NCBI RefSeq assembly: GCF_032191465.1
Contig: NZ_JAQOUE010000001.1
Location: 1,116,001 to 1,180,000, forward strand
Direction: 5' to 3'
From: Candidatus Nitronereus thalassa
Lineage (GTDB): Bacteria > Nitrospirota > Nitrospiria > Nitrospirales > UBA8639
Length of the DNA stretch: 64,000 nt
Positions 1 to 64,000 of this stretch are shown piece after piece. Under the pieces are notes generated by a model that saw only the letters and a list, made by a program, of their open reading frames with translations, ran no database searches and was not told the origin of the DNA. Both the position numbers and the translations under genes were made by a program. Numbering within the stretch: position 1 is the stretch's first letter; every line of letters begins with the position of its first letter.

Positions 1-1
1 C

Positions 2-2065
2 TGGTTCCGCAACACATGGTCTTGGCAACGTTCAGCCGCAAAGCCCAATATTTCCTTGGAGACCCATAGCCCTAGTGGGCAAGCCATACGAGCCGAACAT
101 TCCCATTATGGACAACGATGGCTTCTTTATGAAGATACGCCCCAACTGCTGTTTACGGAAAATGAGACCAATTTGGAGCGAATCTGGGGCCAACCAAACC
201 CTACCCCCTTTGTGAAAGATAGCTTTCATAACTATCTCATTCATCAAAAATCTGACTGCATTAATCCGAATCTAACCGGAACCAAGGCTGCCGGTCACTA
301 TCACAGGACCATTCCTGCCGGAGAATCTGTCACGATTCGCTTACGCCTCACGGACCAACCTCCTGGCGAGCACCCATTTGGAACAGGGTTCGATCGCATC
401 ATGGAGACACGAATAGCGGAAGCGGATGAGTTTTATGCCCAACGCATGCCCGAGCTAAGCACAAAAGAGGCCAAAGCCATTCAACGGCAAGCCTTTGCTG
501 GATTACTCTGGTCCAAACAATTTTATCATTACGATGTTGCCACCTGGCTGGTGGGGGACGAAGCGGGTCCTAATGCACACCCTCATAGAAACTCAAGTCG
601 CAATCAAGATTGGCGTCACCTGTACAATGCCGATGTCATTTCGATGCCTGATAAATGGGAATATCCCTGGTACGCCACTTGGGATCTCGCCTTTCATTGT
701 GTCCCCTTCGCCTTAATCGACCCTGACTTTGCCAAGGATCAACTGATTTTGTTGTTGCGCGAATGGTATCTTCATCCCAACGGACAATTGCCTGCCTATG
801 AGTGGGATTTTAATGATGTGAACCCACCGGTCCATGCCTGGGCGGTATGGCGGGTCTATAAAATTGAGCGACGTATTCGTGGCCAAGCGGACCGAAAATT
901 TTTGGAACGCGCGTTTCACAAATTGCTGTTGAACTTCACGTGGTGGGTCAACCGAAAAGACGCGCAAGGGAAAAACCTGTTTCAAGGCGGGTTCATGGGA
1001 TTGGACAATATTGGGGTCTTCGATCGTTCGCAGCCGTTGCCAACGGGCGGACACCTTGACCAATCGGACACCACCAGTTGGATGGGTATGTTTTGTCTCA
1101 ACATGTTGGCCATTGCCCTTGAATTAGCCAGAGATAATTCGGCTTACGAAAGTGTCGCGAGCAAATTTTTTGATCATTTTGTGTACATCAACCATGCCAT
1201 GAACGGTCGCGGGGACGATTGTTTAAATTTGTGGGATGATGAGGACGGATTTTATTACGACGTGCTCAACTTGCCTCATGGGGAACAACGATTTCTCAAA
1301 ATCCGATCGCTCGTTGGATTAATCCCCTTATTCGCCGTCTTGACGCTTGAACCGGAAACCCTCTCGCAATTGCCAAACTTTCACGAACGGATGATGTGGT
1401 TTCTCAAAAATCGTCAGGAGTTTCGCACCAATGTGGGCACCCAAGTCCGGGAAGATGGCAGCATTCGATATTTATTGTCACTCGTGAGCGAAGAACGGCT
1501 CCGCCGGGTATTGCATCATATGCTCCAAGAGGAAGAGTTCCTTTCCACTTTCGGTATACGCTCCCTGTCACGCCATCATCGAGATCACCCTTTTGAATTT
1601 CATGTGAATGGAACGGAATATCGCGTGGCCTATGAACCTGGAGAGTCGCGTAGCCCCATGTTTGGAGGAAACTCGAATTGGCGAGGACCGATCTGGTTTC
1701 CACTCAACTATCTGTTGATCGAATCGTTACAGAAATTCCATTATTTTTTCAGAGAGTCCTTTACCATAGAATGCCCCACAAACTCGGGGCCCGTCCTTAA
1801 CTTGTGGGAGGTCGGAGGAGAACTTGCCGCACGCCTCATGGCAATATTTCACCAACATCCCTCGGACAACCGACCGATATGGCCAGCTGATCACATTGCC
1901 CAACATGATCCATTTTGGCGGGACCATTTACTGTTTCATGAATTTTTTCATGGAGAAACGGGACAGGGCCTCGGCGCGAGTCACCAAACCGGATGGACTG
2001 CGCTTATTGCCAAATTGCTCGAGCAGTATGGAGACGAGTTGATCTCAACGAAAGTAATCTCATAA
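2..2065 (+). CDS. GH63-family glycosidase, C-terminal part (5' end outside window)
   Basis: The frame is open to the left edge and reads WFRNTWSW just inside it, so the start lies outside the window; the TTG near position 56 is not the true start. About 687 residues are visible. The (alpha/alpha)6-barrel signature of the GH63/mannosylglycerate-hydrolase group is clear: YATWD near residue 220, YEWDFNDVNPPVHAWA near 265 and WRGPIW near 560. Members trim alpha-glucosides or related compatible-solute glycosides; the substrate cannot be read from sequence. The stop overlaps the ATG of the next gene (TAATG), suggesting translational coupling. Family call is solid; specificity is unknown. Confidence 0.85.
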   Translation, partial: WFRNTWSWQRSAAKPNISLETHSPSGQAIRAEHSHYGQRWLLYEDTPQLLFTENETNLERIWGQPNPTPFVKDSFHNYLIHQKSDCINPNLTGTKAAGHYHRTIPAGESVTIRLRLTDQPPGEHPFGTGFDRIMETRIAEADEFYAQRMPELSTKEAKAIQRQAFAGLLWSKQFYHYDVATWLVGDEAGPNAHPHRNSSRNQDWRHLYNADVISMPDKWEYPWYATWDLAFHCVPFALIDPDFAKDQLILLLREWYLHPNGQLPAYEWDFNDVNPPVHAWAVWRVYKIERRIRGQADRKFLERAFHKLLLNFTWWVNRKDAQGKNLFQGGFMGLDNIGVFDRSQPLPTGGHLDQSDTTSWMGMFCLNMLAIALELARDNSAYESVASKFFDHFVYINHAMNGRGDDCLNLWDDEDGFYYDVLNLPHGEQRFLKIRSLVGLIPLFAVLTLEPETLSQLPNFHERMMWFLKNRQEFRTNVGTQVREDGSIRYLLSLVSEERLRRVLHHMLQEEEFLSTFGIRSLSRHHRDHPFEFHVNGTEYRVAYEPGESRSPMFGGNSNWRGPIWFPLNYLLIESLQKFHYFFRESFTIECPTNSGPVLNLWEVGGELAARLMAIFHQHPSDNRPIWPADHIAQHDPFWRDHLLFHEFFHGETGQGLGASHQTGWTALIAKLLEQYGDELISTKVIS

Positions 2066-2916
2066 TGCGACTGGCTTCCGTGAGAAATATGGTAAAAATG
2101 GTTGTCGTTAAATTTTTCGATGACCATGGACCATTTCTGGCCTCTGGGCTTTCCTTTGACTTGGTTTTGTACTGCTTACCCCTGCCGATTATTTTTGTCT
2201 CGGCTCTGGGATATACGGTTGTAGGCTCGGAACAGGCCATGGAATGGACCCGCCATATTATTCGAGATCTCCTCCCCGGCACCCAGAAAGTCTTCATGCA
2301 AACTCTCAATGCCATTATGATCAATCGAGGAACGTTAGGACTCACGGGTATTACATTGTTTGTTATTTTTAGCAGCGCGGTATTTGCCTCAGCCCGGCAT
2401 GTCTTAAGTGGGGTGTTTCTTGTCGAAACACCCGAAACGTTTTTGAGGGGAAAATTGACGGATTTGCTTCTGATGATCGTACTGTCCTTACTCCTTATTG
2501 TCACGGCGGTAATCGCCTCAGGTTTTGCAGTCGTGCAAGCCTTAGGCGAGTCAGTTCCGATCATTGGAGGCTTGCTGAATCCCTTTGCCGTAGTTCTCGG
2601 CAAGATCCTCAGCTTTTCGTTTTTGACCCTGTTGTTTTATATGTTTTACGGACTGGCCACCACATCCCGCTTAAGTCAGTTAGCGTTGTGGGTTGGAGCC
2701 CTGACCGGAGCTGGGCTGTTTGAAATGTCAAAGTTTGCCTTTTCCTATTATGTCTCGATGGCGAAACTTATGACATCTTTTTATGGAGTGTTAAGCGGTA
2801 TGATGTTTTTCTTGGTATGGATTTACTATGCATCCGTGGTTTTTATCCTTGGAGCAGAAGTTGGTTGGGCCTATGACCGCATTCAACAAGAAAAGCCTGA
2901 CCTTCCAGCAGAATAA
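2065..2916 (+). CDS. YihY/BrkB-family inner-membrane protein
   Basis: A 283-residue polytopic membrane protein. The N-terminus has the family's FFDDHGPFLASGLSFDLVLYCLP stretch, in two parts around residues 16-38, followed by about six hydrophobic helices and the C-terminal WIYYASVVFILGAEVGWAY signature. YihY/BrkB proteins were once called ribonuclease BN; they are now treated as inner-membrane proteins of unclear transport or envelope role. I chose the ATG at 2065, which overlaps the upstream stop codon, over a longer in-frame start inside the glycosidase gene. The short charged tail (RIQQEKPDLPAE) is cytoplasmic by the positive-inside trend. Confidence 0.88.
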   Translation: MRLASVRNMVKMVVVKFFDDHGPFLASGLSFDLVLYCLPLPIIFVSALGYTVVGSEQAMEWTRHIIRDLLPGTQKVFMQTLNAIMINRGTLGLTGITLFVIFSSAVFASARHVLSGVFLVETPETFLRGKLTDLLLMIVLSLLLIVTAVIASGFAVVQALGESVPIIGGLLNPFAVVLGKILSFSFLTLLFYMFYGLATTSRLSQLALWVGALTGAGLFEMSKFAFSYYVSMAKLMTSFYGVLSGMMFFLVWIYYASVVFILGAEVGWAYDRIQQEKPDLPAE

Positions 2917-2972
2917 AAAACTAAACGCCTGATATTACACGATGTAGCCTTACTGACGATGCTCAATCTCCC

Positions 2973-3308
2973 TTAAGAATCTAGTTCGGCCAAGACTTCC
3001 CGTTCAGCTCGTAGCCAATCCTGAAGAGATGCCCCAAGACGGCACCGCTCTTCATAGATTTCATAGGCCCGTTGGGCGATTCTAGCCTCGATATTTTCCT
3101 TCCGTACCATGGGCTTCTTCGATTGCCCTTTGGGGGCAACCGCCGATGATTTTGGAGCTCCCTTTTTAGGAGTAGCCCCACCGGCCTTCTTTGTGGATGA
3201 CTTTCCCCGCTCCACCAGTTTTAATTTGCCAACATTGGTAATATCAAGCTCCTGAGACTTTTGGTTTTTCTTGAACCCCACCATTGGAGATTTTTCTTTC
3301 TCTCCCAC
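2973..3308 (-). CDS. DUF2934 domain protein with basic linker
   Basis: 111 residues starting at GTG, preceded by a strong AGGGGGTGA ribosome-binding site. Residues 1-65 are low-complexity, rich in Lys, Ser, Pro and Gly. Residues 70-108 are a DUF2934 motif (IAQRAYEIYEERCRLGASLQDWLRAERE). DUF2934 is a short helical domain often next to stress genes; its molecular role is unknown. The gene lies 46 nt downstream of the YtxH gene on the same strand and is probably co-transcribed from the -24/-12 promoter at 3768. A second DUF2934 domain sits at the end of the 52976 gene. Confidence 0.85.
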   Translation of the reverse strand: MGEKEKSPMVGFKKNQKSQELDITNVGKLKLVERGKSSTKKAGGATPKKGAPKSSAVAPKGQSKKPMVRKENIEARIAQRAYEIYEERCRLGASLQDWLRAEREVLAELDS

Positions 3309-3354
3309 CAGATCACCCCCTAGGGTAAAAACACGTTTCTCAAAATGCCGCGGA

Positions 3355-3588
3355 TTAGGAATTGGCCATGAGTTTCTTTCCCTTGTCTACCCAGCCAGAA
3401 ACCTTCTCTTTGGTATCCTTGACCAGTGTTTCCGCATCCTCCTGAGCATCCATCGCCATATTCTGCAACTGCCGGCGGGTACGATTACCAGATTGCGGAG
3501 CCACTAACAGACCCGTTCCCAATCCAATCATCACGCCCGCGAAAAAGGCCACAAAACCAAACACCAATGCTCGGTTACTTTCTTCCAT
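3355..3588 (-). CDS. YtxH-like small membrane protein
   Basis: 77 residues. One transmembrane helix (about residues 8-30, FGFVAFFAGVMIGLGTGLLVAPQSG) ends in the APxSG turn typical of YtxH proteins. An amphipathic basic/acidic helix follows (RRQLQNMAMDAQEDAETLVKDTKEKVSGWVDKG, in segments). YtxH proteins are linked to general and osmotic stress in other bacteria, with no defined activity. The AAGGAGGG ribosome site is well placed before the ATG. First gene of a probable two-gene operon with the DUF2934 protein. Confidence 0.87.
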   Translation of the reverse strand: MEESNRALVFGFVAFFAGVMIGLGTGLLVAPQSGNRTRRQLQNMAMDAQEDAETLVKDTKEKVSGWVDKGKKLMANS

Positions 3589-3767
3589 GGAACACCCTCC
3601 TTATCCAAACTCGGGTTCATAAACAATACACAAAATTTGATTATTAGTACTTAGTATAAACTGTAAAGATATTCTTTGCATTAGAGAAGGAGGGGTACCC
3701 TGTATCTCTCTTTAGTAGACCAAACATTACGAACATGAAAAAGCTAACTGCCCCCACCCCTAATTAA

Positions 3768-3784
3768 TGCACAAAAAATGCCAA
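3768..3784 (-). promoter_or_regulatory. Putative sigma-54 promoter (-24/-12)
   Basis: On the minus strand it reads TTGGCATTTTTTGTGCA: GG and GC separated by exactly 10 nt, with an ideal TGGCA -24 half but TGTGC instead of TTTGC at -12. It faces the YtxH/DUF2934 genes and would give a leader of about 170 nt. No clear RRGACA-N3-TGTCYY dyad was found upstream, only a weak resemblance near 3867. It is the weakest member of the set. Confidence 0.45.
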
Positions 3785-3963
3785 GTTTTCCCAACAATTT
3801 GGTCCCCAGTTTCTTTGTTTTTAAAGGAATTTCCTGAGGACCATTTTTTGTCAAAACAGACGGACCTGACAAATTGCGCCATGGGCAGACAACCTTTCCA
3901 CAACTTCGCGGTTAAGACGCGAAAGTTAAGTTGAAAGGGCATTATACCCGGAAAACAAATCCC

Positions 3964-4863
3964 CTAAAAGGCTTCCTTGGAGCGGGAGGAAAGGGTATCG
4001 AAATTTGAAGGATCAACAAACCGAAACTGGGAGAGAAATCGCCGCAGGATCGCTTGTTCCAATCGTGAGGGAATCCTCGTGGGACAGGGAATACGCAATA
4101 GCAAATTAATTCGACCGGGTTCCGGCAAATGAAAAGTCACACGAGGTTCAACCGAGGGCGCATCCAGCCACGTTCGGCCCTCAAGCTTTTTCATATGCTC
4201 CTTGGCTTTTTCAATGAAAAGCTGGCACTCCTCATTCGCCGCCTCCAAGAGAATCCGCTCAGCTTCTCTCCAATCATCTGCCGTACTCAGGGGAACGGTA
4301 ATAATATGGAGCCGATATTCCCGGCTATACGATTCATTGATCACGGTATTCCGAAGCAAGACACTATTGGGAACGGTCATGGCTCGCCCCGTATATTGAT
4401 GTGAAGTTTGTCCTGGTCCAATTTCTAGGATCGTCGTGGAAAGGAGATTCACATCCACCACATTACCACGCACCCCTCCCATTTCAATACGGTCTCCTAC
4501 CGAATACACCCCATTGACCATCCGAACCGCGCCCCCGCTAATACAATCAATCAGCTCTTTGGTCGCAATGGCCAGGGCCACCGCAATGGCCAATAACGAA
4601 ACAGCGAGAGTTTGGATATGCGGGGCCCATATCAGAATTACCCCGAAAATTAGCAGAATCAGCAAGGCGTTCCGTATATTGACCGCCCGGCGACGCCTAG
4701 TTTCGCCAACAATATCGCTTCGGCCCAAAAACGCTCGATGCAAGAGCATTCGTATCAACATGACCACCACGATAAGGAAGGTCGTTCCCAAGCTATAGCG
4801 GAGGATGGAAGGATCTAAGGACGCAAAAAATGATTCAACCATAGTTACTGGCTCTACTGACAT
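3964..4863 (-). CDS. MscS-family mechanosensitive channel
   Basis: 299 residues. Two N-terminal transmembrane segments (about 20-42 and 65-83) are followed by the pore-lining TM3 region (SLLAIAVALAIATKELIDCISGG, in two parts around 88-112). Next comes the MscS beta domain (VGDRIEMGGVRGNVVDVNLLSTTILEIG) with the VPNS motif, then an alpha/beta C-terminal domain. It would release solutes on hypo-osmotic shock from the inner membrane. This is the first of three MscS paralogues here (31342 and 46876 are the others). The ribosome site is weak, so a start seven codons inside is possible. Confidence 0.9.
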   Translation of the reverse strand: MSVEPVTMVESFFASLDPSILRYSLGTTFLIVVVMLIRMLLHRAFLGRSDIVGETRRRRAVNIRNALLILLIFGVILIWAPHIQTLAVSLLAIAVALAIATKELIDCISGGAVRMVNGVYSVGDRIEMGGVRGNVVDVNLLSTTILEIGPGQTSHQYTGRAMTVPNSVLLRNTVINESYSREYRLHIITVPLSTADDWREAERILLEAANEECQLFIEKAKEHMKKLEGRTWLDAPSVEPRVTFHLPEPGRINLLLRIPCPTRIPSRLEQAILRRFLSQFRFVDPSNFDTLSSRSKEAF

Positions 4864-4904
4864 AGAGATTAACGGACAAAAGGATAAAATCCTTCATTTA
4901 AAAA

Positions 4905-5534
4905 TTAATTGCCGATTCTTCGCCCAGGTAGTACTCGACGTTTATTCACTATCTCGGTGAGTTCTTCCTTATTAATTAATAAATGTGCCAATTGGCTGTT
5001 TTGTTCCATTTGAAACTCCGCCCCACCGTATCGGACAATGGGTTGTCCTTGTTCATTATTCACAAAAGCTAGCACATACACATCCGACTGTGGCCCCGTC
5101 CCTCGGACAAAACCAAAGGAAAAATTCTCTTCAAAACTGACGCGGAGTTCAGGGTCTCGCACATCCACCGCAATCCCCGGGGTCCCTCGATTCACGACAA
5201 TTTCATTCACATCCTTTCCGTCCTTCACGACCAATTTTCCCTTGGCAATTTCATACTTACCGGAAGTGTCTACATGACGAAGCTGAATAGGATGGGACAC
5301 ATAGAATTGCAACCGTTTCAGTTCGGGAGGCGTGAGATTATATTCCATTCTTAAGGAATGGGTAAAAGGAATTTTGTCAAAGGTGCTTCGAACTTGTGGA
5401 CGATTTTCACACCCCAAAAGTCCGAGAATTCCAAAAAGAACCATAAGAAAAACCACCCGACCCCTCATTTGTGTTTCCACCTTTTTCCGTCTTCCCTCAG
5501 GAAAACCCTGACAAATTGCTCGGAACATCCTCAC
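4905..5534 (-). CDS. Predicted lipoprotein of unknown function
   Basis: 209 residues from the first ATG. A hydrophobic segment ending in the lipobox LLGC (Cys about 42) predicts a lipid-anchored envelope protein. The mature part is mostly beta-type with no family I recognise (YNLTPPELKRLQFYVSHPIQL, in segments). Two starts are plausible: 5534 has a strong AAGGAGG site at 7 nt, whereas 5468 (MRGRVVFLM...) has AGGTGG at 8 nt and gives a normal-length signal peptide (Cys 20). The second fits lipoprotein architecture better. Confidence 0.75.
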   Translation of the reverse strand: MRMFRAICQGFPEGRRKKVETQMRGRVVFLMVLFGILGLLGCENRPQVRSTFDKIPFTHSLRMEYNLTPPELKRLQFYVSHPIQLRHVDTSGKYEIAKGKLVVKDGKDVNEIVVNRGTPGIAVDVRDPELRVSFEENFSFGFVRGTGPQSDVYVLAFVNNEQGQPIVRYGGAEFQMEQNSQLAHLLINKEELTEIVNKRRVLPGRRIGN

Positions 5535-6097
5535 CCTCCTTCACATTCTATTGAGTATTAGTTTTTTTAGAACATTCAAGGACATAACACAAGTCCATAG
5601 GCCACCTATTATCCACCTCAGGCAACACCCATGAACCTTAGACCATCAAGCCGACTTCCCCGTCACGGCCTGACTTATGATAAGGATCAGCCATTCAGAG
5701 TCCCAAGGCCTAGCATTGGCCGTCAATATTCCATATGGGGAGCAATCCATGTGCTAACCTCCAAGTTCATTCTGGATTATAAACAATGAACCTTTCAGAC
5801 TCACAAATTTTGGAACCATCGGCGGACCAAATCTTTACTTCCTGACCCTAAAGAAAGGTTATGAAGCCATACCTCCATAGAATTTTTTGGGACATTTTGT
5901 TCCAATCCTGGACAAAGTTCCCCATCAATGGAAGTTGATGAAATCCCACGCATTTCAGGTCTCTTTTCTCAACTCTGCTAATCCACATCGAACAATTTGC
6001 ACTTGGCTACTTGTTTCCTAAGAGTTTCCTAAGGAAAAATTTCATTGAATTTCTTAAGAAATTTGCAGTAAACAAAAAATGCAAAAGTACGTAAAAA
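5535..6097. other. Gene-free region with dyad symmetries upstream of a sigma-54 promoter
   Basis: I see no credible ORF with a ribosome-binding site in this stretch of more than 550 nt. It holds an RRGACA-type dyad at 5887 and two A/T-rich dyads close to the promoter at 6098: TTTCCTAAGGAAA near 6024 and the perfect 16-bp palindrome AATTTCTTAAGAAATT at 6048-6063. The layout is what a long activator-controlled upstream region would look like. Confidence 0.5.
5887..5905. promoter_or_regulatory. Putative activator site (UAS dyad), copy 1
   Basis: TTGGGACATTTTGTTCCAA. The core GGACA-TTT-TGTTC matches the RRGACA-N3-TGTCYY dyad seen upstream of the other -24/-12 promoters, with one mismatch in the right arm. 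It lies about 190 nt upstream of the promoter at 6098, within the usual range for an enhancer site of a sigma-54 activator. Confidence 0.45.
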
Positions 6098-6114
6098 TTG
6101 GTATATCTTTTGCA
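6098..6114 (+). promoter_or_regulatory. Putative sigma-54 promoter (-24/-12)
   Basis: TTGGTATATCTTTTGCA, with GG-N10-GC spacing and TTTGCA at -12. It lies about 95 nt upstream of the small gene at 6208, which has an AAAAGGAGGT ribosome site. Confidence 0.65.
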
Positions 6115-6207
6115 CCTTCTATCTCTTGCAAGCAGGAAGATCCTTCCTGCAAACAATCCTCATTCGGCAGGAATTCATAAGGATGCCTTTAAAAGGAGGT
6201 CAGAGAG

Positions 6208-6378
6208 ATGAATGCCTCAATCATTGATGCCACCCTCGCCTTAGTCGGCGCCTTGGGTGTCATTGCTACAGCTATGTTGATGTTTAGTACTTCAAGGGGT
6301 GAACGCTTCACGGGTCATATGAAGACTGAGACTTCACTTCAGAATCATGTTGCGGCCACTGTCCGAAAAGCGGCGTAA
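6208..6378 (+). CDS. Small single-pass membrane protein, unknown
   Basis: 56 residues, starting MNASIIDATLALVGALGVIA. The near-perfect AAAAGGAGGT ribosome site 7 nt before the ATG makes it a convincing gene despite its length. One hydrophobic helix (about residues 5-27, Ala/Leu/Val-rich) is followed by a polar basic tail (TSRGERFTGHMKTETSLQNH). I do not recognise a family. It lies downstream of a -24/-12 promoter and 21 nt before the 6400 gene, so the two probably form an operon of the local sigma-54 regulon. Confidence 0.72.
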   Translation: MNASIIDATLALVGALGVIATAMLMFSTSRGERFTGHMKTETSLQNHVAATVRKAA

Positions 6379-6399
6379 ATCTCTCTGTACACATAAAAC

Positions 6400-6861
6400 A
6401 TGAATGCTCTTGCACACATTGAGCAACCAACATCTACCATCTCAAGGAAGGTGGAGAAAGTCATCAAGGGGAGAAGACCGTTCTCGGTTTCTCCCCTTGG
6501 TTGGTTACAACACACAGTAATAATGGCAGCACAGGATCACCACCAACAGCCAAGGACTTTTATGAGTAATAAACAACAAGAGGGTTGGGTACCCCGCTCA
6601 ATCAAGTGGGTAGGCCTATCTACGCTTATTTTGGTGATACCTGGGGGGCTGATTGCCTGGGGTGCTCATTGGATCATAAGTCGAAGGCACCAACGAGAGA
6701 CACCTTCCGAGCCACAGGTTCTCCCACTTATTGATCCCATTACTCCTCTTTCCCTTTCTTCGGTCGAAGAGGAGATGATTCCCGTCATTCCAATTTCGAC
6801 ACCTATCCCTTTGGCAGTAGGCCCTATCGCCATATCCCCTCAACCCACATCGGACAAATAA
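6400..6861 (+). CDS. Predicted single-pass membrane protein, unknown
   Basis: 153 residues from the first ATG. A transmembrane helix (WVGLSTLILVIPGGLIAWGA, about 70-89) is followed by a basic stop-transfer (SRRHQR) and a Pro/Ile-rich tail. The first ATG lacks a ribosome site. The ATG at 6562 (MSNKQQEGWVP) has AAGGA at 5 nt and would give 99 residues, so the first 54 codons may not be translated. No family recognised. Likely co-transcribed with the 6208 gene; it ends only 10 nt from the convergent marC-like gene. Confidence 0.6.
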   Translation: MNALAHIEQPTSTISRKVEKVIKGRRPFSVSPLGWLQHTVIMAAQDHHQQPRTFMSNKQQEGWVPRSIKWVGLSTLILVIPGGLIAWGAHWIISRRHQRETPSEPQVLPLIDPITPLSLSSVEEEMIPVIPISTPIPLAVGPIAISPQPTSDK

Positions 6862-6871
6862 CCAAACCATC

Positions 6872-7504
6872 CTAGGGATGAAGACCAAACGCCTCTTGGA
6901 TGGCATTAAACATGAATTGCACGGCAATGGCGGCAACGACAAGCCCCATGAGTCGAATCGTAATCTTCATAGCGATGGGCCCGAACCAGGAGGCGCGTTT
7001 GATAGCCACGGAAAAAATGACATAACTAGCCAACCCCACCAAGGCAATACAAGCACACAAGACCGCCCGAGCCCCCCAATGCTGAGCCTGAGTCTCCAAG
7101 AGCATTACCGTGGTAATCGCCCCAGGGCCCGCCAACAATGGTATGCCAAGCGGAGTAACCGCAATGTCGAGTTTTTCAATGGCCTCTTTCGCTTCTTCTG
7201 GAGATTCTTGAACGGAAGATCGCTGTCCACGCAACATATCCAGTGCAATCAATAAGAGAACTAATCCTCCGGCAAGTTGAAACGCCGGAAGCATAATGCC
7301 TAATAATGTGAAGAGCGTCGAGCCTAACAGCGCAAATCCCAGAAGCACGCCCACCGCCACCATACAGGCCACCTTGGCCATGCGGAGTTTATCCTCTGGG
7401 ATATCACGACCGGTCATGGCCAAAAACGCCGACACGCCGGAAATCGGATTTACCACTACAAATAAGGAACCAAGGGCGAGGAGTGAAAAATTCAGAAGGT
7501 CCAT
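6872..7504 (-). CDS. MarC-family integral membrane protein
   Basis: 210 residues with about six transmembrane helices. The family hallmarks are visible: VVVNPISGVSAFLAMT near the N-terminus and VTPLGIPLLAGPGAITTVMLL near residues 115-135, the second repeat of the MarC fold. MarC (UPF0056) proteins are inner-membrane proteins of unknown transport activity; early links to multiple antibiotic resistance were not upheld. The gene lies downstream of the HtrA gene on the same strand, 79 nt away, and may share its transcript. Confidence 0.9.
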   Translation of the reverse strand: MDLLNFSLLALGSLFVVVNPISGVSAFLAMTGRDIPEDKLRMAKVACMVAVGVLLGFALLGSTLFTLLGIMLPAFQLAGGLVLLLIALDMLRGQRSSVQESPEEAKEAIEKLDIAVTPLGIPLLAGPGAITTVMLLETQAQHWGARAVLCACIALVGLASYVIFSVAIKRASWFGPIAMKITIRLMGLVVAAIAVQFMFNAIQEAFGLHP

Positions 7505-7583
7505 GAATAGAATTTGTGGGGTTCAATCCCGGTCCCAGTTAATTTCTTCTGAACCCTTCCCGTAAATTTCCCATCTTCACCCA

Positions 7584-9077
7584 TCACTCATTTTCCAATG
7601 TAAGAAAAAGAGTCGCGCCGCCACGGCGAACCAGAAGCAACACATTTTCTCTGGGCCCGAGGTGTTTGGAGAGCGACTCAAAGTCCCTGAGAAATCTCAC
7701 TGGATTTCGATTAATCTCAATTAAGACATCCCCGATTTGTAATCCTCCACGCTCAGAAGGACTGTTAGGTGGCACGTCGCTGACCACTACGCCTTCATCC
7801 CCTTGACCTTGGCCAGGAGGCAAAGGTTCAACAATCACACCGTCCAAAAGGTGGTGGCCTTTGGCTTGGCGGGAAAAGCTTGGCGGTGCGATAAATCTGG
7901 GCAATTCGCCCATAGTCACGGACATTCCTAGCTCTCGACCATTTCGGAGAATTCCCATCTCCACCACGACGCCAGGAATCGTATCCGCGACCAACCCCCT
8001 CAATTGTTGTGGATTGATGACAGATTGCCCATTGAACTTTCGGATAATGTCTCCGCGTTCAATTTTGGCTCGCCCTGCGGGTCCTCCATCGTTCACATCT
8101 CCGAGCAACACGCCCTTGGCATCCGGCGCCTTAAATTGTTTGGCAAGTTCAGGGGTCATGGCTTGCATGGAAATACCCAGCCATCCCCGAACGACTTTCC
8201 CTTTCGTCATCAGTAAATGGGATACCTTTTTGGCCATTTGGCTCGGGATGGCAAAACCGATTCCCATGGACCCCCCGCTTTGGCTGAAAATGGCGGTATT
8301 AATACCGATGAGTTCGCCTTTTAAATTCACGAGCGCACCACCAGAATTTCCAGGGTTGATGGCGGCATCAGTTTGGATAAAGTCTTCGAAATCCACGATA
8401 CCCATATTGGCGCGACTCACAGCACTGATAATACCCATGGTCACCGTCTGATTCAGACCAAAGGGATTTCCAACCGCAACCACGATTTCACCAACTTGCA
8501 GAGTGGTCGAGTCCCCCCAAAGGAGAAAAGGCAGCCCCCCGGCTTGAATCTTTAAAACCGCAAGATCCGTTTTTGGATCAGTCCCCACAACCTTGGCCTT
8601 AAACCGTCGTTGGTCAGTCAGGAGAACCCGTATTTCATTCGCCCCTTCCACTACATGATTGTTCGTCAAAATATAACCATCCGCACTCATAATCACCCCG
8701 GAAGCCATCCCTTGTTCTCGCTGGTCCTGGGGAGTTTGCCCCGGCACACTGGGCTCTTGGTCAAAAAACTTACGAGAGTACGGCGGAGAATCAGGAGCTC
8801 CTTCGTTTTGAAAATTTCCAACGGTCATGACATTCACGACCGAGGCTTGGGTGAGTTTGGCAATCCGAACCAATTCCAGGCTGAGTAGAGAAACATCTCG
8901 TGAGGGGATCTTAACACTTTCCTTCTGGTTGCCAGTACCTGGCACCGGAATGGTGTCCTTCGCCAACACAGTGAGAGTCCTCCCTGACCCAGAAACTTCA
9001 TCCTGAGGTAGCCCCATTCCCCAACAGCTAACAAAGAAAACACCTGCCCATATGTTCAAGATTAATTTCCGATTCAT
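7584..9077 (-). CDS. Periplasmic serine protease of the Do/HtrA (DegP/DegQ) family
   Basis: 497 residues from the ATG at 9077, which begins a signal peptide (MNRKLILNIWAGVFFVSCWG). The trypsin-like triad is present: His141 in TNNHVVEG, Asp171 in KTDLAVLKI and Ser245 in NPGNSGGAL. Two PDZ domains follow (about 270-370 and 395-490). Such proteases degrade or refold damaged envelope proteins. A longer in-frame start at 9158 lacks a signal-like N-terminus. A DUF4398 lipoprotein and a zinc-ribbon gene lie just upstream on the same strand, and read-through from the sigma-54 promoter at 9821 would place this protease in the envelope-stress regulon. Confidence 0.93.
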   Translation of the reverse strand: MNRKLILNIWAGVFFVSCWGMGLPQDEVSGSGRTLTVLAKDTIPVPGTGNQKESVKIPSRDVSLLSLELVRIAKLTQASVVNVMTVGNFQNEGAPDSPPYSRKFFDQEPSVPGQTPQDQREQGMASGVIMSADGYILTNNHVVEGANEIRVLLTDQRRFKAKVVGTDPKTDLAVLKIQAGGLPFLLWGDSTTLQVGEIVVAVGNPFGLNQTVTMGIISAVSRANMGIVDFEDFIQTDAAINPGNSGGALVNLKGELIGINTAIFSQSGGSMGIGFAIPSQMAKKVSHLLMTKGKVVRGWLGISMQAMTPELAKQFKAPDAKGVLLGDVNDGGPAGRAKIERGDIIRKFNGQSVINPQQLRGLVADTIPGVVVEMGILRNGRELGMSVTMGELPRFIAPPSFSRQAKGHHLLDGVIVEPLPPGQGQGDEGVVVSDVPPNSPSERGGLQIGDVLIEINRNPVRFLRDFESLSKHLGPRENVLLLVRRGGATLFLTLENE

Positions 9078-9201
9078 ACCGCCTCTCATCTCTTTACGTC
9101 TATACGCTTCGTTCGTTGGCCATGTAGAAAAGTTGTCCGTTCTCTGGAATCTTGTCACGTTTCACAGTCATTGGCCATTGATTTATAGAAAGGTGGGAAG
9201 G

Positions 9202-9540
9202 TTAATTTTGCCGAAGTCGTTGATGTTGAATTGCTTCCTCCATCGCACGATGGGCGTCGAGAGTTGCCAATACAAGAAGATCTATCGTCGTGGAATAATC
9301 CCGCTCCCAACTCCACCGGGCATTTTGCGCATGCCACTCATGAGTCGCAGCACTGAAGGCCGCCATGGCCCGGACATAGGTCTCCTGGGAAAACTGTGGG
9401 GCATTTTCCTCCACAGCTCGTTTTAGCGCTTGACGAGCTTCCTCGAATTCTGTCACCGGAGTCCCCGAACAACCGGTGAGGACCACCGCCATCAACAAGC
9501 TCATCAGCCCCAGACGAAGCCATTGAAAGATGGTCAACAC
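9202..9540 (-). CDS. DUF4398-type lipoprotein
   Basis: 112 residues. The signal peptide ends in the lipobox LTGC (Cys 24). The mature part is helical with DUF4398 features (EFEEARQALKRAVEENAPQF, then ETYVRAMAAFSAA). A second, longer member is encoded at 21999-22619. These proteins are thought to sit on the outer or inner membrane facing the periplasm; function unknown. The start overlaps the 3' end of the zinc-ribbon gene by 7 nt, so the two are co-translated. Confidence 0.85.
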   Translation of the reverse strand: MLTIFQWLRLGLMSLLMAVVLTGCSGTPVTEFEEARQALKRAVEENAPQFSQETYVRAMAAFSAATHEWHAQNARWSWERDYSTTIDLLVLATLDAHRAMEEAIQHQRLRQN

Positions 9541-9749
9541 GACGATCCACCAAGGGCAATCACTTCAAGACGTCGAGGCTGCCGACCCACTTTCTTCGGT
9601 AGCTGCTTCAACTGACGATGTCGGAGTAATACCGAGTCCGTCACTTCACCACAATTCACACACCGATATCCTTGCGCTCTTGAAGATTGGCCATCCATAT
9701 CCGACAGCAGTTCTTCAACCATGAATCCATTACAACGATGGCATATCAT
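9534..9749 (-). CDS. Small zinc-ribbon protein (CxxC...CxxC)
   Basis: 71 residues: MICHRCNGFMVEE at the N-terminus and YRCVNCGEV at about 29-37 form a four-cysteine zinc ribbon, followed by a basic tail. The layout closely matches the protein at 23821-24057 (CERC...CVNC). It could bind nucleic acid or a protein partner; there is no direct evidence. It is first in a two-gene unit with the DUF4398 lipoprotein, about 60 nt downstream of the expected start point of the sigma-54 promoter at 9821. Confidence 0.82.
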   Translation of the reverse strand: MICHRCNGFMVEELLSDMDGQSSRAQGYRCVNCGEVTDSVLLRHRQLKQLPKKVGRQPRRLEVIALGGSSC

Positions 9750-9820
9750 CGTTACTTCCTTTCTTCCCGATCTTCACATCCACGGAACCACAGCCTCCTG
9801 GCCTAATACGTTAATTAGCT

Positions 9821-9837
9821 AGCAATTGAGATGCCAA
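9821..9837 (-). promoter_or_regulatory. Putative sigma-54 promoter (-24/-12)
   Basis: Minus strand TTGGCATCTCAATTGCT, with TGGCA and TTGC at GG-N10-GC spacing. It drives the zinc-ribbon/DUF4398 pair and perhaps htrA. A dyad site lies about 115 nt upstream, at 9952. Confidence 0.68.
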
Positions 9838-9951
9838 ATGAGGAAAACCACCAAACCCCATTCTCAATACAAAAACCATAAAAATTTCAATGAAGTAGCG
9901 GCATCATTGTCACTTGCCTTTGAAAGGACCAGGGTGACACCTCTTCGCTCC

Positions 9952-9966
9952 GGAACAAGTTGTCCT
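9952..9966. promoter_or_regulatory. Putative activator site (UAS dyad), copy 2
   Basis: GGAACA-AGT-TGTCCT. It differs from the RRGACA-N3-TGTCYY consensus at one base in the left arm. It lies in the 343-nt gap between the regulator gene and the zinc-ribbon gene; that gap shows no ORF of its own. Confidence 0.45.
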
Positions 9967-10092
9967 GAGAAAAGCCTCTTAAAGGAATAAAGGCCCAGAC
10001 ATTCGGAGAATACACGAGGAGTACAACTTGTTACTGGAGAAGAAGTTATGTCTAGCCGAGAATCGGCTAGATGAAGGAAGGAAAACTATGAA

Positions 10093-11445
10093 TTATCGTA
10101 ATCCGTATTCCTTAAGTTTTCGTTGGAGAGTTTTTCGGTGGATCCCAAGAATCTCGGCCGCTTGGGCTTCATCCCCTTTATAGGCCTCCAGCACTTTTAA
10201 AATCTGTTCCCGCTCAAGCTGATCCAAGGTTTTCCACCCGGTATCCTTACCAACCAGCGGGGGAGCTTGGGAAGCAATTGCCGGAGGAAGATCTTCTGGC
10301 ACAATGGTCGTGTGAGGGGTCAAGACAATGGCCCGTTCGATCGTATGTTCCAATTCCCGCACATTACCTGGCCAATCATATTGCTGAAGCAGAACCATCG
10401 CCTTGGGTGAGATGTCCGTGACCTGCTTCGTATTCGTGACTCCATATTTTTGAAGAAAATAGCGGACTAGCAAAGGAATATCATCAGTGCGCTCCCGCAA
10501 TGAGGGCAACTGTATCGTTACTACATTCAACCGATAATATAAATCCTCTCGAAATTTTCCACTCTTCACGAGTTTGAATAAATCCTTATTGGTCGCGGCC
10601 ACGACTCGAACATTTACCCCAATAGAATCCTGACCTCCAACCCGACGAATTTCTCGTTCCTGAAGCACCCGGAGAAGTTTACTCTGAAGGGCTGGGGTAA
10701 TATCCCCGATTTCATCCAAAAAACAGGTCCCTCCATGGGCCATTTCCAATAAGCCCTTTTTGTTCCCGATGGCTCCGGTAAAGGCACCTTTTTCGTGTCC
10801 AAATAATTCGCTTTCCAGAAGCGTTTCGGCCAGAGTTCCACAGTCCACCGCCACAAAGGGACCATCATGTCGTTGGCTATTGGAATGTATGGCGCGAGCA
10901 ATCAATTCCTTCCCGGTGCCACTTTCGCCTTGAATCAAGACCGTACTTTCACTCGGAGCCACGCGAGCCACGAGCTTATATACGGCAACCATTTCTGAAC
11001 TCTTTCCCTGAAGTTGATCTATCCCTAAGGTGGCCTGTACTTGTTGCTTCAAAGAACGATTTTCTTGAAGAATTTTTTTATGGTCCAAGGCCCGCTTCAC
11101 CAACAATCGGACTTCATCCAGCACAAAGGGTTTGCTGATATAATCAAATGCTCCGGATTTAATGCCTTCTACCGCCGTCGTCATGCTGCCATACGCCGTT
11201 AACAAGATTACCTGAGTATCCGGATGCCGCGATCGGATATTTCCCAATAATTCAATCCCATCCATAATCGGCATTTGAATATCACTCAACACCAGATCCA
11301 TCACCTGGCCTTCTAGTTGATCCAAGGCCTGTTTCCCATCCTGCGCCGTCTGTACGACATACCCTTCCTTTTCCATGATTTCTTGAAGAAGGTTTCTCGT
11401 TTCTGCTTCATCATCTACAACTAGGATCGACGTTTGTGGGGTCAT
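10093..11445 (-). CDS. NtrC-type sigma-54-dependent response regulator
   Basis: 450 residues from the ATG at 11445, six bases after GAGGAG. The receiver domain (1-120) has the acid pair Asp11-Asp12, phosphoacceptor Asp55 (LSDIQMP) and Lys105. The AAA+ domain (about 145-385) has Walker A GESGTGKE (173-180), the GAFTGA loop (220-225) that contacts sigma-54, and Walker B CFLDEIG. A Fis-type helix-turn-helix ends the protein (AAEILGIHRKTLQRKLKEYG). It follows its kinase with a short gap. It is the obvious activator for the -24/-12 promoters around it. It resembles the ZraR/AtoC group, but the signal is unknown. Confidence 0.95.
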   Translation of the reverse strand: MTPQTSILVVDDEAETRNLLQEIMEKEGYVVQTAQDGKQALDQLEGQVMDLVLSDIQMPIMDGIELLGNIRSRHPDTQVILLTAYGSMTTAVEGIKSGAFDYISKPFVLDEVRLLVKRALDHKKILQENRSLKQQVQATLGIDQLQGKSSEMVAVYKLVARVAPSESTVLIQGESGTGKELIARAIHSNSQRHDGPFVAVDCGTLAETLLESELFGHEKGAFTGAIGNKKGLLEMAHGGTCFLDEIGDITPALQSKLLRVLQEREIRRVGGQDSIGVNVRVVAATNKDLFKLVKSGKFREDLYYRLNVVTIQLPSLRERTDDIPLLVRYFLQKYGVTNTKQVTDISPKAMVLLQQYDWPGNVRELEHTIERAIVLTPHTTIVPEDLPPAIASQAPPLVGKDTGWKTLDQLEREQILKVLEAYKGDEAQAAEILGIHRKTLQRKLKEYGLR

Positions 11446-11458
11446 CATGATCTCCTCG

Positions 11459-13054
11459 TCAGACCTGCAGAGCAATGACAAATGAGGTGCCGGTGCCCGC
11501 TTCACTTTTAACAGAAAGCGTACCCCCATGCAGCGTCACAATTTCATTCGCAATCGCAAGCCCTAACCCGGTCCCTTTACCCATCCCTTTTGTCGTAAAA
11601 AATGGGTCAAATATCTTAGATTGAAGTTCTTGAGAAATCCCGGGTCCAGTATCGGTGACTTCAATTTTGACCTGAGGTTTGTTTGTGGATGAATTGGAGG
11701 AGTTATCGAGAGAAACGCGAAGGGTCAATCGTCCCCCTTGCGGCATGACATCAATAGCATTATCGATGAGGTTTCCCAGGACTTCTTGCAATTGAGCAGA
11801 ATCGGCCTGAATGGTGCTCACGGATGGATCACATTCGGTGGTCAGCACAATATGATGTTCATCGCATAACGGCCGAAAAAAAGTTTCAATGTGTTCTAAA
11901 AAAACTCGAAGTGAAATGGCTTCCCTATTCAGAATCGGTGGCCGTGCCACATTTAACAAGCTTTGAATGACCTTGCCTAAACGATCGGTTTGCTTCAGCA
12001 CCGTATCCACTCGATTGCGAATTTTTTCCGGCAACTCTGGGGTTTCCTGAAGGAGTTGTAAATGACCGGAAATTGCCGTTAAGGGTGTCCCGATTTTATG
12101 AGCGATGGTGGCTACCAATTGCCCAAGGACCGCTAACCGTTGATGATGAACCACCTCCCGACGAGCAGCCGAAAGCTGCTCATTCATTTGAGTCAATGAC
12201 TCATTGTTCCTCAATAGTTCGGCGGTGGCGTGATCGACCCGATGCTGCAACTCATCTCGAGATTGAGCCAAGGCCTGCGTCAGTCGGTGATTTTCCTCTA
12301 CCACCGTTCGGATATGATCGGCCATCGCGTTGAAACTCTTGGCGATCGCGCCAATTTCATCGTCGGCATGCACCGGAACCTGAGCCTTCCATTCCTGCTG
12401 ACGCAAGGAGGTAATACCAGACTCTATCTTTTCCAGGGGACGCAATACCCAAAGATATAAAAACCCGTTCATGCCGATGACTAAAACCACCCCTAATCCA
12501 ATTCGTATGATTTGCGACCACTGAAAGAGAAACTTCGTCAGAGCATCAAACTGCCCAGTCCAAAATTCCGCATAGGCAACACCTCGAATTTCTCCCTGAA
12601 TCATAATAGGCAGAGCCACTTTAATAATGTGTTCACGTCGAACGTCTTGGGGAGTACTCACAGGTTGGCCTCGCTTCACCGCTTCCTCGACTTCATGGGG
12701 AATAGTCTGAGAAAAACGACTACTCTCCCCAACCTGGGTGAGCAGCAAGAGTTGGGCTGACTGGGATTTTACGATTTGATACACACTGATATGGAGCAGA
12801 TCGGGAGTGCGTTCCATTAATTCCCGGACAATCTTTTCTCTCGCTTTTTCCGCACGAAATTGAGCCATAGTTTGAAGCCGGGCATCGACCTGCCGGAGTA
12901 AGGACACGGTTTTTAATTGAATGTTTTCTTTCGCTAACTCCGTAACATACGCCCGCTCAACAACCTCTGCCAAAATCAGAGCTAAGGCCACCATTCCAAT
13001 AACCATCACACTGGCTTTTGCCGGAAGCGAATAAGGCCAATATCGAAACGACAT
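11459..13054 (-). CDS. Membrane sensor histidine kinase, partner of the NtrC-type regulator
   Basis: 531 residues. TM1 is about 14-33, a periplasmic domain of roughly 145 residues spans about 34-180, and TM2 is about 183-203. HAMP (about 204-255) and a coiled coil come next, then the phosphoacceptor His319 in AHKIGTPLTAI and an HATPase domain with N (NLIDNAID), G1 (DTGPGIS) and G2 (GTGLGLAI) boxes. HKIGTPL replaces the commoner HEIRNPL. The small periplasmic domain suits envelope sensing. The zinc-finger gene at 13129-13299 lies 75 nt upstream, so all three genes may be transcribed from the sigma-54 promoter at 13401. Confidence 0.94.
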   Translation of the reverse strand: MSFRYWPYSLPAKASVMVIGMVALALILAEVVERAYVTELAKENIQLKTVSLLRQVDARLQTMAQFRAEKAREKIVRELMERTPDLLHISVYQIVKSQSAQLLLLTQVGESSRFSQTIPHEVEEAVKRGQPVSTPQDVRREHIIKVALPIMIQGEIRGVAYAEFWTGQFDALTKFLFQWSQIIRIGLGVVLVIGMNGFLYLWVLRPLEKIESGITSLRQQEWKAQVPVHADDEIGAIAKSFNAMADHIRTVVEENHRLTQALAQSRDELQHRVDHATAELLRNNESLTQMNEQLSAARREVVHHQRLAVLGQLVATIAHKIGTPLTAISGHLQLLQETPELPEKIRNRVDTVLKQTDRLGKVIQSLLNVARPPILNREAISLRVFLEHIETFFRPLCDEHHIVLTTECDPSVSTIQADSAQLQEVLGNLIDNAIDVMPQGGRLTLRVSLDNSSNSSTNKPQVKIEVTDTGPGISQELQSKIFDPFFTTKGMGKGTGLGLAIANEIVTLHGGTLSVKSEAGTGTSFVIALQV

Positions 13055-13128
13055 AGCGCATCATATCCACCCCCGTAGATCTTGCCAAGATTAGGGGTCT
13101 TGGGGTCGTAGCGAAAACTACAGGATTA

Positions 13129-13299
13129 TTACGCGGCCTTTGGCAACCTTTGGAGCTCACCGTCTGCCATGGCACTAAACAAGCATGTGCCCTGGTAAAC
13201 TAACCGTTGATAGCACCAAAGACAGACTTCTTGTTGGGTGACCAACTCATAGACCGTCGTTGAAGAATGCCTTCCACACCATTCACATTGATTTATCAT
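13129..13299 (-). CDS. Small zinc-finger protein ahead of the two-component operon
   Basis: 56 residues beginning MINQCEWCGRHSSTTVYELV, with a second cysteine pair CLWC at about 28-31, so it can form a four-Cys zinc site. The tail is short and basic. A GGAGG ribosome site stands 7 nt before the ATG. I see no family name. It is the third CxxC...CxxC mini-protein in this block. Its place at the head of the kinase/regulator transcript, under a -24/-12 promoter, suggests it modulates the same system. Confidence 0.72.
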   Translation of the reverse strand: MINQCEWCGRHSSTTVYELVTQQEVCLWCYQRLVYQGTCLFSAMADGELQRLPKAA

Positions 13300-13400
13300 G
13301 AAATATCCTCCAGGTCTAAATCTCTTTGTTCAACCCACTGCAAGATAGATTTCCTAACAACTGACTTTAACAAAGAATCTCGCAACTTACTTTTTAAAGA

Positions 13401-13417
13401 AGCAAAGACAATGCCAA
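13401..13417 (-). promoter_or_regulatory. Putative sigma-54 promoter (-24/-12) of the two-component operon
   Basis: Minus strand TTGGCATTGTCTTTGCT, an excellent match (TGGCA, TTTGC, N10). It points at the zinc-finger gene, kinase and regulator. The dyad at 13543 is about 126 nt upstream. Confidence 0.7.
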
Positions 13418-13542
13418 ATCATTATCTCCGAATAATCCAAACGTCTGAAATCCGAAACAATGAAGGCCACCAACCCTAGGTTCGCGGTGTATTAACGAAT
13501 AGATCGCAGAATATAAAAAAGGGCATCTATCGATGAAGTTTC

Positions 13543-13557
13543 GGGACAATTTGTCTT
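13543..13557. promoter_or_regulatory. Putative activator site (UAS dyad), copy 3, between divergent promoters
   Basis: GGGACA-ATT-TGTCTT, a full match to RRGACA-N3-TGTCYY. It is about 126 nt from the leftward promoter at 13401 and about 107 nt from the rightward promoter at 13664, so it could serve both. The 488-nt gap 13300-13787 shows no other convincing gene. Confidence 0.55.
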
Positions 13558-13663
13558 GGCAACGGACAGAATATCTTTCAAACCCGAATTGCATTTTCAT
13601 TCGGCGAGGACCAAGAATTGGATTTCCATTGTATTTTTTAAAAAAAAGTCTAACCAAAGCGCC

Positions 13664-13680
13664 CTGGTATGGTTTTTGCT
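13664..13680 (+). promoter_or_regulatory. Putative sigma-54 promoter (-24/-12)
   Basis: CTGGTATGGTTTTTGCT, with GG-N10-GC spacing. It lies about 108 nt upstream of the secreted lysine-rich protein gene at 13788. Confidence 0.62.
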
Positions 13681-13787
13681 TTATTTTTCTTCTTATTCGT
13701 AAGACATCTCGCTCCTAATCATTCATTAGTCGCGATGGATGTCTGCTAAAAAGTCATACCAAGCCAACCTTTACAAAGGAGCATTTC

Positions 13788-14030
13788 ATGTCTTCTCAGC
13801 CCACAACGATTGTCGCATTGTTTACCGCCCTCACCTTCACCTTAGGAACACCTGTGTTTGCCGAACCGGAAGTTTCACAACCAGCCGCTCCTCCTGCAGA
13901 ACAGCACATGGGCGCGGATCATGCTGCAGCTCCAGCCAAATCGGAAGCCAAGCACAAAAAAATGGCGAAAAAAAAGCGCTCAGGGAAAAAGGCCAAAAAG
14001 GAAAATAAGAAATCTGGCGACGAATCCTAA
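13788..14030 (+). CDS. Small secreted lysine-rich protein
   Basis: 80 residues. A Sec signal peptide (MSSQPTTIVALFTALTFTLG, then TPVFA) has a likely cleavage after VFA at about residue 24. The mature chain begins with a Pro/Ala/Glu stretch containing two histidines and ends in a very basic tail (KHKKMAKKKRSGKKAKKENK). It may bind wall polymers, LPS or nucleic acid outside the inner membrane; this is inference from charge only. An AAAGGAGC site precedes the ATG, and a strong hairpin terminates the transcript. Confidence 0.75.
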   Translation: MSSQPTTIVALFTALTFTLGTPVFAEPEVSQPAAPPAEQHMGADHAAAPAKSEAKHKKMAKKKRSGKKAKKENKKSGDES

Positions 14031-14045
14031 TCCGCCGCAACCTAT

Positions 14046-14081
14046 CAAGGGCACGTCTCGCAATAATGAGACGTGCCCTTG
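14046..14081 (+). terminator. Strong hairpin, probable terminator or attenuator
   Basis: A perfect 14-bp stem (CAAGGGCACGTCTC / GAGACGTGCCCTTG) with an 8-nt loop, followed by an A/T-rich stretch (ATTTATCTTT). It lies 15 nt after the secreted-protein gene and 35 nt before the receiver gene, so it may separate or attenuate the two. Confidence 0.75.
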
Positions 14082-14116
14082 ATCATTTATCTTTATTAAC
14101 CAGAACAAATTTCAAA

Positions 14117-14518
14117 ATGGCCAACACGCCGCCCCCTTTCCCGTCAATACTAATCGTTGACGACATCCCCTACATTCGCCTTTATTTCCGTGTCGCTCTT
14201 GAATCATTTGGACATCAATGTGAAGAAGCGAGCCACGGGCTTGACGCCATAGGAAAATTGCACAACCGCCATTACGATGTAGTCCTCACCGACGTTCAAA
14301 TGCCCCACCTTGATGGATTCGAATTAGCCAAATGTCTTAAGGAAGACCCGTCTCTCGGGAGTCCAATCGTCCTCATGATGACAGCAAGTAATACTGACTT
14401 GTTAGCGCCACTGGCCCAAGCAGCGGGAGTAAGAAAAATTTTTGCCAAACCGTGTCACCCTGTGGTTATTCACCAAGAAATTATGGACATTCGACAAAGG
14501 TTTCCCACTGCGGCCTAA
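14117..14518 (+). CDS. Stand-alone receiver-domain protein 1
   Basis: 133 residues that are all receiver: acid pair in ILIVDDIP, phosphoacceptor Asp in LTDVQMPHLDG, Thr in LMMTAS and Lys in FAKPCHP, so it should be phosphorylatable. There is no output domain. I chose the ATG at 14117; an upstream in-frame ATG at 14066 lies inside the terminator hairpin. It is a tandem paralogue of the next gene, and both end in RFPxAA. It could relay or buffer phosphate for the nearby kinase. Confidence 0.85.
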   Translation: MANTPPPFPSILIVDDIPYIRLYFRVALESFGHQCEEASHGLDAIGKLHNRHYDVVLTDVQMPHLDGFELAKCLKEDPSLGSPIVLMMTASNTDLLAPLAQAAGVRKIFAKPCHPVVIHQEIMDIRQRFPTAA

Positions 14519-14598
14519 GATTTCGCTAAAGTTAAATGGGGTTCACGATTCTTGTTACATTTAATCCCCACCTCCCCAAAGACACTTTTTCCACGATT

Positions 14599-14613
14599 TA
14601 AACAAAATGTCTC
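14599..14613. promoter_or_regulatory. Putative activator site (UAS dyad), copy 4
   Basis: TAAACA-AAA-TGTCTC. The right arm is perfect; the left arm has A for G and T at the first position. It lies about 72 nt upstream of the promoter at 14685. Confidence 0.35.
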
Positions 14614-14684
14614 TCGCTCGAGAGGACATTCCTCAGGTTCCGTTTATTCTTTCGAGGTATTTTGACATTGGTGTCGGTTAATCC

Positions 14685-14701
14685 TTGGTACACCTTTTGC
14701 T
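14685..14701 (+). promoter_or_regulatory. Putative sigma-54 promoter (-24/-12)
   Basis: TTGGTACACCTTTTGCT. It is almost identical in the -12 half to the promoter at 6098. Transcription would start near 14711, just upstream of the AAAGGAG ribosome site of the second receiver gene. Confidence 0.65.
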
Positions 14702-14729
14702 TCACTAATATATGCGAAAGGAGCAAATG

Positions 14730-15251
14730 ATGAATTCAAAATTTTCCACGGACACACGACCTACCGGAGTGAATAAAGATCGCAGCATGTCGCCCTCACC
14801 ATGCATTTATCAACCTCCTCTCCCTCATGCCACTCAGCCTACATTTCATTCCTTGTCTTTGGGTTGTGCTTTGCCGTCCATATTGATCGTTGACGACGCA
14901 GCCGAATTTCGGCGCACCCTGCGTGAAGGGTTAGTTATCTTTGGCTATGACTGCCAAGAAGCCGAGTGTGGAACCGACGCCCTACGCTATTTGAAAAACA
15001 GAAAATTCGATGTCGTGCTGACTGACCTGGTCATGCCGTTTCTTGATGGGTTGGGATTAGCCCAACACATCATGGAAGACCGTTCCTACGGTCACCCCTT
15101 GGTCATCTTGATGACATCGGGCCACAGTGATATGGTCAAATCGTTGGCTAAAACGTTTGGCATTAAGAATATCCTGGATAAACCATGCAAGGCGTCCGAA
15201 ATCAACCGGATCATTCGAGAAGAACCCCTCCGATTCCCCAAGGCAGCTTAA
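14730..15251 (+). CDS. Stand-alone receiver-domain protein 2
   Basis: 173 residues from the second of two adjacent ATGs; AAAGGAG is 6 nt upstream, while the ATG at 14712 lies before that site. About 50 disordered N-terminal residues precede a receiver with ILIVDDAAE, phosphoacceptor Asp in LTDLVMPFLDG, LMTSG and Lys in LDKPCKA. There is no output domain. It is a close paralogue of the 14117 protein with an added N-terminus. The sigma-54 promoter at 14685 puts it in the local regulon. Confidence 0.87.
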   Translation: MNSKFSTDTRPTGVNKDRSMSPSPCIYQPPLPHATQPTFHSLSLGCALPSILIVDDAAEFRRTLREGLVIFGYDCQEAECGTDALRYLKNRKFDVVLTDLVMPFLDGLGLAQHIMEDRSYGHPLVILMTSGHSDMVKSLAKTFGIKNILDKPCKASEINRIIREEPLRFPKAA

Positions 15252-15306
15252 CAATTCAGACCCACGTTTTGGGACGAATCGAACCCTACTCCAACCGCTT
15301 TCTCCC

Positions 15307-16335
15307 ATGACTCAGTCCTTTCAAAAGATTGCCGTAATTACTGGTGACCACCACCTACCGGATACTACCAAGCGCAATGCCCAATACAATGAAGAAGATC
15401 GATCCACGCATGTGGCCATGATGACCGCTTTTCAAAGTTGGCCGGATTATGATTTTGAATTCATTGACGATCATAGGGCACTCCTCAAACAAATTCGCAG
15501 TCACCCCCCGGATTTGGTCGTCAACTTTTGCGACACGGGATTTCGGAATCAAGCCTCTCAAGAGCTAAATATCCCTGCCTACCTCGAAATCTTAGGAATT
15601 CCCTATACAGGCGCGCCCCCTTCCGCGATGGTGATCTGTTATGACAAGGCCATTGTGCGGCTGGTGGCACAGTCCCATGGTGTCTCAGTTCCCCAAGAAC
15701 AATTTTTAGGCACCAACCTGCTCACACAATCCTTTCCACTCGTCTTCCCAGCCTTGATAAAACCAAACACGGCCGATGGAAGTGTCGGAATCACCAAGGA
15801 CTCTGTGGTGCGATCTTGGCAAGAAGCCAACACCTACGTGGCCTGGCTGCACGAGACTCTTCCCGGTTGCGACATCCTCATCCAAGAATATTTACCAGGA
15901 CCGGAATACGGAATTGGGGTCATCGGAAATATCGAGACGGGTTTGCGAATATTCCCGACATTGGAAGTCGACTTTTCTCGTTTACCGTCAGGCTTGAATC
16001 CTATTCTTTCTTTTGAATCAAAAGCCTATCCCGACTCCCCGTATTGGACTGATATTCAATTCAAAAAAGCCATATTGCCGACAGAGGTGGAAGCCAAAAT
16101 GCAGGGATGGGTGCGTACTTTATTCAAGCGATTCGGGTTGCGAGATTATGCAAGATTTGATTTTCGTGTTGGAGCAGATGGCGAGCCCAAATTGATGGAA
16201 GTCAATCCGAACCCGGCCTGGGCGAATGATGGAAAACTGGCATTTATGGCTGGCTTTGCGGAAATGGAATATCGAGATATGCTTCAGGACATCCTTCAAT
16301 CCGCAATCAAGCGTTTGTCGAAGCGGTCAAAGTAG
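15307..16335 (+). CDS. ATP-grasp ligase related to D-alanine-D-alanine ligase
   Basis: 342 residues from ATG 15307; the longer in-frame ORF overlaps the receiver gene. The ATP-grasp signatures are an N-lobe glycine region ending in IKPNTADGSVGI, ILIQEYLPGPEYGIGVIG, and the metal site RFDFRVGADGEPKLMEVNPNP (in segments, residues about 280-305). Housekeeping Ddl enzymes share this shape, but the N-terminus (DLVVNFCDTGFRNQASQ) is unusual. This may be a paralogue that joins other amino acids. It converges with the CocE-type gene with a 9-nt overlap of 3' ends. Confidence 0.82.
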   Translation: MTQSFQKIAVITGDHHLPDTTKRNAQYNEEDRSTHVAMMTAFQSWPDYDFEFIDDHRALLKQIRSHPPDLVVNFCDTGFRNQASQELNIPAYLEILGIPYTGAPPSAMVICYDKAIVRLVAQSHGVSVPQEQFLGTNLLTQSFPLVFPALIKPNTADGSVGITKDSVVRSWQEANTYVAWLHETLPGCDILIQEYLPGPEYGIGVIGNIETGLRIFPTLEVDFSRLPSGLNPILSFESKAYPDSPYWTDIQFKKAILPTEVEAKMQGWVRTLFKRFGLRDYARFDFRVGADGEPKLMEVNPNPAWANDGKLAFMAGFAEMEYRDMLQDILQSAIKRLSKRSK

Positions 16336-18360
16336 CGCGCGAGGAATCGCCAAGGTCCAATCATGGCGCTTCAAGAGGTGATCCCCTTCAAAGGCTTCAA
16401 GTTCCCCGGCAAATTGAAACGTATCCGCCGTCGCACTCAATCGCGTCCGACATTCCACTCGAATAGCCCAATCCCCCCGCCGCATGATGGCCGTTTGAGA
16501 AAATTCAGTTTGCGCGGACAGAGGATCATTTTCAAGAATGCGATACCGCTTCAAGAGTGTATAACCTAAGTTCAGATCAATCTCTTCGATTCTAGCCAAC
16601 GACGCACCATCAAATTCACCACCATCACTTTTGAGGGTATACACCATTTCCGTCGTGGCAAGATCAATTTCAATCGTGCGCCGCATAGGCATCTGTCGCA
16701 ATTTTTTATGCGTGGTGCCAGGGGCGGCTTCCGGAGGATCAAAGGGGCGCAACTGAGAATCTTCTGGACGCGGTGGACGAACGGGAAGCTCCAGATAACT
16801 CGGGCCTGTACGAACGGTTAACGTCACCGGCACGGGAGGAGGCCAGGCAATCGGCCAATAGCTGGTGGAAACAGAAACCCTAATCCGATGTCCCAGCGGA
16901 AAGGCATGAGCGAAATCATTGAGTTGGATCCGAACCGTATACCAATTTCCAGGCTTTAGCGATTCTGGCGTTTCATGACTCTCTCTATGCGTAAGGTTCA
17001 AAAGGCCATAGGTCACGCGTAACACAGACCCATCGGGTGCCACATCTCCCAATCGAATTGCCACCATCGCCACAGGTTGATCCGTGGCCAATTCCAATTC
17101 AACAATCGGAGCCCCCAAGACTTCGAGCCTCCCAGGTAATGGATCACTATCAAACACGAGAGAGCCACCATCGTCAGGACGCTGGTCTCGTGGCATTTCC
17201 CCATCCGCACCAAACCCGCACCATTCCCCAGAGCGCACACCAATCGTTTGAGGCGAACAGAATGAGACATCTATGGGCTTCTCTGGAAGGGGAGATAAGT
17301 GCCCAGGCTCCAAATACCAACGCTGAGGGGTCATGTGTGAGCTGGGAAGATGGTCTTCTGCCACCCATCGGCCAGGCCATTCTGCATATTGAGGTTGAGG
17401 CTGCTGACTCTCTTGCATCCACACGCGAATTACTGGCTCGTCCATGATTCCCGTGGATTTGCCATTCAACCAGTGTTCCCACCACCGCACGGCTTCTTGG
17501 AGAAACCCTATAGCTGGCCCAGGAACGCCATCATGCGGAAAGTTATGCGCCCATGGACCAATCAGGGCCTTCTTCGGACAGGAAAGATTTCTCATCAACC
17601 GAGGGATGGCATTGGTATAGCCATCGGCCCACCCGCCAATGGCATACACGGGGCATTGGATTGCAGAAAAATCTTCGCATATTGATCCATGCTTCCAAAA
17701 ATCATCACGCCATTGATGGCGCATCCATACAGCGGGAAACGGTTCCAGGTTTTCGAGGCGTTCCTGCCACATCGCCTTCCATCGATCACCAACAATGTGC
17801 GGGTCCGGGGGCAAGGCGGAATACAAGGTGAGGATTGAACCCCATTGCATGTTTTCGTTGAGCAAACATCCGCCCATGAAATGGGCGTCATCGGCATAGC
17901 GATCATCTGTGGAACACAGGGTAATAATGGCTTTGAGCGCCGGAGGTCGTAAGGCCGCCACTTGCAACGCATTGAATCCTCCCCAAGAAATACCCATCAT
18001 GCCTACCGATCCAGAGCACCAGGGTTGGGCCACGATCCAATTAATAATCTCTAACGCATCGGCATGTTCTTGTGGCGAATACTCGTCATGGAGCACGCCC
18101 TCTGAATCTCCAGAACCTCGAATGTCCACACGGACACTGGCGAAGCCATGATCAGCAAAATAACGATGAATGGGTTCATCACGAGACCGCATGAAATCCC
18201 GCTTTCGGTAGGGAATGTATTCTAAGATGGCAGGCACAGGTTGATGCTGGGCAGAATTCGGCAGCCAAATACGGGCGGCAATCCGGCATCCATCGGACAT
18301 AGGAATCCAGGTGTTTTCGATTTCCTGGATTCGCTCTAAAATATTGGCATCACTACTCAT
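16327..18360 (-). CDS. CocE/NonD-family alpha/beta hydrolase (X-Pro dipeptidyl-peptidase S15 type)
   Basis: 677 residues. An alpha/beta-hydrolase domain (about 10-320) has the nucleophile Ser125 in GISWGG and the oxyanion region YIPYRKRD. A jelly-roll PepX C-terminal domain follows (about 340-560), then an additional beta region. There is no signal peptide, so it is cytoplasmic. Family members hydrolyse esters or amides such as acyl or X-Pro peptides. The start overlaps the stop of the upstream ATP-grasp-like gene by 4 nt (ATGA), implying co-translation and a shared pathway. Confidence 0.9.
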   Translation of the reverse strand: MSSDANILERIQEIENTWIPMSDGCRIAARIWLPNSAQHQPVPAILEYIPYRKRDFMRSRDEPIHRYFADHGFASVRVDIRGSGDSEGVLHDEYSPQEHADALEIINWIVAQPWCSGSVGMMGISWGGFNALQVAALRPPALKAIITLCSTDDRYADDAHFMGGCLLNENMQWGSILTLYSALPPDPHIVGDRWKAMWQERLENLEPFPAVWMRHQWRDDFWKHGSICEDFSAIQCPVYAIGGWADGYTNAIPRLMRNLSCPKKALIGPWAHNFPHDGVPGPAIGFLQEAVRWWEHWLNGKSTGIMDEPVIRVWMQESQQPQPQYAEWPGRWVAEDHLPSSHMTPQRWYLEPGHLSPLPEKPIDVSFCSPQTIGVRSGEWCGFGADGEMPRDQRPDDGGSLVFDSDPLPGRLEVLGAPIVELELATDQPVAMVAIRLGDVAPDGSVLRVTYGLLNLTHRESHETPESLKPGNWYTVRIQLNDFAHAFPLGHRIRVSVSTSYWPIAWPPPVPVTLTVRTGPSYLELPVRPPRPEDSQLRPFDPPEAAPGTTHKKLRQMPMRRTIEIDLATTEMVYTLKSDGGEFDGASLARIEEIDLNLGYTLLKRYRILENDPLSAQTEFSQTAIMRRGDWAIRVECRTRLSATADTFQFAGELEAFEGDHLLKRHDWTLAIPRALL

Positions 18361-19346
18361 GAGATTTTTGATTTCTTACGATTACGATTGGAGGAAGATT
18401 TGGAACCTTGTGATTCGGCCCCTTCGTGAGAAAGCAACGATTGAGCAGACCAAAAACTCAACGCGAGTTTTTCTCTCACTTTGAACCCTGTTTCGAGATC
18501 CCAACAATTCACGATCGCCAACCGAAACCCTCCGGGCGGCATGGAATGATCTTTCGGGGCGCGGTCCTCATGAAATGTGATTTGAATACTCGAGACCTTC
18601 GGCGTGTGACGCAATTCATCAACCAATACTTTGGGAGGATGAGAGTATTTCACATCATGCGCCCCAAACAGCACGACACTGAATCCTTCTTGACGTTGCG
18701 CATCATTGAATTGCCAAATCCCTTCGGCATACAAGCGAATGAGGGCTTCGACCCAACCTTCCCCATAGAGGTCAGGCCATTGATCGGCAAATCTCAAATG
18801 AACCTCAATGATTTTTCCACCAATCGTTTCAAAGTTGACCATGCCCGTATAGTTTGACAAACATCGACGAAGCCAATCCCCGCAATAGGCTTCAACGTCA
18901 GGAATGGGATTGGCCATAACGGTCCAATAATCAAACATGCCCCCTTCCAAGGGTTTTCCAGTGGTATGTCTCCACCATTGAGGTTCTCCCTGGACCACAA
19001 CCACATCACTTGAGACATGATCGCCTTCAAGTAAGGTCATCCAAAAATGCCCTGGCCGTTCATACCGTTTATATTTTTTTGAAGAGCGGATCACCCGACT
19101 TCCGGCCCCCATCCCCTTCATGTTGTAGATTGGCTTGGAAAACACCGGAAAGGAAGGTGGCTCTAACCCATGCGGAGCGCAGGGTAAGTTCTGGCTTTCG
19201 GCAATCGCAAGTTTGTTGTAGACCCACTTGTACGCTGGATACCACAACCAAGCATCACTATCTTCTGTAGGAATGTTGACCCCATCCGGGCAGGGAATTC
19301 CCTCAAAATACTGTATCCGCCATGGATCGGCTTCACAAATCGGCAT
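18357..19346 (-). CDS. Divergent ATP-grasp-like protein, unknown substrate
   Basis: 329 residues. No exact family recognised, but the C-terminal half has an ATP-grasp-like course: HFWMTLLEGDHVSSDVVVVQ near 100-120 and MVNFETIGGKIIEVHLRFAD near 165-185, the latter resembling the metal-binding E...N strand pair. The tail is very basic (SSSNRNRKKSKIS). Coupled by ATGA overlap to the CocE-type hydrolase, with a Ddl-like ligase converging beyond it. I infer a small peptide or amide pathway with ligase and hydrolase steps, at low certainty. Confidence 0.6.
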   Translation of the reverse strand: MPICEADPWRIQYFEGIPCPDGVNIPTEDSDAWLWYPAYKWVYNKLAIAESQNLPCAPHGLEPPSFPVFSKPIYNMKGMGAGSRVIRSSKKYKRYERPGHFWMTLLEGDHVSSDVVVVQGEPQWWRHTTGKPLEGGMFDYWTVMANPIPDVEAYCGDWLRRCLSNYTGMVNFETIGGKIIEVHLRFADQWPDLYGEGWVEALIRLYAEGIWQFNDAQRQEGFSVVLFGAHDVKYSHPPKVLVDELRHTPKVSSIQITFHEDRAPKDHSMPPGGFRLAIVNCWDLETGFKVREKLALSFWSAQSLLSHEGAESQGSKSSSNRNRKKSKIS

Positions 19347-19449
19347 TGGTCTACTGTCCTTTCATGAAAATAGGAAAATTTACCGCACCATACTGAGGGA
19401 GATTCGGGAATGCAATGATTTAGAAACATCGGTCTCAGGAGACCGGTCT

Positions 19450-20133
19450 TTAGTGACTATCTCCTGAACATGAGGCAGGCACGATCAACATTTTCATGGG
19501 ACTAACAAGGGCCCAATAGAGGGCTTGGGCTTTTGCAGGTGGCAGGTCGAGCATTAAGTCTCTTGAGGAGGAACCAAAGATGCCCACCCCCCAACCCGAA
19601 ACCCGCATTGTCAATCTCTTTACCCATTTCGCCGTTGGTTCAAAGACATGATCCCATGCCGAATCAATTTTTTCTGATTGGATCACTAATGAAAACTCTT
19701 CCCCCCAAACTACGGTATACCGATGCGGCATATCCGTCACGACCAAGGGATGCGCTTCTGCCTGGGAGACAGACCCGTCATCCTTGGCAATAGAAGGAAT
19801 CGTCGGTTCGGGTTCAATAAGGGGAATTTTCCGGGTAAGAGTGGCCACCTTCACATTCGTGAACGGCTCTCCCACCCAAGAGGATATGAGAAAGGGAAAG
19901 GACTTGAGGAGGATACCGCGAGCCTTGAGTTCCAACATTCCTTGCGAAAGATTCATCACAACGTAGAGCGCTTTTTCTTTCGCTAACACGACTTCTTGTT
20001 GTTGGCTTGCACGAAGGATTTCTTTGACTGGTGCGGTCGAGGCACACGTCACCTCCTGCGCAGCTACTGGCAAGGTGAAAACAGTCAGACCACTGACCGC
20101 CACCAACCAAGCCGTCCAAAAATTCCCTTTCAT
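19450..20133 (-). CDS. Secreted protein of unknown function, downstream of two L,D-transpeptidases
   Basis: 227 residues from the ATG at 20133, which opens a signal peptide (MKGNFWTAWLVAVSGLTVFT, cleavage after VAA). No family recognised. The body is mixed alpha/beta, with a proline-rich loop near 100-110. The start is 8 nt beyond the stop of the preceding transpeptidase gene and lacks its own ribosome site, so it is probably coupled. As last gene of the operon it may assist the transpeptidases or bind peptidoglycan. Confidence 0.72.
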   Translation of the reverse strand: MKGNFWTAWLVAVSGLTVFTLPVAAQEVTCASTAPVKEILRASQQQEVVLAKEKALYVVMNLSQGMLELKARGILLKSFPFLISSWVGEPFTNVKVATLTRKIPLIEPEPTIPSIAKDDGSVSQAEAHPLVVTDMPHRYTVVWGEEFSLVIQSEKIDSAWDHVFEPTAKWVKRLTMRVSGWGVGIFGSSSRDLMLDLPPAKAQALYWALVSPMKMLIVPASCSGDSH

Positions 20134-20140
20134 GCCATGA

Positions 20141-20788
20141 TTAATAGATAATGAGCGTAGTGCCCACAGAGACATGTTCATACAAATACTGTAGATCTTT
20201 ATCGCCAAGTCGGATGCACCCATGCGTCACGTTCGTGCCCAACAGACGCGTATACAGGGTACCATGAATGAAGTACCCGTCCCCAAATCCCAAGGCATAA
20301 TCTCCCAAGACACCAGCTTCGGCTCGATCCTGTTGCCGAGTGGGAATCGGCAGCCCTTCCTCAATAAAAGCCCAGTCAGGTTTAAACCAAATGGGATTGG
20401 CAATTTTCCCCGTGATAGAAAATATTCCACGGGGCGTATTGAATATCCAACCTTTCTCGGGGTTACGTGGATCTTGAAGGCGTGACCCACTTCCGGTGGA
20501 AGCCACTGCCGCAAACAAGGTCTTTGTCCCGTTTTTCAGATACACCCGATTTTCTGCAGTATCCACCATCACAAACGTTCCTTGAGGAGCCAAGCGGGCC
20601 AAGGAAGATGGTGATGGTTTCTTGGAACGGCCCTCACCATTTCCTCGAGAAGTCGTTTTGACAGCAGCCTTGTTGAACTCGGCAGACGGACTTTCCGCAC
20701 TACCCAAAAGGATGAAACTGAAGAACAGAAGGGATAGCAGGCTGACTCCTGAACGACCTAGGTTTGGACTTGACCAAAGGGAATTCAC
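20141..20788 (-). CDS. L,D-transpeptidase (YkuD domain), short form
   Basis: 215 residues. An N-terminal signal or anchor segment is followed by a YkuD domain (about 70-215). The catalytic motif is intact: His175 in FIHGT, then THGCIRLGD with His189 and Cys191. Such enzymes form 3-3 crosslinks in peptidoglycan or attach lipoproteins to it. The start overlaps the upstream transpeptidase stop by 4 nt. Together with the next gene it makes a tandem pair of different types. Confidence 0.92.
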   Translation of the reverse strand: MNSLWSSPNLGRSGVSLLSLLFFSFILLGSAESPSAEFNKAAVKTTSRGNGEGRSKKPSPSSLARLAPQGTFVMVDTAENRVYLKNGTKTLFAAVASTGSGSRLQDPRNPEKGWIFNTPRGIFSITGKIANPIWFKPDWAFIEEGLPIPTRQQDRAEAGVLGDYALGFGDGYFIHGTLYTRLLGTNVTHGCIRLGDKDLQYLYEHVSVGTTLIIY

Positions 20789-21993
20789 CCAACTTTCCCT
20801 TTTCCAACCGGAATCAATCGTGTCCTATCAGAAATGTGCGCCTGAATGTCCTGAATCATTTTGACAATTTGATTGTCAGGTTGAATGGCACCAACAATGG
20901 TCACTGCCATACCAACTTTGGCTTTTTCGAAAAGGCGATCCATCGCCTCATTCTCCAAGGCCACGCATCCGCGAGTCAGTTCCTGGGCATCATTGGCCTT
21001 GCCGTGAATTTCAATGAGTCCTCCAATGGATTGGTTACTGGGAATCCTCCCCTTGGCTTGTGCTTCCTTAAACCGAAGAGTCTGCTCAACGGTGGGATAA
21101 TTGAGGAGTAAGGCTTTGTAAAACCGAGTCTCCCCTTCACTTTTTTTCTTTATGATATGAAATCGTCCCTCGGGGGTGGCTCCGTCACCTTCATGCTTTT
21201 TATCCTCCAGGCCATTAAATCCTAATTCCACCGGATACTGGGCGACTTCTTTTCCTTTGTCATACACCAACAATTTCCGCGAGGCCTTTACCACGACTAC
21301 CACCCTGTCCTGTTGCGTTTTCGACTTTTGGATTGTTTCCTGCACCCACTGCTCCCATTGAGCCAACTGCGACTCATCCGCATACCGCATCATTTGACTC
21401 ATCATATGGGATTCGACTCCCTGCAACTGCATGACGACCTCCCCGACGGTGACTCGCGCTTCATCGAGTTGGCCGTAAGCCTGACGACGCCCGGCTTCTT
21501 CTAATAACCCATACGCCTTGGAAAGCGCAGTCACATCATTTTGGAAATCGAATAAACTGATGAGATTTCGAAGACGTACTAACTGCAGACTCTCATGCGC
21601 GATAAAGGCCCGCACCTCTTCTTCCTGAACCGCTCGCTTTTGCTGAGCCGCTTGGAGAAGAAGCGTGCCTTCTTTCACAATGTCCGCATAAGATTGCGCA
21701 AACCCCTGACGATCATGGGGCGACCACCATTCTGCGTTGTCTTGCAAAAATTTCTGTCGAAGGGCAGCAATGTTCTGATGAAATATTTGATAGCGTGTAG
21801 GGAATAAGGTATGGGCCGAGTCCAGCCAGGCCTTTCGATCCAATTCTTCTACTTCCGAAGGAAAATTCTCCGGCCATTCATCGGTTTCCCACCATGCGCC
21901 CATGGCTAAAAACGGTAATGTAATAAGGAGAGGCAGAATTGCCCACAACACCTTTTTGAGATATGAGTGCCACCCTGCCCCCCACATATTCAT
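20785..21993 (-). CDS. L,D-transpeptidase (YkuD domain) with long helical N-terminus
   Basis: 402 residues. A TM or signal segment (about 13-32) precedes a helical region (about 45-225), then a YkuD domain (about 230-375) with IEIHG (His330) and TRGCVALEN (Cys343). The usual SHGC is TRGC here, a variant seen in YafK-like enzymes. The helical part may bridge protein partners or span the periplasm. It starts 6 nt after the DUF4398 lipoprotein stop, so a lipoprotein, two transpeptidases and a secreted protein form one operon. Confidence 0.9.
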   Translation of the reverse strand: MNMWGAGWHSYLKKVLWAILPLLITLPFLAMGAWWETDEWPENFPSEVEELDRKAWLDSAHTLFPTRYQIFHQNIAALRQKFLQDNAEWWSPHDRQGFAQSYADIVKEGTLLLQAAQQKRAVQEEEVRAFIAHESLQLVRLRNLISLFDFQNDVTALSKAYGLLEEAGRRQAYGQLDEARVTVGEVVMQLQGVESHMMSQMMRYADESQLAQWEQWVQETIQKSKTQQDRVVVVVKASRKLLVYDKGKEVAQYPVELGFNGLEDKKHEGDGATPEGRFHIIKKKSEGETRFYKALLLNYPTVEQTLRFKEAQAKGRIPSNQSIGGLIEIHGKANDAQELTRGCVALENEAMDRLFEKAKVGMAVTIVGAIQPDNQIVKMIQDIQAHISDRTRLIPVGKGKVG

Positions 21994-21998
21994 TAATC

Positions 21999-22619
21999 TT
22001 ATGCTTTCGCTTTGCCAGTTTTTTGCAAAGCATGAGCCACCTCATCATGGACCCGAATAGCTAAGGATTCAATGGCCTGCGCCTTGGCTTTTGCACCAAG
22101 AAAGTCTTCGGCTACGAGAGCGCCATCAACTTCCACGAGCATGGATTCCGCCGTTTGCAAATCGCCATTTAAGGCTTGCAGATCCGCCTGTGAACCTTTT
22201 CCCATCGGGGCTTTGGCTAAAATAACTCGCGCTTCCTGGACACGAGATTTTGCATTCGTCATTGCAGATTGCGCTTCACTTTTTACTCGTTCTTTATTCG
22301 CCACGGCTTCCGTCTTGGCTCGAAGCGCCTCCTGATTCACTGCTTGCAACATTCCTTCCACGCTTTCATAGTTTCTCATGATCGCGAACTTGGAATCTTG
22401 AATGGCTAGCTCTTCTTGAGCCATTTGATAGGCGGTCTCGGCTTCACGAAAACTTTCCGGAGCATAATCCGGTGCTCCCGCTTGCCGGGCTTCCTTCAGC
22501 GCCATGTCCGCCGCATCAAGCGTGGTCATGGGTTTTTCCGCACACCCCAACATCAACATGCCGATTAGAATCGACAAAGTTCCCATACTGAGCACAGTGT
22601 TGCGTTTCACGAAAGTCAT
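21999..22619 (-). CDS. DUF4398-type lipoprotein, long form
   Basis: 206 residues from the ATG at 22619. The signal peptide ends in lipobox LMLGC (Cys 26). The mature chain is a long alpha-helical rod (EREA-type repeats such as EARQAGAPDYAPESFREAET) with the DUF4398 pattern shared with the 9202 gene. Start choice is uncertain: AGGAGG abuts the 22619 ATG, whereas an ATG at 22649 has AAGGA at 3 nt. It is immediately upstream of the two L,D-transpeptidases and is a plausible periplasmic scaffold or substrate for them. Confidence 0.82.
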   Translation of the reverse strand: MTFVKRNTVLSMGTLSILIGMLMLGCAEKPMTTLDAADMALKEARQAGAPDYAPESFREAETAYQMAQEELAIQDSKFAIMRNYESVEGMLQAVNQEALRAKTEAVANKERVKSEAQSAMTNAKSRVQEARVILAKAPMGKGSQADLQALNGDLQTAESMLVEVDGALVAEDFLGAKAKAQAIESLAIRVHDEVAHALQKTGKAKA

Positions 22620-22829
22620 CCTCCTCATTATTATTGTTGTTGATCGCATAAATCCTTGGTTGGAGGATATTTTCCCCCAACCAAGGGTTCGCCTGAAGTT
22701 TGTTGAGACCAAGCTCGGGCAAAGGGTTTTGATAATTCTTTTGGCACTGAAGGGCAGGACCTCCTTAAGGTCAGATTCCAAGTGATCTCAATCCTTGGCA
22801 TCAGGTTCCTCTCGGAAGGGCAAGGGGTA

Positions 22830-22949
22830 TTACTTGCCAAAAGGCTTTTTGGGTTGAGACTGGGGTTGAGGCTTTTGGGCTGGTTGAGCCGCGCCTGGCT
22901 TCCCAACACCCACTCCTTTCTTAGATTCTTGTGAATTGGTAGAACTCAT
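22830..22949 (-). CDS. 39-residue Pro/Gln/Lys-rich small protein
   Basis: MSSTNSQESKKGVGVGKPGA at the start and KKPFGK at the end; no hydrophobic segment, so soluble and disordered. The AAGGAGGTGACC ribosome site is almost a perfect anti-16S match, 6 nt before the ATG, which is why I call a gene this short. It is the first ORF after the sigma-54 promoter at 23006 and may lead the DUF4398/L,D-transpeptidase operon, with a gap of about 200 nt. No family recognised. Confidence 0.62.
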   Translation of the reverse strand: MSSTNSQESKKGVGVGKPGAAQPAQKPQPQSQPKKPFGK

Positions 22950-23005
22950 GAATGGTCACCTCCTTTCATCCTGTGGATTAGGCCGTGGCCTTACTTGTAA
23001 GAGAG

Positions 23006-23022
23006 AGCAAAAGATATGCCAC
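23006..23022 (-). promoter_or_regulatory. Putative sigma-54 promoter (-24/-12)
   Basis: Minus strand GTGGCATATCTTTTGCT: TGGCA and TTTGC with N10. It faces the 39-residue gene and the DUF4398/transpeptidase operon. Confidence 0.68.
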
Positions 23023-23093
23023 ACGACATCTTCCACAAGAAAAAGGAAAGGCTTGAATTTTTTTAATGATGTGATTGTTTTCAAATATCATTT

Positions 23094-23110
23094 GGACAGA
23101 ATTTCTGTCC
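23094..23110. promoter_or_regulatory. Dyad between divergent sigma-54 promoters (extended spacing)
   Basis: GGACAGAATTTCTGTCC, with perfect 8-bp arms round one central base. It contains the GGACA and TGTCC halves but with a 7-nt rather than 3-nt spacer. It may be a second site beside the better match at 23116. Confidence 0.45.
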
Positions 23111-23115
23111 CTACA

Positions 23116-23130
23116 AAGACAGATTGTCTT
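23116..23130. promoter_or_regulatory. Putative activator site (UAS dyad), copy 5
   Basis: AAGACA-GAT-TGTCTT, a perfect dyad matching RRGACA-N3-TGTCYY. It lies about 94 nt from the leftward promoter at 23006 and about 179 nt from the rightward one at 23309. The 400-nt gap 22950-23349 holds no other visible gene. Confidence 0.55.
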
Positions 23131-23308
23131 CGTCTATCCTTGACGATTTATCATTTTTCCTTAGTCGCCTTCCTCACCGTTCACTAGTCTCTCTCATTTG
23201 AACTATTTTGACTCCCAACTCCAGGCAAAAAGGACATAGATAACCGATGAAGAAATTTCATGGAGATAGATAGTGGCATACTCCCGATAACAGAAGAATC
23301 CAAATGAA

Positions 23309-23325
23309 TTGGCATATTCATTGCA
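23309..23325 (+). promoter_or_regulatory. Putative sigma-54 promoter (-24/-12)
   Basis: TTGGCATATTCATTGCA. Transcription should begin near 23336, only about 15 nt before the ATG at 23350, with GGAG in that short leader. Confidence 0.65.
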
Positions 23326-23349
23326 CTTATTCAATTGTGGAGTCTCGAC

Positions 23350-23766
23350 ATGAGACTAAAAAATCACTCAGTTTGGCAGCGTGCAATCCAGGGACCCCTT
23401 GCCTTCTTTTTGGCACCGGCTCATCGTCCTATTCTGATGGTCACCGGGATTTTCCTACTGGGAATCAGTCTGACAATTGGTTTGGCAAGTGACTCTCATC
23501 TTACACCGCTTTCCCCACCAGGAACCTTGTCCGATGGTGAAGGCAACACAGACCGCACTACCCTATTCGTCAAAGGAAAAATTCTCGATATTGTTGGTGA
23601 ACTCATTTTGATTGTGGAGGGGATGGATGGAACAGTGGAATTGCGGCTTACGGAGGATACCGTCTTTCAAAGTACCTTGCATATTGGAGACTACATTGTG
23701 GCATCCGTCTCTCCACAAGGGGTCGTGCGACAAATCACGGTTGTGGAATCTCAGGAAAATTTTTAA
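23350..23766 (+). CDS. Exported or membrane-anchored protein of unknown function
   Basis: 138 residues. A long basic N-terminus is followed by a hydrophobic segment (ILMVTGIFLLGISLTIGLAS, about 29-48). The rest is a small beta-rich domain (VKGKILDIVGELILIVEGMD, then IGDYIVASVSPQGVVRQITV) resembling an OB-like or SH3-like barrel. No family recognised. GGAG sits 7 nt before the ATG. It is probably co-transcribed with the zinc-ribbon gene 54 nt downstream. Confidence 0.72.
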   Translation: MRLKNHSVWQRAIQGPLAFFLAPAHRPILMVTGIFLLGISLTIGLASDSHLTPLSPPGTLSDGEGNTDRTTLFVKGKILDIVGELILIVEGMDGTVELRLTEDTVFQSTLHIGDYIVASVSPQGVVRQITVVESQENF

Positions 23767-23820
23767 AAACTTTCACCGTCGACAACGACCACCATTGGGC
23801 AGAATCAGGAGTTGCCGACC

Positions 23821-24057
23821 ATGAAATGCGAACGATGCGAAGGCTTAATGGTACGAACCCAACACTATGGGTTCTCCATTTTGAAGCGAATGATCTGGTT
23901 TTGGAAATGTGTAAACTGTGGAAATGTTTTTGATCACACAGTGATTATGAATCGGCAACAGATCTGGGAAACTGGCGGGCTTCCCTCATCAGGGCGAGCC
24001 GCAGCACCAAGAATTCATTACATTTCCCGACCACCAAAGGGAAGGCGCGCTGCCTAA
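23821..24057 (+). CDS. Small zinc-ribbon protein (CxxC...CxxC)
   Basis: 78 residues: MKCERCEGLMVRT and WKCVNCGNVFD supply four cysteines, followed by a basic, Arg/Pro-rich tail. The pattern CxRCxGxMV...CVNCG matches the 9534 protein closely, so these are paralogues. AGGAG is 9 nt upstream of the ATG. It follows a sigma-54-controlled gene, as the 9534 gene follows its own promoter. Confidence 0.8.
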   Translation: MKCERCEGLMVRTQHYGFSILKRMIWFWKCVNCGNVFDHTVIMNRQQIWETGGLPSSGRAAAPRIHYISRPPKGRRAA

Positions 24058-24205
24058 CTAGTAGGGAATACGTCCAAAACGCCCAATATCGGGATCACTC
24101 CCTTAGGCCGTTTGCATTTGTCAAGAATACATTGGACTTGGAAAACACAATTCCGAAAAGTCTCTCACCTAAGAACTCCTCAACGCGATGCCTTTGCCTT
24201 TAAAA

Positions 24206-24406
24206 TTAGTCTTTTGGTTCCGGAGTTTCTGAAACCGTGTCTTCGCCGGCCGGCTGATCTTCTGATGCACTAGAAGGATCAACCCGTCCTTCTTCCTCTT
24301 GGGTTTCAGGGACCGAAGGGGTTTGTGTGCTGGTCTCATTCCCACATCCGGCGAACAATACAATCGCAATAAACAGTGTAAAAACCCATTGTTTTCTAAA
24401 TTGCAT
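24206..24406 (-). CDS. Small acidic lipoprotein
   Basis: 66 residues. The signal peptide (MQFRKQWVFTLFIAIVLF) ends in AGC (Cys 21). The mature part is acidic and rich in Thr, Ser, Pro and Glu, so disordered. GAGGAG is 5 nt before the ATG. It lies 60 nt downstream of the 50-residue gene and probably shares the promoter at 24672. No family. Confidence 0.75.
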   Translation of the reverse strand: MQFRKQWVFTLFIAIVLFAGCGNETSTQTPSVPETQEEEGRVDPSSASEDQPAGEDTVSETPEPKD

Positions 24407-24465
24407 TTTGACTCCTCTGATTAATCAATAGTATGAGATCCGATGGCCCTTTATGAACCGAAAGA

Positions 24466-24618
24466 CTATTTGTCTTCTTTCTTGTCAATTTCCTTTGGAG
24501 GTCGTAGCTGTGCGGATTCTTTATCATCCAGTTTAGGAAAAAATGGTTTGCGTTCCTTCTTTTTTTCTTCCTCCGACTGATCCCCATCAAATAAGAATCC
24601 TGGAATGCCTGTTTCCAT
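24466..24618 (-). CDS. 50-residue charged protein, unknown
   Basis: It begins METGIPGFLFDGDQSEEEKK and is rich in Lys, Glu and Asp with no hydrophobic segment. AGGAG is 5 nt before the ATG, and a -24/-12 promoter is about 55 nt upstream. The N-terminal GIPGFLFDGD motif is the part likely to be conserved. It overlaps a larger antisense-frame ORF that has no ribosome site. Role unknown; grouped with the small stress proteins of this block. Confidence 0.62.
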   Translation of the reverse strand: METGIPGFLFDGDQSEEEKKKERKPFFPKLDDKESAQLRPPKEIDKKEDK

Positions 24619-24671
24619 AACAACTCCTGAGTCATTAGGGGTGATAAAATTCCCAACCTCATGGTATGTGG

Positions 24672-24688
24672 TGCAACTGTCATTCCAT
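24672..24688 (-). promoter_or_regulatory. Putative sigma-54 promoter (-24/-12)
   Basis: Minus strand ATGGAATGACAGTTGCA (TGG, TTGC, N10). It faces the 50-residue gene and the small lipoprotein. Confidence 0.58.
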
Positions 24689-24826
24689 TTTCAGAAAGAA
24701 TCCAAACGACCTGCGCGACGGGTTCAGACCAACTCCCAACACAGCATTTTTCAGGATTTCCTTGGTATTCGAGCTATTGGCCGAGGCAAGACGAATCGGG
24801 CTTATAATTGGAAGACTTCACAAGAT

Positions 24827-24841
24827 GAGACATTTTGTCTT
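24827..24841. promoter_or_regulatory. Putative activator site (UAS dyad), copy 6, between divergent promoters
   Basis: GAGACA-TTT-TGTCTT, matching RRGACA-N3-TGTCYY. It lies about 139 nt from the leftward promoter and about 93 nt from the rightward one upstream of ppc. The 453-nt gap 24619-25071 holds no other visible gene. Confidence 0.52.
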
Positions 24842-24933
24842 GCAAAAGAGCTATTTGTCCTTAAACTAACAACTCAATCATAAGAAAAGTTGAACTAGTG
24901 AAGGTAAAACCACTTCCCTGGTGGCCAGAAGAA

Positions 24934-24950
24934 ATGGAATATATTTTGCT
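24934..24950 (+). promoter_or_regulatory. Putative sigma-54 promoter (-24/-12) upstream of ppc
   Basis: ATGGAATATATTTTGCT, with the same TTTTGCT -12 half as the other sites. It is about 120 nt upstream of the PEP carboxylase ATG. A housekeeping gene under this control would be unexpected, so a sigma-70 promoter may also exist. Confidence 0.5.
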
Positions 24951-25071
24951 TTGACCTTCCATTTCGTATAAGTAAAGGCAAGGCCTGCATGCAGAAACCT
25001 AAGTAATCATGTCTCTGGTCCCGTAGCAGACAGACTTCATCCCTAATTTTTTACCAAACTCCCATCTTCCT

Positions 25072-27900
25072 ATGGTCAATCTCCCTAATCCTGCACCCTA
25101 CCAACCATCCAGCGACAAGGCCTTGCGAGCTCGGGTCAAACTGTTTGGGCATATTCTTGGCGAAACACTACGTGACCACGCAGACCATCAGGTTTTTGCC
25201 ACTGTCGAGGCCTTGCGAAAAGGGTATATCCATTTGCAAACCAAACCGAATCCAACACGGCGGAGGCGGCTAAGGAAATTGGTAGAACACTTAGAGGAAC
25301 CAATTTTGGAGCAGGTGGTTCGAGCCTTTAACACTTACTTTAGTTTGGCCAATATTGCCGAGGAGTCGTTTAAGCACCATCAACGCCGCAAAAACAGTCA
25401 AGCAGGACTCCCACGTTGGGAGGGATCCTTTGACCATACCCTGTTGGCTTTTCAGGAAAGCGGTCATTCCCCCGAGGATCTCCAACAGCTACTTCACACC
25501 ATACAATATATTCCGGTATTCACGTCCCATCCCACGGAAACCAAACATCGAAATATTCTGGAAACACTTCAACGCATCTTTGTCATTAGCGAAGAACTCA
25601 ACAATTCCCAACTCAGTAAATATGAACGCGCTCAGGTCATCAACCAATTGCAAGCCTCCGTCCAGATCCTTTGGAAAACCGAAGAGGGTCGTGCTCGGAA
25701 GCCAAGCGTGGAAGATGAGATTCACAATGGATTGTACTTTTTTCGCACCACACTCTTTAAAGCCATTCCATTGGTATATCGACATTTTGAAGAATCCATC
25801 CAGCGGGTATATACCGGAGAAACGGAACAGCCCACTCTGCAGGTTCCAAGCTTTTTGCGATTTGGCTCGTGGATTGGAGGTGATCGCGATGGGAATCCGT
25901 ATGTCACCCCCTCCATAACGCGTCGAGCCATCCGTTTACAAGCCAGAACCGCTTTGAGGGAATACCTTAGACGGGCCAAAGAGTTAATTCAGGTTCTCAC
26001 CCACTCGGATAAATGGGTTACCTTGCATCCAGCATTTCTCGAGTCTCTCACCCATGACCAACCCGTGGCACAAAAGGCTTTTGCCCGAAATCTCCACCTC
26101 TTTCGTCATGAACCCTATTGTCGAAAATTGGCGATCATCCGCTATCGCTTACGGATGAATATTAGTCTGATCGAACACAGTCTCTCCGGCAATAAAGGAA
26201 AACCAGCGGACCATGCCTATCGGTCGGAAGCTGAATTGCTCGACGACTTGTATGTCATTCGCGATTCCCTGCATTCGCATGGGGACGGCAATATCGCCGA
26301 TGGTGAGCTGAAAGATCTTATTCGCCTGGTGGAAACCTTCGGAATGTATTTGGCCCATTTGGATGTACGTGAGGAATCATCTCGGCATACCAGTGCCGTG
26401 GAAGATATTCTCAGGGGCCTGGGTATCGCTTCAGCCTATCAATCCCTTCCCGAAGAGCAAAAACTGAAAGTCCTGAGCGATCAACTGACAGCAACCCAGA
26501 ATTCAACCTGGCCGGAATCACTGAGCGCCGAAACGCTTCGAATTCTTGAAGTCTTCACGGTGATGACCGAGATGGGACGAGAAGTAAGTCAGCACACCTT
26601 TGGTAGTTATGTGATTTCCATGACCCACCAGGCCAGCCATGTGCTGGAGGTGGTGTACTTAGCAAAACTGGCTGGTCTCATCAGTTACTCATCGACAGGG
26701 CAGTGGGCTTGTCGCATTCGGATCGTTCCATTATTCGAGACCATCGAGGATTTGGCACATTGTGAGGCCATCCTTCACACGTTGTTCAACCATTCCATCT
26801 ACCGTGAATTGCTTCGCTGTGCCAACAATTTCCAAGAAGTCATGTTGGGGTATTCCGATTCTTGTAAAGATGGCGGCATCCTGGCATCTGCCTGGGGATT
26901 ACATGATGCCCAACGGAAAATCATTTCCCTGGCAAAGTCTTTTGGAATCACGTGCCGCTTGTTTCATGGACGAGGAGGCACCGTGGGCCGTGGAGGCGGC
27001 CCCACCCACCAGGCCATTCTCGCCCAACCCGAAGGCACCGTGCATGGGCAAATCAAATTCACCGAGCAAGGCGAAGTGCTCTCGCACAAGTATAGTCACG
27101 TGGAAACAGCGGTGTATGAATTAACCATGGGGATTACGGGTCTACTTAAAGCCAGCTCCCATTTGATTAAAGGATTGTCTTATGACTGGAACCAAGCCCA
27201 TGACATAATGACAACACTGGCCAAGTCCAGCGAAAAAAGCTATCGGCAACTCACCGAACAAACCCCAGGGTTTTTTGACTATTTCTACGATGTGACGCCG
27301 GTTCGGCAACTTGGGCAATTGAACATCGGATCGCGTCCCACGCATCGCCAAACTAGTGAGTCATCCAAAGAATCCATTCGCGCCATTCCCTGGGTATTCG
27401 GGTGGGGACAAATTCGGCATACCTTACCAGCATGGTATGGTATCGGCTCGGCATTGGAAATTTGGCGATCTCATGATCCAGCTCGGCTGGGGTCACTTCG
27501 TGCCTTGTATCGCCAATGGCCATTTTTCCGGTCTTTGCTCAGCAATACGCAAATGGCATTAGCCAAAGCGGACATGAACATTGCTAGCGAATACGCCCAG
27601 CTATGTCGAAATTCCCAACAGGGCGCCATGATTTATTCGTTGGTCAAGGAAGAATACGAACGGACAGTCAAGCAAGTATTGGACATCATAGGGGCCGAGA
27701 CCCTTCTCCAAGAAGATTTGCCTTTGGCCCTTTCGATTTCACGTCGCAACCCCTATTTAGAGCCGTTGAATCATATTCAAGTCACTTTACTCCAACGACT
27801 TCGAACATCTCCGGAAAACGAAACACCACACGCTATCTGGCAATCGATTTTGCTTCGTAGTATCAATGCCATTGCCGCAGGTTTGCGGAATACAGGATAA
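25072..27900 (+). CDS. ppc: Phosphoenolpyruvate carboxylase
   Basis: 942 residues, full length for bacterial PEPC. It catalyses PEP + HCO3- to oxaloacetate + Pi, the anaplerotic feed into the TCA cycle, in the cytoplasm. The catalytic His is in VFTSHPTETKHRNIL (about 150), the PEP-site region in GGDRDGNPYVT (about 270), the essential glycine/arginine loop in FHGRGGTVGRGGGP (about 635), and the C-terminal allosteric end in AIAAGLRNTG. There is no recognisable ribosome site before the ATG. Upstream lies a putative sigma-54 promoter. Confidence 0.97.
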   Translation: MVNLPNPAPYQPSSDKALRARVKLFGHILGETLRDHADHQVFATVEALRKGYIHLQTKPNPTRRRRLRKLVEHLEEPILEQVVRAFNTYFSLANIAEESFKHHQRRKNSQAGLPRWEGSFDHTLLAFQESGHSPEDLQQLLHTIQYIPVFTSHPTETKHRNILETLQRIFVISEELNNSQLSKYERAQVINQLQASVQILWKTEEGRARKPSVEDEIHNGLYFFRTTLFKAIPLVYRHFEESIQRVYTGETEQPTLQVPSFLRFGSWIGGDRDGNPYVTPSITRRAIRLQARTALREYLRRAKELIQVLTHSDKWVTLHPAFLESLTHDQPVAQKAFARNLHLFRHEPYCRKLAIIRYRLRMNISLIEHSLSGNKGKPADHAYRSEAELLDDLYVIRDSLHSHGDGNIADGELKDLIRLVETFGMYLAHLDVREESSRHTSAVEDILRGLGIASAYQSLPEEQKLKVLSDQLTATQNSTWPESLSAETLRILEVFTVMTEMGREVSQHTFGSYVISMTHQASHVLEVVYLAKLAGLISYSSTGQWACRIRIVPLFETIEDLAHCEAILHTLFNHSIYRELLRCANNFQEVMLGYSDSCKDGGILASAWGLHDAQRKIISLAKSFGITCRLFHGRGGTVGRGGGPTHQAILAQPEGTVHGQIKFTEQGEVLSHKYSHVETAVYELTMGITGLLKASSHLIKGLSYDWNQAHDIMTTLAKSSEKSYRQLTEQTPGFFDYFYDVTPVRQLGQLNIGSRPTHRQTSESSKESIRAIPWVFGWGQIRHTLPAWYGIGSALEIWRSHDPARLGSLRALYRQWPFFRSLLSNTQMALAKADMNIASEYAQLCRNSQQGAMIYSLVKEEYERTVKQVLDIIGAETLLQEDLPLALSISRRNPYLEPLNHIQVTLLQRLRTSPENETPHAIWQSILLRSINAIAAGLRNTG

Positions 27901-28127
27901 CCACCCCCATCAAAACAAAAAATGGTAAAGTGAAGAAACGGAAACCGGTCACTTCTACATCATTTTCATGACCACCAGAAATACTTACTGAGGAACTGGG
28001 ATTTTTGGGAATAAGGTGCAGAAATTTGGAAAACATGGCATTATCGGGCTCCAGTATTTTTGGCAAGGCTTTTCCCTACAACAAAAAATATTGAGCGTGA
28101 AAATTTCCAACTTTTAAGGATAACTCT

Positions 28128-28682
28128 ATGATGTTCCCCAACCGTCACAATCAATCTTCCAATATGCCACTTGGATTAGGGCAAGGATATTGGCTCGTTA
28201 TAGCCTTACTGACCCTCGCACTGATGGGAACAGGCATTTCTCCAGTTTTAGCAAAAAAAGCGAAGATAGGGTGGCTAGAAAAAGTACGTGTCTTCCCCGG
28301 CCAAATCCTTATGCATGCCAAAATTGATACCGGCGCTGACAACTCTTCAATTCATGCCACTGATATCGCCACCTTTAAAAAAGGAGAGGAGGAATGGGTC
28401 CGCTTTACACTAAAGTCTATCGATAACCAAACTACAGTCATGGAACGACCCATTTTCCGAACCACGCAAATCACCCGACATGGCGTTCCCGATGAGGTCC
28501 GCCTGGTAGTAAAGATGGGGATTTGCCTTGGCACCATTTACAAAGAGGATATGGAAGTGAATTTAGCGGACCGTAAAAATTTTGAATATAAAATGCTCAT
28601 TGGTCGAAGCTTTCTTCGTGGAGACACCCTTGTAGATCCGAGCAAAGAGTTTGTCCACGAACCTCAGTGTTTTCCTGAATGA
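28128..28682 (+). CDS. Retropepsin-like 'ATP-dependent zinc protease' family protein, exported
   Basis: 184 residues. A signal segment (about 15-38) precedes a RimB/DUF785-type domain: WLEKVRVFPGQILMHAKIDT with the aspartic-protease-like DTGADNSSIHA (about 65-75) and MLIGRSFLRGDTLVDPSKEF (about 150-170). The related RimB at 43495 lacks a signal, so this one works in the periplasm or at the membrane. AAGGA is 7 nt before the start. It is first of a tight three-gene module (gaps 4 and 7 nt) with the 7TM-transglutaminase and the glutamate-ligase-like gene. Confidence 0.88.
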   Translation: MMFPNRHNQSSNMPLGLGQGYWLVIALLTLALMGTGISPVLAKKAKIGWLEKVRVFPGQILMHAKIDTGADNSSIHATDIATFKKGEEEWVRFTLKSIDNQTTVMERPIFRTTQITRHGVPDEVRLVVKMGICLGTIYKEDMEVNLADRKNFEYKMLIGRSFLRGDTLVDPSKEFVHEPQCFPE

Positions 28683-28686
28683 CCCC

Positions 28687-30216
28687 ATGTCAAAACGCCA
28701 CCTGTTCATCCTTGTCGCCTTCCTGACCAGTATGGGCATCGGTGCATTCGCCTACAAGGCGATCGTTTTGGAATTCCCTCTGAAACCAGCTACGACCACC
28801 ACTATCTGGGATATCGAAGTTCATGTCACATTTTCCGGAAAAAAGAAGCCTGTCAAAATCTCTTTGATGATCCCACGCAACACCAGACGATATTCCGTCG
28901 TGAATGAGAATTTCATTTCTCAAAGTTTCGGCCTTACCACCAATACCGATGAGGCCAACCGTCAAGCCGTGTGGTCGAGACGTTCGGTCAAGGGAAAACA
29001 AAGCCTGTTCTACCGCGGCACCGTTCGACGAGTCGTGTCGGTAGAAGATCCAACAGTCACAGCCTTTCCTCCGATGCCTATGCCGGACTGGACCGGCGCC
29101 AAACTGGAGGCTGCCACAGCACTCCTGAGGGAAATCGAAACCAAATCAGCGGACACACCCACGTTGGTATCAGGACTCCTCACCCGCATCCGAGAAGTGG
29201 ACTCCGACCCCATTATTCAGGGATTAGTAAACCCCACCGCCACCTCTGAGGAACGTTTGCAGGTAGTCACGCAAGTCTTAGCCCTCGCCAAAATTCCTGC
29301 ACGTGTGGCTCACGGCATTCAACTAAAAGAAACCTTGAACACCGCTCCAATCATTCATTGGATTCAGATTTTCGATAAAGGCCTGTGGAAATCATATGAT
29401 CCAGCAACCGGAACGCCTGAAATTCCTGACGACTATTTCACGTGGTGGAGAGGGACCTTCCCAATGATGGATGTCATTGGCGCCGAAAATGTAGAGGCCA
29501 CCATCCTCGTGGCGCCCAATCAAGAGGCCGCGATTCAATCCGCCATTGTTCGAAGCCAACTCGCGACACCGAAACTCCTGGAATTTTCTCTGTTCAGTCT
29601 TCCACTGGAAACTCAAACCGTGTATCGCGTCTTACTCATGGTCCCCTTGGGAGCACTCCTATTAGTCCTACTCCGCAATGTCATTGGACTCAAAACCTTT
29701 GGCACCTTTATGCCCATCCTCATTGCCCTCGCCTTTCGTGAAACCCAGCTCCTTTGGGGAATTATATTGTTTACTGTGATCGTCACTTTGGGACTCGGCA
29801 TTCGATTTTATTTAGAACATTTAAAGCTCCTACTTGTTCCTCGATTGGCCTCCCTCCTGATTCTGGTCGTCATGTTAATGGCTTTTCTGAGTATTTTAAC
29901 CCACAAGTTGGGTATCGACCATGGATTATCCATTGCCTTATTCCCTATGGTCATTCTGACAATGACCATTGAACGGATGTGCATCGTCTGGGAGGAACGG
30001 GGACCACAGGAAGCATTACAACAGGGCTTGGGAAGCTTAGCCGTCGCAACCCTCACCTACCTCACCATGAGCCTACCCTTTCTTGAACATTTATTATTCG
30101 TATTTCCCGAATTACTCTTGATTATTCTTGCGGCCACATTACTCCTTGGAAGATATTCCGGATTGCGTCTATTAGAACTGAAGCGATTTAAAGCCTTAGC
30201 CCAGGAAACCGGATAG
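28687..30216 (+). CDS. Inactive-transglutaminase/7TM membrane protein
   Basis: 509 residues. An N-terminal TM helix (about 5-25) is followed by an extracytoplasmic domain with a transglutaminase-like fold (about 40-300: VLALAKIPARVAHGIQLKET, then WKSYDPATG) that has no Cys at the usual nucleophile position. A C-terminal bundle of about seven helices follows (about 310-490). It matches the family annotated as inactive transglutaminase with 7TM domain, known from ATP-grasp neighbourhoods. I start at ATG 28687, 4 nt after the protease stop. It probably presents or recognises a peptide tag at the membrane. Confidence 0.88.
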   Translation: MSKRHLFILVAFLTSMGIGAFAYKAIVLEFPLKPATTTTIWDIEVHVTFSGKKKPVKISLMIPRNTRRYSVVNENFISQSFGLTTNTDEANRQAVWSRRSVKGKQSLFYRGTVRRVVSVEDPTVTAFPPMPMPDWTGAKLEAATALLREIETKSADTPTLVSGLLTRIREVDSDPIIQGLVNPTATSEERLQVVTQVLALAKIPARVAHGIQLKETLNTAPIIHWIQIFDKGLWKSYDPATGTPEIPDDYFTWWRGTFPMMDVIGAENVEATILVAPNQEAAIQSAIVRSQLATPKLLEFSLFSLPLETQTVYRVLLMVPLGALLLVLLRNVIGLKTFGTFMPILIALAFRETQLLWGIILFTVIVTLGLGIRFYLEHLKLLLVPRLASLLILVVMLMAFLSILTHKLGIDHGLSIALFPMVILTMTIERMCIVWEERGPQEALQQGLGSLAVATLTYLTMSLPFLEHLLFVFPELLLIILAATLLLGRYSGLRLLELKRFKALAQETG

Positions 30217-30223
30217 TCTTACG

Positions 30224-31174
30224 ATGTTTGCCCTGGCCAAAAAACTCAAGGAAGGTGGGGTCCTCGGCCTCAATCAACGAAATGCGGAATACACCCTGTG
30301 GCATAATCCTCGCCAATTTTTTCCCCTCGTTGATGACAAACTCACTACCAAGCGATTAGCCGAACAGGCAGGAATCGCCGTCCCGCCGCTCTATGGCGTA
30401 ATTGAGTTTGAGCGGCAAATTAGACAACTCCACACTCTCCTTCAGCCCTATGAAGATTTTGTGCTTAAGCCCGCTCAAGGTAGCGGAGGAGACGGTATCA
30501 TTGTCATCTCCGGACGACGGAAAGACCGATATCGACATGTGAATGGCCAACTCATTGGTCAAGAGGAATTGGAGCACCACGTCTCGAATATTCTGAGTGG
30601 CCTCTATAGTTTAGGCGGGCACCCGGATAAGATGTTGATCGAATACCGTGTGAAATTTGACCCTGTTTTTTCGGCCATAAGCTTTCAGGGTGTTCCGGAT
30701 ATACGAATTATTGTGTTTTTGGGCGTACCCGTCATGGCCATGGTTCGATTGCCCACGAAGATGTCGGATGGGAAAGCCAATCTGCATCAAGGAGCTATTG
30801 GCGCGGGAATTAACTTGGCCTCCGGCCGGACACTCAAAGGTGTCTGGAAAAATGAAATCGTGACGGAACACCCGGATACCGAAAACCCCATCCAAGGCGT
30901 CCAGATTCCTACGTGGGACACCCTGTTGAATATTGCGGCACGGAGTTATGAATTAACCGGACTGGGTTATCAAGGTGTAGACTTGGTATTGGATCAAGAC
31001 AAAGGCCCCTTGGTTTTAGAACTTAATGCACGCCCTGGTCTGAATATCCAAATCGCCAATCAGGCTGGACTTCTTCCACGACTGAAAAAGGTAGAACAAT
31101 GGCACCCCACCCTGACGACTCTGGAGAAACGCCTGGAATTTGCCAGAGAACATTTCGGTTATTTGGGGGCTTAA
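30224..31174 (+). CDS. RimK-like ATP-grasp ligase (alpha-L-glutamate ligase-like)
   Basis: 316 residues. ATP-grasp core: FVLKPAQGSGGDGIIVI (about 80-96), IEYRVKFDP, and metal-binding GVDLVLDQDKGPLVLELNAR (about 250-270). NCBI-style annotation is 'alpha-L-glutamate ligase-like protein'; it would add amino acids to a carboxylate with ATP, in the cytoplasm. The start is 7 nt after the 7TM gene stop. The set protease + 7TM + ligase is a recurring but uncharacterised module. Confidence 0.88.
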   Translation: MFALAKKLKEGGVLGLNQRNAEYTLWHNPRQFFPLVDDKLTTKRLAEQAGIAVPPLYGVIEFERQIRQLHTLLQPYEDFVLKPAQGSGGDGIIVISGRRKDRYRHVNGQLIGQEELEHHVSNILSGLYSLGGHPDKMLIEYRVKFDPVFSAISFQGVPDIRIIVFLGVPVMAMVRLPTKMSDGKANLHQGAIGAGINLASGRTLKGVWKNEIVTEHPDTENPIQGVQIPTWDTLLNIAARSYELTGLGYQGVDLVLDQDKGPLVLELNARPGLNIQIANQAGLLPRLKKVEQWHPTLTTLEKRLEFAREHFGYLGA

Positions 31175-31341
31175 CCTTTTCCCTTCTTCCAAACACGGAT
31201 CGATTTCCTTCTACCCGTTTCAGATCAAATTGTTCAAACTTCTCAAAATTGGTATTTTAGCCATCCGCGTTACCCCTCACATAGAAAGACCATCACTTTG
31301 CAGTACGGCGCATTCGCATTCATTGTATAGGGAGGTTGCAT

Positions 31342-32241
31342 ATGGAGACTCAAACCATGGAACAAATCACCACGCAACTGCTTTCCTGGCTCTTGGGAAA
31401 CGGTCTGTTAATTCTGGTCGTCCTCGTCGCCATGTTTTTAGGATTTACACTGTTAAAGAGAGGGTTGGCCCGTCTCGGCCGGTTTATTGAAGGAAGCTTT
31501 CCGGATCAAGCCCAAATCAAGAGGGCCAATACCCTCACGAATGTACTTGGAGATTTAGTTCGCGTTCTTATTACAGGAATTGGTGTCACCACGATCTTAT
31601 CCCAACTCGGCATCGACCTGGGGCCATTGTTGGTCGCTGCCGGCATTGGAGGCGTGGCCATTGGATTTGGCGCGCAGAGCTTGGTCAAGGATGTGATTTC
31701 CGGATTTTTCATTCTACTTGAAAATCAAGTCCGGGTTGGAGATGTGGTCAATATTGCCGGTGTCGGCGGGCTCGTGGAAGATGTCGGTTTGCGAACGATA
31801 TCCCTGCGCGACCTTGCGGGCAATGTCCATATTGTCCCGAATGGCACAATTTCGACCGTCACCAATATGACTATGGGGTATTCGCGGTATGTCTTTAATG
31901 TCGGAGTTGCTTACCGGGAAAATGTCGATCAGGTCATGTCAATCCTGAAAGACGTGGGCGCGGCAATGCAGAACGATCCAAAATACGGCCCAGACATTTT
32001 GGAACCCTTAGAAATGTTAGGTGTCGATTCATTTGCAGACTCTGCCGTGGTCATCAAATGCCGAATCACGACCAAACCTATTCAACAATGGGCCGTGGGG
32101 CGAGAAATGAATCGGCGTATCAAACTTGCGTTTGATGCAAACGGCATAGAAATCCCTTTCCCGCATCGAACCATTTATTGGGGCGAACCGAAAGAAGGAT
32201 CGGCCCCACCTTTGAATATCCACAGCTTGCAGACATCATGA
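31342..32241 (+). CDS. MscS-family mechanosensitive channel
   Basis: 299 residues from ATG 31342 (GGGAGG at 6 nt). Two to three TM helices end in the glycine/alanine-rich pore helix VAAGIGGVAIGFGAQSLVKD (about 95-118). The MscS beta domain (VRVGDVVNIAGVGGLVEDVG), VPNGTIS and a C-terminal domain ending PFPHRTIYW follow. It lies between two amidoligase modules on the same strand and may help release compatible solutes made there, though this is only positional. Confidence 0.92.
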   Translation: METQTMEQITTQLLSWLLGNGLLILVVLVAMFLGFTLLKRGLARLGRFIEGSFPDQAQIKRANTLTNVLGDLVRVLITGIGVTTILSQLGIDLGPLLVAAGIGGVAIGFGAQSLVKDVISGFFILLENQVRVGDVVNIAGVGGLVEDVGLRTISLRDLAGNVHIVPNGTISTVTNMTMGYSRYVFNVGVAYRENVDQVMSILKDVGAAMQNDPKYGPDILEPLEMLGVDSFADSAVVIKCRITTKPIQQWAVGREMNRRIKLAFDANGIEIPFPHRTIYWGEPKEGSAPPLNIHSLQTS

Positions 32242-32350
32242 GGATTGAGGTTCAATAGCCAGCCATGGATTTGTTTCCACCATCAGAATGGTTGAGTGAT
32301 ACCACCAAACGAATATCATTCCGAATGGAATCGCAGAAAAAGGATACGAT

Positions 32351-33811
32351 GTGAAAAGCTTGTTTGATGCTTATCAGCTCATGCGCGGCTATGATGAAAT
32401 GTTTGAGGCAAAGGGAACCCCCCGCCCCCATTACCGGCAGCTCTGTCACCGCCTTCAAGAACTCTCTTTGCGTGAGTTTGATTTAAAACGACGCCAAGGC
32501 GACCAAGCCTTTCTTCGGCAGGGCATTACCTTTACCGTCTACGGGGATGCGCAACAAACCGAAAAAATTTTCCCCTTTGATCTCCTCCCTCGTATTATAC
32601 CGAACAGTGAATGGAGTCTGATTGAGCAGGGCATTCGTCAACGCGTTCTTGCCCTCAACCAGTTCCTGCTTGATATCTACAACGACCAAAAAATTCTCCG
32701 CGATAAAGTCGTGCCACGGAAGCTCATCGAAAGCTCCATTCATTTTCAGAAAGATTTTCGCGGCTTTCGCCCACCCAAGGATATCTATATTCATATTGCC
32801 GGCATCGATCTCGTTCGAGATCATGAGGGCACCTATTTTGTGCTCGAAGACAATCTTCGCTCCCCCTCGGGTATTTCCTACGTGCTGGAAAACCGAATCG
32901 TCATGAAACAATTATTTCCAAATTTATTCTCGGAAATGCGGGTACGGCCTGTCGACCATTACACCTCACAATTGTTGGATAATCTTCGCTTCCTTGATCC
33001 TCTTTCTCGGGAGCGCCCAACCGTCGTGCTGTTGACTCCTGGAGTCTACAACTCGGCCTATTTCGAACATTCGTTTCTTTCCTTACAAATGGGCATAAAG
33101 CTCGTGGAAGGCCGCGATCTCATTGTCGAAGGCGACCGAGTCTTCATGCAAACCACCCAAGGTCTTGAACCAGTTGATGTAATCTATCGACGAGTGGATG
33201 ATGCGTTCTTAGACCCCGAAGTCTTTCGTTCAGATTCGGTACTGGGCGTGCCCGGTCTCATGCGAGCCTATCGAGCTGGCAACGTGGCCTTGGCTAACGG
33301 CATTGGCACTGGCGTCGCAGATGACAAAGCGGTCTACACCTATGTCCCTGCGATGATTGAGTATTATTTAAAGGAGACTCCCATTCTCCCCAATGTTCCC
33401 ACCTACCAATGCGAAAACAAATCCGACCTACAATATGTCACCGAACACCTGGATTCGCTAGTTGTCAAAGCCGTCAACGAATCCGGAGGCTACGGTATGC
33501 TCATGGGTCCTTCTTCTACAAAAGCTCAGCAAGCAGAGTTCAAACAAAAATTGCTCGCGAACCCACGTGATTATATTGCCCAGCCCATTGTACAACTTTC
33601 CCACCACCCGTGCGTTGTACGAAAAGATGACAATCAAGATCACCTCGTTGGAAGACACGTCGACCTCCGCCCCTTCGTGCTCTGGGGACAAGATATTACC
33701 ATGTCACTCGGTGGACTCACGCGAGTGGCGCTTAAAGAAGGTTCCCTTGTTGTCAATTCTTCCCAAGGTGGGGGAAGTAAAGACACCTGGGTCCTGTACG
33801 GAGAAGGTTAA
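32351..33811 (+). CDS. Circularly permuted ATP-grasp protein (type 2)
   Basis: 486 residues from GTG 32351 with AAAGGA at 6 nt. The family landmarks are FEAKGTPRPHYRQL near 20-30, RQGITFTVYGD, DLVRDHEGTYFVLEDNLRSP (about 155-175), GIGTGVADDKAVYTYVP and VVKAVNESGGYGMLMGP (about 370). Members (DUF404/DUF407) are predicted peptide ligases paired with alpha-E proteins. The stop is 1 nt before the next gene's ATG, so the two are co-translated. Substrate unknown. Confidence 0.92.
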   Translation: MKSLFDAYQLMRGYDEMFEAKGTPRPHYRQLCHRLQELSLREFDLKRRQGDQAFLRQGITFTVYGDAQQTEKIFPFDLLPRIIPNSEWSLIEQGIRQRVLALNQFLLDIYNDQKILRDKVVPRKLIESSIHFQKDFRGFRPPKDIYIHIAGIDLVRDHEGTYFVLEDNLRSPSGISYVLENRIVMKQLFPNLFSEMRVRPVDHYTSQLLDNLRFLDPLSRERPTVVLLTPGVYNSAYFEHSFLSLQMGIKLVEGRDLIVEGDRVFMQTTQGLEPVDVIYRRVDDAFLDPEVFRSDSVLGVPGLMRAYRAGNVALANGIGTGVADDKAVYTYVPAMIEYYLKETPILPNVPTYQCENKSDLQYVTEHLDSLVVKAVNESGGYGMLMGPSSTKAQQAEFKQKLLANPRDYIAQPIVQLSHHPCVVRKDDNQDHLVGRHVDLRPFVLWGQDITMSLGGLTRVALKEGSLVVNSSQGGGSKDTWVLYGEG

Positions 33812-33812
33812 G

Positions 33813-35702
33813 ATGCTGAGTCGGACGGCAGAAGCGTTTTTTTGGATCGGACGATACATTGAACGCACTGAGTATATTGCCCGCTATACGGATGTGAAGT
33901 TTCACCTGATGCAAGAAATTGCCAATCGTGAAGAGCAACAGGCTGTCTGGCAACAATATTTAGAGGGGACCGGAGAATATGAGCATTTTGTCCAACTCTA
34001 TCCTCAACAGGGCACCTATCGCTTCTTGGAATTCGTCACGACTAATCCAGACAACCCGAATTCACAGATTAACCTGATCAAAGAAGCTCGTTTCAATGCT
34101 CGAGGCATTCAGGATGAACTTTCGAGCGAAGTATGGCGACATTTGAATAACTTTTACTTGACCCTCCGCTCCAAAAGCTCCAATGATTTAGTCAGCAGCC
34201 CCCATGAACTCCTTAGCGAAATCCGCGATAGTTGTTACATGCTCGACGGGATCATCGGCGGCACCATGATTCATGGGGAGGGATGGAATTTTTATCGGCT
34301 CGGCAAAAACATCGAACGAGCTAACCGCACGGCACGGCTCCTTGACGATTCTACGCTTTGCAAAGCTGAACGCGAACCAGCGGCAATCGCTGACTATCAT
34401 CACTGTCTATCCCTTCTGAAAACCGCGAGTGCCTTTGAAGCCTATAGAAAGTTTTACTCGGCGTCGCTGGTCCCTCAAAAAATTGTTCAGTTTTTGTTGT
34501 TTCACGACAAATTTCCTCGTTCGGTGCGATTTTCCGCCAATGCAATTAGCAGTTTACTCGACCGTTTATCGGGACCGCCTCGCCAGGCAGAACATCGGGA
34601 GGTAGAACGGATCGCAGGTCAACTTGCCGCGGATTTGAAATTCGGAACCCTTGATGAAGTGTACAAAGTCGGATTGTCGGCATTCCTCACGCAAATTGTT
34701 GATCAATTAGACCTGCTCACAAATCATGTTGCCACAACGTATTTCCGATCGCCTGGCTATTCTGACCAACTTGGCACCGCGACCCAACGGCCGCAACGGC
34801 CCGTCGTTCATATCCAACAAGCCCCTACCATTGAAACGATTAAATCCGTGATCGCGGTAAACCATAAATTCGTCTATCAATATTATGAGCCCGTCTCCAA
34901 AGTCACGACCATTACCCGAGTCGTACCACCCGAAGATTATGGACGACAACGGCGAATCGATCTTCGCTGGCACATTGATCCACCAGCGGATTATCGCCAC
35001 TTTACCGATGCATTCGGCAATCTCGTATGGGAATTAAACCACCCGAAAATTCAGAAAGACATCACGGGGGTCGTGGATATTCGAATCGAAACCTTCGCGG
35101 ATTATCTTCCTAACCACATCCTCGCACTCCAGGGCGTGACGCTCGAAGAATCAGATTGCACGGTACAACCAACGGAATTTCTGGAATTGACCCCGTTGGT
35201 CAACACTTCCGAACCCATTACCGCACTCGCCAAACAGGCCAAAGAACGGAATCTTCCTCCTCACGAATTGGTGGAATCGCTGATGCACCAAGTGCATAGC
35301 CACATGCGATATGAGGCCGGACATACCGTGGTGAGCACCACGGCGACCGAAGCCTTTGAACAGGGCATAGGCCTTTCACAAGACTTTGTGCATATACTTC
35401 TTTCCTTGTGTCGACAATCCGGGCTCCCGGCCAGATATATCTCAGGGTATCTACCCGGAGAAGGGCAAATGCATGCCTGGATAGAAACCCTGATTCCACT
35501 CGGAGAAACACAAATCCCGACATGGGTCGGTTACGATCCTACCCACAATCGTCGTTGCCATGAACAATATGTCGCCGTGGCCGCAGGCTGCGATTATCAA
35601 GACATTGCCCCCACCAGCGGATATTATATGGGTACGTCAGCCAATAATCTCGAGGTCAACATCTCGGTGGTGACGGAAACACAAGGCGCAACACATCCCT
35701 AG
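33813..35702 (+). CDS. Alpha-E domain fused to transglutaminase-like domain with Cys-to-Ser change
   Basis: 629 residues from ATG 33813; a longer ORF runs back antisense-style through the previous gene. Residues 1-310 are alpha-E (DUF403: MLSRTAEAFFWIGRYIERTE, RRIDLR later). Residues 330-420 form the bacterial transglutaminase N-terminal beta domain and 440-600 the transglutaminase core. The core His554 (MHAWIE) and Asp575 (GYDPTHN) remain, but the nucleophile motif GVCQDFAH reads GLSQDFVH, placing Ser522 where Cys is expected. It may be a binding rather than a cleaving domain, or use Ser. In most genomes alpha-E and transglutaminase are separate proteins. Confidence 0.9.
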   Translation: MLSRTAEAFFWIGRYIERTEYIARYTDVKFHLMQEIANREEQQAVWQQYLEGTGEYEHFVQLYPQQGTYRFLEFVTTNPDNPNSQINLIKEARFNARGIQDELSSEVWRHLNNFYLTLRSKSSNDLVSSPHELLSEIRDSCYMLDGIIGGTMIHGEGWNFYRLGKNIERANRTARLLDDSTLCKAEREPAAIADYHHCLSLLKTASAFEAYRKFYSASLVPQKIVQFLLFHDKFPRSVRFSANAISSLLDRLSGPPRQAEHREVERIAGQLAADLKFGTLDEVYKVGLSAFLTQIVDQLDLLTNHVATTYFRSPGYSDQLGTATQRPQRPVVHIQQAPTIETIKSVIAVNHKFVYQYYEPVSKVTTITRVVPPEDYGRQRRIDLRWHIDPPADYRHFTDAFGNLVWELNHPKIQKDITGVVDIRIETFADYLPNHILALQGVTLEESDCTVQPTEFLELTPLVNTSEPITALAKQAKERNLPPHELVESLMHQVHSHMRYEAGHTVVSTTATEAFEQGIGLSQDFVHILLSLCRQSGLPARYISGYLPGEGQMHAWIETLIPLGETQIPTWVGYDPTHNRRCHEQYVAVAAGCDYQDIAPTSGYYMGTSANNLEVNISVVTETQGATHP

Positions 35703-35759
35703 GCTTTTCTCGTTGGGATAAACTAGGACCACAAAGGGGCCTTGGTGGATGATAACCGT

Positions 35760-35779
35760 TCCGTGAAAATTTTCACGGA
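35760..35779. promoter_or_regulatory. Perfect 20-bp palindrome upstream of ECF sigma gene
   Basis: TCCGTGAAAATTTTCACGGA is self-complementary over all 20 bases. It lies 54 nt before the sigma-factor ATG and 57 nt after the transglutaminase gene. It could be a repressor or activator operator; no T-run follows, so it is less likely a terminator. Confidence 0.6.
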
Positions 35780-35832
35780 TTCCACCATTAATGATACGGG
35801 AACCCTTCCCTTTTCCTGGCAGAATTCAATCC

Positions 35833-36348
35833 ATGACAGATACAAAACAGAGCGATCACGCACTGATTGATTCAATTACTCAAGGCGATATCCATGCGTT
35901 TGAGTCCCTGTATGATCGGTATGCCTCCAAAGTCTTAAAACGATGCTACTTTATCTGCCTTCATACTGAACAAGCCCACGACTTAATGCAGGAAGTCTGG
36001 ATAAAAGTCTTTCTAAATTTGCATACCTTTAAAAAAGAGGCCGCTTTTTCCACTTGGCTGTATCGTCTGACGACCAACCACTGCCTCAATTACCTGAAAT
36101 CAAAGATTCATTCTGAAAAGTTAATGCAGACAATAGAACAAGAGGAAAGTAAAAGTATTGACTATTCTGTCTCGGCAGATGTCAAAAATATACTCTCTAA
36201 ACTCTCTATCGAAGACCGGACGATCCTGGCGATGAAGTTTATGGGGGAGTACACCTATGAGGAAATCTCCGCCGCTTGCGGAATGGGAGTGAGCGCCGCC
36301 AAGATGAAGGTATCGAGACTGCTTACCAAGCTTCGGGAGGAAGTATAA
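35833..36348 (+). CDS. ECF-type RNA polymerase sigma factor
   Basis: 171 residues from ATG 35833. Region 2 is about 20-85 (AFESLYDRYASKVLKRCYF, DLMQEVWIKVFLNLHTFK, FSTWLYRLTTNHCLNYLK). Region 4 is about 115-168 (LSIEDRTILAMKFMGEYTYE, then EISAACGMGVSAAKMKVSRL). There is no ribosome site of note. The next genes, a 60-residue protein and a CmpX-like channel, are close behind. No zinc-binding anti-sigma factor is adjacent. The layout recalls sigX-cmpX in pseudomonads, which responds to envelope and osmotic change. Confidence 0.9.
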   Translation: MTDTKQSDHALIDSITQGDIHAFESLYDRYASKVLKRCYFICLHTEQAHDLMQEVWIKVFLNLHTFKKEAAFSTWLYRLTTNHCLNYLKSKIHSEKLMQTIEQEESKSIDYSVSADVKNILSKLSIEDRTILAMKFMGEYTYEEISAACGMGVSAAKMKVSRLLTKLREEV

Positions 36349-36350
36349 AC

Positions 36351-36533
36351 ATGGAACACGATGAAGAACTCGTATTTGAGAGGGTTCTGGATGCCCTGGA
36401 TCTCCCCGACCCTGATCGCGAGACCAAAGAAAAAATTATGAAGACCGTGTTTTTTATTTTGGTCGCCCGCGAAATTGGCATGTTTCACGCCTCTATTCCC
36501 GGGATCTTTTTGGATGACCTCACTAACGAGTAA
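36351..36533 (+). CDS. 60-residue acidic protein between ECF sigma factor and channel
   Basis: It begins MEHDEELVFERVLDALDLPD, then has a hydrophobic helix (KTVFFILVAREIGMFHA, about 30-46) and an acidic end. No family recognised. It starts 2 nt after the sigma-factor stop with GGAGG upstream, so it is co-translated with it. It might bind the sigma factor in the manner of a small anti-sigma or membrane-tether protein; nothing in the sequence proves this. Confidence 0.7.
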   Translation: MEHDEELVFERVLDALDLPDPDRETKEKIMKTVFFILVAREIGMFHASIPGIFLDDLTNE

Positions 36534-36545
36534 GAGGAGAATATC

Positions 36546-37391
36546 ATGGGTGGTCTACAAACTGATTTGAAAGAATGGGGAATCGTGGTTGTGACCTTTT
36601 TCGAGAGTCTCTTGAAAACTGTCGGGGCTTATCTGCCCAATCTCATTGGCGCATTTTTCCTTATCTTCATTGGCTGGGCGGTCGCAAGGATCTTGAGGAA
36701 GTTGACCGCAAAAGGTTTGCGAGCATGTGGCATTGCTGCCCTTGGAGAAAAAATTCGATTCAATGAATTACTACAAAAAGCGGGCATTACCCAAAGTCTC
36801 GATGCCATTTTAGGAGGCCTCGTTTACTATATGGTTTTGCTCGTGTTTCTAGTCTCTGCATCTGAAGTATTGGGAATTCGGGTTGTCCTTCAAACCTTAA
36901 ATACCTTCATCGCGTATTTCCCCCATATACTCGGGGCTTTCCTTATCCTCATGATTTCCCTTTATGTTGCCAAAATTGTCAAAGACACCATCCGGTCCAC
37001 CTCTTCCAACTTCAATATTGCCTATGCAGGCATGCTCAGCACTCTCCTTGAGATTGTCATCGTAGGGTCGGGCATCATTCTGGCACTGACAGAAATTGGG
37101 TTGGACATGACCGTATTTACTGCAAACATCACTCTCATCATCGGCGGTGTCGTGTTAGCCATTGCTCTTTCGGTCGGACTGGGAAGTCGGACGATCGTGT
37201 CCAACGTGCTCTCACGCTATTATATCTGCCAAATTTATCATATCGGAGATGAAGTACGTTTGGCGGGACAAAAAGGCACCATTATTAAGATTACACCCAT
37301 TTCCGTCGTCCTCAAGACGGAGAATGATGAAAATTTGCATATCCCAAATGAACGGATTATCGCCGAAGGTTCTCGAACACGAAACTCCTAA
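36546..37391 (+). CDS. CmpX-like TM-helix-repeat mechanosensitive channel protein
   Basis: 281 residues. The paired 'TM_helix' repeats include LPNLIGAFFLIFIGWAVARI (about 30-49), FPHILGAFLILMISLYVAKI (about 120-139) and two more helices near 165-215. A short MscS-like beta domain follows (YHIGDEVRLAGQKGTIIKIT, then NLHIPNERI). A paralogue is encoded at 51783-52607. Operon with the ECF sigma gene (gap 12 nt from the 60-residue gene). It is likely a membrane-tension or osmotic-stress protein. Confidence 0.88.
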   Translation: MGGLQTDLKEWGIVVVTFFESLLKTVGAYLPNLIGAFFLIFIGWAVARILRKLTAKGLRACGIAALGEKIRFNELLQKAGITQSLDAILGGLVYYMVLLVFLVSASEVLGIRVVLQTLNTFIAYFPHILGAFLILMISLYVAKIVKDTIRSTSSNFNIAYAGMLSTLLEIVIVGSGIILALTEIGLDMTVFTANITLIIGGVVLAIALSVGLGSRTIVSNVLSRYYICQIYHIGDEVRLAGQKGTIIKITPISVVLKTENDENLHIPNERIIAEGSRTRNS

Positions 37392-37626
37392 CATCCCCTA
37401 GCACCCTAGTATTATTTATGATTTCCCAGACTTTCTCTAGGAGTAGGAAGCGCACCCCTCTTCTTTGCCTCGTGACTGCATCCTTTTCTTAATTCTCTAA
37501 ATCAGCTTTCTAAGGCAATCCGAGTTGCTCAGACTGGCTTTGTAGACCACCTACAACCAGGGAACCCAGTAGGCTTCAATTTCAATGGGAAGCGGAGAAA
37601 TCAGGAATCATTGAAGATCAGCCCAT

Positions 37627-38601
37627 TTACACCCACTTGAGCCGTCGAAAAATGACAACCTGTCCGAATGCGAGAATCACGAGCACACTACAGACAGTGA
37701 TAAAGGCCCAATGATTTTCCGCACCGGGAATACCAGCCACATTGATACCCAGAAGACCCGTCAGTAAACTAAGCGGCAAGAAAATGACCGTGACCAACGC
37801 AATGATATACATCGTACGATTCAATTGTTCCGCCAGCCGATTCGTCAATTCCTCTTGCATGACGGCAATTCGTTCTCGCGCCGCATCCAGATCTTCCAGG
37901 TACCGCAATAAATGATCTGTCGTTTCCCTGAGACGCAACTTGTGTTCCGGGCCAATCCAGGATAAGGGCTCTTGTTGGAGACGAGACATCACTTCTCGTT
38001 GAGGCGCGATGTAACGGCGAAGAGCAATGGCCTCTCGACGCAACGCGCCCAAGCTGCCTCGCAATCCGGAACTGGCTTGTTCGACCATTTGGTCTTCTAA
38101 CTCATCAGCCGCATCCTCAAGTTCATTGATGACCGGACCCATCCGAGCGATCAACTGATCGGCAACCATGGCCAGGAAATCCCCAGAGGTTTTCGGGCCA
38201 CCACGTTGCTCCAATCGGTCCTGAATGCCACGAGCAGCCATGAGGGGCCGATGGCGCACCGTAATGATTCGAGTCGGTTCGATCCAGAGTCGTAGAGAAA
38301 CCATGTCCTCAGGATCGGCTCCTGGATTGAGATTCACTCCTCGAAGGTTCACCAGCAACCCCTCCCCCGTCACAAAATACCGCGGTCGGCTTTCTTCAGC
38401 TAAAAGGGCTTCTGTCACAATTACCTCTAATCCACTCTTCTCCCGAAGCCAGGCCTGGGCATCGGCTCCGGTACGATCCAGATGAATCCACAATATACCC
38501 GGCGACGTCTTCCTTTCGCTCCATTCCTCCCAACTTACCTGTTGGGCACCACCCTGACCATCCAAGACATAACTCCACACGAGCCCGGAAAAATGTCCCA
38601 T
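37627..38601 (-). CDS. zntB: ZntB-type CorA-family metal transporter
   Basis: 324 residues from ATG 38601 (AAAGGGGAG upstream); the family length is about 327. A large cytoplasmic alpha/beta funnel is followed by two C-terminal TM helices. The signature loop is GINVAGIPG, the GIN form of ZntB rather than CorA's GMN. It moves zinc or related divalent cations across the inner membrane. A longer in-frame ORF to 38676 would run through the perfect operator-like palindrome at 38650, which supports the shorter start. Confidence 0.9.
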   Translation of the reverse strand: MGHFSGLVWSYVLDGQGGAQQVSWEEWSERKTSPGILWIHLDRTGADAQAWLREKSGLEVIVTEALLAEESRPRYFVTGEGLLVNLRGVNLNPGADPEDMVSLRLWIEPTRIITVRHRPLMAARGIQDRLEQRGGPKTSGDFLAMVADQLIARMGPVINELEDAADELEDQMVEQASSGLRGSLGALRREAIALRRYIAPQREVMSRLQQEPLSWIGPEHKLRLRETTDHLLRYLEDLDAARERIAVMQEELTNRLAEQLNRTMYIIALVTVIFLPLSLLTGLLGINVAGIPGAENHWAFITVCSVLVILAFGQVVIFRRLKWV

Positions 38602-38649
38602 GTGCTCCCCTTTCAGAATATGTAGGAATCCTTTATGATTTTGAAAAGT

Positions 38650-38668
38650 ACGATACGAGTCGTATCGT
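38650..38668. promoter_or_regulatory. Perfect 9-1-9 palindrome upstream of zntB, probable operator
   Basis: ACGATACGAGTCGTATCGT: perfect 9-bp arms round a single central base, 49-67 nt upstream of the zntB ATG. It is typical of a dimeric metal-responsive or TetR/MarR-type regulator site; the regulator is not identified in this window. Confidence 0.62.
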
Positions 38669-38989
38669 GCCATCATGAATTCATTCCAGCAAACATCCCT
38701 TCGTTATTCAACCTCGACAATACTCTGGATTAGCCATGGAGACCTTAGATAAATATTGCCCCCTGGCTCGCACCCATACATGGTGACCCGTGAACTGTTT
38801 TTTATGCATGATCGGTAATTCATGAAAACTGCAAATATCTCTACCGTTTGGGGATTCGTTTTCCGAATGGTCATACTGGCGCTGGTGCGAGATCTAGCCT
38901 ATTTATTTAGCCATCAACAAAAGCCATTAGCGCACCGTTCCCTACTTTGACGGGTATTTCTTTTTTGTCTTTCGCTCTAGGTACACATT

Positions 38990-40720
38990 GTGAACCAAGA
39001 AGACTTGTTACTAGGCATTATCATTATTCTGGCTGCGGCTGTGGTTGCCATCCCTCTATGCAAACGTCTTGGCTTAGGCGTCGTCATCGGGTATCTAGCC
39101 GCGGGCGCGGCGGTAGGGCCATGGGGACTGGGTGTGACATCCGAAGTGGAGACGCTTCGTCACTTTGCTGAATTCGGCGTTGTATTTTTATTGTTCCTCA
39201 TCGGGTTGGAAATTCACCTGGACAAGCTTTGGCAAATGCGCCAAGCGGTATTGGGGCTCGGGACGGCACAGATCGTACTGACCGCAGGGTGCCTTGCAGG
39301 TATAGGGCTCTATGCGGGACTTCCCTGGCCCGTGGCACTCATAACCGGGTTCGGACTGGCCATGTCATCAACCGCATTCGGCCTGCAAATTTTGGCAGAA
39401 CGCGGCGAAACGGCAAGCCCCCATGGTCAGGCAGCACTGGCCATTCTACTGATGCAGGATCTTGCGGTGGTACCCTTCCTGGCAGCGATTCCGTTACTCG
39501 GAGGCATTCCCGAAACCGCGCAAGATCCCCTGTGGTTCTCTGGGCTCAAAATCCTTGGAGCCCTGGCCCTGGTTCTTTTGGTGGGGCGGTATGTATTACG
39601 CCCGGCTCTCCGAATCATTGCCTCCACACGGCATACCGAAGCGTTTAGTGGTGCCGCCATTTTGACGGTACTGGGTGCCGCCTGGCTTATGGAGCAGGTA
39701 CATCTCTCTATGGCCCTTGGAGCCTTTCTCACAGGACTGTTATTGTCAGATTCCGAGTACCGCCACCAAATCGAAGCAGCTATTTTACCGCTTCGGGAAT
39801 TTTTACTCGGCCTCTTTTTCATGTCGGTCGGCATGTCAGTGGATTTTGGATTCATTCACCAACAGGGATCTTCGTTAGTCCTTCTGGTCATCAGCGTCAT
39901 GATCATTAAAGCGCTTGTTCTGTTAATCATTTGTCGGGTTTCAGGCCACACGCGTGAAGATTCGATCCGCGTGGCCTTGCTCCTCCCGCAATGTGGAGAA
40001 TTTTGTTTTGTCCTGTTTGGATTGGCCGTAGCTAAAGGAGTCATGACACATGAGCTTTTTCAGGTATTACTCATACTGATAGCCATGACCATGTTTTTTA
40101 CGCCAATACTGGATTTGGCATCATCCAGGTTGATCCACTGGTTCCGCCAACCATCAGGAACCCCCATGGAAAAGCCTCCGCTTTCTCAAGATCAGCATGT
40201 CATCATTGCAGGGTTTGGTCGAGTGGGACAAACGGTGGCGAAAATGCTGCATATCCAGAATGTGCCCTATCAAGCCTTTGACGTAAATCCTGCAAAAGTC
40301 GACATTGGGCGAAAGCAGGGCTATGACGTGTACTTCGGTGATGTGAGTCAGGCGGAGGTTCTACAAGCAGCCGGTGCCGGGCATGCCAAGCTGGTCGTCC
40401 TGACGGTTGACGATCCAAGAATCGCAGAGAAAACGGTCTCGGCGATTCGCTACCTCTACCCGAGCCTGCCGATTGAAGCCAGGGCGCATGACTTGCCCCA
40501 TGGCCATTTTTTGAAACAGCTTGGTGCAGATCGCACCGTCCCGGAAACTATCGAAGCCAGTCTGGAGTTAGGAAGATCCGCATTGATCTATGGAGGGATC
40601 GGGGAACAGACGGCCAACAGCATGCTGGAAGATTTTCGGCGCGACGAATATGCCCTGCTCCGGAAAATACTTTTAAGGAATTCCGAGCTGCCTCCTTCTC
40701 CAAAGATCCCTCAGACCTAA
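38990..40720 (+). CDS. Kef-type CPA2 cation:proton antiporter with RCK (TrkA-N) domain
   Basis: 576 residues from GTG. The antiporter domain has about 12 TM helices (1-385) with LRHFAEFGVVFLLFLIGLEI (about 55-74), AMSSTAFGLQIL and LLMQDLAVVPFLAAIPLL. The RCK/TrkA-N nucleotide-binding domain spans about 400-540 (HVIIAGFGRVGQTVAKMLHI). It would export K+ in exchange for H+, gated by nucleotide or thiol ligands. No ancillary KefF/KefG gene is nearby. It diverges from zntB across a 388-nt gap. Confidence 0.93.
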   Translation: MNQEDLLLGIIIILAAAVVAIPLCKRLGLGVVIGYLAAGAAVGPWGLGVTSEVETLRHFAEFGVVFLLFLIGLEIHLDKLWQMRQAVLGLGTAQIVLTAGCLAGIGLYAGLPWPVALITGFGLAMSSTAFGLQILAERGETASPHGQAALAILLMQDLAVVPFLAAIPLLGGIPETAQDPLWFSGLKILGALALVLLVGRYVLRPALRIIASTRHTEAFSGAAILTVLGAAWLMEQVHLSMALGAFLTGLLLSDSEYRHQIEAAILPLREFLLGLFFMSVGMSVDFGFIHQQGSSLVLLVISVMIIKALVLLIICRVSGHTREDSIRVALLLPQCGEFCFVLFGLAVAKGVMTHELFQVLLILIAMTMFFTPILDLASSRLIHWFRQPSGTPMEKPPLSQDQHVIIAGFGRVGQTVAKMLHIQNVPYQAFDVNPAKVDIGRKQGYDVYFGDVSQAEVLQAAGAGHAKLVVLTVDDPRIAEKTVSAIRYLYPSLPIEARAHDLPHGHFLKQLGADRTVPETIEASLELGRSALIYGGIGEQTANSMLEDFRRDEYALLRKILLRNSELPPSPKIPQT

Positions 40721-41059
40721 CCTGTTCAGTTGTCTCCGACTTTCCAATCGTCGGCTTCAGTGTGCCCCTTGTGCATGCGATGGGTATACCTCGCACCTTG
40801 GATAATGTGTTTTGGTCAAGACGGTAAGTTTTTTCCACCCCATTCCCCTCCGATAGCCGTTTCAAACCAAGAATATATATCTTCCAGAGCATAACTTGTG
40901 TGACCAAACACCCTTGGCAATGGTCTAAACGAACAGATAGGGTCTAAAAATATCCTCGGCGCAACCTCTCTCTGCTTAGCATCACACATCTTGTGACTAC
41001 ACGCATACCCTAATTGTCTAACTAATCAAGCATCGACATGAGAAGCAAGGAAGGTTCCC
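40721..41059. other. Gene-free region between the Kef antiporter and a small membrane-protein gene
   Basis: No ORF with a ribosome site and no -24/-12 match. A short CCGAC...GTCGG inverted repeat near 40738-40756 could act as a weak terminator for the antiporter gene. The end of the gap carries GGAAGG five bases before the ATG at 41060, which supports that start. Confidence 0.5.
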
Positions 41060-41268
41060 ATGTCTGCTTCATTGAAAGGAATTGAAAAAAAACACTTCAA
41101 CATGCAGTAGCCTTATTGGCCATAGGCTGGATTATTGCCAACATCGTCGCAAGCATGGTCAGAAAGAAAAGTGCCTCGAATTCTCCGCCTACTGATACGG
41201 CACTAGTTCCCCTGAATGAATATATGAGTTTTTCCTATTACAAGAATCCTGGAACAGCAGTAATATGA
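41060..41268 (+). pseudogene. Small membrane protein gene with a one-base frame break at an A8 run
   Basis: The ATG at 41060 has a good GGAAGG site, but the frame stops after 16 codons. If one A of the A8 run at 41085-41092 is read twice (a -1 shift), a coherent 69-residue protein appears. It starts MSASLKGIEKKTLQHAVALL, has a TM helix (HAVALLAIGWIIANIVASM) and a basic stop-transfer (RKK). It ends exactly in an ATGA overlap with the CNNM gene. This could be transcriptional slippage, programmed frameshifting, a recent mutation or an assembly error at a homopolymer. Confidence 0.6.
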
Positions 41269-42299
41269 CCCATTCATTTTTCATGTGGTTCGGCATCCTC
41301 CTCTGTCTCACCGGCTCGGCACTCTGTTCAGGGTTGACCCTAGGATTTTTTAGCCTCAGTCGGATTCATCTTGAACTCCTGAAAAAACAAAACCGTCCTG
41401 AAGCCGGACTTATTCTGAGTTTGCGTGAAAATGCCAATTTTTTATTGGCCACCCTTCTCTGGAGCAACGTCGCCGTCAATGTGTTATTGACCTTGCTTTC
41501 AGAACACCAACTATCCGGAATCCTCGCGTTTACATTTTCTCTTGTTGGAATCACGGTATTTGGCGAAATCCTCCCTCAAGCTTACTTTGCCCGAAACGCC
41601 TTATCCATGGCCACCCGGTACGCACCCATTGTCAAGATTCTTCAATGGGTATTTTACCCTGTCGCCAAACCTTCCTCCCTCCTATTGGATCGAATCGTAG
41701 GAAAAGAGGGGATCACCTGGTTTAAAGAACATGAAATCGAAACACTGTTAAAAATTCATGCGCAAGCGCCGGAATCAGACATTAGCGCAGTGGAAGGTCA
41801 TGGAGCCTCAAATTTTTTAAGTCTTGATGATATTTCCGCCCTAGAGGAGGGATCGCCCCTCAACCCTCGCAGCATTATTCAGTTACATTACGATGGCCAG
41901 CGAGTGATATTCCCCGAGGACGTCCCCGAGACGATGGATTATTTTGTCCAACAAATCCACCAATCCAAAGAAAAATGGGTCGTCATCACTGATGTCACCG
42001 ACACACCGCGGTTGGTCCTGGACGCGGATGGCTTTCTTCGTGAACTCTTGGTGGAGAAAAAATATCGTCCATTGCGACATTGCCACCTCCCTATCGTCGT
42101 CACCAATACGGCCATTCCCCTCGGAGAGCTGCTGGAGCATTTCAAGGTAGATCCCGAACATTTGGAAGACGATGTGATTGATCAAGACATTGTGTTGATT
42201 TGGACATCCACTCAAAAACGAATAATTACCGGCGCGGATATTTTAGGCCGCCTTCTCCGAGGCATTGCAAAACGAAAACCCCTGGTGAATTCTGCATGA
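41265..42299 (+). CDS. CNNM/DUF21-domain membrane protein (CorC/HlyC-type)
   Basis: 344 residues. The CNNM transmembrane domain (about 1-170) shows the glycine/serine-rich first helix (CSGLTLGFFSLSRIHLELLK, about 25-44) and GEILPQAYFARNALSMATRY (about 97-116). The cytoplasmic part has a CBS-pair-like region (about 180-330), degenerate compared with typical CBS. Such proteins are linked to Mg2+ or Na+ extrusion. It overlaps the small frame-broken gene by 4 nt, so its translation may depend on read-through there. Confidence 0.9.
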   Translation: MTHSFFMWFGILLCLTGSALCSGLTLGFFSLSRIHLELLKKQNRPEAGLILSLRENANFLLATLLWSNVAVNVLLTLLSEHQLSGILAFTFSLVGITVFGEILPQAYFARNALSMATRYAPIVKILQWVFYPVAKPSSLLLDRIVGKEGITWFKEHEIETLLKIHAQAPESDISAVEGHGASNFLSLDDISALEEGSPLNPRSIIQLHYDGQRVIFPEDVPETMDYFVQQIHQSKEKWVVITDVTDTPRLVLDADGFLRELLVEKKYRPLRHCHLPIVVTNTAIPLGELLEHFKVDPEHLEDDVIDQDIVLIWTSTQKRIITGADILGRLLRGIAKRKPLVNSA

Positions 42300-42445
42300 A
42301 TGTTTTCTGGTTCGTACACATAACAGGATCGATTGAATTAAAGAATCAACCTTTGCTCGATTAGGGAGAAAATTTTTCTCAACACCAGCCACCACGAAGT
42401 GCATCATGTCAACGATTTATCTACTTCACACCATAGGAGGACATC

Positions 42446-43402
42446 ATGTCTGAAGAAAAATCCATCATTGTGAAAACCAAAGAAAGTGTCGTGGAAACCA
42501 TCCAAGGAACGGGAGAAATTGCCAACGCCCTCGTGGATTTGGTCAGTGGATCCTTGGTCACCGCATTAAAAGGTACCAAAGCTGTTGGAGCGGAGGCTGG
42601 ATCGCTAGTGAAAGATACGATTATAGGATCGGTTCAAGGTATTTCCGAAGTTGGTGCCGAAGCCGGATCGACGGCCAAAAGCGTGATTCTCGGGGTCATG
42701 AAGGGAACAAAAGAAGTCACCACCAACACCTTGGACACCATTGGTACCAGCACATCTACGTTAATTACCACCACCGCAAAAGTCGGGGGTGACCTCGCGG
42801 CCACGGCAAAAGGCGCTGTGCAAGGAGCCATTGTGTCGGCAAAGGACCTTGGGACGACCGTCGTGGAAGCTGTTTCTCACACCGCAACAGCAGCCATAAA
42901 AAGCGTGAAAGAAGTTGGTGGGGAATTAGCGATGACTGCCAAGGAAACCGTCATGGGCGCAGCCCAAGCCGCACAGGATGTGGGTGAAAAGGTCATCGAT
43001 ACGGTCAGTCACACCGCCGGAACCGTCGTGAAAGCCACGCATGAAGTTGGAGGAGACGTGGCATCCACAGTCAAAGCCTCGATGGTCGGTGCACTTCAGG
43101 GCACGAAAGATGTCGGAGAAAAAGCCTTAGATACCATCAGTGGAACCGCGAGTTCTATGGTGAAAGCCACTTCCCAGGTGGGAGGAGACTTAGCCACGAC
43201 AGCTAAAAATGCCGTCGAGGGAGCCATTGAAGGAGCCAAAGCCATTGGGGTAGATACCGCCGAAGCGGCATCGGCTGCTGCCACAAGTGCACTGAAAGCC
43301 GCCGGTGAAATCAGCGAAAGCGCAGGTCAACAAGTTCGCAAAGCCGTCACCGGCACGATTGGCGGCGTCAAAGTTGTTCTAAAAGAGCCATTTAAAAAAT
43401 AA
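42446..43402 (+). CDS. LEA-like helical repeat protein (22-residue units)
   Basis: 318 residues with AGGAGG before the ATG. From about residue 50 to 295 it is built of 22-residue units, each equal to two 11-mers. Two units make 44-residue repeats beginning VGGDLAATAKGAVQGA, VGGELAMTAKETVMGA, VGGDVASTVKASMVGA and VGGDLATTAKNAVEGA. It is rich in Ala, Thr, Val, Lys and Gly, with no Cys and no signal peptide. The 11-residue period is typical of group-3 LEA and related desiccation or membrane-binding amphipathic proteins. No catalytic motif is present. A strong hairpin follows the stop. Confidence 0.85.
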   Translation: MSEEKSIIVKTKESVVETIQGTGEIANALVDLVSGSLVTALKGTKAVGAEAGSLVKDTIIGSVQGISEVGAEAGSTAKSVILGVMKGTKEVTTNTLDTIGTSTSTLITTTAKVGGDLAATAKGAVQGAIVSAKDLGTTVVEAVSHTATAAIKSVKEVGGELAMTAKETVMGAAQAAQDVGEKVIDTVSHTAGTVVKATHEVGGDVASTVKASMVGALQGTKDVGEKALDTISGTASSMVKATSQVGGDLATTAKNAVEGAIEGAKAIGVDTAEAASAAATSALKAAGEISESAGQQVRKAVTGTIGGVKVVLKEPFKK

Positions 43403-43415
43403 GGTCTGTTCGATA

Positions 43416-43445
43416 TGATCCCCCCACTCTGAAGTGGGGGGATCA
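43416..43445 (+). terminator. Perfect 13-bp hairpin after the LEA-like gene
   Basis: TGATCCCCCCACT / AGTGGGGGGATCA with loop CTGA. It lacks a clear T-run, so it may be a weak intrinsic terminator or an mRNA-stabilising hairpin. The RimB-like gene begins 50 nt later. Confidence 0.6.
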
Positions 43446-43494
43446 GCTAAAAACCACCCATATCTGTGATAGATTCCCAGATCAAGACTTTTCC

Positions 43495-44031
43495 ATGTCT
43501 AAGAGCGTTAAACGACTAAAAAAAAAGGATGCCCTTCAACCTCCCTTAGAGACTATTGGTTGGAGAGAATGGTTAGCATTGCCCGACCTAGGAGTCGAGT
43601 TCATTAAAACCAAGGTCGATACTGGGGCTCGAACCTCTGCGCTTCATGCCTTTGACATCGAACCATTCAAGAAAAATGGCCAGGATTGGATACGTTTTAC
43701 ACTTCACCCGATTCAACGCAATGACAAAATCGAACAGGCCTGCAGCTGCAAAATTAAGGGATCTCGATTCGTCACCAACTCAGGCGGCATCGAAGAAAAA
43801 CGCTTTGTCATTGTCACCCCCATTACCATAGGCCATCAGACCTGGCCCATTGAAGTCACTCTCACCAACCGAGATGAAATGGGATTCCGAATGCTACTCG
43901 GTCGCACCGCCTTGAGAAAACGATTTCTGGTAGACCCAGCCAAATCATATTGTCAGGGCCACCCTGGGGAGCCCAAGATCACCATCACCCATCCAGAACA
44001 TCAATCGTACGGAAAAGATGAAGAGGAATAA
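43495..44031 (+). CDS. RimB-like retropepsin-fold 'ATP-dependent zinc protease'
   Basis: 178 residues. The domain has [20 protein letters not shown] leading to [16 protein letters not shown] (about 40-56) and [20 protein letters not shown] (about 133-152). There is no signal peptide, so it is cytoplasmic, unlike its paralogue at 28128. RimB-type proteins act with RimK; they are thought to trim glutamate tails. Its stop is 1 nt before the rimK ATG, giving tight co-translation. Confidence 0.9.
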
Positions 44032-44032
44032 G

Positions 44033-44938
44033 ATGAAAATAGCTATGCTCGCGAGAAACCCTAAACTATATTCCCATCAACGGTTGGTCCAAGCCGCCAA
44101 AGAATGCGGGCATACCATTGATATTATTAATACGTTAAAAGTGTACATGAATATCACCTCCCATAAACCCGATCTTCGCTATAAAGGCGAAACGCTCACT
44201 GGCTATGATGCCGTGATCCCCCGTATTGGTGCCTCGGTCACCTTCTACGGTTTAGCCGTCTTGCGCCAATTTGAAATGATGGGCGTGTGGCCGCTCAATG
44301 AATCGGTCGCCATTGGTCGATCGAGAGATAAACTCCGCTGCCTGCAACTTCTCGCCCGAGAGGGACTAGGGCTTCCCGTGACAGCCTTTGCACATTCAGA
44401 TGACTTTGCGGATGACGTTATTGGCATTGCCGGTGGAGCGCCCGTGGTCATTAAATTGCTAGAAGGCACTCAAGGCATTGGGGTCGTGCTCGGGGAAACC
44501 AAAAACTCAGCCAAATCGGTGATCGAGGCTTTCCGCGGAGTCAACGTTAATATTTTAGTGCAAGAGTTTATAAAAGAGGCGGGCGGATCTGATATTCGCT
44601 GTTTAGTGATTGGAGAGCGGGTCGTGGCCGCGATGAAGCGCCAAGGAGCAAAAGGGGATTTCAGGTCAAACCTTCATAGGGGCGGCAGCGCAGAGTTGAT
44701 AAAAATTACGCCCGAAGAACGATCCACCGTCACCCGAGCCGCCCGAACCATGGGCCTCAACGTTTGTGGCGTGGACATCCTCAGATCAAAACACGGGCCT
44801 GTTATTATGGAAGTCAATTCATCTCCTGGATTAGAAGGGATTGAAAAGGCCACTGGGGTAGATATCGCCAAGGAGATCATCAAATATATGGAAAAACATG
44901 CCAAACCCAATAAAACCAAAACGCGAGGCCGCGGATAA
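44033..44938 (+). CDS. rimK: RimK-family glutamate ligase
   Basis: 301 residues, the usual RimK length. The N-terminal [20 protein letters not shown] and ATP-grasp core ([59 protein letters not shown]) match E. coli RimK closely. RimK ligates glutamates to the C-terminus of ribosomal protein S6 and can make short poly-glutamate. I use ATG 44033 (AAGAGGAA upstream). It overlaps the following M14 gene by 41 nt. Confidence 0.93.
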
Positions 44939-45986
44939 TTTGAGTCGCCAAGCTTTTGAAATCGGGGGGCAATCGGTCCTTCCAGGAACCAAGCAAACGA
45001 TTCAACTCCCCATGAGTTTGCTTTCAACGCATACCCCTATGACCATTCCTGTGCAAGTGGTACATGGGAAGAAAGATGGCCCACGTCTCTTTGTGAGTGC
45101 GGCCATTCATGGGGATGAATTGAATGGCGTGGAAATTATTCGTCGGGTCCTGAAGTCACCACGTCTCACCCGTTTACGTGGAACGCTCATTGCGGTGCCC
45201 ATCGTGAATGTCTTCGGATTTATTTCTCAGTCTCGCTACCTGCCGGACCGGCGTGACCTCAATCGGAGTTTTCCTGGGAACCCAAAAGGTTCCTTAACCG
45301 CCCAACTGGCCCATGTTTTTTTCAAAGAAGTCGTTTCGCGCTGTACCCACGGGATTGATTTACACACGGGAGCCATTCATCGAACGAACTTGCCTCAAAT
45401 CCGCGCGAATCTTGATGGTCCCGGAATGGAAGAGCTTGCGCAAGCATTTGCGGCCCCATTGGTTTTACATTCGAATCTTCGTGACGGATCCCTCCGTCTC
45501 GCTGCCACCGAGAAAGACATTCCCACGATGTTGTATGAAGCTGGAGAAGCGTTGCGTTTTGATGAACTATCCATTCGGGTTGGAGTCAGAGGAATTATTC
45601 GAGTCATGCAAGCCCTAGAGATGCTCACCCCGCCCCCCTCACCCCATAAAAGTATCGTGTCGCGGTCTTCCTATTGGGTTCGCGCTCCCACGGGCGGAAT
45701 TCTTCGAACGCGTCTACGGAATGGGGTGCTGATTAAAACGAATGAACGCTTGGGTACCATTGCCGACCCCTTTGGCGAATCGGAAACCACCGTATCGTCC
45801 GGAGAAGCGGGCATTCTTATTGGCCGCGCCAACCTACCCGTGGTCAATCAAGGGGATGCAATTTTTCATATTGCGCATGTCCATGATGCCACCTCTGCGG
45901 AAAAGGTCGTTGAAGGTTTTCACGAACAGCTAGACCAGAATATCGACGTTGAAGTTGAAGCACTCTTGCCACCCCATAGCCCATGA
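44898..45986 (+). CDS. Succinylglutamate desuccinylase/aspartoacylase-family (M14) deacylase
   Basis: 362 residues. Zinc ligands are in [13 protein letters not shown] (His and Glu, about 72-84) and GIDLHTGA (His, about 153-160). RDLNRSFPG provides the substrate-carboxylate Arg region, and an MLYEAGEA segment carries the likely catalytic Glu. A C-terminal lipoyl-like beta domain covers about 255-340. In this context, after RimB and RimK, it probably removes an acyl group or amino acid from the RimK product. Confidence 0.9.
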
Positions 45987-46155
45987 TCCGTGGCAAATGT
46001 TGACTCTCTCATTTAATTCTAGGTCACTAAATTTTATTGAAACGTACCTTTCGTAATATTCAACGCGGCTTCACCTCCTGTTGGGAGTTTAAGGGATCTT
46101 AAGCAACCCACTCGCGATAATAGCCAAGCATACTATTTAATTAGGAGTTCTTCTC

Positions 46156-46737
46156 ATGTATCGTTGGACGTCTCTCCTGTTGGTTTTTGGATTCTTGACC
46201 GGCTGCGTCAATCCTCAAGTGACAACACGCACGGCACGCACATCCGTGGAACAATTGTTATTAACCCAAGCCGTCTCAAAAAGCCTGACCAACCCATCTC
46301 AGTCAGACTTTCCCCTTCCTTCCGGAGCCACTGTTAAGGTCGATCTCACAGGATTAACCGAAGACCGGACATTTCTGGGCGCGGCCATAGAAGGATGGTT
46401 GGGTGAAAAAGGATACCTGGTACGGAAATCACAGGAGACCGCCACATACCGCCTCCACATTTTGGTTAATGCATTTGGCACTGAATATGGTGAATCATTT
46501 CTAGGAATGCCGGCAATTCAAAGCACCTTTATTCCATTCGCGTTACCCGAGATTACAATGTATCGCTCTCAACGACAATTCGGAAGAGTGCAATATTCGA
46601 TGAACATTTTTGAAGAGCAGACGGGAAAATTGGTGAATACATTAACAACCCATGAGGGGCAAACGTTTCATCGCCTCTATACCATTCTTTTCTTTTTCTC
46701 TTACCTTGACACCAATCTTGATTATATCCCTGAATAA
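46156..46737 (+). CDS. Predicted lipoprotein of unknown function
   Basis: 193 residues. The signal peptide ends in LTGC (Cys 17). The mature protein begins with a conserved-looking helix (TRTARTSVEQLLLTQAVSKS) and then an alpha/beta region with VKVDLTGLTEDRTFLGAAIE and YRLHILVNAFGTEYGESFLG. It resembles periplasmic polysaccharide or fibre-secretion accessory lipoproteins in outline, but I cannot assign it. AGGAG is upstream. It lies alone between the M14 gene and an MscS gene. Confidence 0.78.
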   Translation: MYRWTSLLLVFGFLTGCVNPQVTTRTARTSVEQLLLTQAVSKSLTNPSQSDFPLPSGATVKVDLTGLTEDRTFLGAAIEGWLGEKGYLVRKSQETATYRLHILVNAFGTEYGESFLGMPAIQSTFIPFALPEITMYRSQRQFGRVQYSMNIFEEQTGKLVNTLTTHEGQTFHRLYTILFFFSYLDTNLDYIPE

Positions 46738-46875
46738 TGTTTCGTATTGGTGACGACTGAGCACAAGCAGAGAAACTCATAGCATTCCCCCGTCATAGGA
46801 AGCCATTGAGGCACGACATCGACCCTTTCAACTTCCCGCGAAATACCCATCGCCAGTTCTGAAGGAGGCTACCGT

Positions 46876-47757
46876 ATGAATGAATGGAATATTTTTGAAA
46901 CCTTGACCCAATTTTTCCACTACCAATTGTTTTCAGTCAATCAAACGCCAATCACACCGCTTTCACTATTCGTCTTTTCCCTCGTTCTTTCGATATTTTA
47001 TGTGTTGGCACATGCGATCCAACGACTCTTACGGAATCGGATTTTAAAGCGAATCGATATCTCTTCTGCCACACAATATACGCTGATCCGCATTTCCCAA
47101 TATATTATTTGGGTCATTGGCGCCATCTTGGCTTTTCAATTCATTGGAATTGACCTGAGCGCTTTGGCCGTCGCCTTTGGATTCCTTTCCGTCGGGATTG
47201 GATTTGGATTGCAAAATCTGACATCGAACTTTATTTCGGGAGTTATTCTCTTGTTTGAGCAACACATTAATGTGGGAGATCGAGTCACCGTCGTCGACAC
47301 CGAAGGCAATGTGGAAGAAATTAATATTCGGTCCACGACGATTCGATCGTTGAATAATGTAGCCATTGTTGTCCCAAATTCTGAATTTATTTCCGGCACG
47401 GTCATCAACTGGTCTCACGGTGACCCGACGACCAGACTGGAAATTGATGTGGGGGTATCTTATCAATCTGATTTGGACGTCGTCATTCATGCAATGCTGG
47501 ATGCGGGAAAAGAGCATCCCGAGGTATTGAGAGAACCACCGCCCAAAGTCTGGTTCATGGGATTTGGGGATTCCGCGTGGAACATGCGCCTACTTGTCTG
47601 GGTGGATAATCCTCATGGGCGTCGACAAGTTCAATCCGACATTAATTGCGCCATTGTGCGAAAGTTTCGAGAAAACGGCGTAGAAATCCCCTTTCCTCAA
47701 CGGGATCTCCATGTTCGAAGTCCCTTGCCGGTCCCCCTTGTGGCCACCACGTCATAA
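46876..47757 (+). CDS. MscS-family mechanosensitive channel
   Basis: 293 residues. Three TM helices; the pore helix region is LAVAFGFLSVGIGFGLQNLT (about 96-115). The beta domain (INVGDRVTVVDTEGNVEEIN) and VPNSEFISGTVINWSH follow, then a C-terminal domain ending EIPFPQRDLHVRSP. The ribosome site is AAGGAGG. It is the third MscS paralogue here. LapA and MltF-like envelope genes follow on the same strand. Confidence 0.93.
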   Translation: MNEWNIFETLTQFFHYQLFSVNQTPITPLSLFVFSLVLSIFYVLAHAIQRLLRNRILKRIDISSATQYTLIRISQYIIWVIGAILAFQFIGIDLSALAVAFGFLSVGIGFGLQNLTSNFISGVILLFEQHINVGDRVTVVDTEGNVEEINIRSTTIRSLNNVAIVVPNSEFISGTVINWSHGDPTTRLEIDVGVSYQSDLDVVIHAMLDAGKEHPEVLREPPPKVWFMGFGDSAWNMRLLVWVDNPHGRRQVQSDINCAIVRKFRENGVEIPFPQRDLHVRSPLPVPLVATTS

Positions 47758-47875
47758 AGAGAAAATTCGCCTTCAAAGAAAATGACCCAAACATAAATTT
47801 AGATTTGCCCCCAGGTTGAAGTTTAGAGATTAATCAGAGTAGTTTGAACATTATTGACTTGTAGGAGCTAAAAAT

Positions 47876-48064
47876 TTGTCACAATGGAAACTCATATCCA
47901 TTTGCGCCCTCACAGGAGTCATCGTGTTATTTACGGTTCAAAACTATGAGGTCGTCGAAATCAAATTCTTGTTTTGGAATTTAGCAATGTCCCGAGCCCT
48001 CATGTTATTTATGGTTCTCATTGTAGGCATCACCATTGGATGGCTCCTTCGCGGCCACAAATAG
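47876..48064 (+). CDS. LapA-domain (DUF1049) small membrane protein
   Basis: 62 residues starting at TTG with AGGAG at 8 nt. Two TM helices (about 5-22 and 38-58) surround the conserved VQNYEVVEIKFLFWNLAMS. LapA-type proteins assist LPS assembly at the inner membrane with LapB; no LapB gene is beside it. It is short but a good family match. Confidence 0.85.
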   Translation: MSQWKLISICALTGVIVLFTVQNYEVVEIKFLFWNLAMSRALMLFMVLIVGITIGWLLRGHK

Positions 48065-48076
48065 GTAGACCTCTTT

Positions 48077-49600
48077 ATGTCGTTTGGGAATGGGTGCACT
48101 TGGTATCAAAAATTCGGAGCCGAGCACTCAAGTACGTCTGAGAGATTATTGATCCTCAAGAGAAGCTGCGCTTTTTGCATAGGGATTCTCGGACTCCTCC
48201 TCACCGTTGCCCCCTTTTGCCAGGCAAAACCCTCCTCTCCAAATTCAGAAAAATTCCAAGAATTGTTTACGGGCGATCTTCCAGAAATGAAGAAACGCCA
48301 CGTCATCCGAGTCCTGGTCACCCACAGCAAGACCAATTTTTTTCTGGTCAAGGGAGAACCACACGGTTTTGAATATGAGCTTCTCCAACAATATGGAAAA
48401 TTTCTGAACAAGAAGGTCTCTCGAAAAAAGTTTCGAACAAATATCGTGTTCATTCCGGTCCCCTTTGAACAATTACTGCCGGGGCTCATTGAAGGAAAAG
48501 GAGACATCGCAGCCGCAGGATTGACCATCACCCCTGAACGAGAAAAGATCATCGCCTTTTCAGATTCCTATCTTCCACGAGTTGAGGAAATCGTGGTCAT
48601 GAGAAAAAAACTCAAGGGCCTGACAGCACTTGAAGCCCTCGCGGGAAGGTCGGTCTATATTATTCGTGGGGGAAGTTATGGGCCTCACTTAGCCAAACTT
48701 AATTCCCAGTTTGCCAAGAAAAACCTTTCTCCCATCACAGTCATCGAAGCAAGCGAATATCTGGCCACTGAAGATTTACTGGAATTGGTCAATGCCGGTG
48801 TGATTGATCTGGCCGTGGCCGATCGACACATTGCGGAATTGTGGGCTCCCGTCCTCCCTAAAATCTCGGTTCGCACCGACCTCTCTATTCACGCCGGAGG
48901 AAAAATTGGCTGGGCCATCAGGAAGGAGAATACAGAGCTACGAAAAAGTCTGAACACTTTCATTCGTAGTCATAAAAAGGGAACCTTGATGGGCAACATC
49001 CTCTTCAAACGGTACTATCAAAATCGAAAATGGATCTCCAACCCCCTGGAATCACGCGAGCGACGAAAACTAGAACAATTTATGGCCCTGTTCCAAAAGT
49101 ATGGGAAAAAATACGAATTCGATTGGTTGGCCATTGCGGCACAGGCGTATCAAGAGTCGGGACTGGATCATACGCGTCAAAGTCCCCAGGGGGCGGTTGG
49201 AATTATGCAAATCCTACCCAGCACAGCAGCTGACGACGCCGTCAATATTCCCAATATCCAGCCGGTGGAAAACAATATACACGCAGGAGTGAAATACCTT
49301 GCCCATCTTCGAAACACCTACTTCCAGTCACCCCGTATGGCACCTAACGAGCAATTAAACTTTGCCTATGCCGCATACAACATGGGGCCTAGGAAAGTCC
49401 GACAGCTTCAACAAAAAGCTAAAGCCATGGGGCTTGATCCCAATCGTTGGTTTTTCCATGTTGAACGAGCCGCCCTAAAATTTGTTGGACAAGAACCTGT
49501 CCGATATGTGGCCAATATTCACAAATATTATATTGCGTATACATTGGTGAAAGAATCTGAATCTCAAAAATTCAGAGAATTGAAAGAACTGAAAAATTAG
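48077..49600 (+). CDS. MltF-like lytic transglycosylase with solute-binding domain
   Basis: 507 residues. The signal segment (about 25-48) is preceded by a long N-terminus, so the true start may be a TTG near 48149. The periplasmic substrate-binding-like domain (about 70-310: IRVLVTHSKTNFFLVKGEPH, GDIAAAGLTITPEREKIIAF) is followed by an SLT lysozyme-like domain (about 345-480). Its catalytic Glu lies in QAYQESGLDH, with GAVGIMQILPST and YNMGPRKV alongside. It cleaves glycan strands to 1,6-anhydromuropeptides at the envelope, with the binding domain sensing muropeptides. Confidence 0.93.
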   Translation: MSFGNGCTWYQKFGAEHSSTSERLLILKRSCAFCIGILGLLLTVAPFCQAKPSSPNSEKFQELFTGDLPEMKKRHVIRVLVTHSKTNFFLVKGEPHGFEYELLQQYGKFLNKKVSRKKFRTNIVFIPVPFEQLLPGLIEGKGDIAAAGLTITPEREKIIAFSDSYLPRVEEIVVMRKKLKGLTALEALAGRSVYIIRGGSYGPHLAKLNSQFAKKNLSPITVIEASEYLATEDLLELVNAGVIDLAVADRHIAELWAPVLPKISVRTDLSIHAGGKIGWAIRKENTELRKSLNTFIRSHKKGTLMGNILFKRYYQNRKWISNPLESRERRKLEQFMALFQKYGKKYEFDWLAIAAQAYQESGLDHTRQSPQGAVGIMQILPSTAADDAVNIPNIQPVENNIHAGVKYLAHLRNTYFQSPRMAPNEQLNFAYAAYNMGPRKVRQLQQKAKAMGLDPNRWFFHVERAALKFVGQEPVRYVANIHKYYIAYTLVKESESQKFRELKELKN

Positions 49601-49611
49601 GGTGGGATCGG

Positions 49612-50907
49612 TTACGCCAACCAACTCGAAAAAATGGTGGCTAACCCCAGGAAGCTGAAAAACCCAAACACATCGGTCACAGTCGTTAATATGATAGATG
49701 AGGATTGCGCAGGATCTTGTTTGAGGGAACGGAGAATGATAGGAATAACAGCGCCGGAGAAACCAGCAATCGTCATCGCGAGAATCATGGACACGCCGAT
49801 CACTGCGGTCAGACCTAAAGACCGGCTCCAGACATAGACTCCCAAGCAGGTGGTCAACGCCACGGCCACGCCATTGATAAATGCCACGACCACTTCCTTT
49901 CGACTAACAGACCACCATTGGCTGGGTCGAATGTCTCGCAACGCCAATCCCCGCATGACCACCGCCAATGATTGCGCGCCCGTATTTCCTGATTGCCCTG
50001 CCACCACCGGCAACAACACCGCCAAAGCGGTGAATTGAGCAATCGTACTTTCAAACAGCCCCACCACAAACGCAGCCAGAAAGGCCGTTAACAAATTAAT
50101 CTGCAGCCACGGCAATCGCTTTTTGACTGCAAACATTGGAGGAGACAGAGCACGCTCATCTGCGCTCACACCCACCATGGTTTGCATATCCGCACTGAGT
50201 TCTTCTTGACCAGCTTTAAAAATCGACCGATTGCGAATGACCCCTAATAAATGACCATCCAAGTCCGTCACCGGCAGCGTGAATAGTTTTCGTTCGCTGA
50301 AGAGATCCAATATTTGATCTCGTTGCTCCAAGGGATGAATGGTCAATAAATCACGCTCCATCACTGATTGCAGGCGTTCATCGGTGGGCGTAACTAATAA
50401 ATCTCGAAGCGGCACCCGGCCCACGAGTTTTTGCTCACGATCAATGACATATACTTCATGGATTTCTTTCGAACCCTTAGCCCGAATTTGCGCAATGGCT
50501 TGTTCCACCAATAAATCTTCAGGAAGCGCTAGCACACGAGGATCCATGAGGCCCCCGGCTGTATCCACCGGGTAGTCAAGAAACGCCGTCAGTTCCGTCG
50601 CCACGGCTGCAGGAACCTTGCCTAAAAAATCCTCACGCTGTTCCTGAGAAAACCGTGAAACCAGTGTGGCTAATTGCGTTGGCGAAAACTCTGGAATGGC
50701 ACGCAGCAGCACCTCATCATGAAGTCCCAACAACACTTCGGTAGCGAGGGATGGATTCATATTCGATAAGAGCTGGGCAATATTGCGTCCTGGAGTTTGA
50801 GAAATGACACGAAGAATATCCCCAATCGGAAAGGACTCCAACGTGCGAGCAGCTTCTTCGGGGTGAGTGGAGAAAAATGTTTCGTATAACAACGTCGACG
50901 TGTTCAT
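49612..50907 (-). CDS. mgtE: MgtE-type magnesium transporter
   Basis: 431 residues. An N-domain of helical repeats (about 5-115) precedes a CBS pair (about 120-245: VYVIDREQKLVGRVPLRDLL, FTLPVTDLDGHLLGVIRN). The transmembrane domain (about 270-431) has five helices and the pore signature PVVAGQSGNTGAQSLAVVMRG. It takes up Mg2+, gated by Mg2+ binding to the cytoplasmic domains. It is last in a three-gene operon after a CBS-only homologue (gap 3 nt) and a CmpX-like channel. Confidence 0.95.
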   Translation of the reverse strand: MNTSTLLYETFFSTHPEEAARTLESFPIGDILRVISQTPGRNIAQLLSNMNPSLATEVLLGLHDEVLLRAIPEFSPTQLATLVSRFSQEQREDFLGKVPAAVATELTAFLDYPVDTAGGLMDPRVLALPEDLLVEQAIAQIRAKGSKEIHEVYVIDREQKLVGRVPLRDLLVTPTDERLQSVMERDLLTIHPLEQRDQILDLFSERKLFTLPVTDLDGHLLGVIRNRSIFKAGQEELSADMQTMVGVSADERALSPPMFAVKKRLPWLQINLLTAFLAAFVVGLFESTIAQFTALAVLLPVVAGQSGNTGAQSLAVVMRGLALRDIRPSQWWSVSRKEVVVAFINGVAVALTTCLGVYVWSRSLGLTAVIGVSMILAMTIAGFSGAVIPIILRSLKQDPAQSSSIILTTVTDVFGFFSFLGLATIFSSWLA

Positions 50908-50910
50908 GAA

Positions 50911-51777
50911 TTAGCCTTGATGCTCTGTATTTTGACTGCCGGAAGGCGTCTGCGGAACAGACGTCATGGCTTGAGATAACTCCGTCAATAACCCAATGCC
51001 GGCCAAAGAATAGGCTTCCCATAATTGGATCAAGGCGCTAGGCAAATTACCCGGATCCCGTCGCGACTGCATTTCTTCGATCACCTGCTGTAACGTACGA
51101 TACCGCAACACCCCAAGGAAGACCCCGTCTTGATCAACGACCGGCAAAGTTGGATGCTGTTGCCAATGGGGATGTCCAACCAACTCATCATTCGTCAAAC
51201 TCGCCGGCAGGGAGAACACCTGATCATTCATCACTGTGGCAATGTAATCCTCCGGGTCCACCATTAACAATTGTTTCAGAGTCACCACTCCCTCGAGTTT
51301 AGCATCCCGATCCACGACGTACACGTAATACAACGCTTGGCGAGGATTTCGTTTGAGTAACTGAATGCCTTGTGCCACGGTCACATCTGGCGGGAGGGTT
51401 ACCACCCGAGGGTCCGCTAAGCTACCCGCGGTCTGTCGCGGTTGAATTAACGCACGACGAAATCTTGGACCATGCACCGGTCCCAAGCGTTCAATCATTT
51501 GGTTTTGCAACTCAGGTGAGAGTTGCCGAAACACCACATAGGCGGTAGAGGCGGGAAGTTCGCTCACCACCCCGGTGGCTTGCTCAACCGTAACATGTTC
51601 GAGAATTCTTGCCGCCAGACTCGGTTGACAACATCCCAAAACGGTGGAGACATCGGACACCGGCAATGAGGTAAGCATTCCCGCTGCGGTTTGGGAATCC
51701 AATCGTTCCAATTGACGAGACGATTCGACGGGATGGAGCTGAATAAACTTGAGGGTCAGTTGATCTTCAACGCGCAT
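50911..51777 (-). CDS. MgtE N/CBS regulatory-domain protein without a transporter domain
   Basis: 288 residues. It has the MgtE N-domain repeats (about 15-115: LTSLPVSDVSTVLGCCQPSL) and a CBS pair (about 125-245: YYVYVVDRDAKLEGVVTLKQ, LPVVDQDGVFLGVLRYRTL), then one weakly hydrophobic helix and a disordered tail. The five-helix transporter domain is absent, not lost by frameshift: the gene ends cleanly and mgtE follows 3 nt later. It may form mixed dimers with MgtE to tune gating. Confidence 0.88.
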   Translation of the reverse strand: MRVEDQLTLKFIQLHPVESSRQLERLDSQTAAGMLTSLPVSDVSTVLGCCQPSLAARILEHVTVEQATGVVSELPASTAYVVFRQLSPELQNQMIERLGPVHGPRFRRALIQPRQTAGSLADPRVVTLPPDVTVAQGIQLLKRNPRQALYYVYVVDRDAKLEGVVTLKQLLMVDPEDYIATVMNDQVFSLPASLTNDELVGHPHWQQHPTLPVVDQDGVFLGVLRYRTLQQVIEEMQSRRDPGNLPSALIQLWEAYSLAGIGLLTELSQAMTSVPQTPSGSQNTEHQG

Positions 51778-51782
51778 AAGAC

Positions 51783-52607
51783 TTATTCCGAGCTCTGGAT
51801 AACTCCTGTGGACTCGGAAAACTGTGAAGCGGGAATAATGGCGCGTCCATCATTGGTCTGCACGACCACTGACACCGGAGTAATAGACAACACCTCACCG
51901 GAAATAGTCCCGATTTTGACGCGTTGTCCAATTTTCAAAACTGGTTGCAAATAATGGGCAGCAATCAGATTGCCAATTGCCGATTTTGCACCCAAGCCGA
52001 ATGACAGGGCAGCCCCAGCAATCAATCCCGCCACCAGCAAAATTATGGTATTATTCAACAACGTTGTATCAATGCCTAATTCATTAATGGCAGTGACCAC
52101 AACTAATAACGCCATTCCCACGTAGAATGTTTGTGCGACGACCTGCCCCTGGGTGACACCCGCAGATCCACAAGCTAAGCTAATCACCTCTTTAAGGAAA
52201 TTCGCCGCGAATAAACCCAAGACCAAAATGACCACCGCCAATCCCACCTTGGGAAGAAAATAGGCGAGGCCTGTCAGCGCTTGCGAGACAATCGCCAGAC
52301 CAAGAGTTTCTGTAGAAGAAATTAAAAACAGGAGAAAGACAATCCAAAATCCAAGTACCCCCATTATTTGCGCCATGGTTTTTTGGGAACCCGTTCGTTC
52401 AAGCACGGTTTGAATAGCCGTCTTTCCCAGTAACCGATCAATCCCCACCAGCTGAAGGACTTTGGTCAACGCAACTCTAACAATTCGGCCAATGACGAAC
52501 CCGGCTAAGAGTAACAACACCGCTCCAAAAAGTTTTGGCAAAAAACCAATAAGGAGCGTCACACTATGGGTCATCGACTCTTCGACCGCAGTAATCCAAT
52601 CCTTCAT
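51783..52607 (-). CDS. CmpX-like TM-helix-repeat channel protein
   Basis: 274 residues. TM_helix repeats include LPKLFGAVLLLLAGFVIGRI (about 24-43) and LPKVGLAVVILVLGLFAANF (about 118-137), with further helices to about 225 and a small MscS-like beta domain (IGQRVKIGTISGEVLSITPV). Paralogue of the 36546 protein. It leads the Mg2+ operon (gap 5 nt to the CBS protein). Co-transcription with mgtE suggests a joint response to ionic or osmotic stress. Confidence 0.88.
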   Translation of the reverse strand: MKDWITAVEESMTHSVTLLIGFLPKLFGAVLLLLAGFVIGRIVRVALTKVLQLVGIDRLLGKTAIQTVLERTGSQKTMAQIMGVLGFWIVFLLFLISSTETLGLAIVSQALTGLAYFLPKVGLAVVILVLGLFAANFLKEVISLACGSAGVTQGQVVAQTFYVGMALLVVVTAINELGIDTTLLNNTIILLVAGLIAGAALSFGLGAKSAIGNLIAAHYLQPVLKIGQRVKIGTISGEVLSITPVSVVVQTNDGRAIIPASQFSESTGVIQSSE

Positions 52608-52861
52608 GCCCTTACCTTTCTATTTGTTCTTTGGAATCGTTTCACGTGGCTTCCCTCTAGAAATGCCTTCAGTTCTTCCATTACGAAGATTCCAACATCT
52701 TGCTTTGGAGCCTCCTCAGAGAGGCGCCATTCTTACATGCAATCCAAGCCTCTGCAAGATCCTTTTTTAGAACCCAAAACCGTTGAAAAATTTACGCATG
52801 CGATCATTCGCGCCTAGAATTTTCAGGATAGGCGTAATTCTGAGATTGGCCGTCTTTCTTT

Positions 52862-52887
52862 TGACCACGCACAAGTCAATGTGGTCA
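52862..52887. promoter_or_regulatory. Inverted repeat upstream of a sigma-54 promoter
   Basis: TGACCAC and GTGGTCA, perfect 7-bp arms 12 nt apart, 21 nt upstream of the -24 element at 52908. It differs from the RRGACA-N3-TGTCYY dyad, so another regulator may act here. Confidence 0.4.
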
Positions 52888-52907
52888 CAATCGATTTTTT
52901 TCGCGGT

Positions 52908-52924
52908 TTGGTAAAAGGATTGCC
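52908..52924 (+). promoter_or_regulatory. Putative sigma-54 promoter (-24/-12)
   Basis: TTGGTAAAAGGATTGCC, with GG-N10-GC spacing and TTGC at -12. It is about 50 nt upstream of the GTG start at 52976. It is the only such site noticed in the right half of the window. Confidence 0.55.
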
Positions 52925-52975
52925 AAACTGATAAGATTCTTTAACAAGAACTGAGACTCGACACGAGGTGTCACA

Positions 52976-53458
52976 GTGATTTTCATCATTTCACACCATC
53001 CTCCACACCGGGATCAACTTTTACAATTTTTTGACCAGCGCGGCTTTGACGTATGTTTGGCTCCCCATCGGGAAAATGTTTGCGATTGGATCAAACAGAT
53101 TAACCCCCATGTGGTCGTGTTGGATGCATTCGTTGCCTCCCCAAATCCTATTGCTGTCCTGCGGAGTATTCGATCTGAAGGGTTCAAGGGCAAGGTCATT
53201 TTGCTGGCCAACCCCTCCATCGGTTCCCTCCTGCCCGAGATTCATCAATTAGGAATCGACCAAGTCGTCGGGGGGCCAGGGTTTCCAGAGAACCCCATCA
53301 ATTTCGATCATCTTGAGTCTAGTATTCGGGTGGTCGTTCACCCTTACATTGCAGCACGTGCCCACGATCTTTTTATTGGGCGCGGTTCAAAAGGGCAAAA
53401 GGGATTGGATGATTGGCTCCAGGCTGAACGGGAAATCTTATTTAAAAAAAAGACCTAA
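52976..53458 (+). CDS. Degenerate receiver domain fused to DUF2934
   Basis: 160 residues from GTG. Residues 1-115 have a receiver-like alpha/beta pattern with Asp in HVVVLDAFVASP at the phosphoacceptor position. The N-terminal acid pair is missing (IIFSHHP-like start, IISHHPPH) and no clear Lys follows, so it is probably not phosphorylated in the usual way. Residues 122-155 are DUF2934 (YIAARAHDLFIGRGSKGQKG, DDWLQAEREI). This fusion links DUF2934, otherwise unexplained, to a signalling fold. A putative sigma-54 promoter lies upstream. Confidence 0.8.
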   Translation: MIFIISHHPPHRDQLLQFFDQRGFDVCLAPHRENVCDWIKQINPHVVVLDAFVASPNPIAVLRSIRSEGFKGKVILLANPSIGSLLPEIHQLGIDQVVGGPGFPENPINFDHLESSIRVVVHPYIAARAHDLFIGRGSKGQKGLDDWLQAEREILFKKKT

Positions 53459-53515
53459 TCCCTGCTATCAGCTTTTCCCTTGTACTGCTGTTCATCACAC
53501 CATGAAAGATCCAAT

Positions 53516-53923
53516 TTGGCCATCATAGCTAAAGATCTTGGAACCATTACCCCTGAGATCGAGGAGCTTCGCGATGAATTCGAATTTCCCGGCATAAAAG
53601 TTCTTCCAATGGCCTTCGGGCACGATCCCAAAGCCACGACCACCGTCCCCATCAGTATGGTCCCAATGGTGTGGTCTATACCACCATCCACGCCCACAAT
53701 ACGACGATGAGGTGGACCACCTCCCTACCAGCAAAGGAAACCGCCCAGGCCAAAAAAATTGATGAAGACCGCAGATGGGAAATGAATAGAGAATGACTCG
53801 TACCGGAACAAAATATGGCAATTGGGCATGGCGGTTTGAGAAAGAACAGCTCACCGATGAAGTGAGCCACCGACTGCATGATTTGACTCGTCTCTATGAC
53901 CGAGTGCACAAAACGCTACCATA
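53516..53923 (+). pseudogene. malQ: Decayed 3' remnant of 4-alpha-glucanotransferase (malQ, GH77)
   Basis: In frame 1 it reads LAIIAKDLGTITPEIEELRD and EFPGIKV, the MalQ IIAEDLG region, but with Lys for the catalytic Glu. After one missing base near 53655 it continues PHQYGPNGVVYTTIHAHNTT, where functional enzymes have THDNDT, so the catalytic Asp is Ala. A stop follows, then in another frame RTGTKYGNWAWRFEKEQLTD and the C-terminal end. Both active-site residues and most of the gene are gone. The remnant ends inside the first codons of the pyruvate kinase ORF. Confidence 0.85.
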
Positions 53924-55422
53924 GGACATTCAGGACCTTGACCCGCAAAAAATCTTCCCAACCAAAACAGCATCTCCCTCTAAGACGGGCAAAGATACTA
54001 TGCACGATCGGTCCAAAAAGCGCCTCGCGGCAAATCCTCGAAGAATTATCAAAAAACGGAATGGATATGGTGAGACTGAATATGTCTCATGGCACACAAG
54101 AGTGGCACCTAAATACAATTAAAGCTATTCGATCTGTTGAAAAGCTGCGCCAAACGCCGCTTCCAATTTTATTAGATCTCCAAGGCCCACGAATTCGCAT
54201 TGGGTCCCTTCCCAAGGAAGGAATTTATCTTCACACGGGGGAGTCCGTGAAGTTAATTTCGGCGAATTCAGAAAAGTCCCGTCTTTCTAAATATTCGAAG
54301 AACAAAGGATCAGTGATTCCCGTCGTGTTCCCCACTCTTACCAAGGATGTCAAAAAGGGTCATAAAATTCTGATTAATGACGGGCTCATCGAGTTGCTCG
54401 TTAATAAAGCCACTGTTACTGGCTTAGAATGTTCCATAGTAGTCGGAGGAAAGGTCACTTCTCGCAAAGGCGTAAACTTTCCAGATACAAACCTGAGTGG
54501 TCCAACCTTAACCGAAAAGGATTTGAAGGACCTTCTTTTTGGCATCGAAAATCGGGTGAATTACATTGCGCTCTCGTTTGTTCGCTCAGCTCAAGATGTT
54601 CGAGCCGTCAAAACATTTCTTCGAAAGCACAAGCAAGACATCCCCGTGATAGCAAAAATCGAACGGCCTGAGGCCATTCGCCGCTTGAGCAGCATTGTGG
54701 ATCAGGCTGATGGAGTGATGCTGGCACGTGGCGACTTAGCCATAGAAATGAGTCTTGAGGAGGTTCCCATTCTCCAAAAACACATTCTCGCAGAAGCCAA
54801 TCGCCGGCATCGGTTGGTGATTACGGCCACACAAATGTTGGAATCAATGACTCAGCATCCACGGCCCACACGAGCTGAAGCATCCGATGTGGCCAATGCC
54901 GTCCTGGACGGGTCCGACATTCTGATGTTGTCCGCCGAAACCTCTGCCGGACAATACCCAGTCCAAACCGTACAAATCATGGCTCGCATTATCCGTTCCG
55001 CTGAAAAGGGAACAGTACTTCGATGGGAACCATCGAAAACCGATCAAGAGATTCATGGCTCAATCACGGCTTCGGCCTGCATTGCCGCAGACTCGGCAGC
55101 AAGGCTTACACAAGCCAAGGCAATCGTCGTGTTTACAGATTCAGGAGCGACAGCTTTATTCATGTCAAAACAACGACCTGCCGTTCCAATTATTGCGCTC
55201 ACCCCTTCCAGGGAAAGCCTGAAAAGAATGACCGCCTATTGGGGGGTCCATGCTTACCTTATGCCACAAATTTCGAGCACTGATGAGCGAATTCAACAGG
55301 CTGAGGATATTGTGAAGGAACGTGGACTCATCCATTCGGGAGATCGCATCGTCATCCTATCAGGAGAACATGCCCAAAAACCCACAGGGACGAACTTAAT
55401 GAAAATCCACCTTGTAAAATAA
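53896..55422 (+). CDS. pyk: Pyruvate kinase
   Basis: 508 residues, about 30 longer than usual at the N-terminus. It converts PEP + ADP to pyruvate + ATP. Key sites: RRAKILCTIGPKS with substrate Arg after it (MVRLNMSHGT), the signature VIAKIERPEAIRRLSSIVD with the catalytic Lys, MLARGDLAIEM for metal and PEP, and ITATQMLESM. The C-terminal domain lacks a clear fructose-1,6-bisphosphate loop. The ATG at 53896 lies in the malQ remnant; a TTG at 53938 is an alternative start nearer the family's usual N-terminus. Confidence 0.96.
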   Translation: MTECTKRYHRTFRTLTRKKSSQPKQHLPLRRAKILCTIGPKSASRQILEELSKNGMDMVRLNMSHGTQEWHLNTIKAIRSVEKLRQTPLPILLDLQGPRIRIGSLPKEGIYLHTGESVKLISANSEKSRLSKYSKNKGSVIPVVFPTLTKDVKKGHKILINDGLIELLVNKATVTGLECSIVVGGKVTSRKGVNFPDTNLSGPTLTEKDLKDLLFGIENRVNYIALSFVRSAQDVRAVKTFLRKHKQDIPVIAKIERPEAIRRLSSIVDQADGVMLARGDLAIEMSLEEVPILQKHILAEANRRHRLVITATQMLESMTQHPRPTRAEASDVANAVLDGSDILMLSAETSAGQYPVQTVQIMARIIRSAEKGTVLRWEPSKTDQEIHGSITASACIAADSAARLTQAKAIVVFTDSGATALFMSKQRPAVPIIALTPSRESLKRMTAYWGVHAYLMPQISSTDERIQQAEDIVKERGLIHSGDRIVILSGEHAQKPTGTNLMKIHLVK

Positions 55423-55652
55423 GATTCTACAATTTTTACAGTCAGAGTAAGGCGTTAAAAAATGGTTCTCTTTTTTGTGCAAAGTTTGACCGCTTTTAAG
55501 TATCTAAAGACTTAAGTATAATGAGATTTTCCTGGAACACCCGACTCGTTGATTCTTCAAATTCTTTTAAAATCTCCGCGCATTCTCAAGAAGAAAAACA
55601 CCTCAAACTATCTCTTAATCTAGGAATATGATTTCCCTCTCAAGGAGCACTT

Positions 55653-56582
55653 ATGAAAATATTACTTTCGGTTGATCCAACCAAAAACAGTCAAGCGATC
55701 GCTCGTTGCTGGGGGCAGTTCCCCATTCCGAGCGGCACAGATCTTTACCTTTTACAAGTCATTGAGGTTGGAAGAGACCAAATTGCGATCGACCACTCGC
55801 GCGTCTGGGAGCGGACCTTAACCATAGCCAGAACAGCCTGGTTGAAAGAAGCCAAGGCCTTCCTCGAAAAAATTCGGAAGTATTTTTCTCGCACTCCCGA
55901 CAACAAATTGAATTCCTTCACTGCCGAGGGCATTCCAGGAGAAGAAATTTTACGAATAATTTCCACCCACCGTATCGACCTTGTGGCTCTAGGCAACCGC
56001 GGACTTTCCGGCATTAAACGTTTTCTCCTAGGAAGCACGAGCGATAGAGTTCTCCGGGAAGCCCCATGTTCCGTGGTGATCTTTCGCAACAAATCGCGAT
56101 ATGCAAAAAAATCAAACCTCACAAAAAACTTTAAAATTCTTTTGGCTTCCGAGGGACCAACCGATGGCCTGCCGAGCTTTGAGATGCTTCAATCATTAAA
56201 CTTTTTCGGTTCGACTTCTATTTCCATTCTCCAAGTAGTCGAGCCGCCTAGTTTTTTGCCGAATTGGTTTTTTACGAAAAAAAATCCTAAGTTGATCAAG
56301 ATGAGTGAAGAATTAATGAAACGGGCTCAGCGTACCGGACAAAAACATGTTCGAGAGATCACCAAGAAATTCGAGGCACATGGCATAAAAACCAAAAACT
56401 CATTCTCGACGGGAAATCCAGCCGATGAAATTCTTAAAGCCGAAAAACGCCTCAAACCAGACTTAATTGTCATGGGAGCAAACGGATGGACCGACGGCAC
56501 CCCCATACCTTTAGGAGGGGTGGCGAGAAAAGTCGCACGTTATGCAACATGTTCCGTCCTGGTTGTGAGATCCAAGAAGTAA
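55653..56582 (+). CDS. Universal stress protein with two Usp domains
   Basis: 309 residues; AGGAG is 6 nt before the ATG. Domain 1 spans about 1-150 and has the ATP-binding G-2x-G-9x-G(S/T) motif (ALGNRGLSGIKRFLLGSTSD). Domain 2 (about 160-309) has a related GANGWTDGTPIPLGG that departs from the motif, so only the first half may bind ATP. Soluble and cytoplasmic. It stands alone, 230 nt after pyk. Confidence 0.9.
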   Translation: MKILLSVDPTKNSQAIARCWGQFPIPSGTDLYLLQVIEVGRDQIAIDHSRVWERTLTIARTAWLKEAKAFLEKIRKYFSRTPDNKLNSFTAEGIPGEEILRIISTHRIDLVALGNRGLSGIKRFLLGSTSDRVLREAPCSVVIFRNKSRYAKKSNLTKNFKILLASEGPTDGLPSFEMLQSLNFFGSTSISILQVVEPPSFLPNWFFTKKNPKLIKMSEELMKRAQRTGQKHVREITKKFEAHGIKTKNSFSTGNPADEILKAEKRLKPDLIVMGANGWTDGTPIPLGGVARKVARYATCSVLVVRSKK

Positions 56583-56784
56583 TTCCACCCGCCCAACGAT
56601 TATTTTCTGGCACACAGTATGTCCAACTTGGGCAAGAAATAGCACTTCCCATACTTTTCAAGACTCACTGATTCAGTGATCGAGGACACTTTATCCAATA
56701 GGATTTTTGGGGCCCTTATATTCTTCTCCCCCTTGAACCTTTCTGGGCACGTACTTTCGGCTTCCTTTAAGGTTATACTTCTAT

Positions 56785-58458
56785 ATGGGCACTCAGCCGG
56801 AAGACCATACCCACCACCCAAAGGAAAGAGCGTTGGGGTCCAGCATTCTCTCCTGGATCGACAAAAACATTTTTGAACTGGGCCGAGAACTCCGTCTTTC
56901 CTATTTGCCTCCTCTCATGATCTATCTCGCCGCGGGCATTTCAGGTCTCACCGGAATTGTCAGCACATTTTTCGTCAAAGAATACCTGGGTTTGTCTGCC
57001 GAATTTCTGGCGATGCTGGGATTCTGGGCCGGATTGGCATGGGCCATCAAAATGCCGTTAGGGCATTTAGTGGACCTTCTGTGGCGCTGGAAGGCGGGCT
57101 TTGTGTTCTTGGGGGCAGGACTGATTAGTGCGAGTCTCGCCATCATGTTGGGCCTGCTCGGGACTCCTGAAATCATGCGCGGCATCATGCCAATGGAAAG
57201 CTGGTTCGTGATGAGTGTGCTCCTGGCCCCCCTTGGATATGTCCTCCAGGATGTCGTCGCTGATGCCATGACCGTCGAGGCCGTCCCTCTCGTCGATCCC
57301 GAAGGCAATCCCTATGAGGAACAACGGATTCGTTTGATGCACACCACCATGCAAACACTGGGTCGGGTGGCAATCATCGGAGGCAGCATTGCCGTTTCCC
57401 TGGTGAACCTTATTCGGTTCGCCGACATTCAAAACATGAAGGAAGCGGATAGAATTTTGGCATATCTCGACATCTACCAAATGGCCCTATTGATCCCGAT
57501 CGTTTCCATCTTGGGAGTCGGACTCGCCGCCATACTCAAACGAAGACAAGTAAAACAATGGCTAGCCTCAGGCATGACTCAACGAAAGATCGACCAAATG
57601 CTCGCTCCAGATCAGCCCTCCCCTGAACCGAATTGGTGGATTCTAGGAGGGAGTGCCGTGTTTGTCGTGTTCACCATGATCATGGGGCTGGGAGATATTC
57701 GCTATGGGCAGGAATTGGTCTTTGGCGGGTCACTGACAATAATTTTGTTTTTAATTTCCCGACTCGTCAAAGTGCTGGAACCCCAAGCCCGCCGGATGTT
57801 GGTGGGAACCGCACTCATCATCTTTGTCTTCCGGGCGGTGCCACTACCTGGAGAAGGCGCGGTATGGTTCCAAATTGATGAACTTGGTTTTGATCAGAGG
57901 TTTCTTTCGGTGTTGGCGTTGATTGCCAATTGCTTGACCCTATTCGGTATGTTTATTTTTCGTCGTTTCATGGCAGAAAAGTCGATCGCCTATGTCATCG
58001 TCTTTCTGACACTGGCGGGAACAATTCTTAGCCTTCCAAACCTCGGACTCTATTACGGTCTTCATCACTGGACGGCTTCCCTTACCGGAGGCGTGGTGGA
58101 TGCCCGCTTCATCGCGATAATCAATACGGCCCTGGAATCTCCCTTAGGCCAAATCGCGATGATCCCCATGCTGGCATGGATCGCGCAATCTGCTCCAGCC
58201 AAACTCAAGGCCACATTTTTTGCGATCATGGCATCGTTCACGAATCTTGCGCTATCCGCGAGTCAGTTAGGCACACAATATCTCAATCAGATTTTCATCA
58301 TTACCCGTGAAGTAAAAAATCCAATCACGGAAACCGTCGAGATCCCGGCTGACTACAGCGAATTAGGAATCCTTCTTATCACCGCGATTGTCTTAGGGTT
58401 GGTCCTTCCCATACTCGCCGTAGGCCTGGTTCGTGCCAGCCATGTACCCACCCGCTAA
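56785..58458 (+). CDS. BT1/folate-biopterin-type MFS transporter
   Basis: 557 residues with about 12 TM helices in two halves. The motifs KMPLGHLVDLLWRWKAGFVF (about 93-112) and LGYVLQDVVADAMTVEAVPL (about 150-169) match the BT1/FBT branch of the major facilitator superfamily. An acidic, Pro-rich central loop lies near 265-285. Substrate unknown: family members carry folates, pterins or, in plants and cyanobacteria, related compounds. Start at ATG 56785 with weak AAGG spacing. Confidence 0.82.
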   Translation: MGTQPEDHTHHPKERALGSSILSWIDKNIFELGRELRLSYLPPLMIYLAAGISGLTGIVSTFFVKEYLGLSAEFLAMLGFWAGLAWAIKMPLGHLVDLLWRWKAGFVFLGAGLISASLAIMLGLLGTPEIMRGIMPMESWFVMSVLLAPLGYVLQDVVADAMTVEAVPLVDPEGNPYEEQRIRLMHTTMQTLGRVAIIGGSIAVSLVNLIRFADIQNMKEADRILAYLDIYQMALLIPIVSILGVGLAAILKRRQVKQWLASGMTQRKIDQMLAPDQPSPEPNWWILGGSAVFVVFTMIMGLGDIRYGQELVFGGSLTIILFLISRLVKVLEPQARRMLVGTALIIFVFRAVPLPGEGAVWFQIDELGFDQRFLSVLALIANCLTLFGMFIFRRFMAEKSIAYVIVFLTLAGTILSLPNLGLYYGLHHWTASLTGGVVDARFIAIINTALESPLGQIAMIPMLAWIAQSAPAKLKATFFAIMASFTNLALSASQLGTQYLNQIFIITREVKNPITETVEIPADYSELGILLITAIVLGLVLPILAVGLVRASHVPTR

Positions 58459-58778
58459 AGCGAGTGACCGAACTGGTTGCGGCGGAAACATTCCGCAGTC
58501 CCTACGCAGAAGATGTTGCAATATTCCTCAATTCCTTGCCCTGTTATCGACAGCTATATTCAAAATTTCGAAGATTTCTGACCTTAACGATTGCTCGTAG
58601 CACAAGAATCATGGCACCTTAATTGCCAATATTCGTTGAGTGATACTTCACCTTATTTTGAATTCACTTTCCATTCCGCGCAGAATTTTTGAAAGCCGCC
58701 GGAAGCAATCATTACTGCCCAAAAACTATCTACGGCACCTCAACAGTCCAAAGAACCAATCAAAGACATAAAGGTTTC
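58459..58778. other. Gene-free gap before the Na/Pi cotransporter
   Basis: 320 nt without a convincing gene. A small inverted repeat, GCGGAA-ACA-TTCCGC near 58482-58497, may be a weak terminator for the transporter gene. No -24/-12 match. Confidence 0.45.
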
Positions 58779-60491
58779 ATGAACACCGTACTAATCATCG
58801 GACAGCTGGCAGGAGGCATTGGACTATTTCTCCTCGCCATGAAATTCATTACCGATGGGCTAAAACTCGCCGGCGGCGATGCCTTACGAACTCTGCTGGG
58901 GCAATGGACCAAAACCCCTGCGCAAGGTATTGCGACAGGCTGCCTGCTCACTGCCGTTGTCCAATCTTCCAGCGCCGTCACTGTCGCCACCATAGGATTT
59001 GTCAACGCAGGACTGCTGACCTTGTTTCAAGCGGTTGGCGTCATCTATGGCTCGAATATTGGCACAACCATGACCGCATGGCTTGTCGCCATCCTCGGAT
59101 TCAACATTAAAGTGGAACTGTTTGCCTTACCCATGATCGGCATCGGCATTCCGATGTGGTTCCTTTCTCCAACTTCGAGAAAAGGGGCGGCCGGGCAAGT
59201 GTTCGCAGGATTCGGTTTGTTTTTTATCGGGATTGATACGCTAAAAAATGCCTTTCAAACGGTGGCGCAATCCGTCAATTTTGCAATAGTCACAGAGTAC
59301 GGCATAGTGGGTGTGATTTTACTTGTCGGCATTGGATTTCTCTTAACCGTTCTCACCCAATCCTCAAGTGCCGCGATTGCCATGACCTTGACTGCAGCTA
59401 GTGGGGGCGTGTTGGGATTGCCGAGTGCGGCAGCCATGGTCATTGGATCAAACCTTGGGACGACATCAACCGCCTTTTTTGCCTCCCTTGGCGCGACACC
59501 CAACGCCAAACGCGTCGCTGCCGCCCATATTGTGTTCAACGCCGTGACAGGTATTGTGGCCCTCGCCATCCTCCCACTACTAATATGGTTCATCCTTGAA
59601 ACCGGGCGGGTGTTAAAACTCGATGAAACGCCAACCGTCGTCTTGGCCTTATTTCACACCACCTTCAATATTCTGGGAGTCGTTCTTCTTTGGCCTTTTA
59701 CACAGCGACTCGTCGCTTGGCTTCGACATCAATACCGAACCACCGAAGAAGACGACACCCGCCCACGCTACCTTGATGACACCGTCATGGCGACTCCGGC
59801 CTTGGCCATGAATGCGTTAATCATGGAGATTGATCGAATTGGCGTGTTGGCTCGTCAAACTGCCGTGGCCATACTCACCCATGGAAGCGACTATGGCCGT
59901 CGACTCCAAAGCCGGAAAGAAACGCTCATGCAATTAGTCGAAACGGTTGGGGATTTCATCAACAAAACCCAAAAACTTTCCCTAGATGCACAAGACGCCG
60001 CCGTGCTTTCCCAAACCTTACGCGCTACCCATTATTTTGCTGAAGCCACAGACTTAGTCATTGGGGTAGCAGGATTACGAACCACAGCCCAGAGGTTGCA
60101 GGATCATTCGGTGATACAGGACTTAACCGACTACATGCGCACTGCCACCAATTGGCTGGCGAAGATTGAGTTACGATCAACGAAATCCAACATCGACTTT
60201 ATCCAACAGGGATACGAATCGTTGGAGCAGGATTATCAAACCATTAAGGATCGTCTCTTGCGAAGTGGCGCCACGGCCCAAATTGGCCTTCGTGAACTCG
60301 ACCACCTTCTTGATTTGCTGAGCCGACTAAGCCGCGCCTTGGAACGACAGCTGAAGGGCGTAAAAATCCTCGTCCTCCTTCTCGAAGAACGAAATCTCAC
60401 CGTCGCCAAAAAAGAAGGCCGCCCAAAGCATCAGGAACAGAAAGACAAGAAAATGAAAATCGATGATAACGAAAAAACGAGGCTGGTCTAA
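58779..60491 (+). CDS. Na+/phosphate cotransporter (NptA/PhoU-like fusion)
   Basis: 570 residues from ATG 58779. Two inverted Na_Pi_cotrans repeats carry the hallmark QSSSA (62-66 and 194-198), each followed by GSNIGTT or GSNLGTT. A cytoplasmic helical PhoU-like domain (about 360-540) follows, then a highly charged tail. It imports phosphate with sodium at the inner membrane. A longer in-frame ORF starts at 58689 but lacks a ribosome site. Stand-alone gene. Confidence 0.93.
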   Translation: MNTVLIIGQLAGGIGLFLLAMKFITDGLKLAGGDALRTLLGQWTKTPAQGIATGCLLTAVVQSSSAVTVATIGFVNAGLLTLFQAVGVIYGSNIGTTMTAWLVAILGFNIKVELFALPMIGIGIPMWFLSPTSRKGAAGQVFAGFGLFFIGIDTLKNAFQTVAQSVNFAIVTEYGIVGVILLVGIGFLLTVLTQSSSAAIAMTLTAASGGVLGLPSAAAMVIGSNLGTTSTAFFASLGATPNAKRVAAAHIVFNAVTGIVALAILPLLIWFILETGRVLKLDETPTVVLALFHTTFNILGVVLLWPFTQRLVAWLRHQYRTTEEDDTRPRYLDDTVMATPALAMNALIMEIDRIGVLARQTAVAILTHGSDYGRRLQSRKETLMQLVETVGDFINKTQKLSLDAQDAAVLSQTLRATHYFAEATDLVIGVAGLRTTAQRLQDHSVIQDLTDYMRTATNWLAKIELRSTKSNIDFIQQGYESLEQDYQTIKDRLLRSGATAQIGLRELDHLLDLLSRLSRALERQLKGVKILVLLLEERNLTVAKKEGRPKHQEQKDKKMKIDDNEKTRLV

Positions 60492-60814
60492 ATCCTCACT
60501 AATGGCTTCGACCTGGTCACAAACGGCCAGGAAACAGGCATGTCATGGACTCAATCGTTGTGGAGACCCCGCCGCACTACCAACCACAGGCTCAGCCCAG
60601 AAATGATCTACCAAAACTCCCAAAGGTTCCGACCCACACAACCACTAGTTTTTCATCAATCGCCATGGCCTCAAGCAAACTAGTGGGGGAAAGGGCTATG
60701 GAGTTTTTCCACCATGCTTGAGTGAGTCAGCCAACCCTGCCTTGCCATGCAACTAAAAATAATTTCCAAAAGACTCTTGACTCCTTTTTCTGGGCTTCAA
60801 GTCTCTTTTGAAAA
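60492..60814. other. Gene-free gap with a 10-bp inverted repeat
   Basis: No gene seen. CCACTAGTTT (60642-60651) and AAACTAGTGG (60677-60686) form perfect arms 25 nt apart. The gap marks the left boundary of the accessory segment that begins at 60815. Confidence 0.45.
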
Positions 60815-61708
60815 CTAAATTCCTCTTTTGATTGAAATTTTGCGTGCCGCTTTCACACGAACATTAGATTTCCATGGTAGAGTACGGGATATTATCAGAA
60901 CCCCTGGATATATTTTCTCGTCATCATAAGGAGGATTGTCCTCATACCAGAATGCTCCAATTGAAACTTTTTCTAATTCTAGCAATTCCGAAAGAGTTAT
61001 AAACCACTCGCGAATCTTCAGTGGATCATTGATAGCCCCATATTCCTTGAATTCTGGAATTACGTAACAGATTTCTGTTTTTTTAGGTCCATTTCTATAA
61101 CTCCTTTCGAGGCTATCCAGCTGCTTGCCTGCCTCGTCAAGCTTTTTCAAAACACTTTTTACCACAATTTTAGGATTTCCCGTTGGCCATAGTGCTTTTG
61201 CCTCAATAGTTAAATCCTTTTTTTTTCCAATACTGATCCATAAATCACCCCGTCCAACAGTTTTCTTTTCACTTATATTTCGGAATCCCGTGAATTCTTC
61301 TAATCCCCACCCATCCTCTAGTTTCCATGCTGCCACGCAAAGCAATCCCGAAAGCGCTCTTTCTCCATACCAGTAGCCCACATCATTCGGAGGAACATCA
61401 TAGTCTGACAAAAGATTTCTAAAGGCCTCTAGCAAGAAAACCCATTCCGGATAAGGCATGTAACTTTTTCCACAAACCATCATTTGTAGTTCACCTGGGA
61501 CCAGAGTGCTGGTGCCTTGGGGATTAATGATTTTAGGAGGCTTGCCTTCTTTGTAATTCAGTCTTTTCTTTTTCCTAATACTCTCAATTATCTCTTTAAT
61601 CTGCTCCGTAATCCATTGGGCGAATTCTGGATTATCTTTGATAAGTTCATAAATTTTATATAAAAGTGGCCAAACCCATGAGGACCTTTTGTTTGAGATT
61701 TTTTTCAT
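60815..61708 (-). CDS. Unknown protein, possible PD-(D/E)XK nuclease-like fold
   Basis: 297 residues, no recognised family, more A+T-rich and Lys-rich than its neighbours. The centre reads GRGDLWISIGKKKDLTIEAK (about 152-171), the D-(x)n-E-x-K pattern of restriction-endonuclease-like proteins. Upstream is a helical part (YWYGERALSGLLCVAAWKLE), and downstream a helix-rich segment with a Lys/Arg end. No methylase or helicase is adjacent. It may be an orphan restriction or abortive-infection protein. No signal peptide. Confidence 0.6.
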   Translation of the reverse strand: MKKISNKRSSWVWPLLYKIYELIKDNPEFAQWITEQIKEIIESIRKKKRLNYKEGKPPKIINPQGTSTLVPGELQMMVCGKSYMPYPEWVFLLEAFRNLLSDYDVPPNDVGYWYGERALSGLLCVAAWKLEDGWGLEEFTGFRNISEKKTVGRGDLWISIGKKKDLTIEAKALWPTGNPKIVVKSVLKKLDEAGKQLDSLERSYRNGPKKTEICYVIPEFKEYGAINDPLKIREWFITLSELLELEKVSIGAFWYEDNPPYDDEKIYPGVLIISRTLPWKSNVRVKAARKISIKRGI

Positions 61709-61914
61709 TCCCTAATCCTCCTTACCACTTCATCAATTAAATCTTAGTACTCAGTGATTAAGTGGCAATTTAATCACATATCCATGCACCAGCGCACCCA
61801 AAATATCCCAATGCAGTGAATGGTACTTTCTTGGAATTCTTGGCACTCCTAGGCTAGGGGTCAAATCTTTGGTTGAGAGTTTCGCCAAAATAAAATTTCG
61901 AATGCTCCATTGCC

Positions 61915-62302
61915 TCTGCGTTGGGCGCGGCTGGGCCGCCGCCCCAAATCGACTTTTCGGCGAGCATTGTTTGAGTGGAGAGGTGGCTTTTCACCTCAGA
62001 GCGAGTTGCGCAGCCATCTTGATTTGGGGTGGCGGACTAGGTACCCCATAGGGGCCGCGCACAGGCAGAAATGGTTTTGGGTCCTTTTGCCGAAACAAAA
62101 GGACCTCGGCGTGCGGGGACGAAACCCCGCAAAAAAATAAACCTGGATTCCCGATGACTCATGTCGGGAATGGCGTCAAAGTGGAAGAAGTTTACGACTA
62201 GGGCCTTGGCTTAAAAAACAACGCCGAAAGCGGAGAAAGCGTAATCGCCATCGAATGGGATTGCCCATGCCAAGGCGTTTCCTCAGCACCTACACCGCTG
62301 CT
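61915..62302 (+). repeat. Direct repeat copy A: hairpin-rich element plus glgB 3'-end fragment
   Basis: Matches 63054-63437 in the same orientation at roughly 85-90% identity by eye. The first 280 nt are an element packed with hairpins: GGGCG/CGCCC near 61924, GAGGTG/CACCTC near 61981, GGTCCTTTTG/CAAAAGGACC near 62080-62105, GCGGGG/CCCCGC near 62113 and ATTCCCGA/TCGGGAAT at 62147-62171. The last 105 nt are a copy of the glgB 3' end. Confidence 0.88.
62198..62302 (-). pseudogene. Orphan C-terminal fragment of a 1,4-alpha-glucan branching enzyme
   Basis: On the minus strand it encodes [20 protein letters not shown] and [10 protein letters not shown] then TAG, about 33 residues almost identical to the end of the glgB product at 63334. 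It keeps frame but has no upstream part; the MNT gene abuts it. It is either a relic of a second branching-enzyme gene or a duplicated tail. Confidence 0.85.
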
Positions 62303-62628
62303 TAAATGGGACTAATCGAAACCCCTTCCCTTCGAGCGACTTCAATGAGCAAATCTGTGTCATCCTCTTCCCAGCATTTATTCCCAACAGCCACGGGTTC
62401 GATCCGGCTGTCGGTCTTTGCTCGTGCACGCCATAATTCTGCGACCAACGCCCGACTAGGTCGTGGGTCAAAATCTGGTCCAACGAGAAGAAGATCAATA
62501 TCACTGTCAGGATTCTCTTTGCCCTTTGCATAGGACCCAAAGAGCACAGCCTTCGATATTCTCACCCCTCTTTTCTTCACTTCCTGTATGTAATCTTGGA
62601 TGACTGTTACGACTGCTTGGTTAACCAT
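62302..62628 (-). CDS. MNT-type nucleotidyltransferase, antitoxin of a HEPN/MNT pair
   Basis: 108 residues. The minimal nucleotidyltransferase motif is intact: AVLFGSYAKGKENPDSDIDLLLVG (about 28-51), GS...D-x-D. In HEPN/MNT systems the MNT enzyme neutralises the toxin, in known cases by AMP-adding modification of the HEPN protein. It overlaps the HEPN gene by 22 nt. Its stop codon lies at the edge of the direct repeat. Confidence 0.88.
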   Translation of the reverse strand: MVNQAVVTVIQDYIQEVKKRGVRISKAVLFGSYAKGKENPDSDIDLLLVGPDFDPRPSRALVAELWRARAKTDSRIEPVAVGNKCWEEDDTDLLIEVARREGVSISPI

Positions 62629-62984
62629 TGGTATATCTCCTGGGCTCTAGCCATTTGCTCCTGGGCTTCCCCTGTATCGGGTGGCTCCATTAAATTCTCC
62701 GGATAACGACCCTCAAGTTGATACCGATCGAATTCCGCCAAAAATATTTTCGTCTCTTCCGTAAGATCAAGATTCGCTCTTTCTGCCAAGCGTAATAAAG
62801 CATGGATTCGTGGAGCAACATCCTTTGTTGTCCGACAGACTTGTGCTTTCAAGGCCTTTTCTAGGGCTAGGTGAGCAAAGAACAGTCCATGCCTTGTCTT
62901 ATTTCGAAATAGTAAGTCCTGGGCAATCTCCCAATCTTCTTTCGCAGAATTCAACCAATACTCGACATGTTTTTGAACATTCAT
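62607..62984 (-). CDS. HEPN-domain protein, toxin of a HEPN/MNT pair
   Basis: 125 residues, helical. HEPN features: WLNSAKEDWEIAQDLLFRNK, HGLFFAHLALEKALKAQVCR (about 32-51) and APRIHALLRLAERANLDL. HEPN toxins of this class are RNases. The RxxxxH-type catalytic core is not clear-cut, as the residues round Arg-Ile-His are shifted, so activity is uncertain. First gene of the pair, between the two direct repeats. Confidence 0.85.
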   Translation of the reverse strand: MNVQKHVEYWLNSAKEDWEIAQDLLFRNKTRHGLFFAHLALEKALKAQVCRTTKDVAPRIHALLRLAERANLDLTEETKIFLAEFDRYQLEGRYPENLMEPPDTGEAQEQMARAQEIYQWLTKQS

Positions 62985-63053
62985 ACAGAGTGACTATACC
63001 AAAATCGAAATGAGTGTAGCATTTCTTTTTCGAAGATCCTATACGACTGCTCT

Positions 63054-63437
63054 TCTGCGTTGGGCGCGGCTGGGCCGCCGCCCCAAATCGACTTTTGGGC
63101 GAGCATTGTTTGAGTGGAGAGGTGGCTTTTCACCTCGGAGCGAGTTGCGCAGCCATCTTGATTTGGGGTGGTGGACCCGGGACCCGGAGGGGTGCGTACA
63201 GGCAGAAATGGTTTTGGGCACTTTTGCCGAAACAAAAGTGCCTCGTCGCGCGGGGCCGAAACCCCGCCAAAAATAAACTTGGATTCCCGATGACTCATGT
63301 CGGGAATGGCATCAAAGTGGAAAAAGTGTAAGACTAGGGCCTTGGCTTAAAAAACAGCGCCGAAAGCGGAGGAAGGGTAATCACGATTGAATGGGATTGC
63401 CCATGCCATGGGGTTTCCTCGGCATTCACCCCGCCAC
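63054..63437 (+). repeat. Direct repeat copy B: hairpin-rich element plus glgB 3' end
   Basis: Same content and orientation as 61915-62302. Its main hairpin is GGCACTTTTG-CCGAAA-CAAAAGTGCC. It differs from copy A at two paired positions on both arms, so the pairing is kept. The element lies directly downstream of the glgB stop codon. Confidence 0.88.
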
Positions 63438-64000
63438 CATTACCCAGGTTACTCCCACCATAAATTTCAGCATCACTATTCAAGAGCTCCTGATAATAAC
63501 CACCCATTGGCACACCTAGGCGATAGCCTTCTCGCGGCACAGGGGTGAAGTTAAACACGCACACAATTTGGTCCGTCTGGTCCTTGGCACGGCGAATATA
63601 GGACAGCGTGGACTGGTCGCTATCATGCAGGTCAATCCATTGAAACCCCGTCCAATCAAAATCGACTTGATGGAGCGCCGGTTCATTGACATACAACCGA
63701 TTCAAATCCGCAACATATTTTTGCAAGCCCTGATGAGGTTCATAGTCCAGCAAATGCCATTGTAAACTATCCTCATGGTTCCATTCCCACCATTGCCCAA
63801 TTTCGCCACCCATGAAGAGCATCTTCTTCCCAGGGTGTGCCCACATGTGTCCGTAGAGGGATCGCAAGTTGGCAAATCGCTGCCAAGGATCGCCGGGCAT
63901 TTTATCAAGCAACGATTTCTTGCCATGCACGACTTCGTCATGAGACAGGACCAGCACGAAATTTTCCGTGAACGCGTAGACCAACCCAAAGGTTACATTA
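63334..64000 (-). CDS. glgB: 1,4-alpha-glucan branching enzyme, C-terminal part (5' end outside window)
   Basis: About 222 residues visible; the frame stays open to the right edge ([20 protein letters not shown] ... DEVVHGK). It contains the GH13 [12 protein letters not shown] motif with the third catalytic Asp, [20 protein letters not shown], and the C-terminal beta domain to [13 protein letters not shown]. It makes alpha-1,6 branches in glycogen in the cytoplasm. The 33-residue end is duplicated at 62198. With the GH63 enzyme and malQ remnant it shows glycogen or oligoglucan metabolism at both ends of the window. Confidence 0.96.

Follow-up and report, generated by a model that had tools for sequence, protein, structure and literature searches.

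The gap at 13300-13787, located between the leftward zinc-finger/kinase/regulator operon and the rightward gene for a Lys-rich protein, is, taken as a whole, very likely a shared bidirectional sigma-54 control region, through which the kinase-regulator operon would activate itself and which would form part of a local enhancer regulon. Self-activation through this shared divergent region, as proposed in a first-pass annotation, is well supported at the level of DNA sequence because the enhancer and the -24/-12 element also precede this operon in other Nitrospirales, the enhancer sites recur at a 19-21 bp spacing around regulator orthologs, and the recognition helix of the regulator is conserved in these orthologs. 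The reading of the gap as a control region held but was too narrow, as at least six enhancer/promoter units were found in the window (the whole 64-kb stretch of DNA analysed), and the gap appears to be one node of this regulon (Table 1).

Table 1. Candidate regulatory elements and genes of the window, ordered by position (UAS, candidate enhancer site).
Feature	Position	Strand	Basis or remark
UAS pair 5891/5911 and -24/-12 site 6099-6114, 5' of a 56-aa membrane-type protein	5891..6114	+	
DegP/HtrA protease	7584-9158	-	Pfam; TIGR02037 above cut-off
DUF4398-like lipoprotein	9202-9540	-	Pfam
Zinc-ribbon-like protein	9534-9749	-	Pfam
-24/-12 site TGGCATCTCAATTGCT of the zinc-ribbon/lipoprotein/HtrA genes (UAS 9954)	9821..9836	-	Consensus, strict match
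UAS, one clear copy, GGAACAAGTTGTCC context, beyond the end of the regulator gene	9954..9964	.	Pattern
NtrC-type response regulator with receiver, AAA+ (GAFTGA motif), and Fis-type HTH domains	10093..11445	-	Pfam
Membrane histidine kinase: HAMP, HisKA, HATPase; periplasmic sensor Cache/PDC-like by fold model	11459..13054	-	Pfam
56-aa CxxC-x17-CxxC zinc-finger-like protein, first gene of the operon	13129..13299	-	Shine-Dalgarno GGAGGA
Predicted -24/-12 sigma-54 promoter TGGCATTGTCTTTGCT of the zinc-finger/kinase/regulator operon	13416-13401	-	10/12 consensus, strict match
UAS copy 1, perfect 11-bp palindrome GACAATTTGTC	13545..13555	.	Pattern reading of the gap
UAS copy 2, degenerate GACAGAATATC	13565..13575	.	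Exactly 20 bp from copy 1
Predicted -24/-12 sigma-54 promoter TGGTATGGTTTTTGCT of the secreted Lys-rich gene	13665-13680	+	10/12 consensus, strict match
80-aa Lys-rich protein, signal-peptide-like N-terminus, predicted target of the right promoter	13788..14030	+	Open reading frame
Single-receiver (CheY-like) protein	14066..14518	+	Pfam Response_reg
Tandem UAS, next unit right of the gap	14581..14611	.	Copies 14581 and 14601, 20 bp apart
-24/-12 site TGGTACACCTTTTGCT	14686..14701	+	Consensus, strict match
Second CheY-like single-receiver protein	14712..15251	+	Pfam
Second divergent unit: -24/-12 at 23021(-) and 23310(+), UAS 23095/23099 and 23118 between	23006..23325		
Third divergent unit: -24/-12 at 24687(-) and weak 24935(+); UAS 24829/24849	24672..24950		

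The gene order described in the first-pass annotation was recovered, with the CxxC...CxxC protein, histidine kinase, and NtrC-type regulator on the left and the Lys-rich, signal-peptide-like protein on the right, and the sequence showed good Shine-Dalgarno motifs at both first genes flanking the gap. The promoters that it had placed at 13401 (leftward) and 13664 (rightward) correspond to two sites with 10 of the 12 consensus bases each, and its dyad at 13543 to the 11-bp palindrome; the degenerate second copy was absent from that description. Both promoter sites have the sequence characteristics of the sigma-54-dependent class, including the GG-N10-GC core spacing and the -24/-12 consensus, and the genome (4.01 Mb, two contigs) encodes one RpoN. 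The first palindrome lies 109 bp from the right promoter and 128 bp from the left one, and the two UAS sites together are placed approximately 90-130 bp from each promoter, a geometry such as that generally described for UAS distance and looping of sigma-54 activators (PMC4641369).

The strict promoter pattern TGGYAYN5TTGCW was detected 35 times in the 4.01-Mb genome versus 19 times in the reversed control, and seven of the 35 matches fall within 17.2 kb of the window around the gap, compared with 0.15 expected (Poisson, genome mean density). The palindrome core, GACANNNTGTC, occurs 50 times in the genome (21 in the control); seven of these occurrences are accompanied, at a distance of 30-350 bp, by an outward-facing -24/-12 site of at least 10/12, versus 2.7% of random positions (p ~3e-4), and most of the perfect sites found elsewhere in the genome, lacking a promoter, are probably due to chance. 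The candidate enhancer code is a tandem GGACA-N3-TGTCC, or one site accompanied by a degenerate copy, located 5' of sigma-54 promoters; at the clustered promoters of the window, the tandem palindromes are usually 19-23 bp apart. Far from the window, at G000 C1 668216-668369 (L059), a perfect tandem UAS with 19-bp spacing and TGGCACAAAGTTTGCG was also found 5' of a multi-pass membrane transporter-like protein.

The genes located behind UAS-linked promoters encode DegP/HtrA, DUF4398-like and other lipoproteins, two L,D-transpeptidases, zinc-ribbon proteins, CheY-like receivers, and small secreted or membrane proteins. At the second divergent unit, lipoprotein and L,D-transpeptidase genes lie on the left, and those for a secreted protein and a zinc ribbon on the right; this zinc ribbon is a paralog of the 9749-9534 protein. 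Next to the gap, the first CheY-like gene is probably co-transcribed with the Lys-rich gene (35-bp gap). The second CheY-like gene is followed by an ATP-grasp protein (15127-16335), related to D-alanine--D-alanine ligase but far under the curated cut-offs. At the third divergent unit, the weaker match 24935(+) (9/12), by UAS 24829, faces a PEP carboxylase gene (25072-27900), and a protein of 48-50 aa starting with M(E/D)TG(I/Y)P(G/A)F is encoded just past the UAS-linked promoter both at 24687(-) in the window and at 5112(-) in L102. The -24/-12-like matches at 22039, 22360, 45179, and 51975 were dropped, being apparently within coding sequence or without a UAS.

The regulator is intact and presents the domains of the NtrC family above cut-offs (PF00072; PF00158, Sigma54_activat; PF02954, HTH_8) together with GAFTGA, and in NCBIfam it is AtoC/ZraR-like, under the cut-offs. 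The core of the kinase is closest in the PDB to ZraS. Its periplasmic part (aa 36-182) was modelled as a Cache/PDC-like domain (pLDDT 80, pTM 0.76), with the extracellular domains of WalK and Cache chemoreceptors as nearest matches in the fold search; the fold class was taken from this separate sensor model only, the full-length model having a low pTM (0.37). The signal perceived is likely of the envelope or cell-wall type, as judged from the predicted targets, HtrA, lipoproteins, and transpeptidases. No Pfam or NCBIfam family match was obtained for the Lys-rich 80-aa protein.

The first-pass annotation suggested looking for the same arrangement in related genomes; tandem sites and a -24/-12 site are conserved 5' of the kinase operon in six genomes, and when these six control regions are aligned, conservation is found mainly in the tandem GACAA-TTGTC and in GG..TTGC. 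The zinc-finger gene of L100 and L101 is immediately preceded by the tandem palindromes and a AGGTATTC..TTTGCA promoter; HtrA and the kinase-regulator genes of L098 and L103 are divergently oriented, with one UAS pair between them and -24/-12 sites on both sides; and in L208, a UAS and a -24/-12 element are found immediately 5' of the kinase. Using a weight matrix built from the sites in the window and at one further locus of this genome, with the DNA of relatives held out, 37 tandem pairs (18-23 bp) were detected in 497 kb around regulator orthologs, versus 0, 0, and 0 in Markov-shuffled sequences and one pair in 837 kb from other phyla. The spacing was 19, 20, and 21 bp in 15, 16, and 5 of these pairs (36/37 within 19-21 bp); the relatives are Nitrospirales MAGs, some closely related to each other, so that not every pair is an independent event. 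Across 60 relatives, the pattern counts (76 vs 24 in the control) are too noisy to serve as a guide to regulator presence genome by genome. UAS-linked genes recur as well, including a Lys-rich small secreted-type protein in L172 and CheY-like proteins in L101, L102, L175, L176, L213, L215, and L218. In addition, UAS-linked sigma-54 promoters were repeatedly observed in Nitrospirales 5' of small YtxH-family proteins (Pfam PF12732), such as in L010 at 11304(-), L013, L014, L096, L101 at 5105(+), and L102 at 9635(+).

Diversity was also observed among the relatives. A UAS just past the regulator stop is common, many more distant Nitrospirales carry UAS pairs exclusively 3' of the regulator or lack them in the stretch, L015 and L016 have UAS pairs with no recognisable adjoining -24/-12 site, and in the L010-L014 group a YtxH-family gene follows the UAS promoter, which is situated 3-5 kb 5' of the kinase. 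Autoregulation as predicted from these elements is therefore restricted to part of the clade and not universal.

The zinc finger-kinase-regulator order is kept in L100, L101, and L102, with a regulator approximately 70% identical and zinc-finger orthologs bearing an invariant CExCG...C..C; these three lie outside the set of 396 phylum genomes in which no match to the zinc-finger protein was found at E<=1e-6. In the three, the gene stays first in the operon even though the kinase lacks the membrane sensor and has a cytosolic coiled start. The CxxC-CxxC protein might be a conserved signal partner of the kinase, making a three-component sigma-54 system in which this protein would sense metal or redox state and set kinase activity in a positive loop, although this seems rather unlikely. 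Kinase orthologs without the membrane sensor were located in L100 (934-1755), L101 (1776-2630), L102 (6406-7359), L098 (4138-5043), and L103 (7911-8795); their alignment with the window kinase is limited to its C-terminal half, a coiled stretch precedes HisKA, and the regulator is still 67-70% identical in L098 and L100-L103. Searching the relatives' contigs with the window kinase as query gave no matches, whereas a relative's kinase as query did.

From the observed DNA elements, gene families, spacing, and conservation, we infer that the regulator binds these sites and acts positively in response to envelope stress. The membrane kinase would sense an envelope-type signal and phosphorylate the NtrC-type regulator, whose dimers would bind the tandem GGACA-N3-TGTCC (13545 and 13565), two helical turns apart, and contact by looping the sigma-54 polymerase bound at each of the two -24/-12 sites. 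A single enhancer between divergent promoters can serve both. Leftward, this would drive transcription of the zinc-finger, kinase, and regulator genes, a positive autoregulation raising kinase and regulator levels upon induction; rightward, it would drive the Lys-rich and CheY-like genes, and the common enhancer code would also act on the nearby envelope genes for HtrA, lipoproteins, L,D-transpeptidases, and small proteins. A switch-like output, as the first-pass annotation expected, is conceivable but does not follow from positive feedback alone, which does not ensure bistability.

The cognate pairing of regulator and UAS is predicted from their co-location and co-conservation, in a genome with many sigma-54 activators (131 first-look candidates of the NtrC type). 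The tandem palindromes could accordingly be bound by a different, remotely encoded activator, with the kinase-regulator operon as a cascade target that is not self-activated. This is improbable, as UAS pairs cluster around orthologs of this same regulator across the order, and its recognition helix, LG(I/V)HRKT(L/I), is almost unchanged among those orthologs and not kept in more distant paralogs.

Still less probable is constitutive expression of the kinase and regulator from a sigma-70 promoter; in that case only the rightward and neighbouring promoters would be controlled, and the leftward -24/-12 site would do no more than add the zinc-finger protein. Any such loop requires a basal supply of regulator, and the leftward strand carries sigma-70-like matches at 13088-13060 (10/12) and 13449-13421 (9/12), but the number of such matches is near the shuffle expectation. 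The first-pass annotation had regarded a separate constitutive promoter directly before the kinase gene, together with no effect of the dyad on expression, as an argument against self-activation; the 10/12 match is in that place, but it overlaps the kinase ribosome-binding site (Shine-Dalgarno), with a predicted start at about the kinase ATG that leaves no leader, so that it is not clearly such a promoter and may be, at most, a basal promoter start. Moreover, a search between the zinc-finger gene and the kinase found no terminator, and in L208 and L098/L103 the -24/-12 site is directly 5' of the kinase, no zinc-finger gene being detected between them. Finally, that the divergent -24/-12 sites and the dyad are chance look-alikes in an AT-rich gap is hardly credible, for although single consensus matches are weak and the 64-kb window holds 13 sites of at least 10/12, several of them intragenic, this is contradicted by the clustering of strict matches, the co-occurrence with UAS, and the fixed-spacing conservation in relatives.

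Nitrite oxidisers of the Nitrospirales are difficult to cultivate and to manipulate, and to our knowledge little has been established on their stress regulation. The enhancer code (tandem GGACA-N3-TGTCC, 19-21 bp), together with its probable cognate regulator and the predicted target genes, amounts to a testable regulon. The relatives also show a turnover of the sensor domain (membrane Cache-type versus sensor-less kinases), whereas the DNA logic and the regulator are constant.

Several known systems resemble the one described here. The predicted targets, envelope proteins such as HtrA, lipoproteins, and L,D-transpeptidases, agree with the theme of sigma-54 control of the cell exterior in a cross-phylum survey (PMC3162934), the accessible part of which makes no mention of this regulon or its UAS; the set looks like a previously uncharacterised envelope-stress regulon of Nitrospirales. 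GlrR (QseF), also a sigma-54 response regulator, has enhancer sites TGTC-N10-GACA at glmY/glmZ (PMC4987338, table), and the tandem palindromes share these half-sites and also form TGTC-N9-GACA. However, the core unit here is GACA-N3-TGTC in tandem, and the regulator, with 372.5 of 763 bits, is not a GlrR equivalog. The best NCBIfam models were those of AtoS-AtoC (529 bits for the regulator and 255 bits for the kinase), but both proteins are under the equivalog cut-offs (714 and 646) and, unlike in AtoS-AtoC, no acetoacetate genes were found in the neighbourhood examined.

The closest parallel in control logic is ZraPSR of Escherichia coli and Salmonella, an NtrC-family pair with an envelope-stress role that is autoregulated from one intergenic region also driving a divergent secreted-protein gene. 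ZraR controls the divergent sigma-54 promoters of zraSR and zraP (PMC4987338), its binding at the zraP/zraSR spacer has been read as autoregulation, and in vitro selection described it as a conditional single-target regulator (PMC8249747). The gap has the same predicted architecture, with divergent sigma-54 promoters around one candidate regulator-binding region, and ZraS and ZraR are, respectively, the closest solved kinase core and among the closest solved regulators. Nevertheless, neither the regulator (462.7 bits vs a cut-off of 760) nor the kinase (164.3 vs 479) is a Zra equivalog, the divergent Lys-rich protein is not ZraP, the operon begins with an additional zinc-finger gene, and, in contrast to the single target of ZraR, several more UAS-promoter units lie within 20 kb. 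Judged by its sequence features, the system is ZraPSR-like in logic without being ZraPSR, a control logic already known from E. coli ZraSR.
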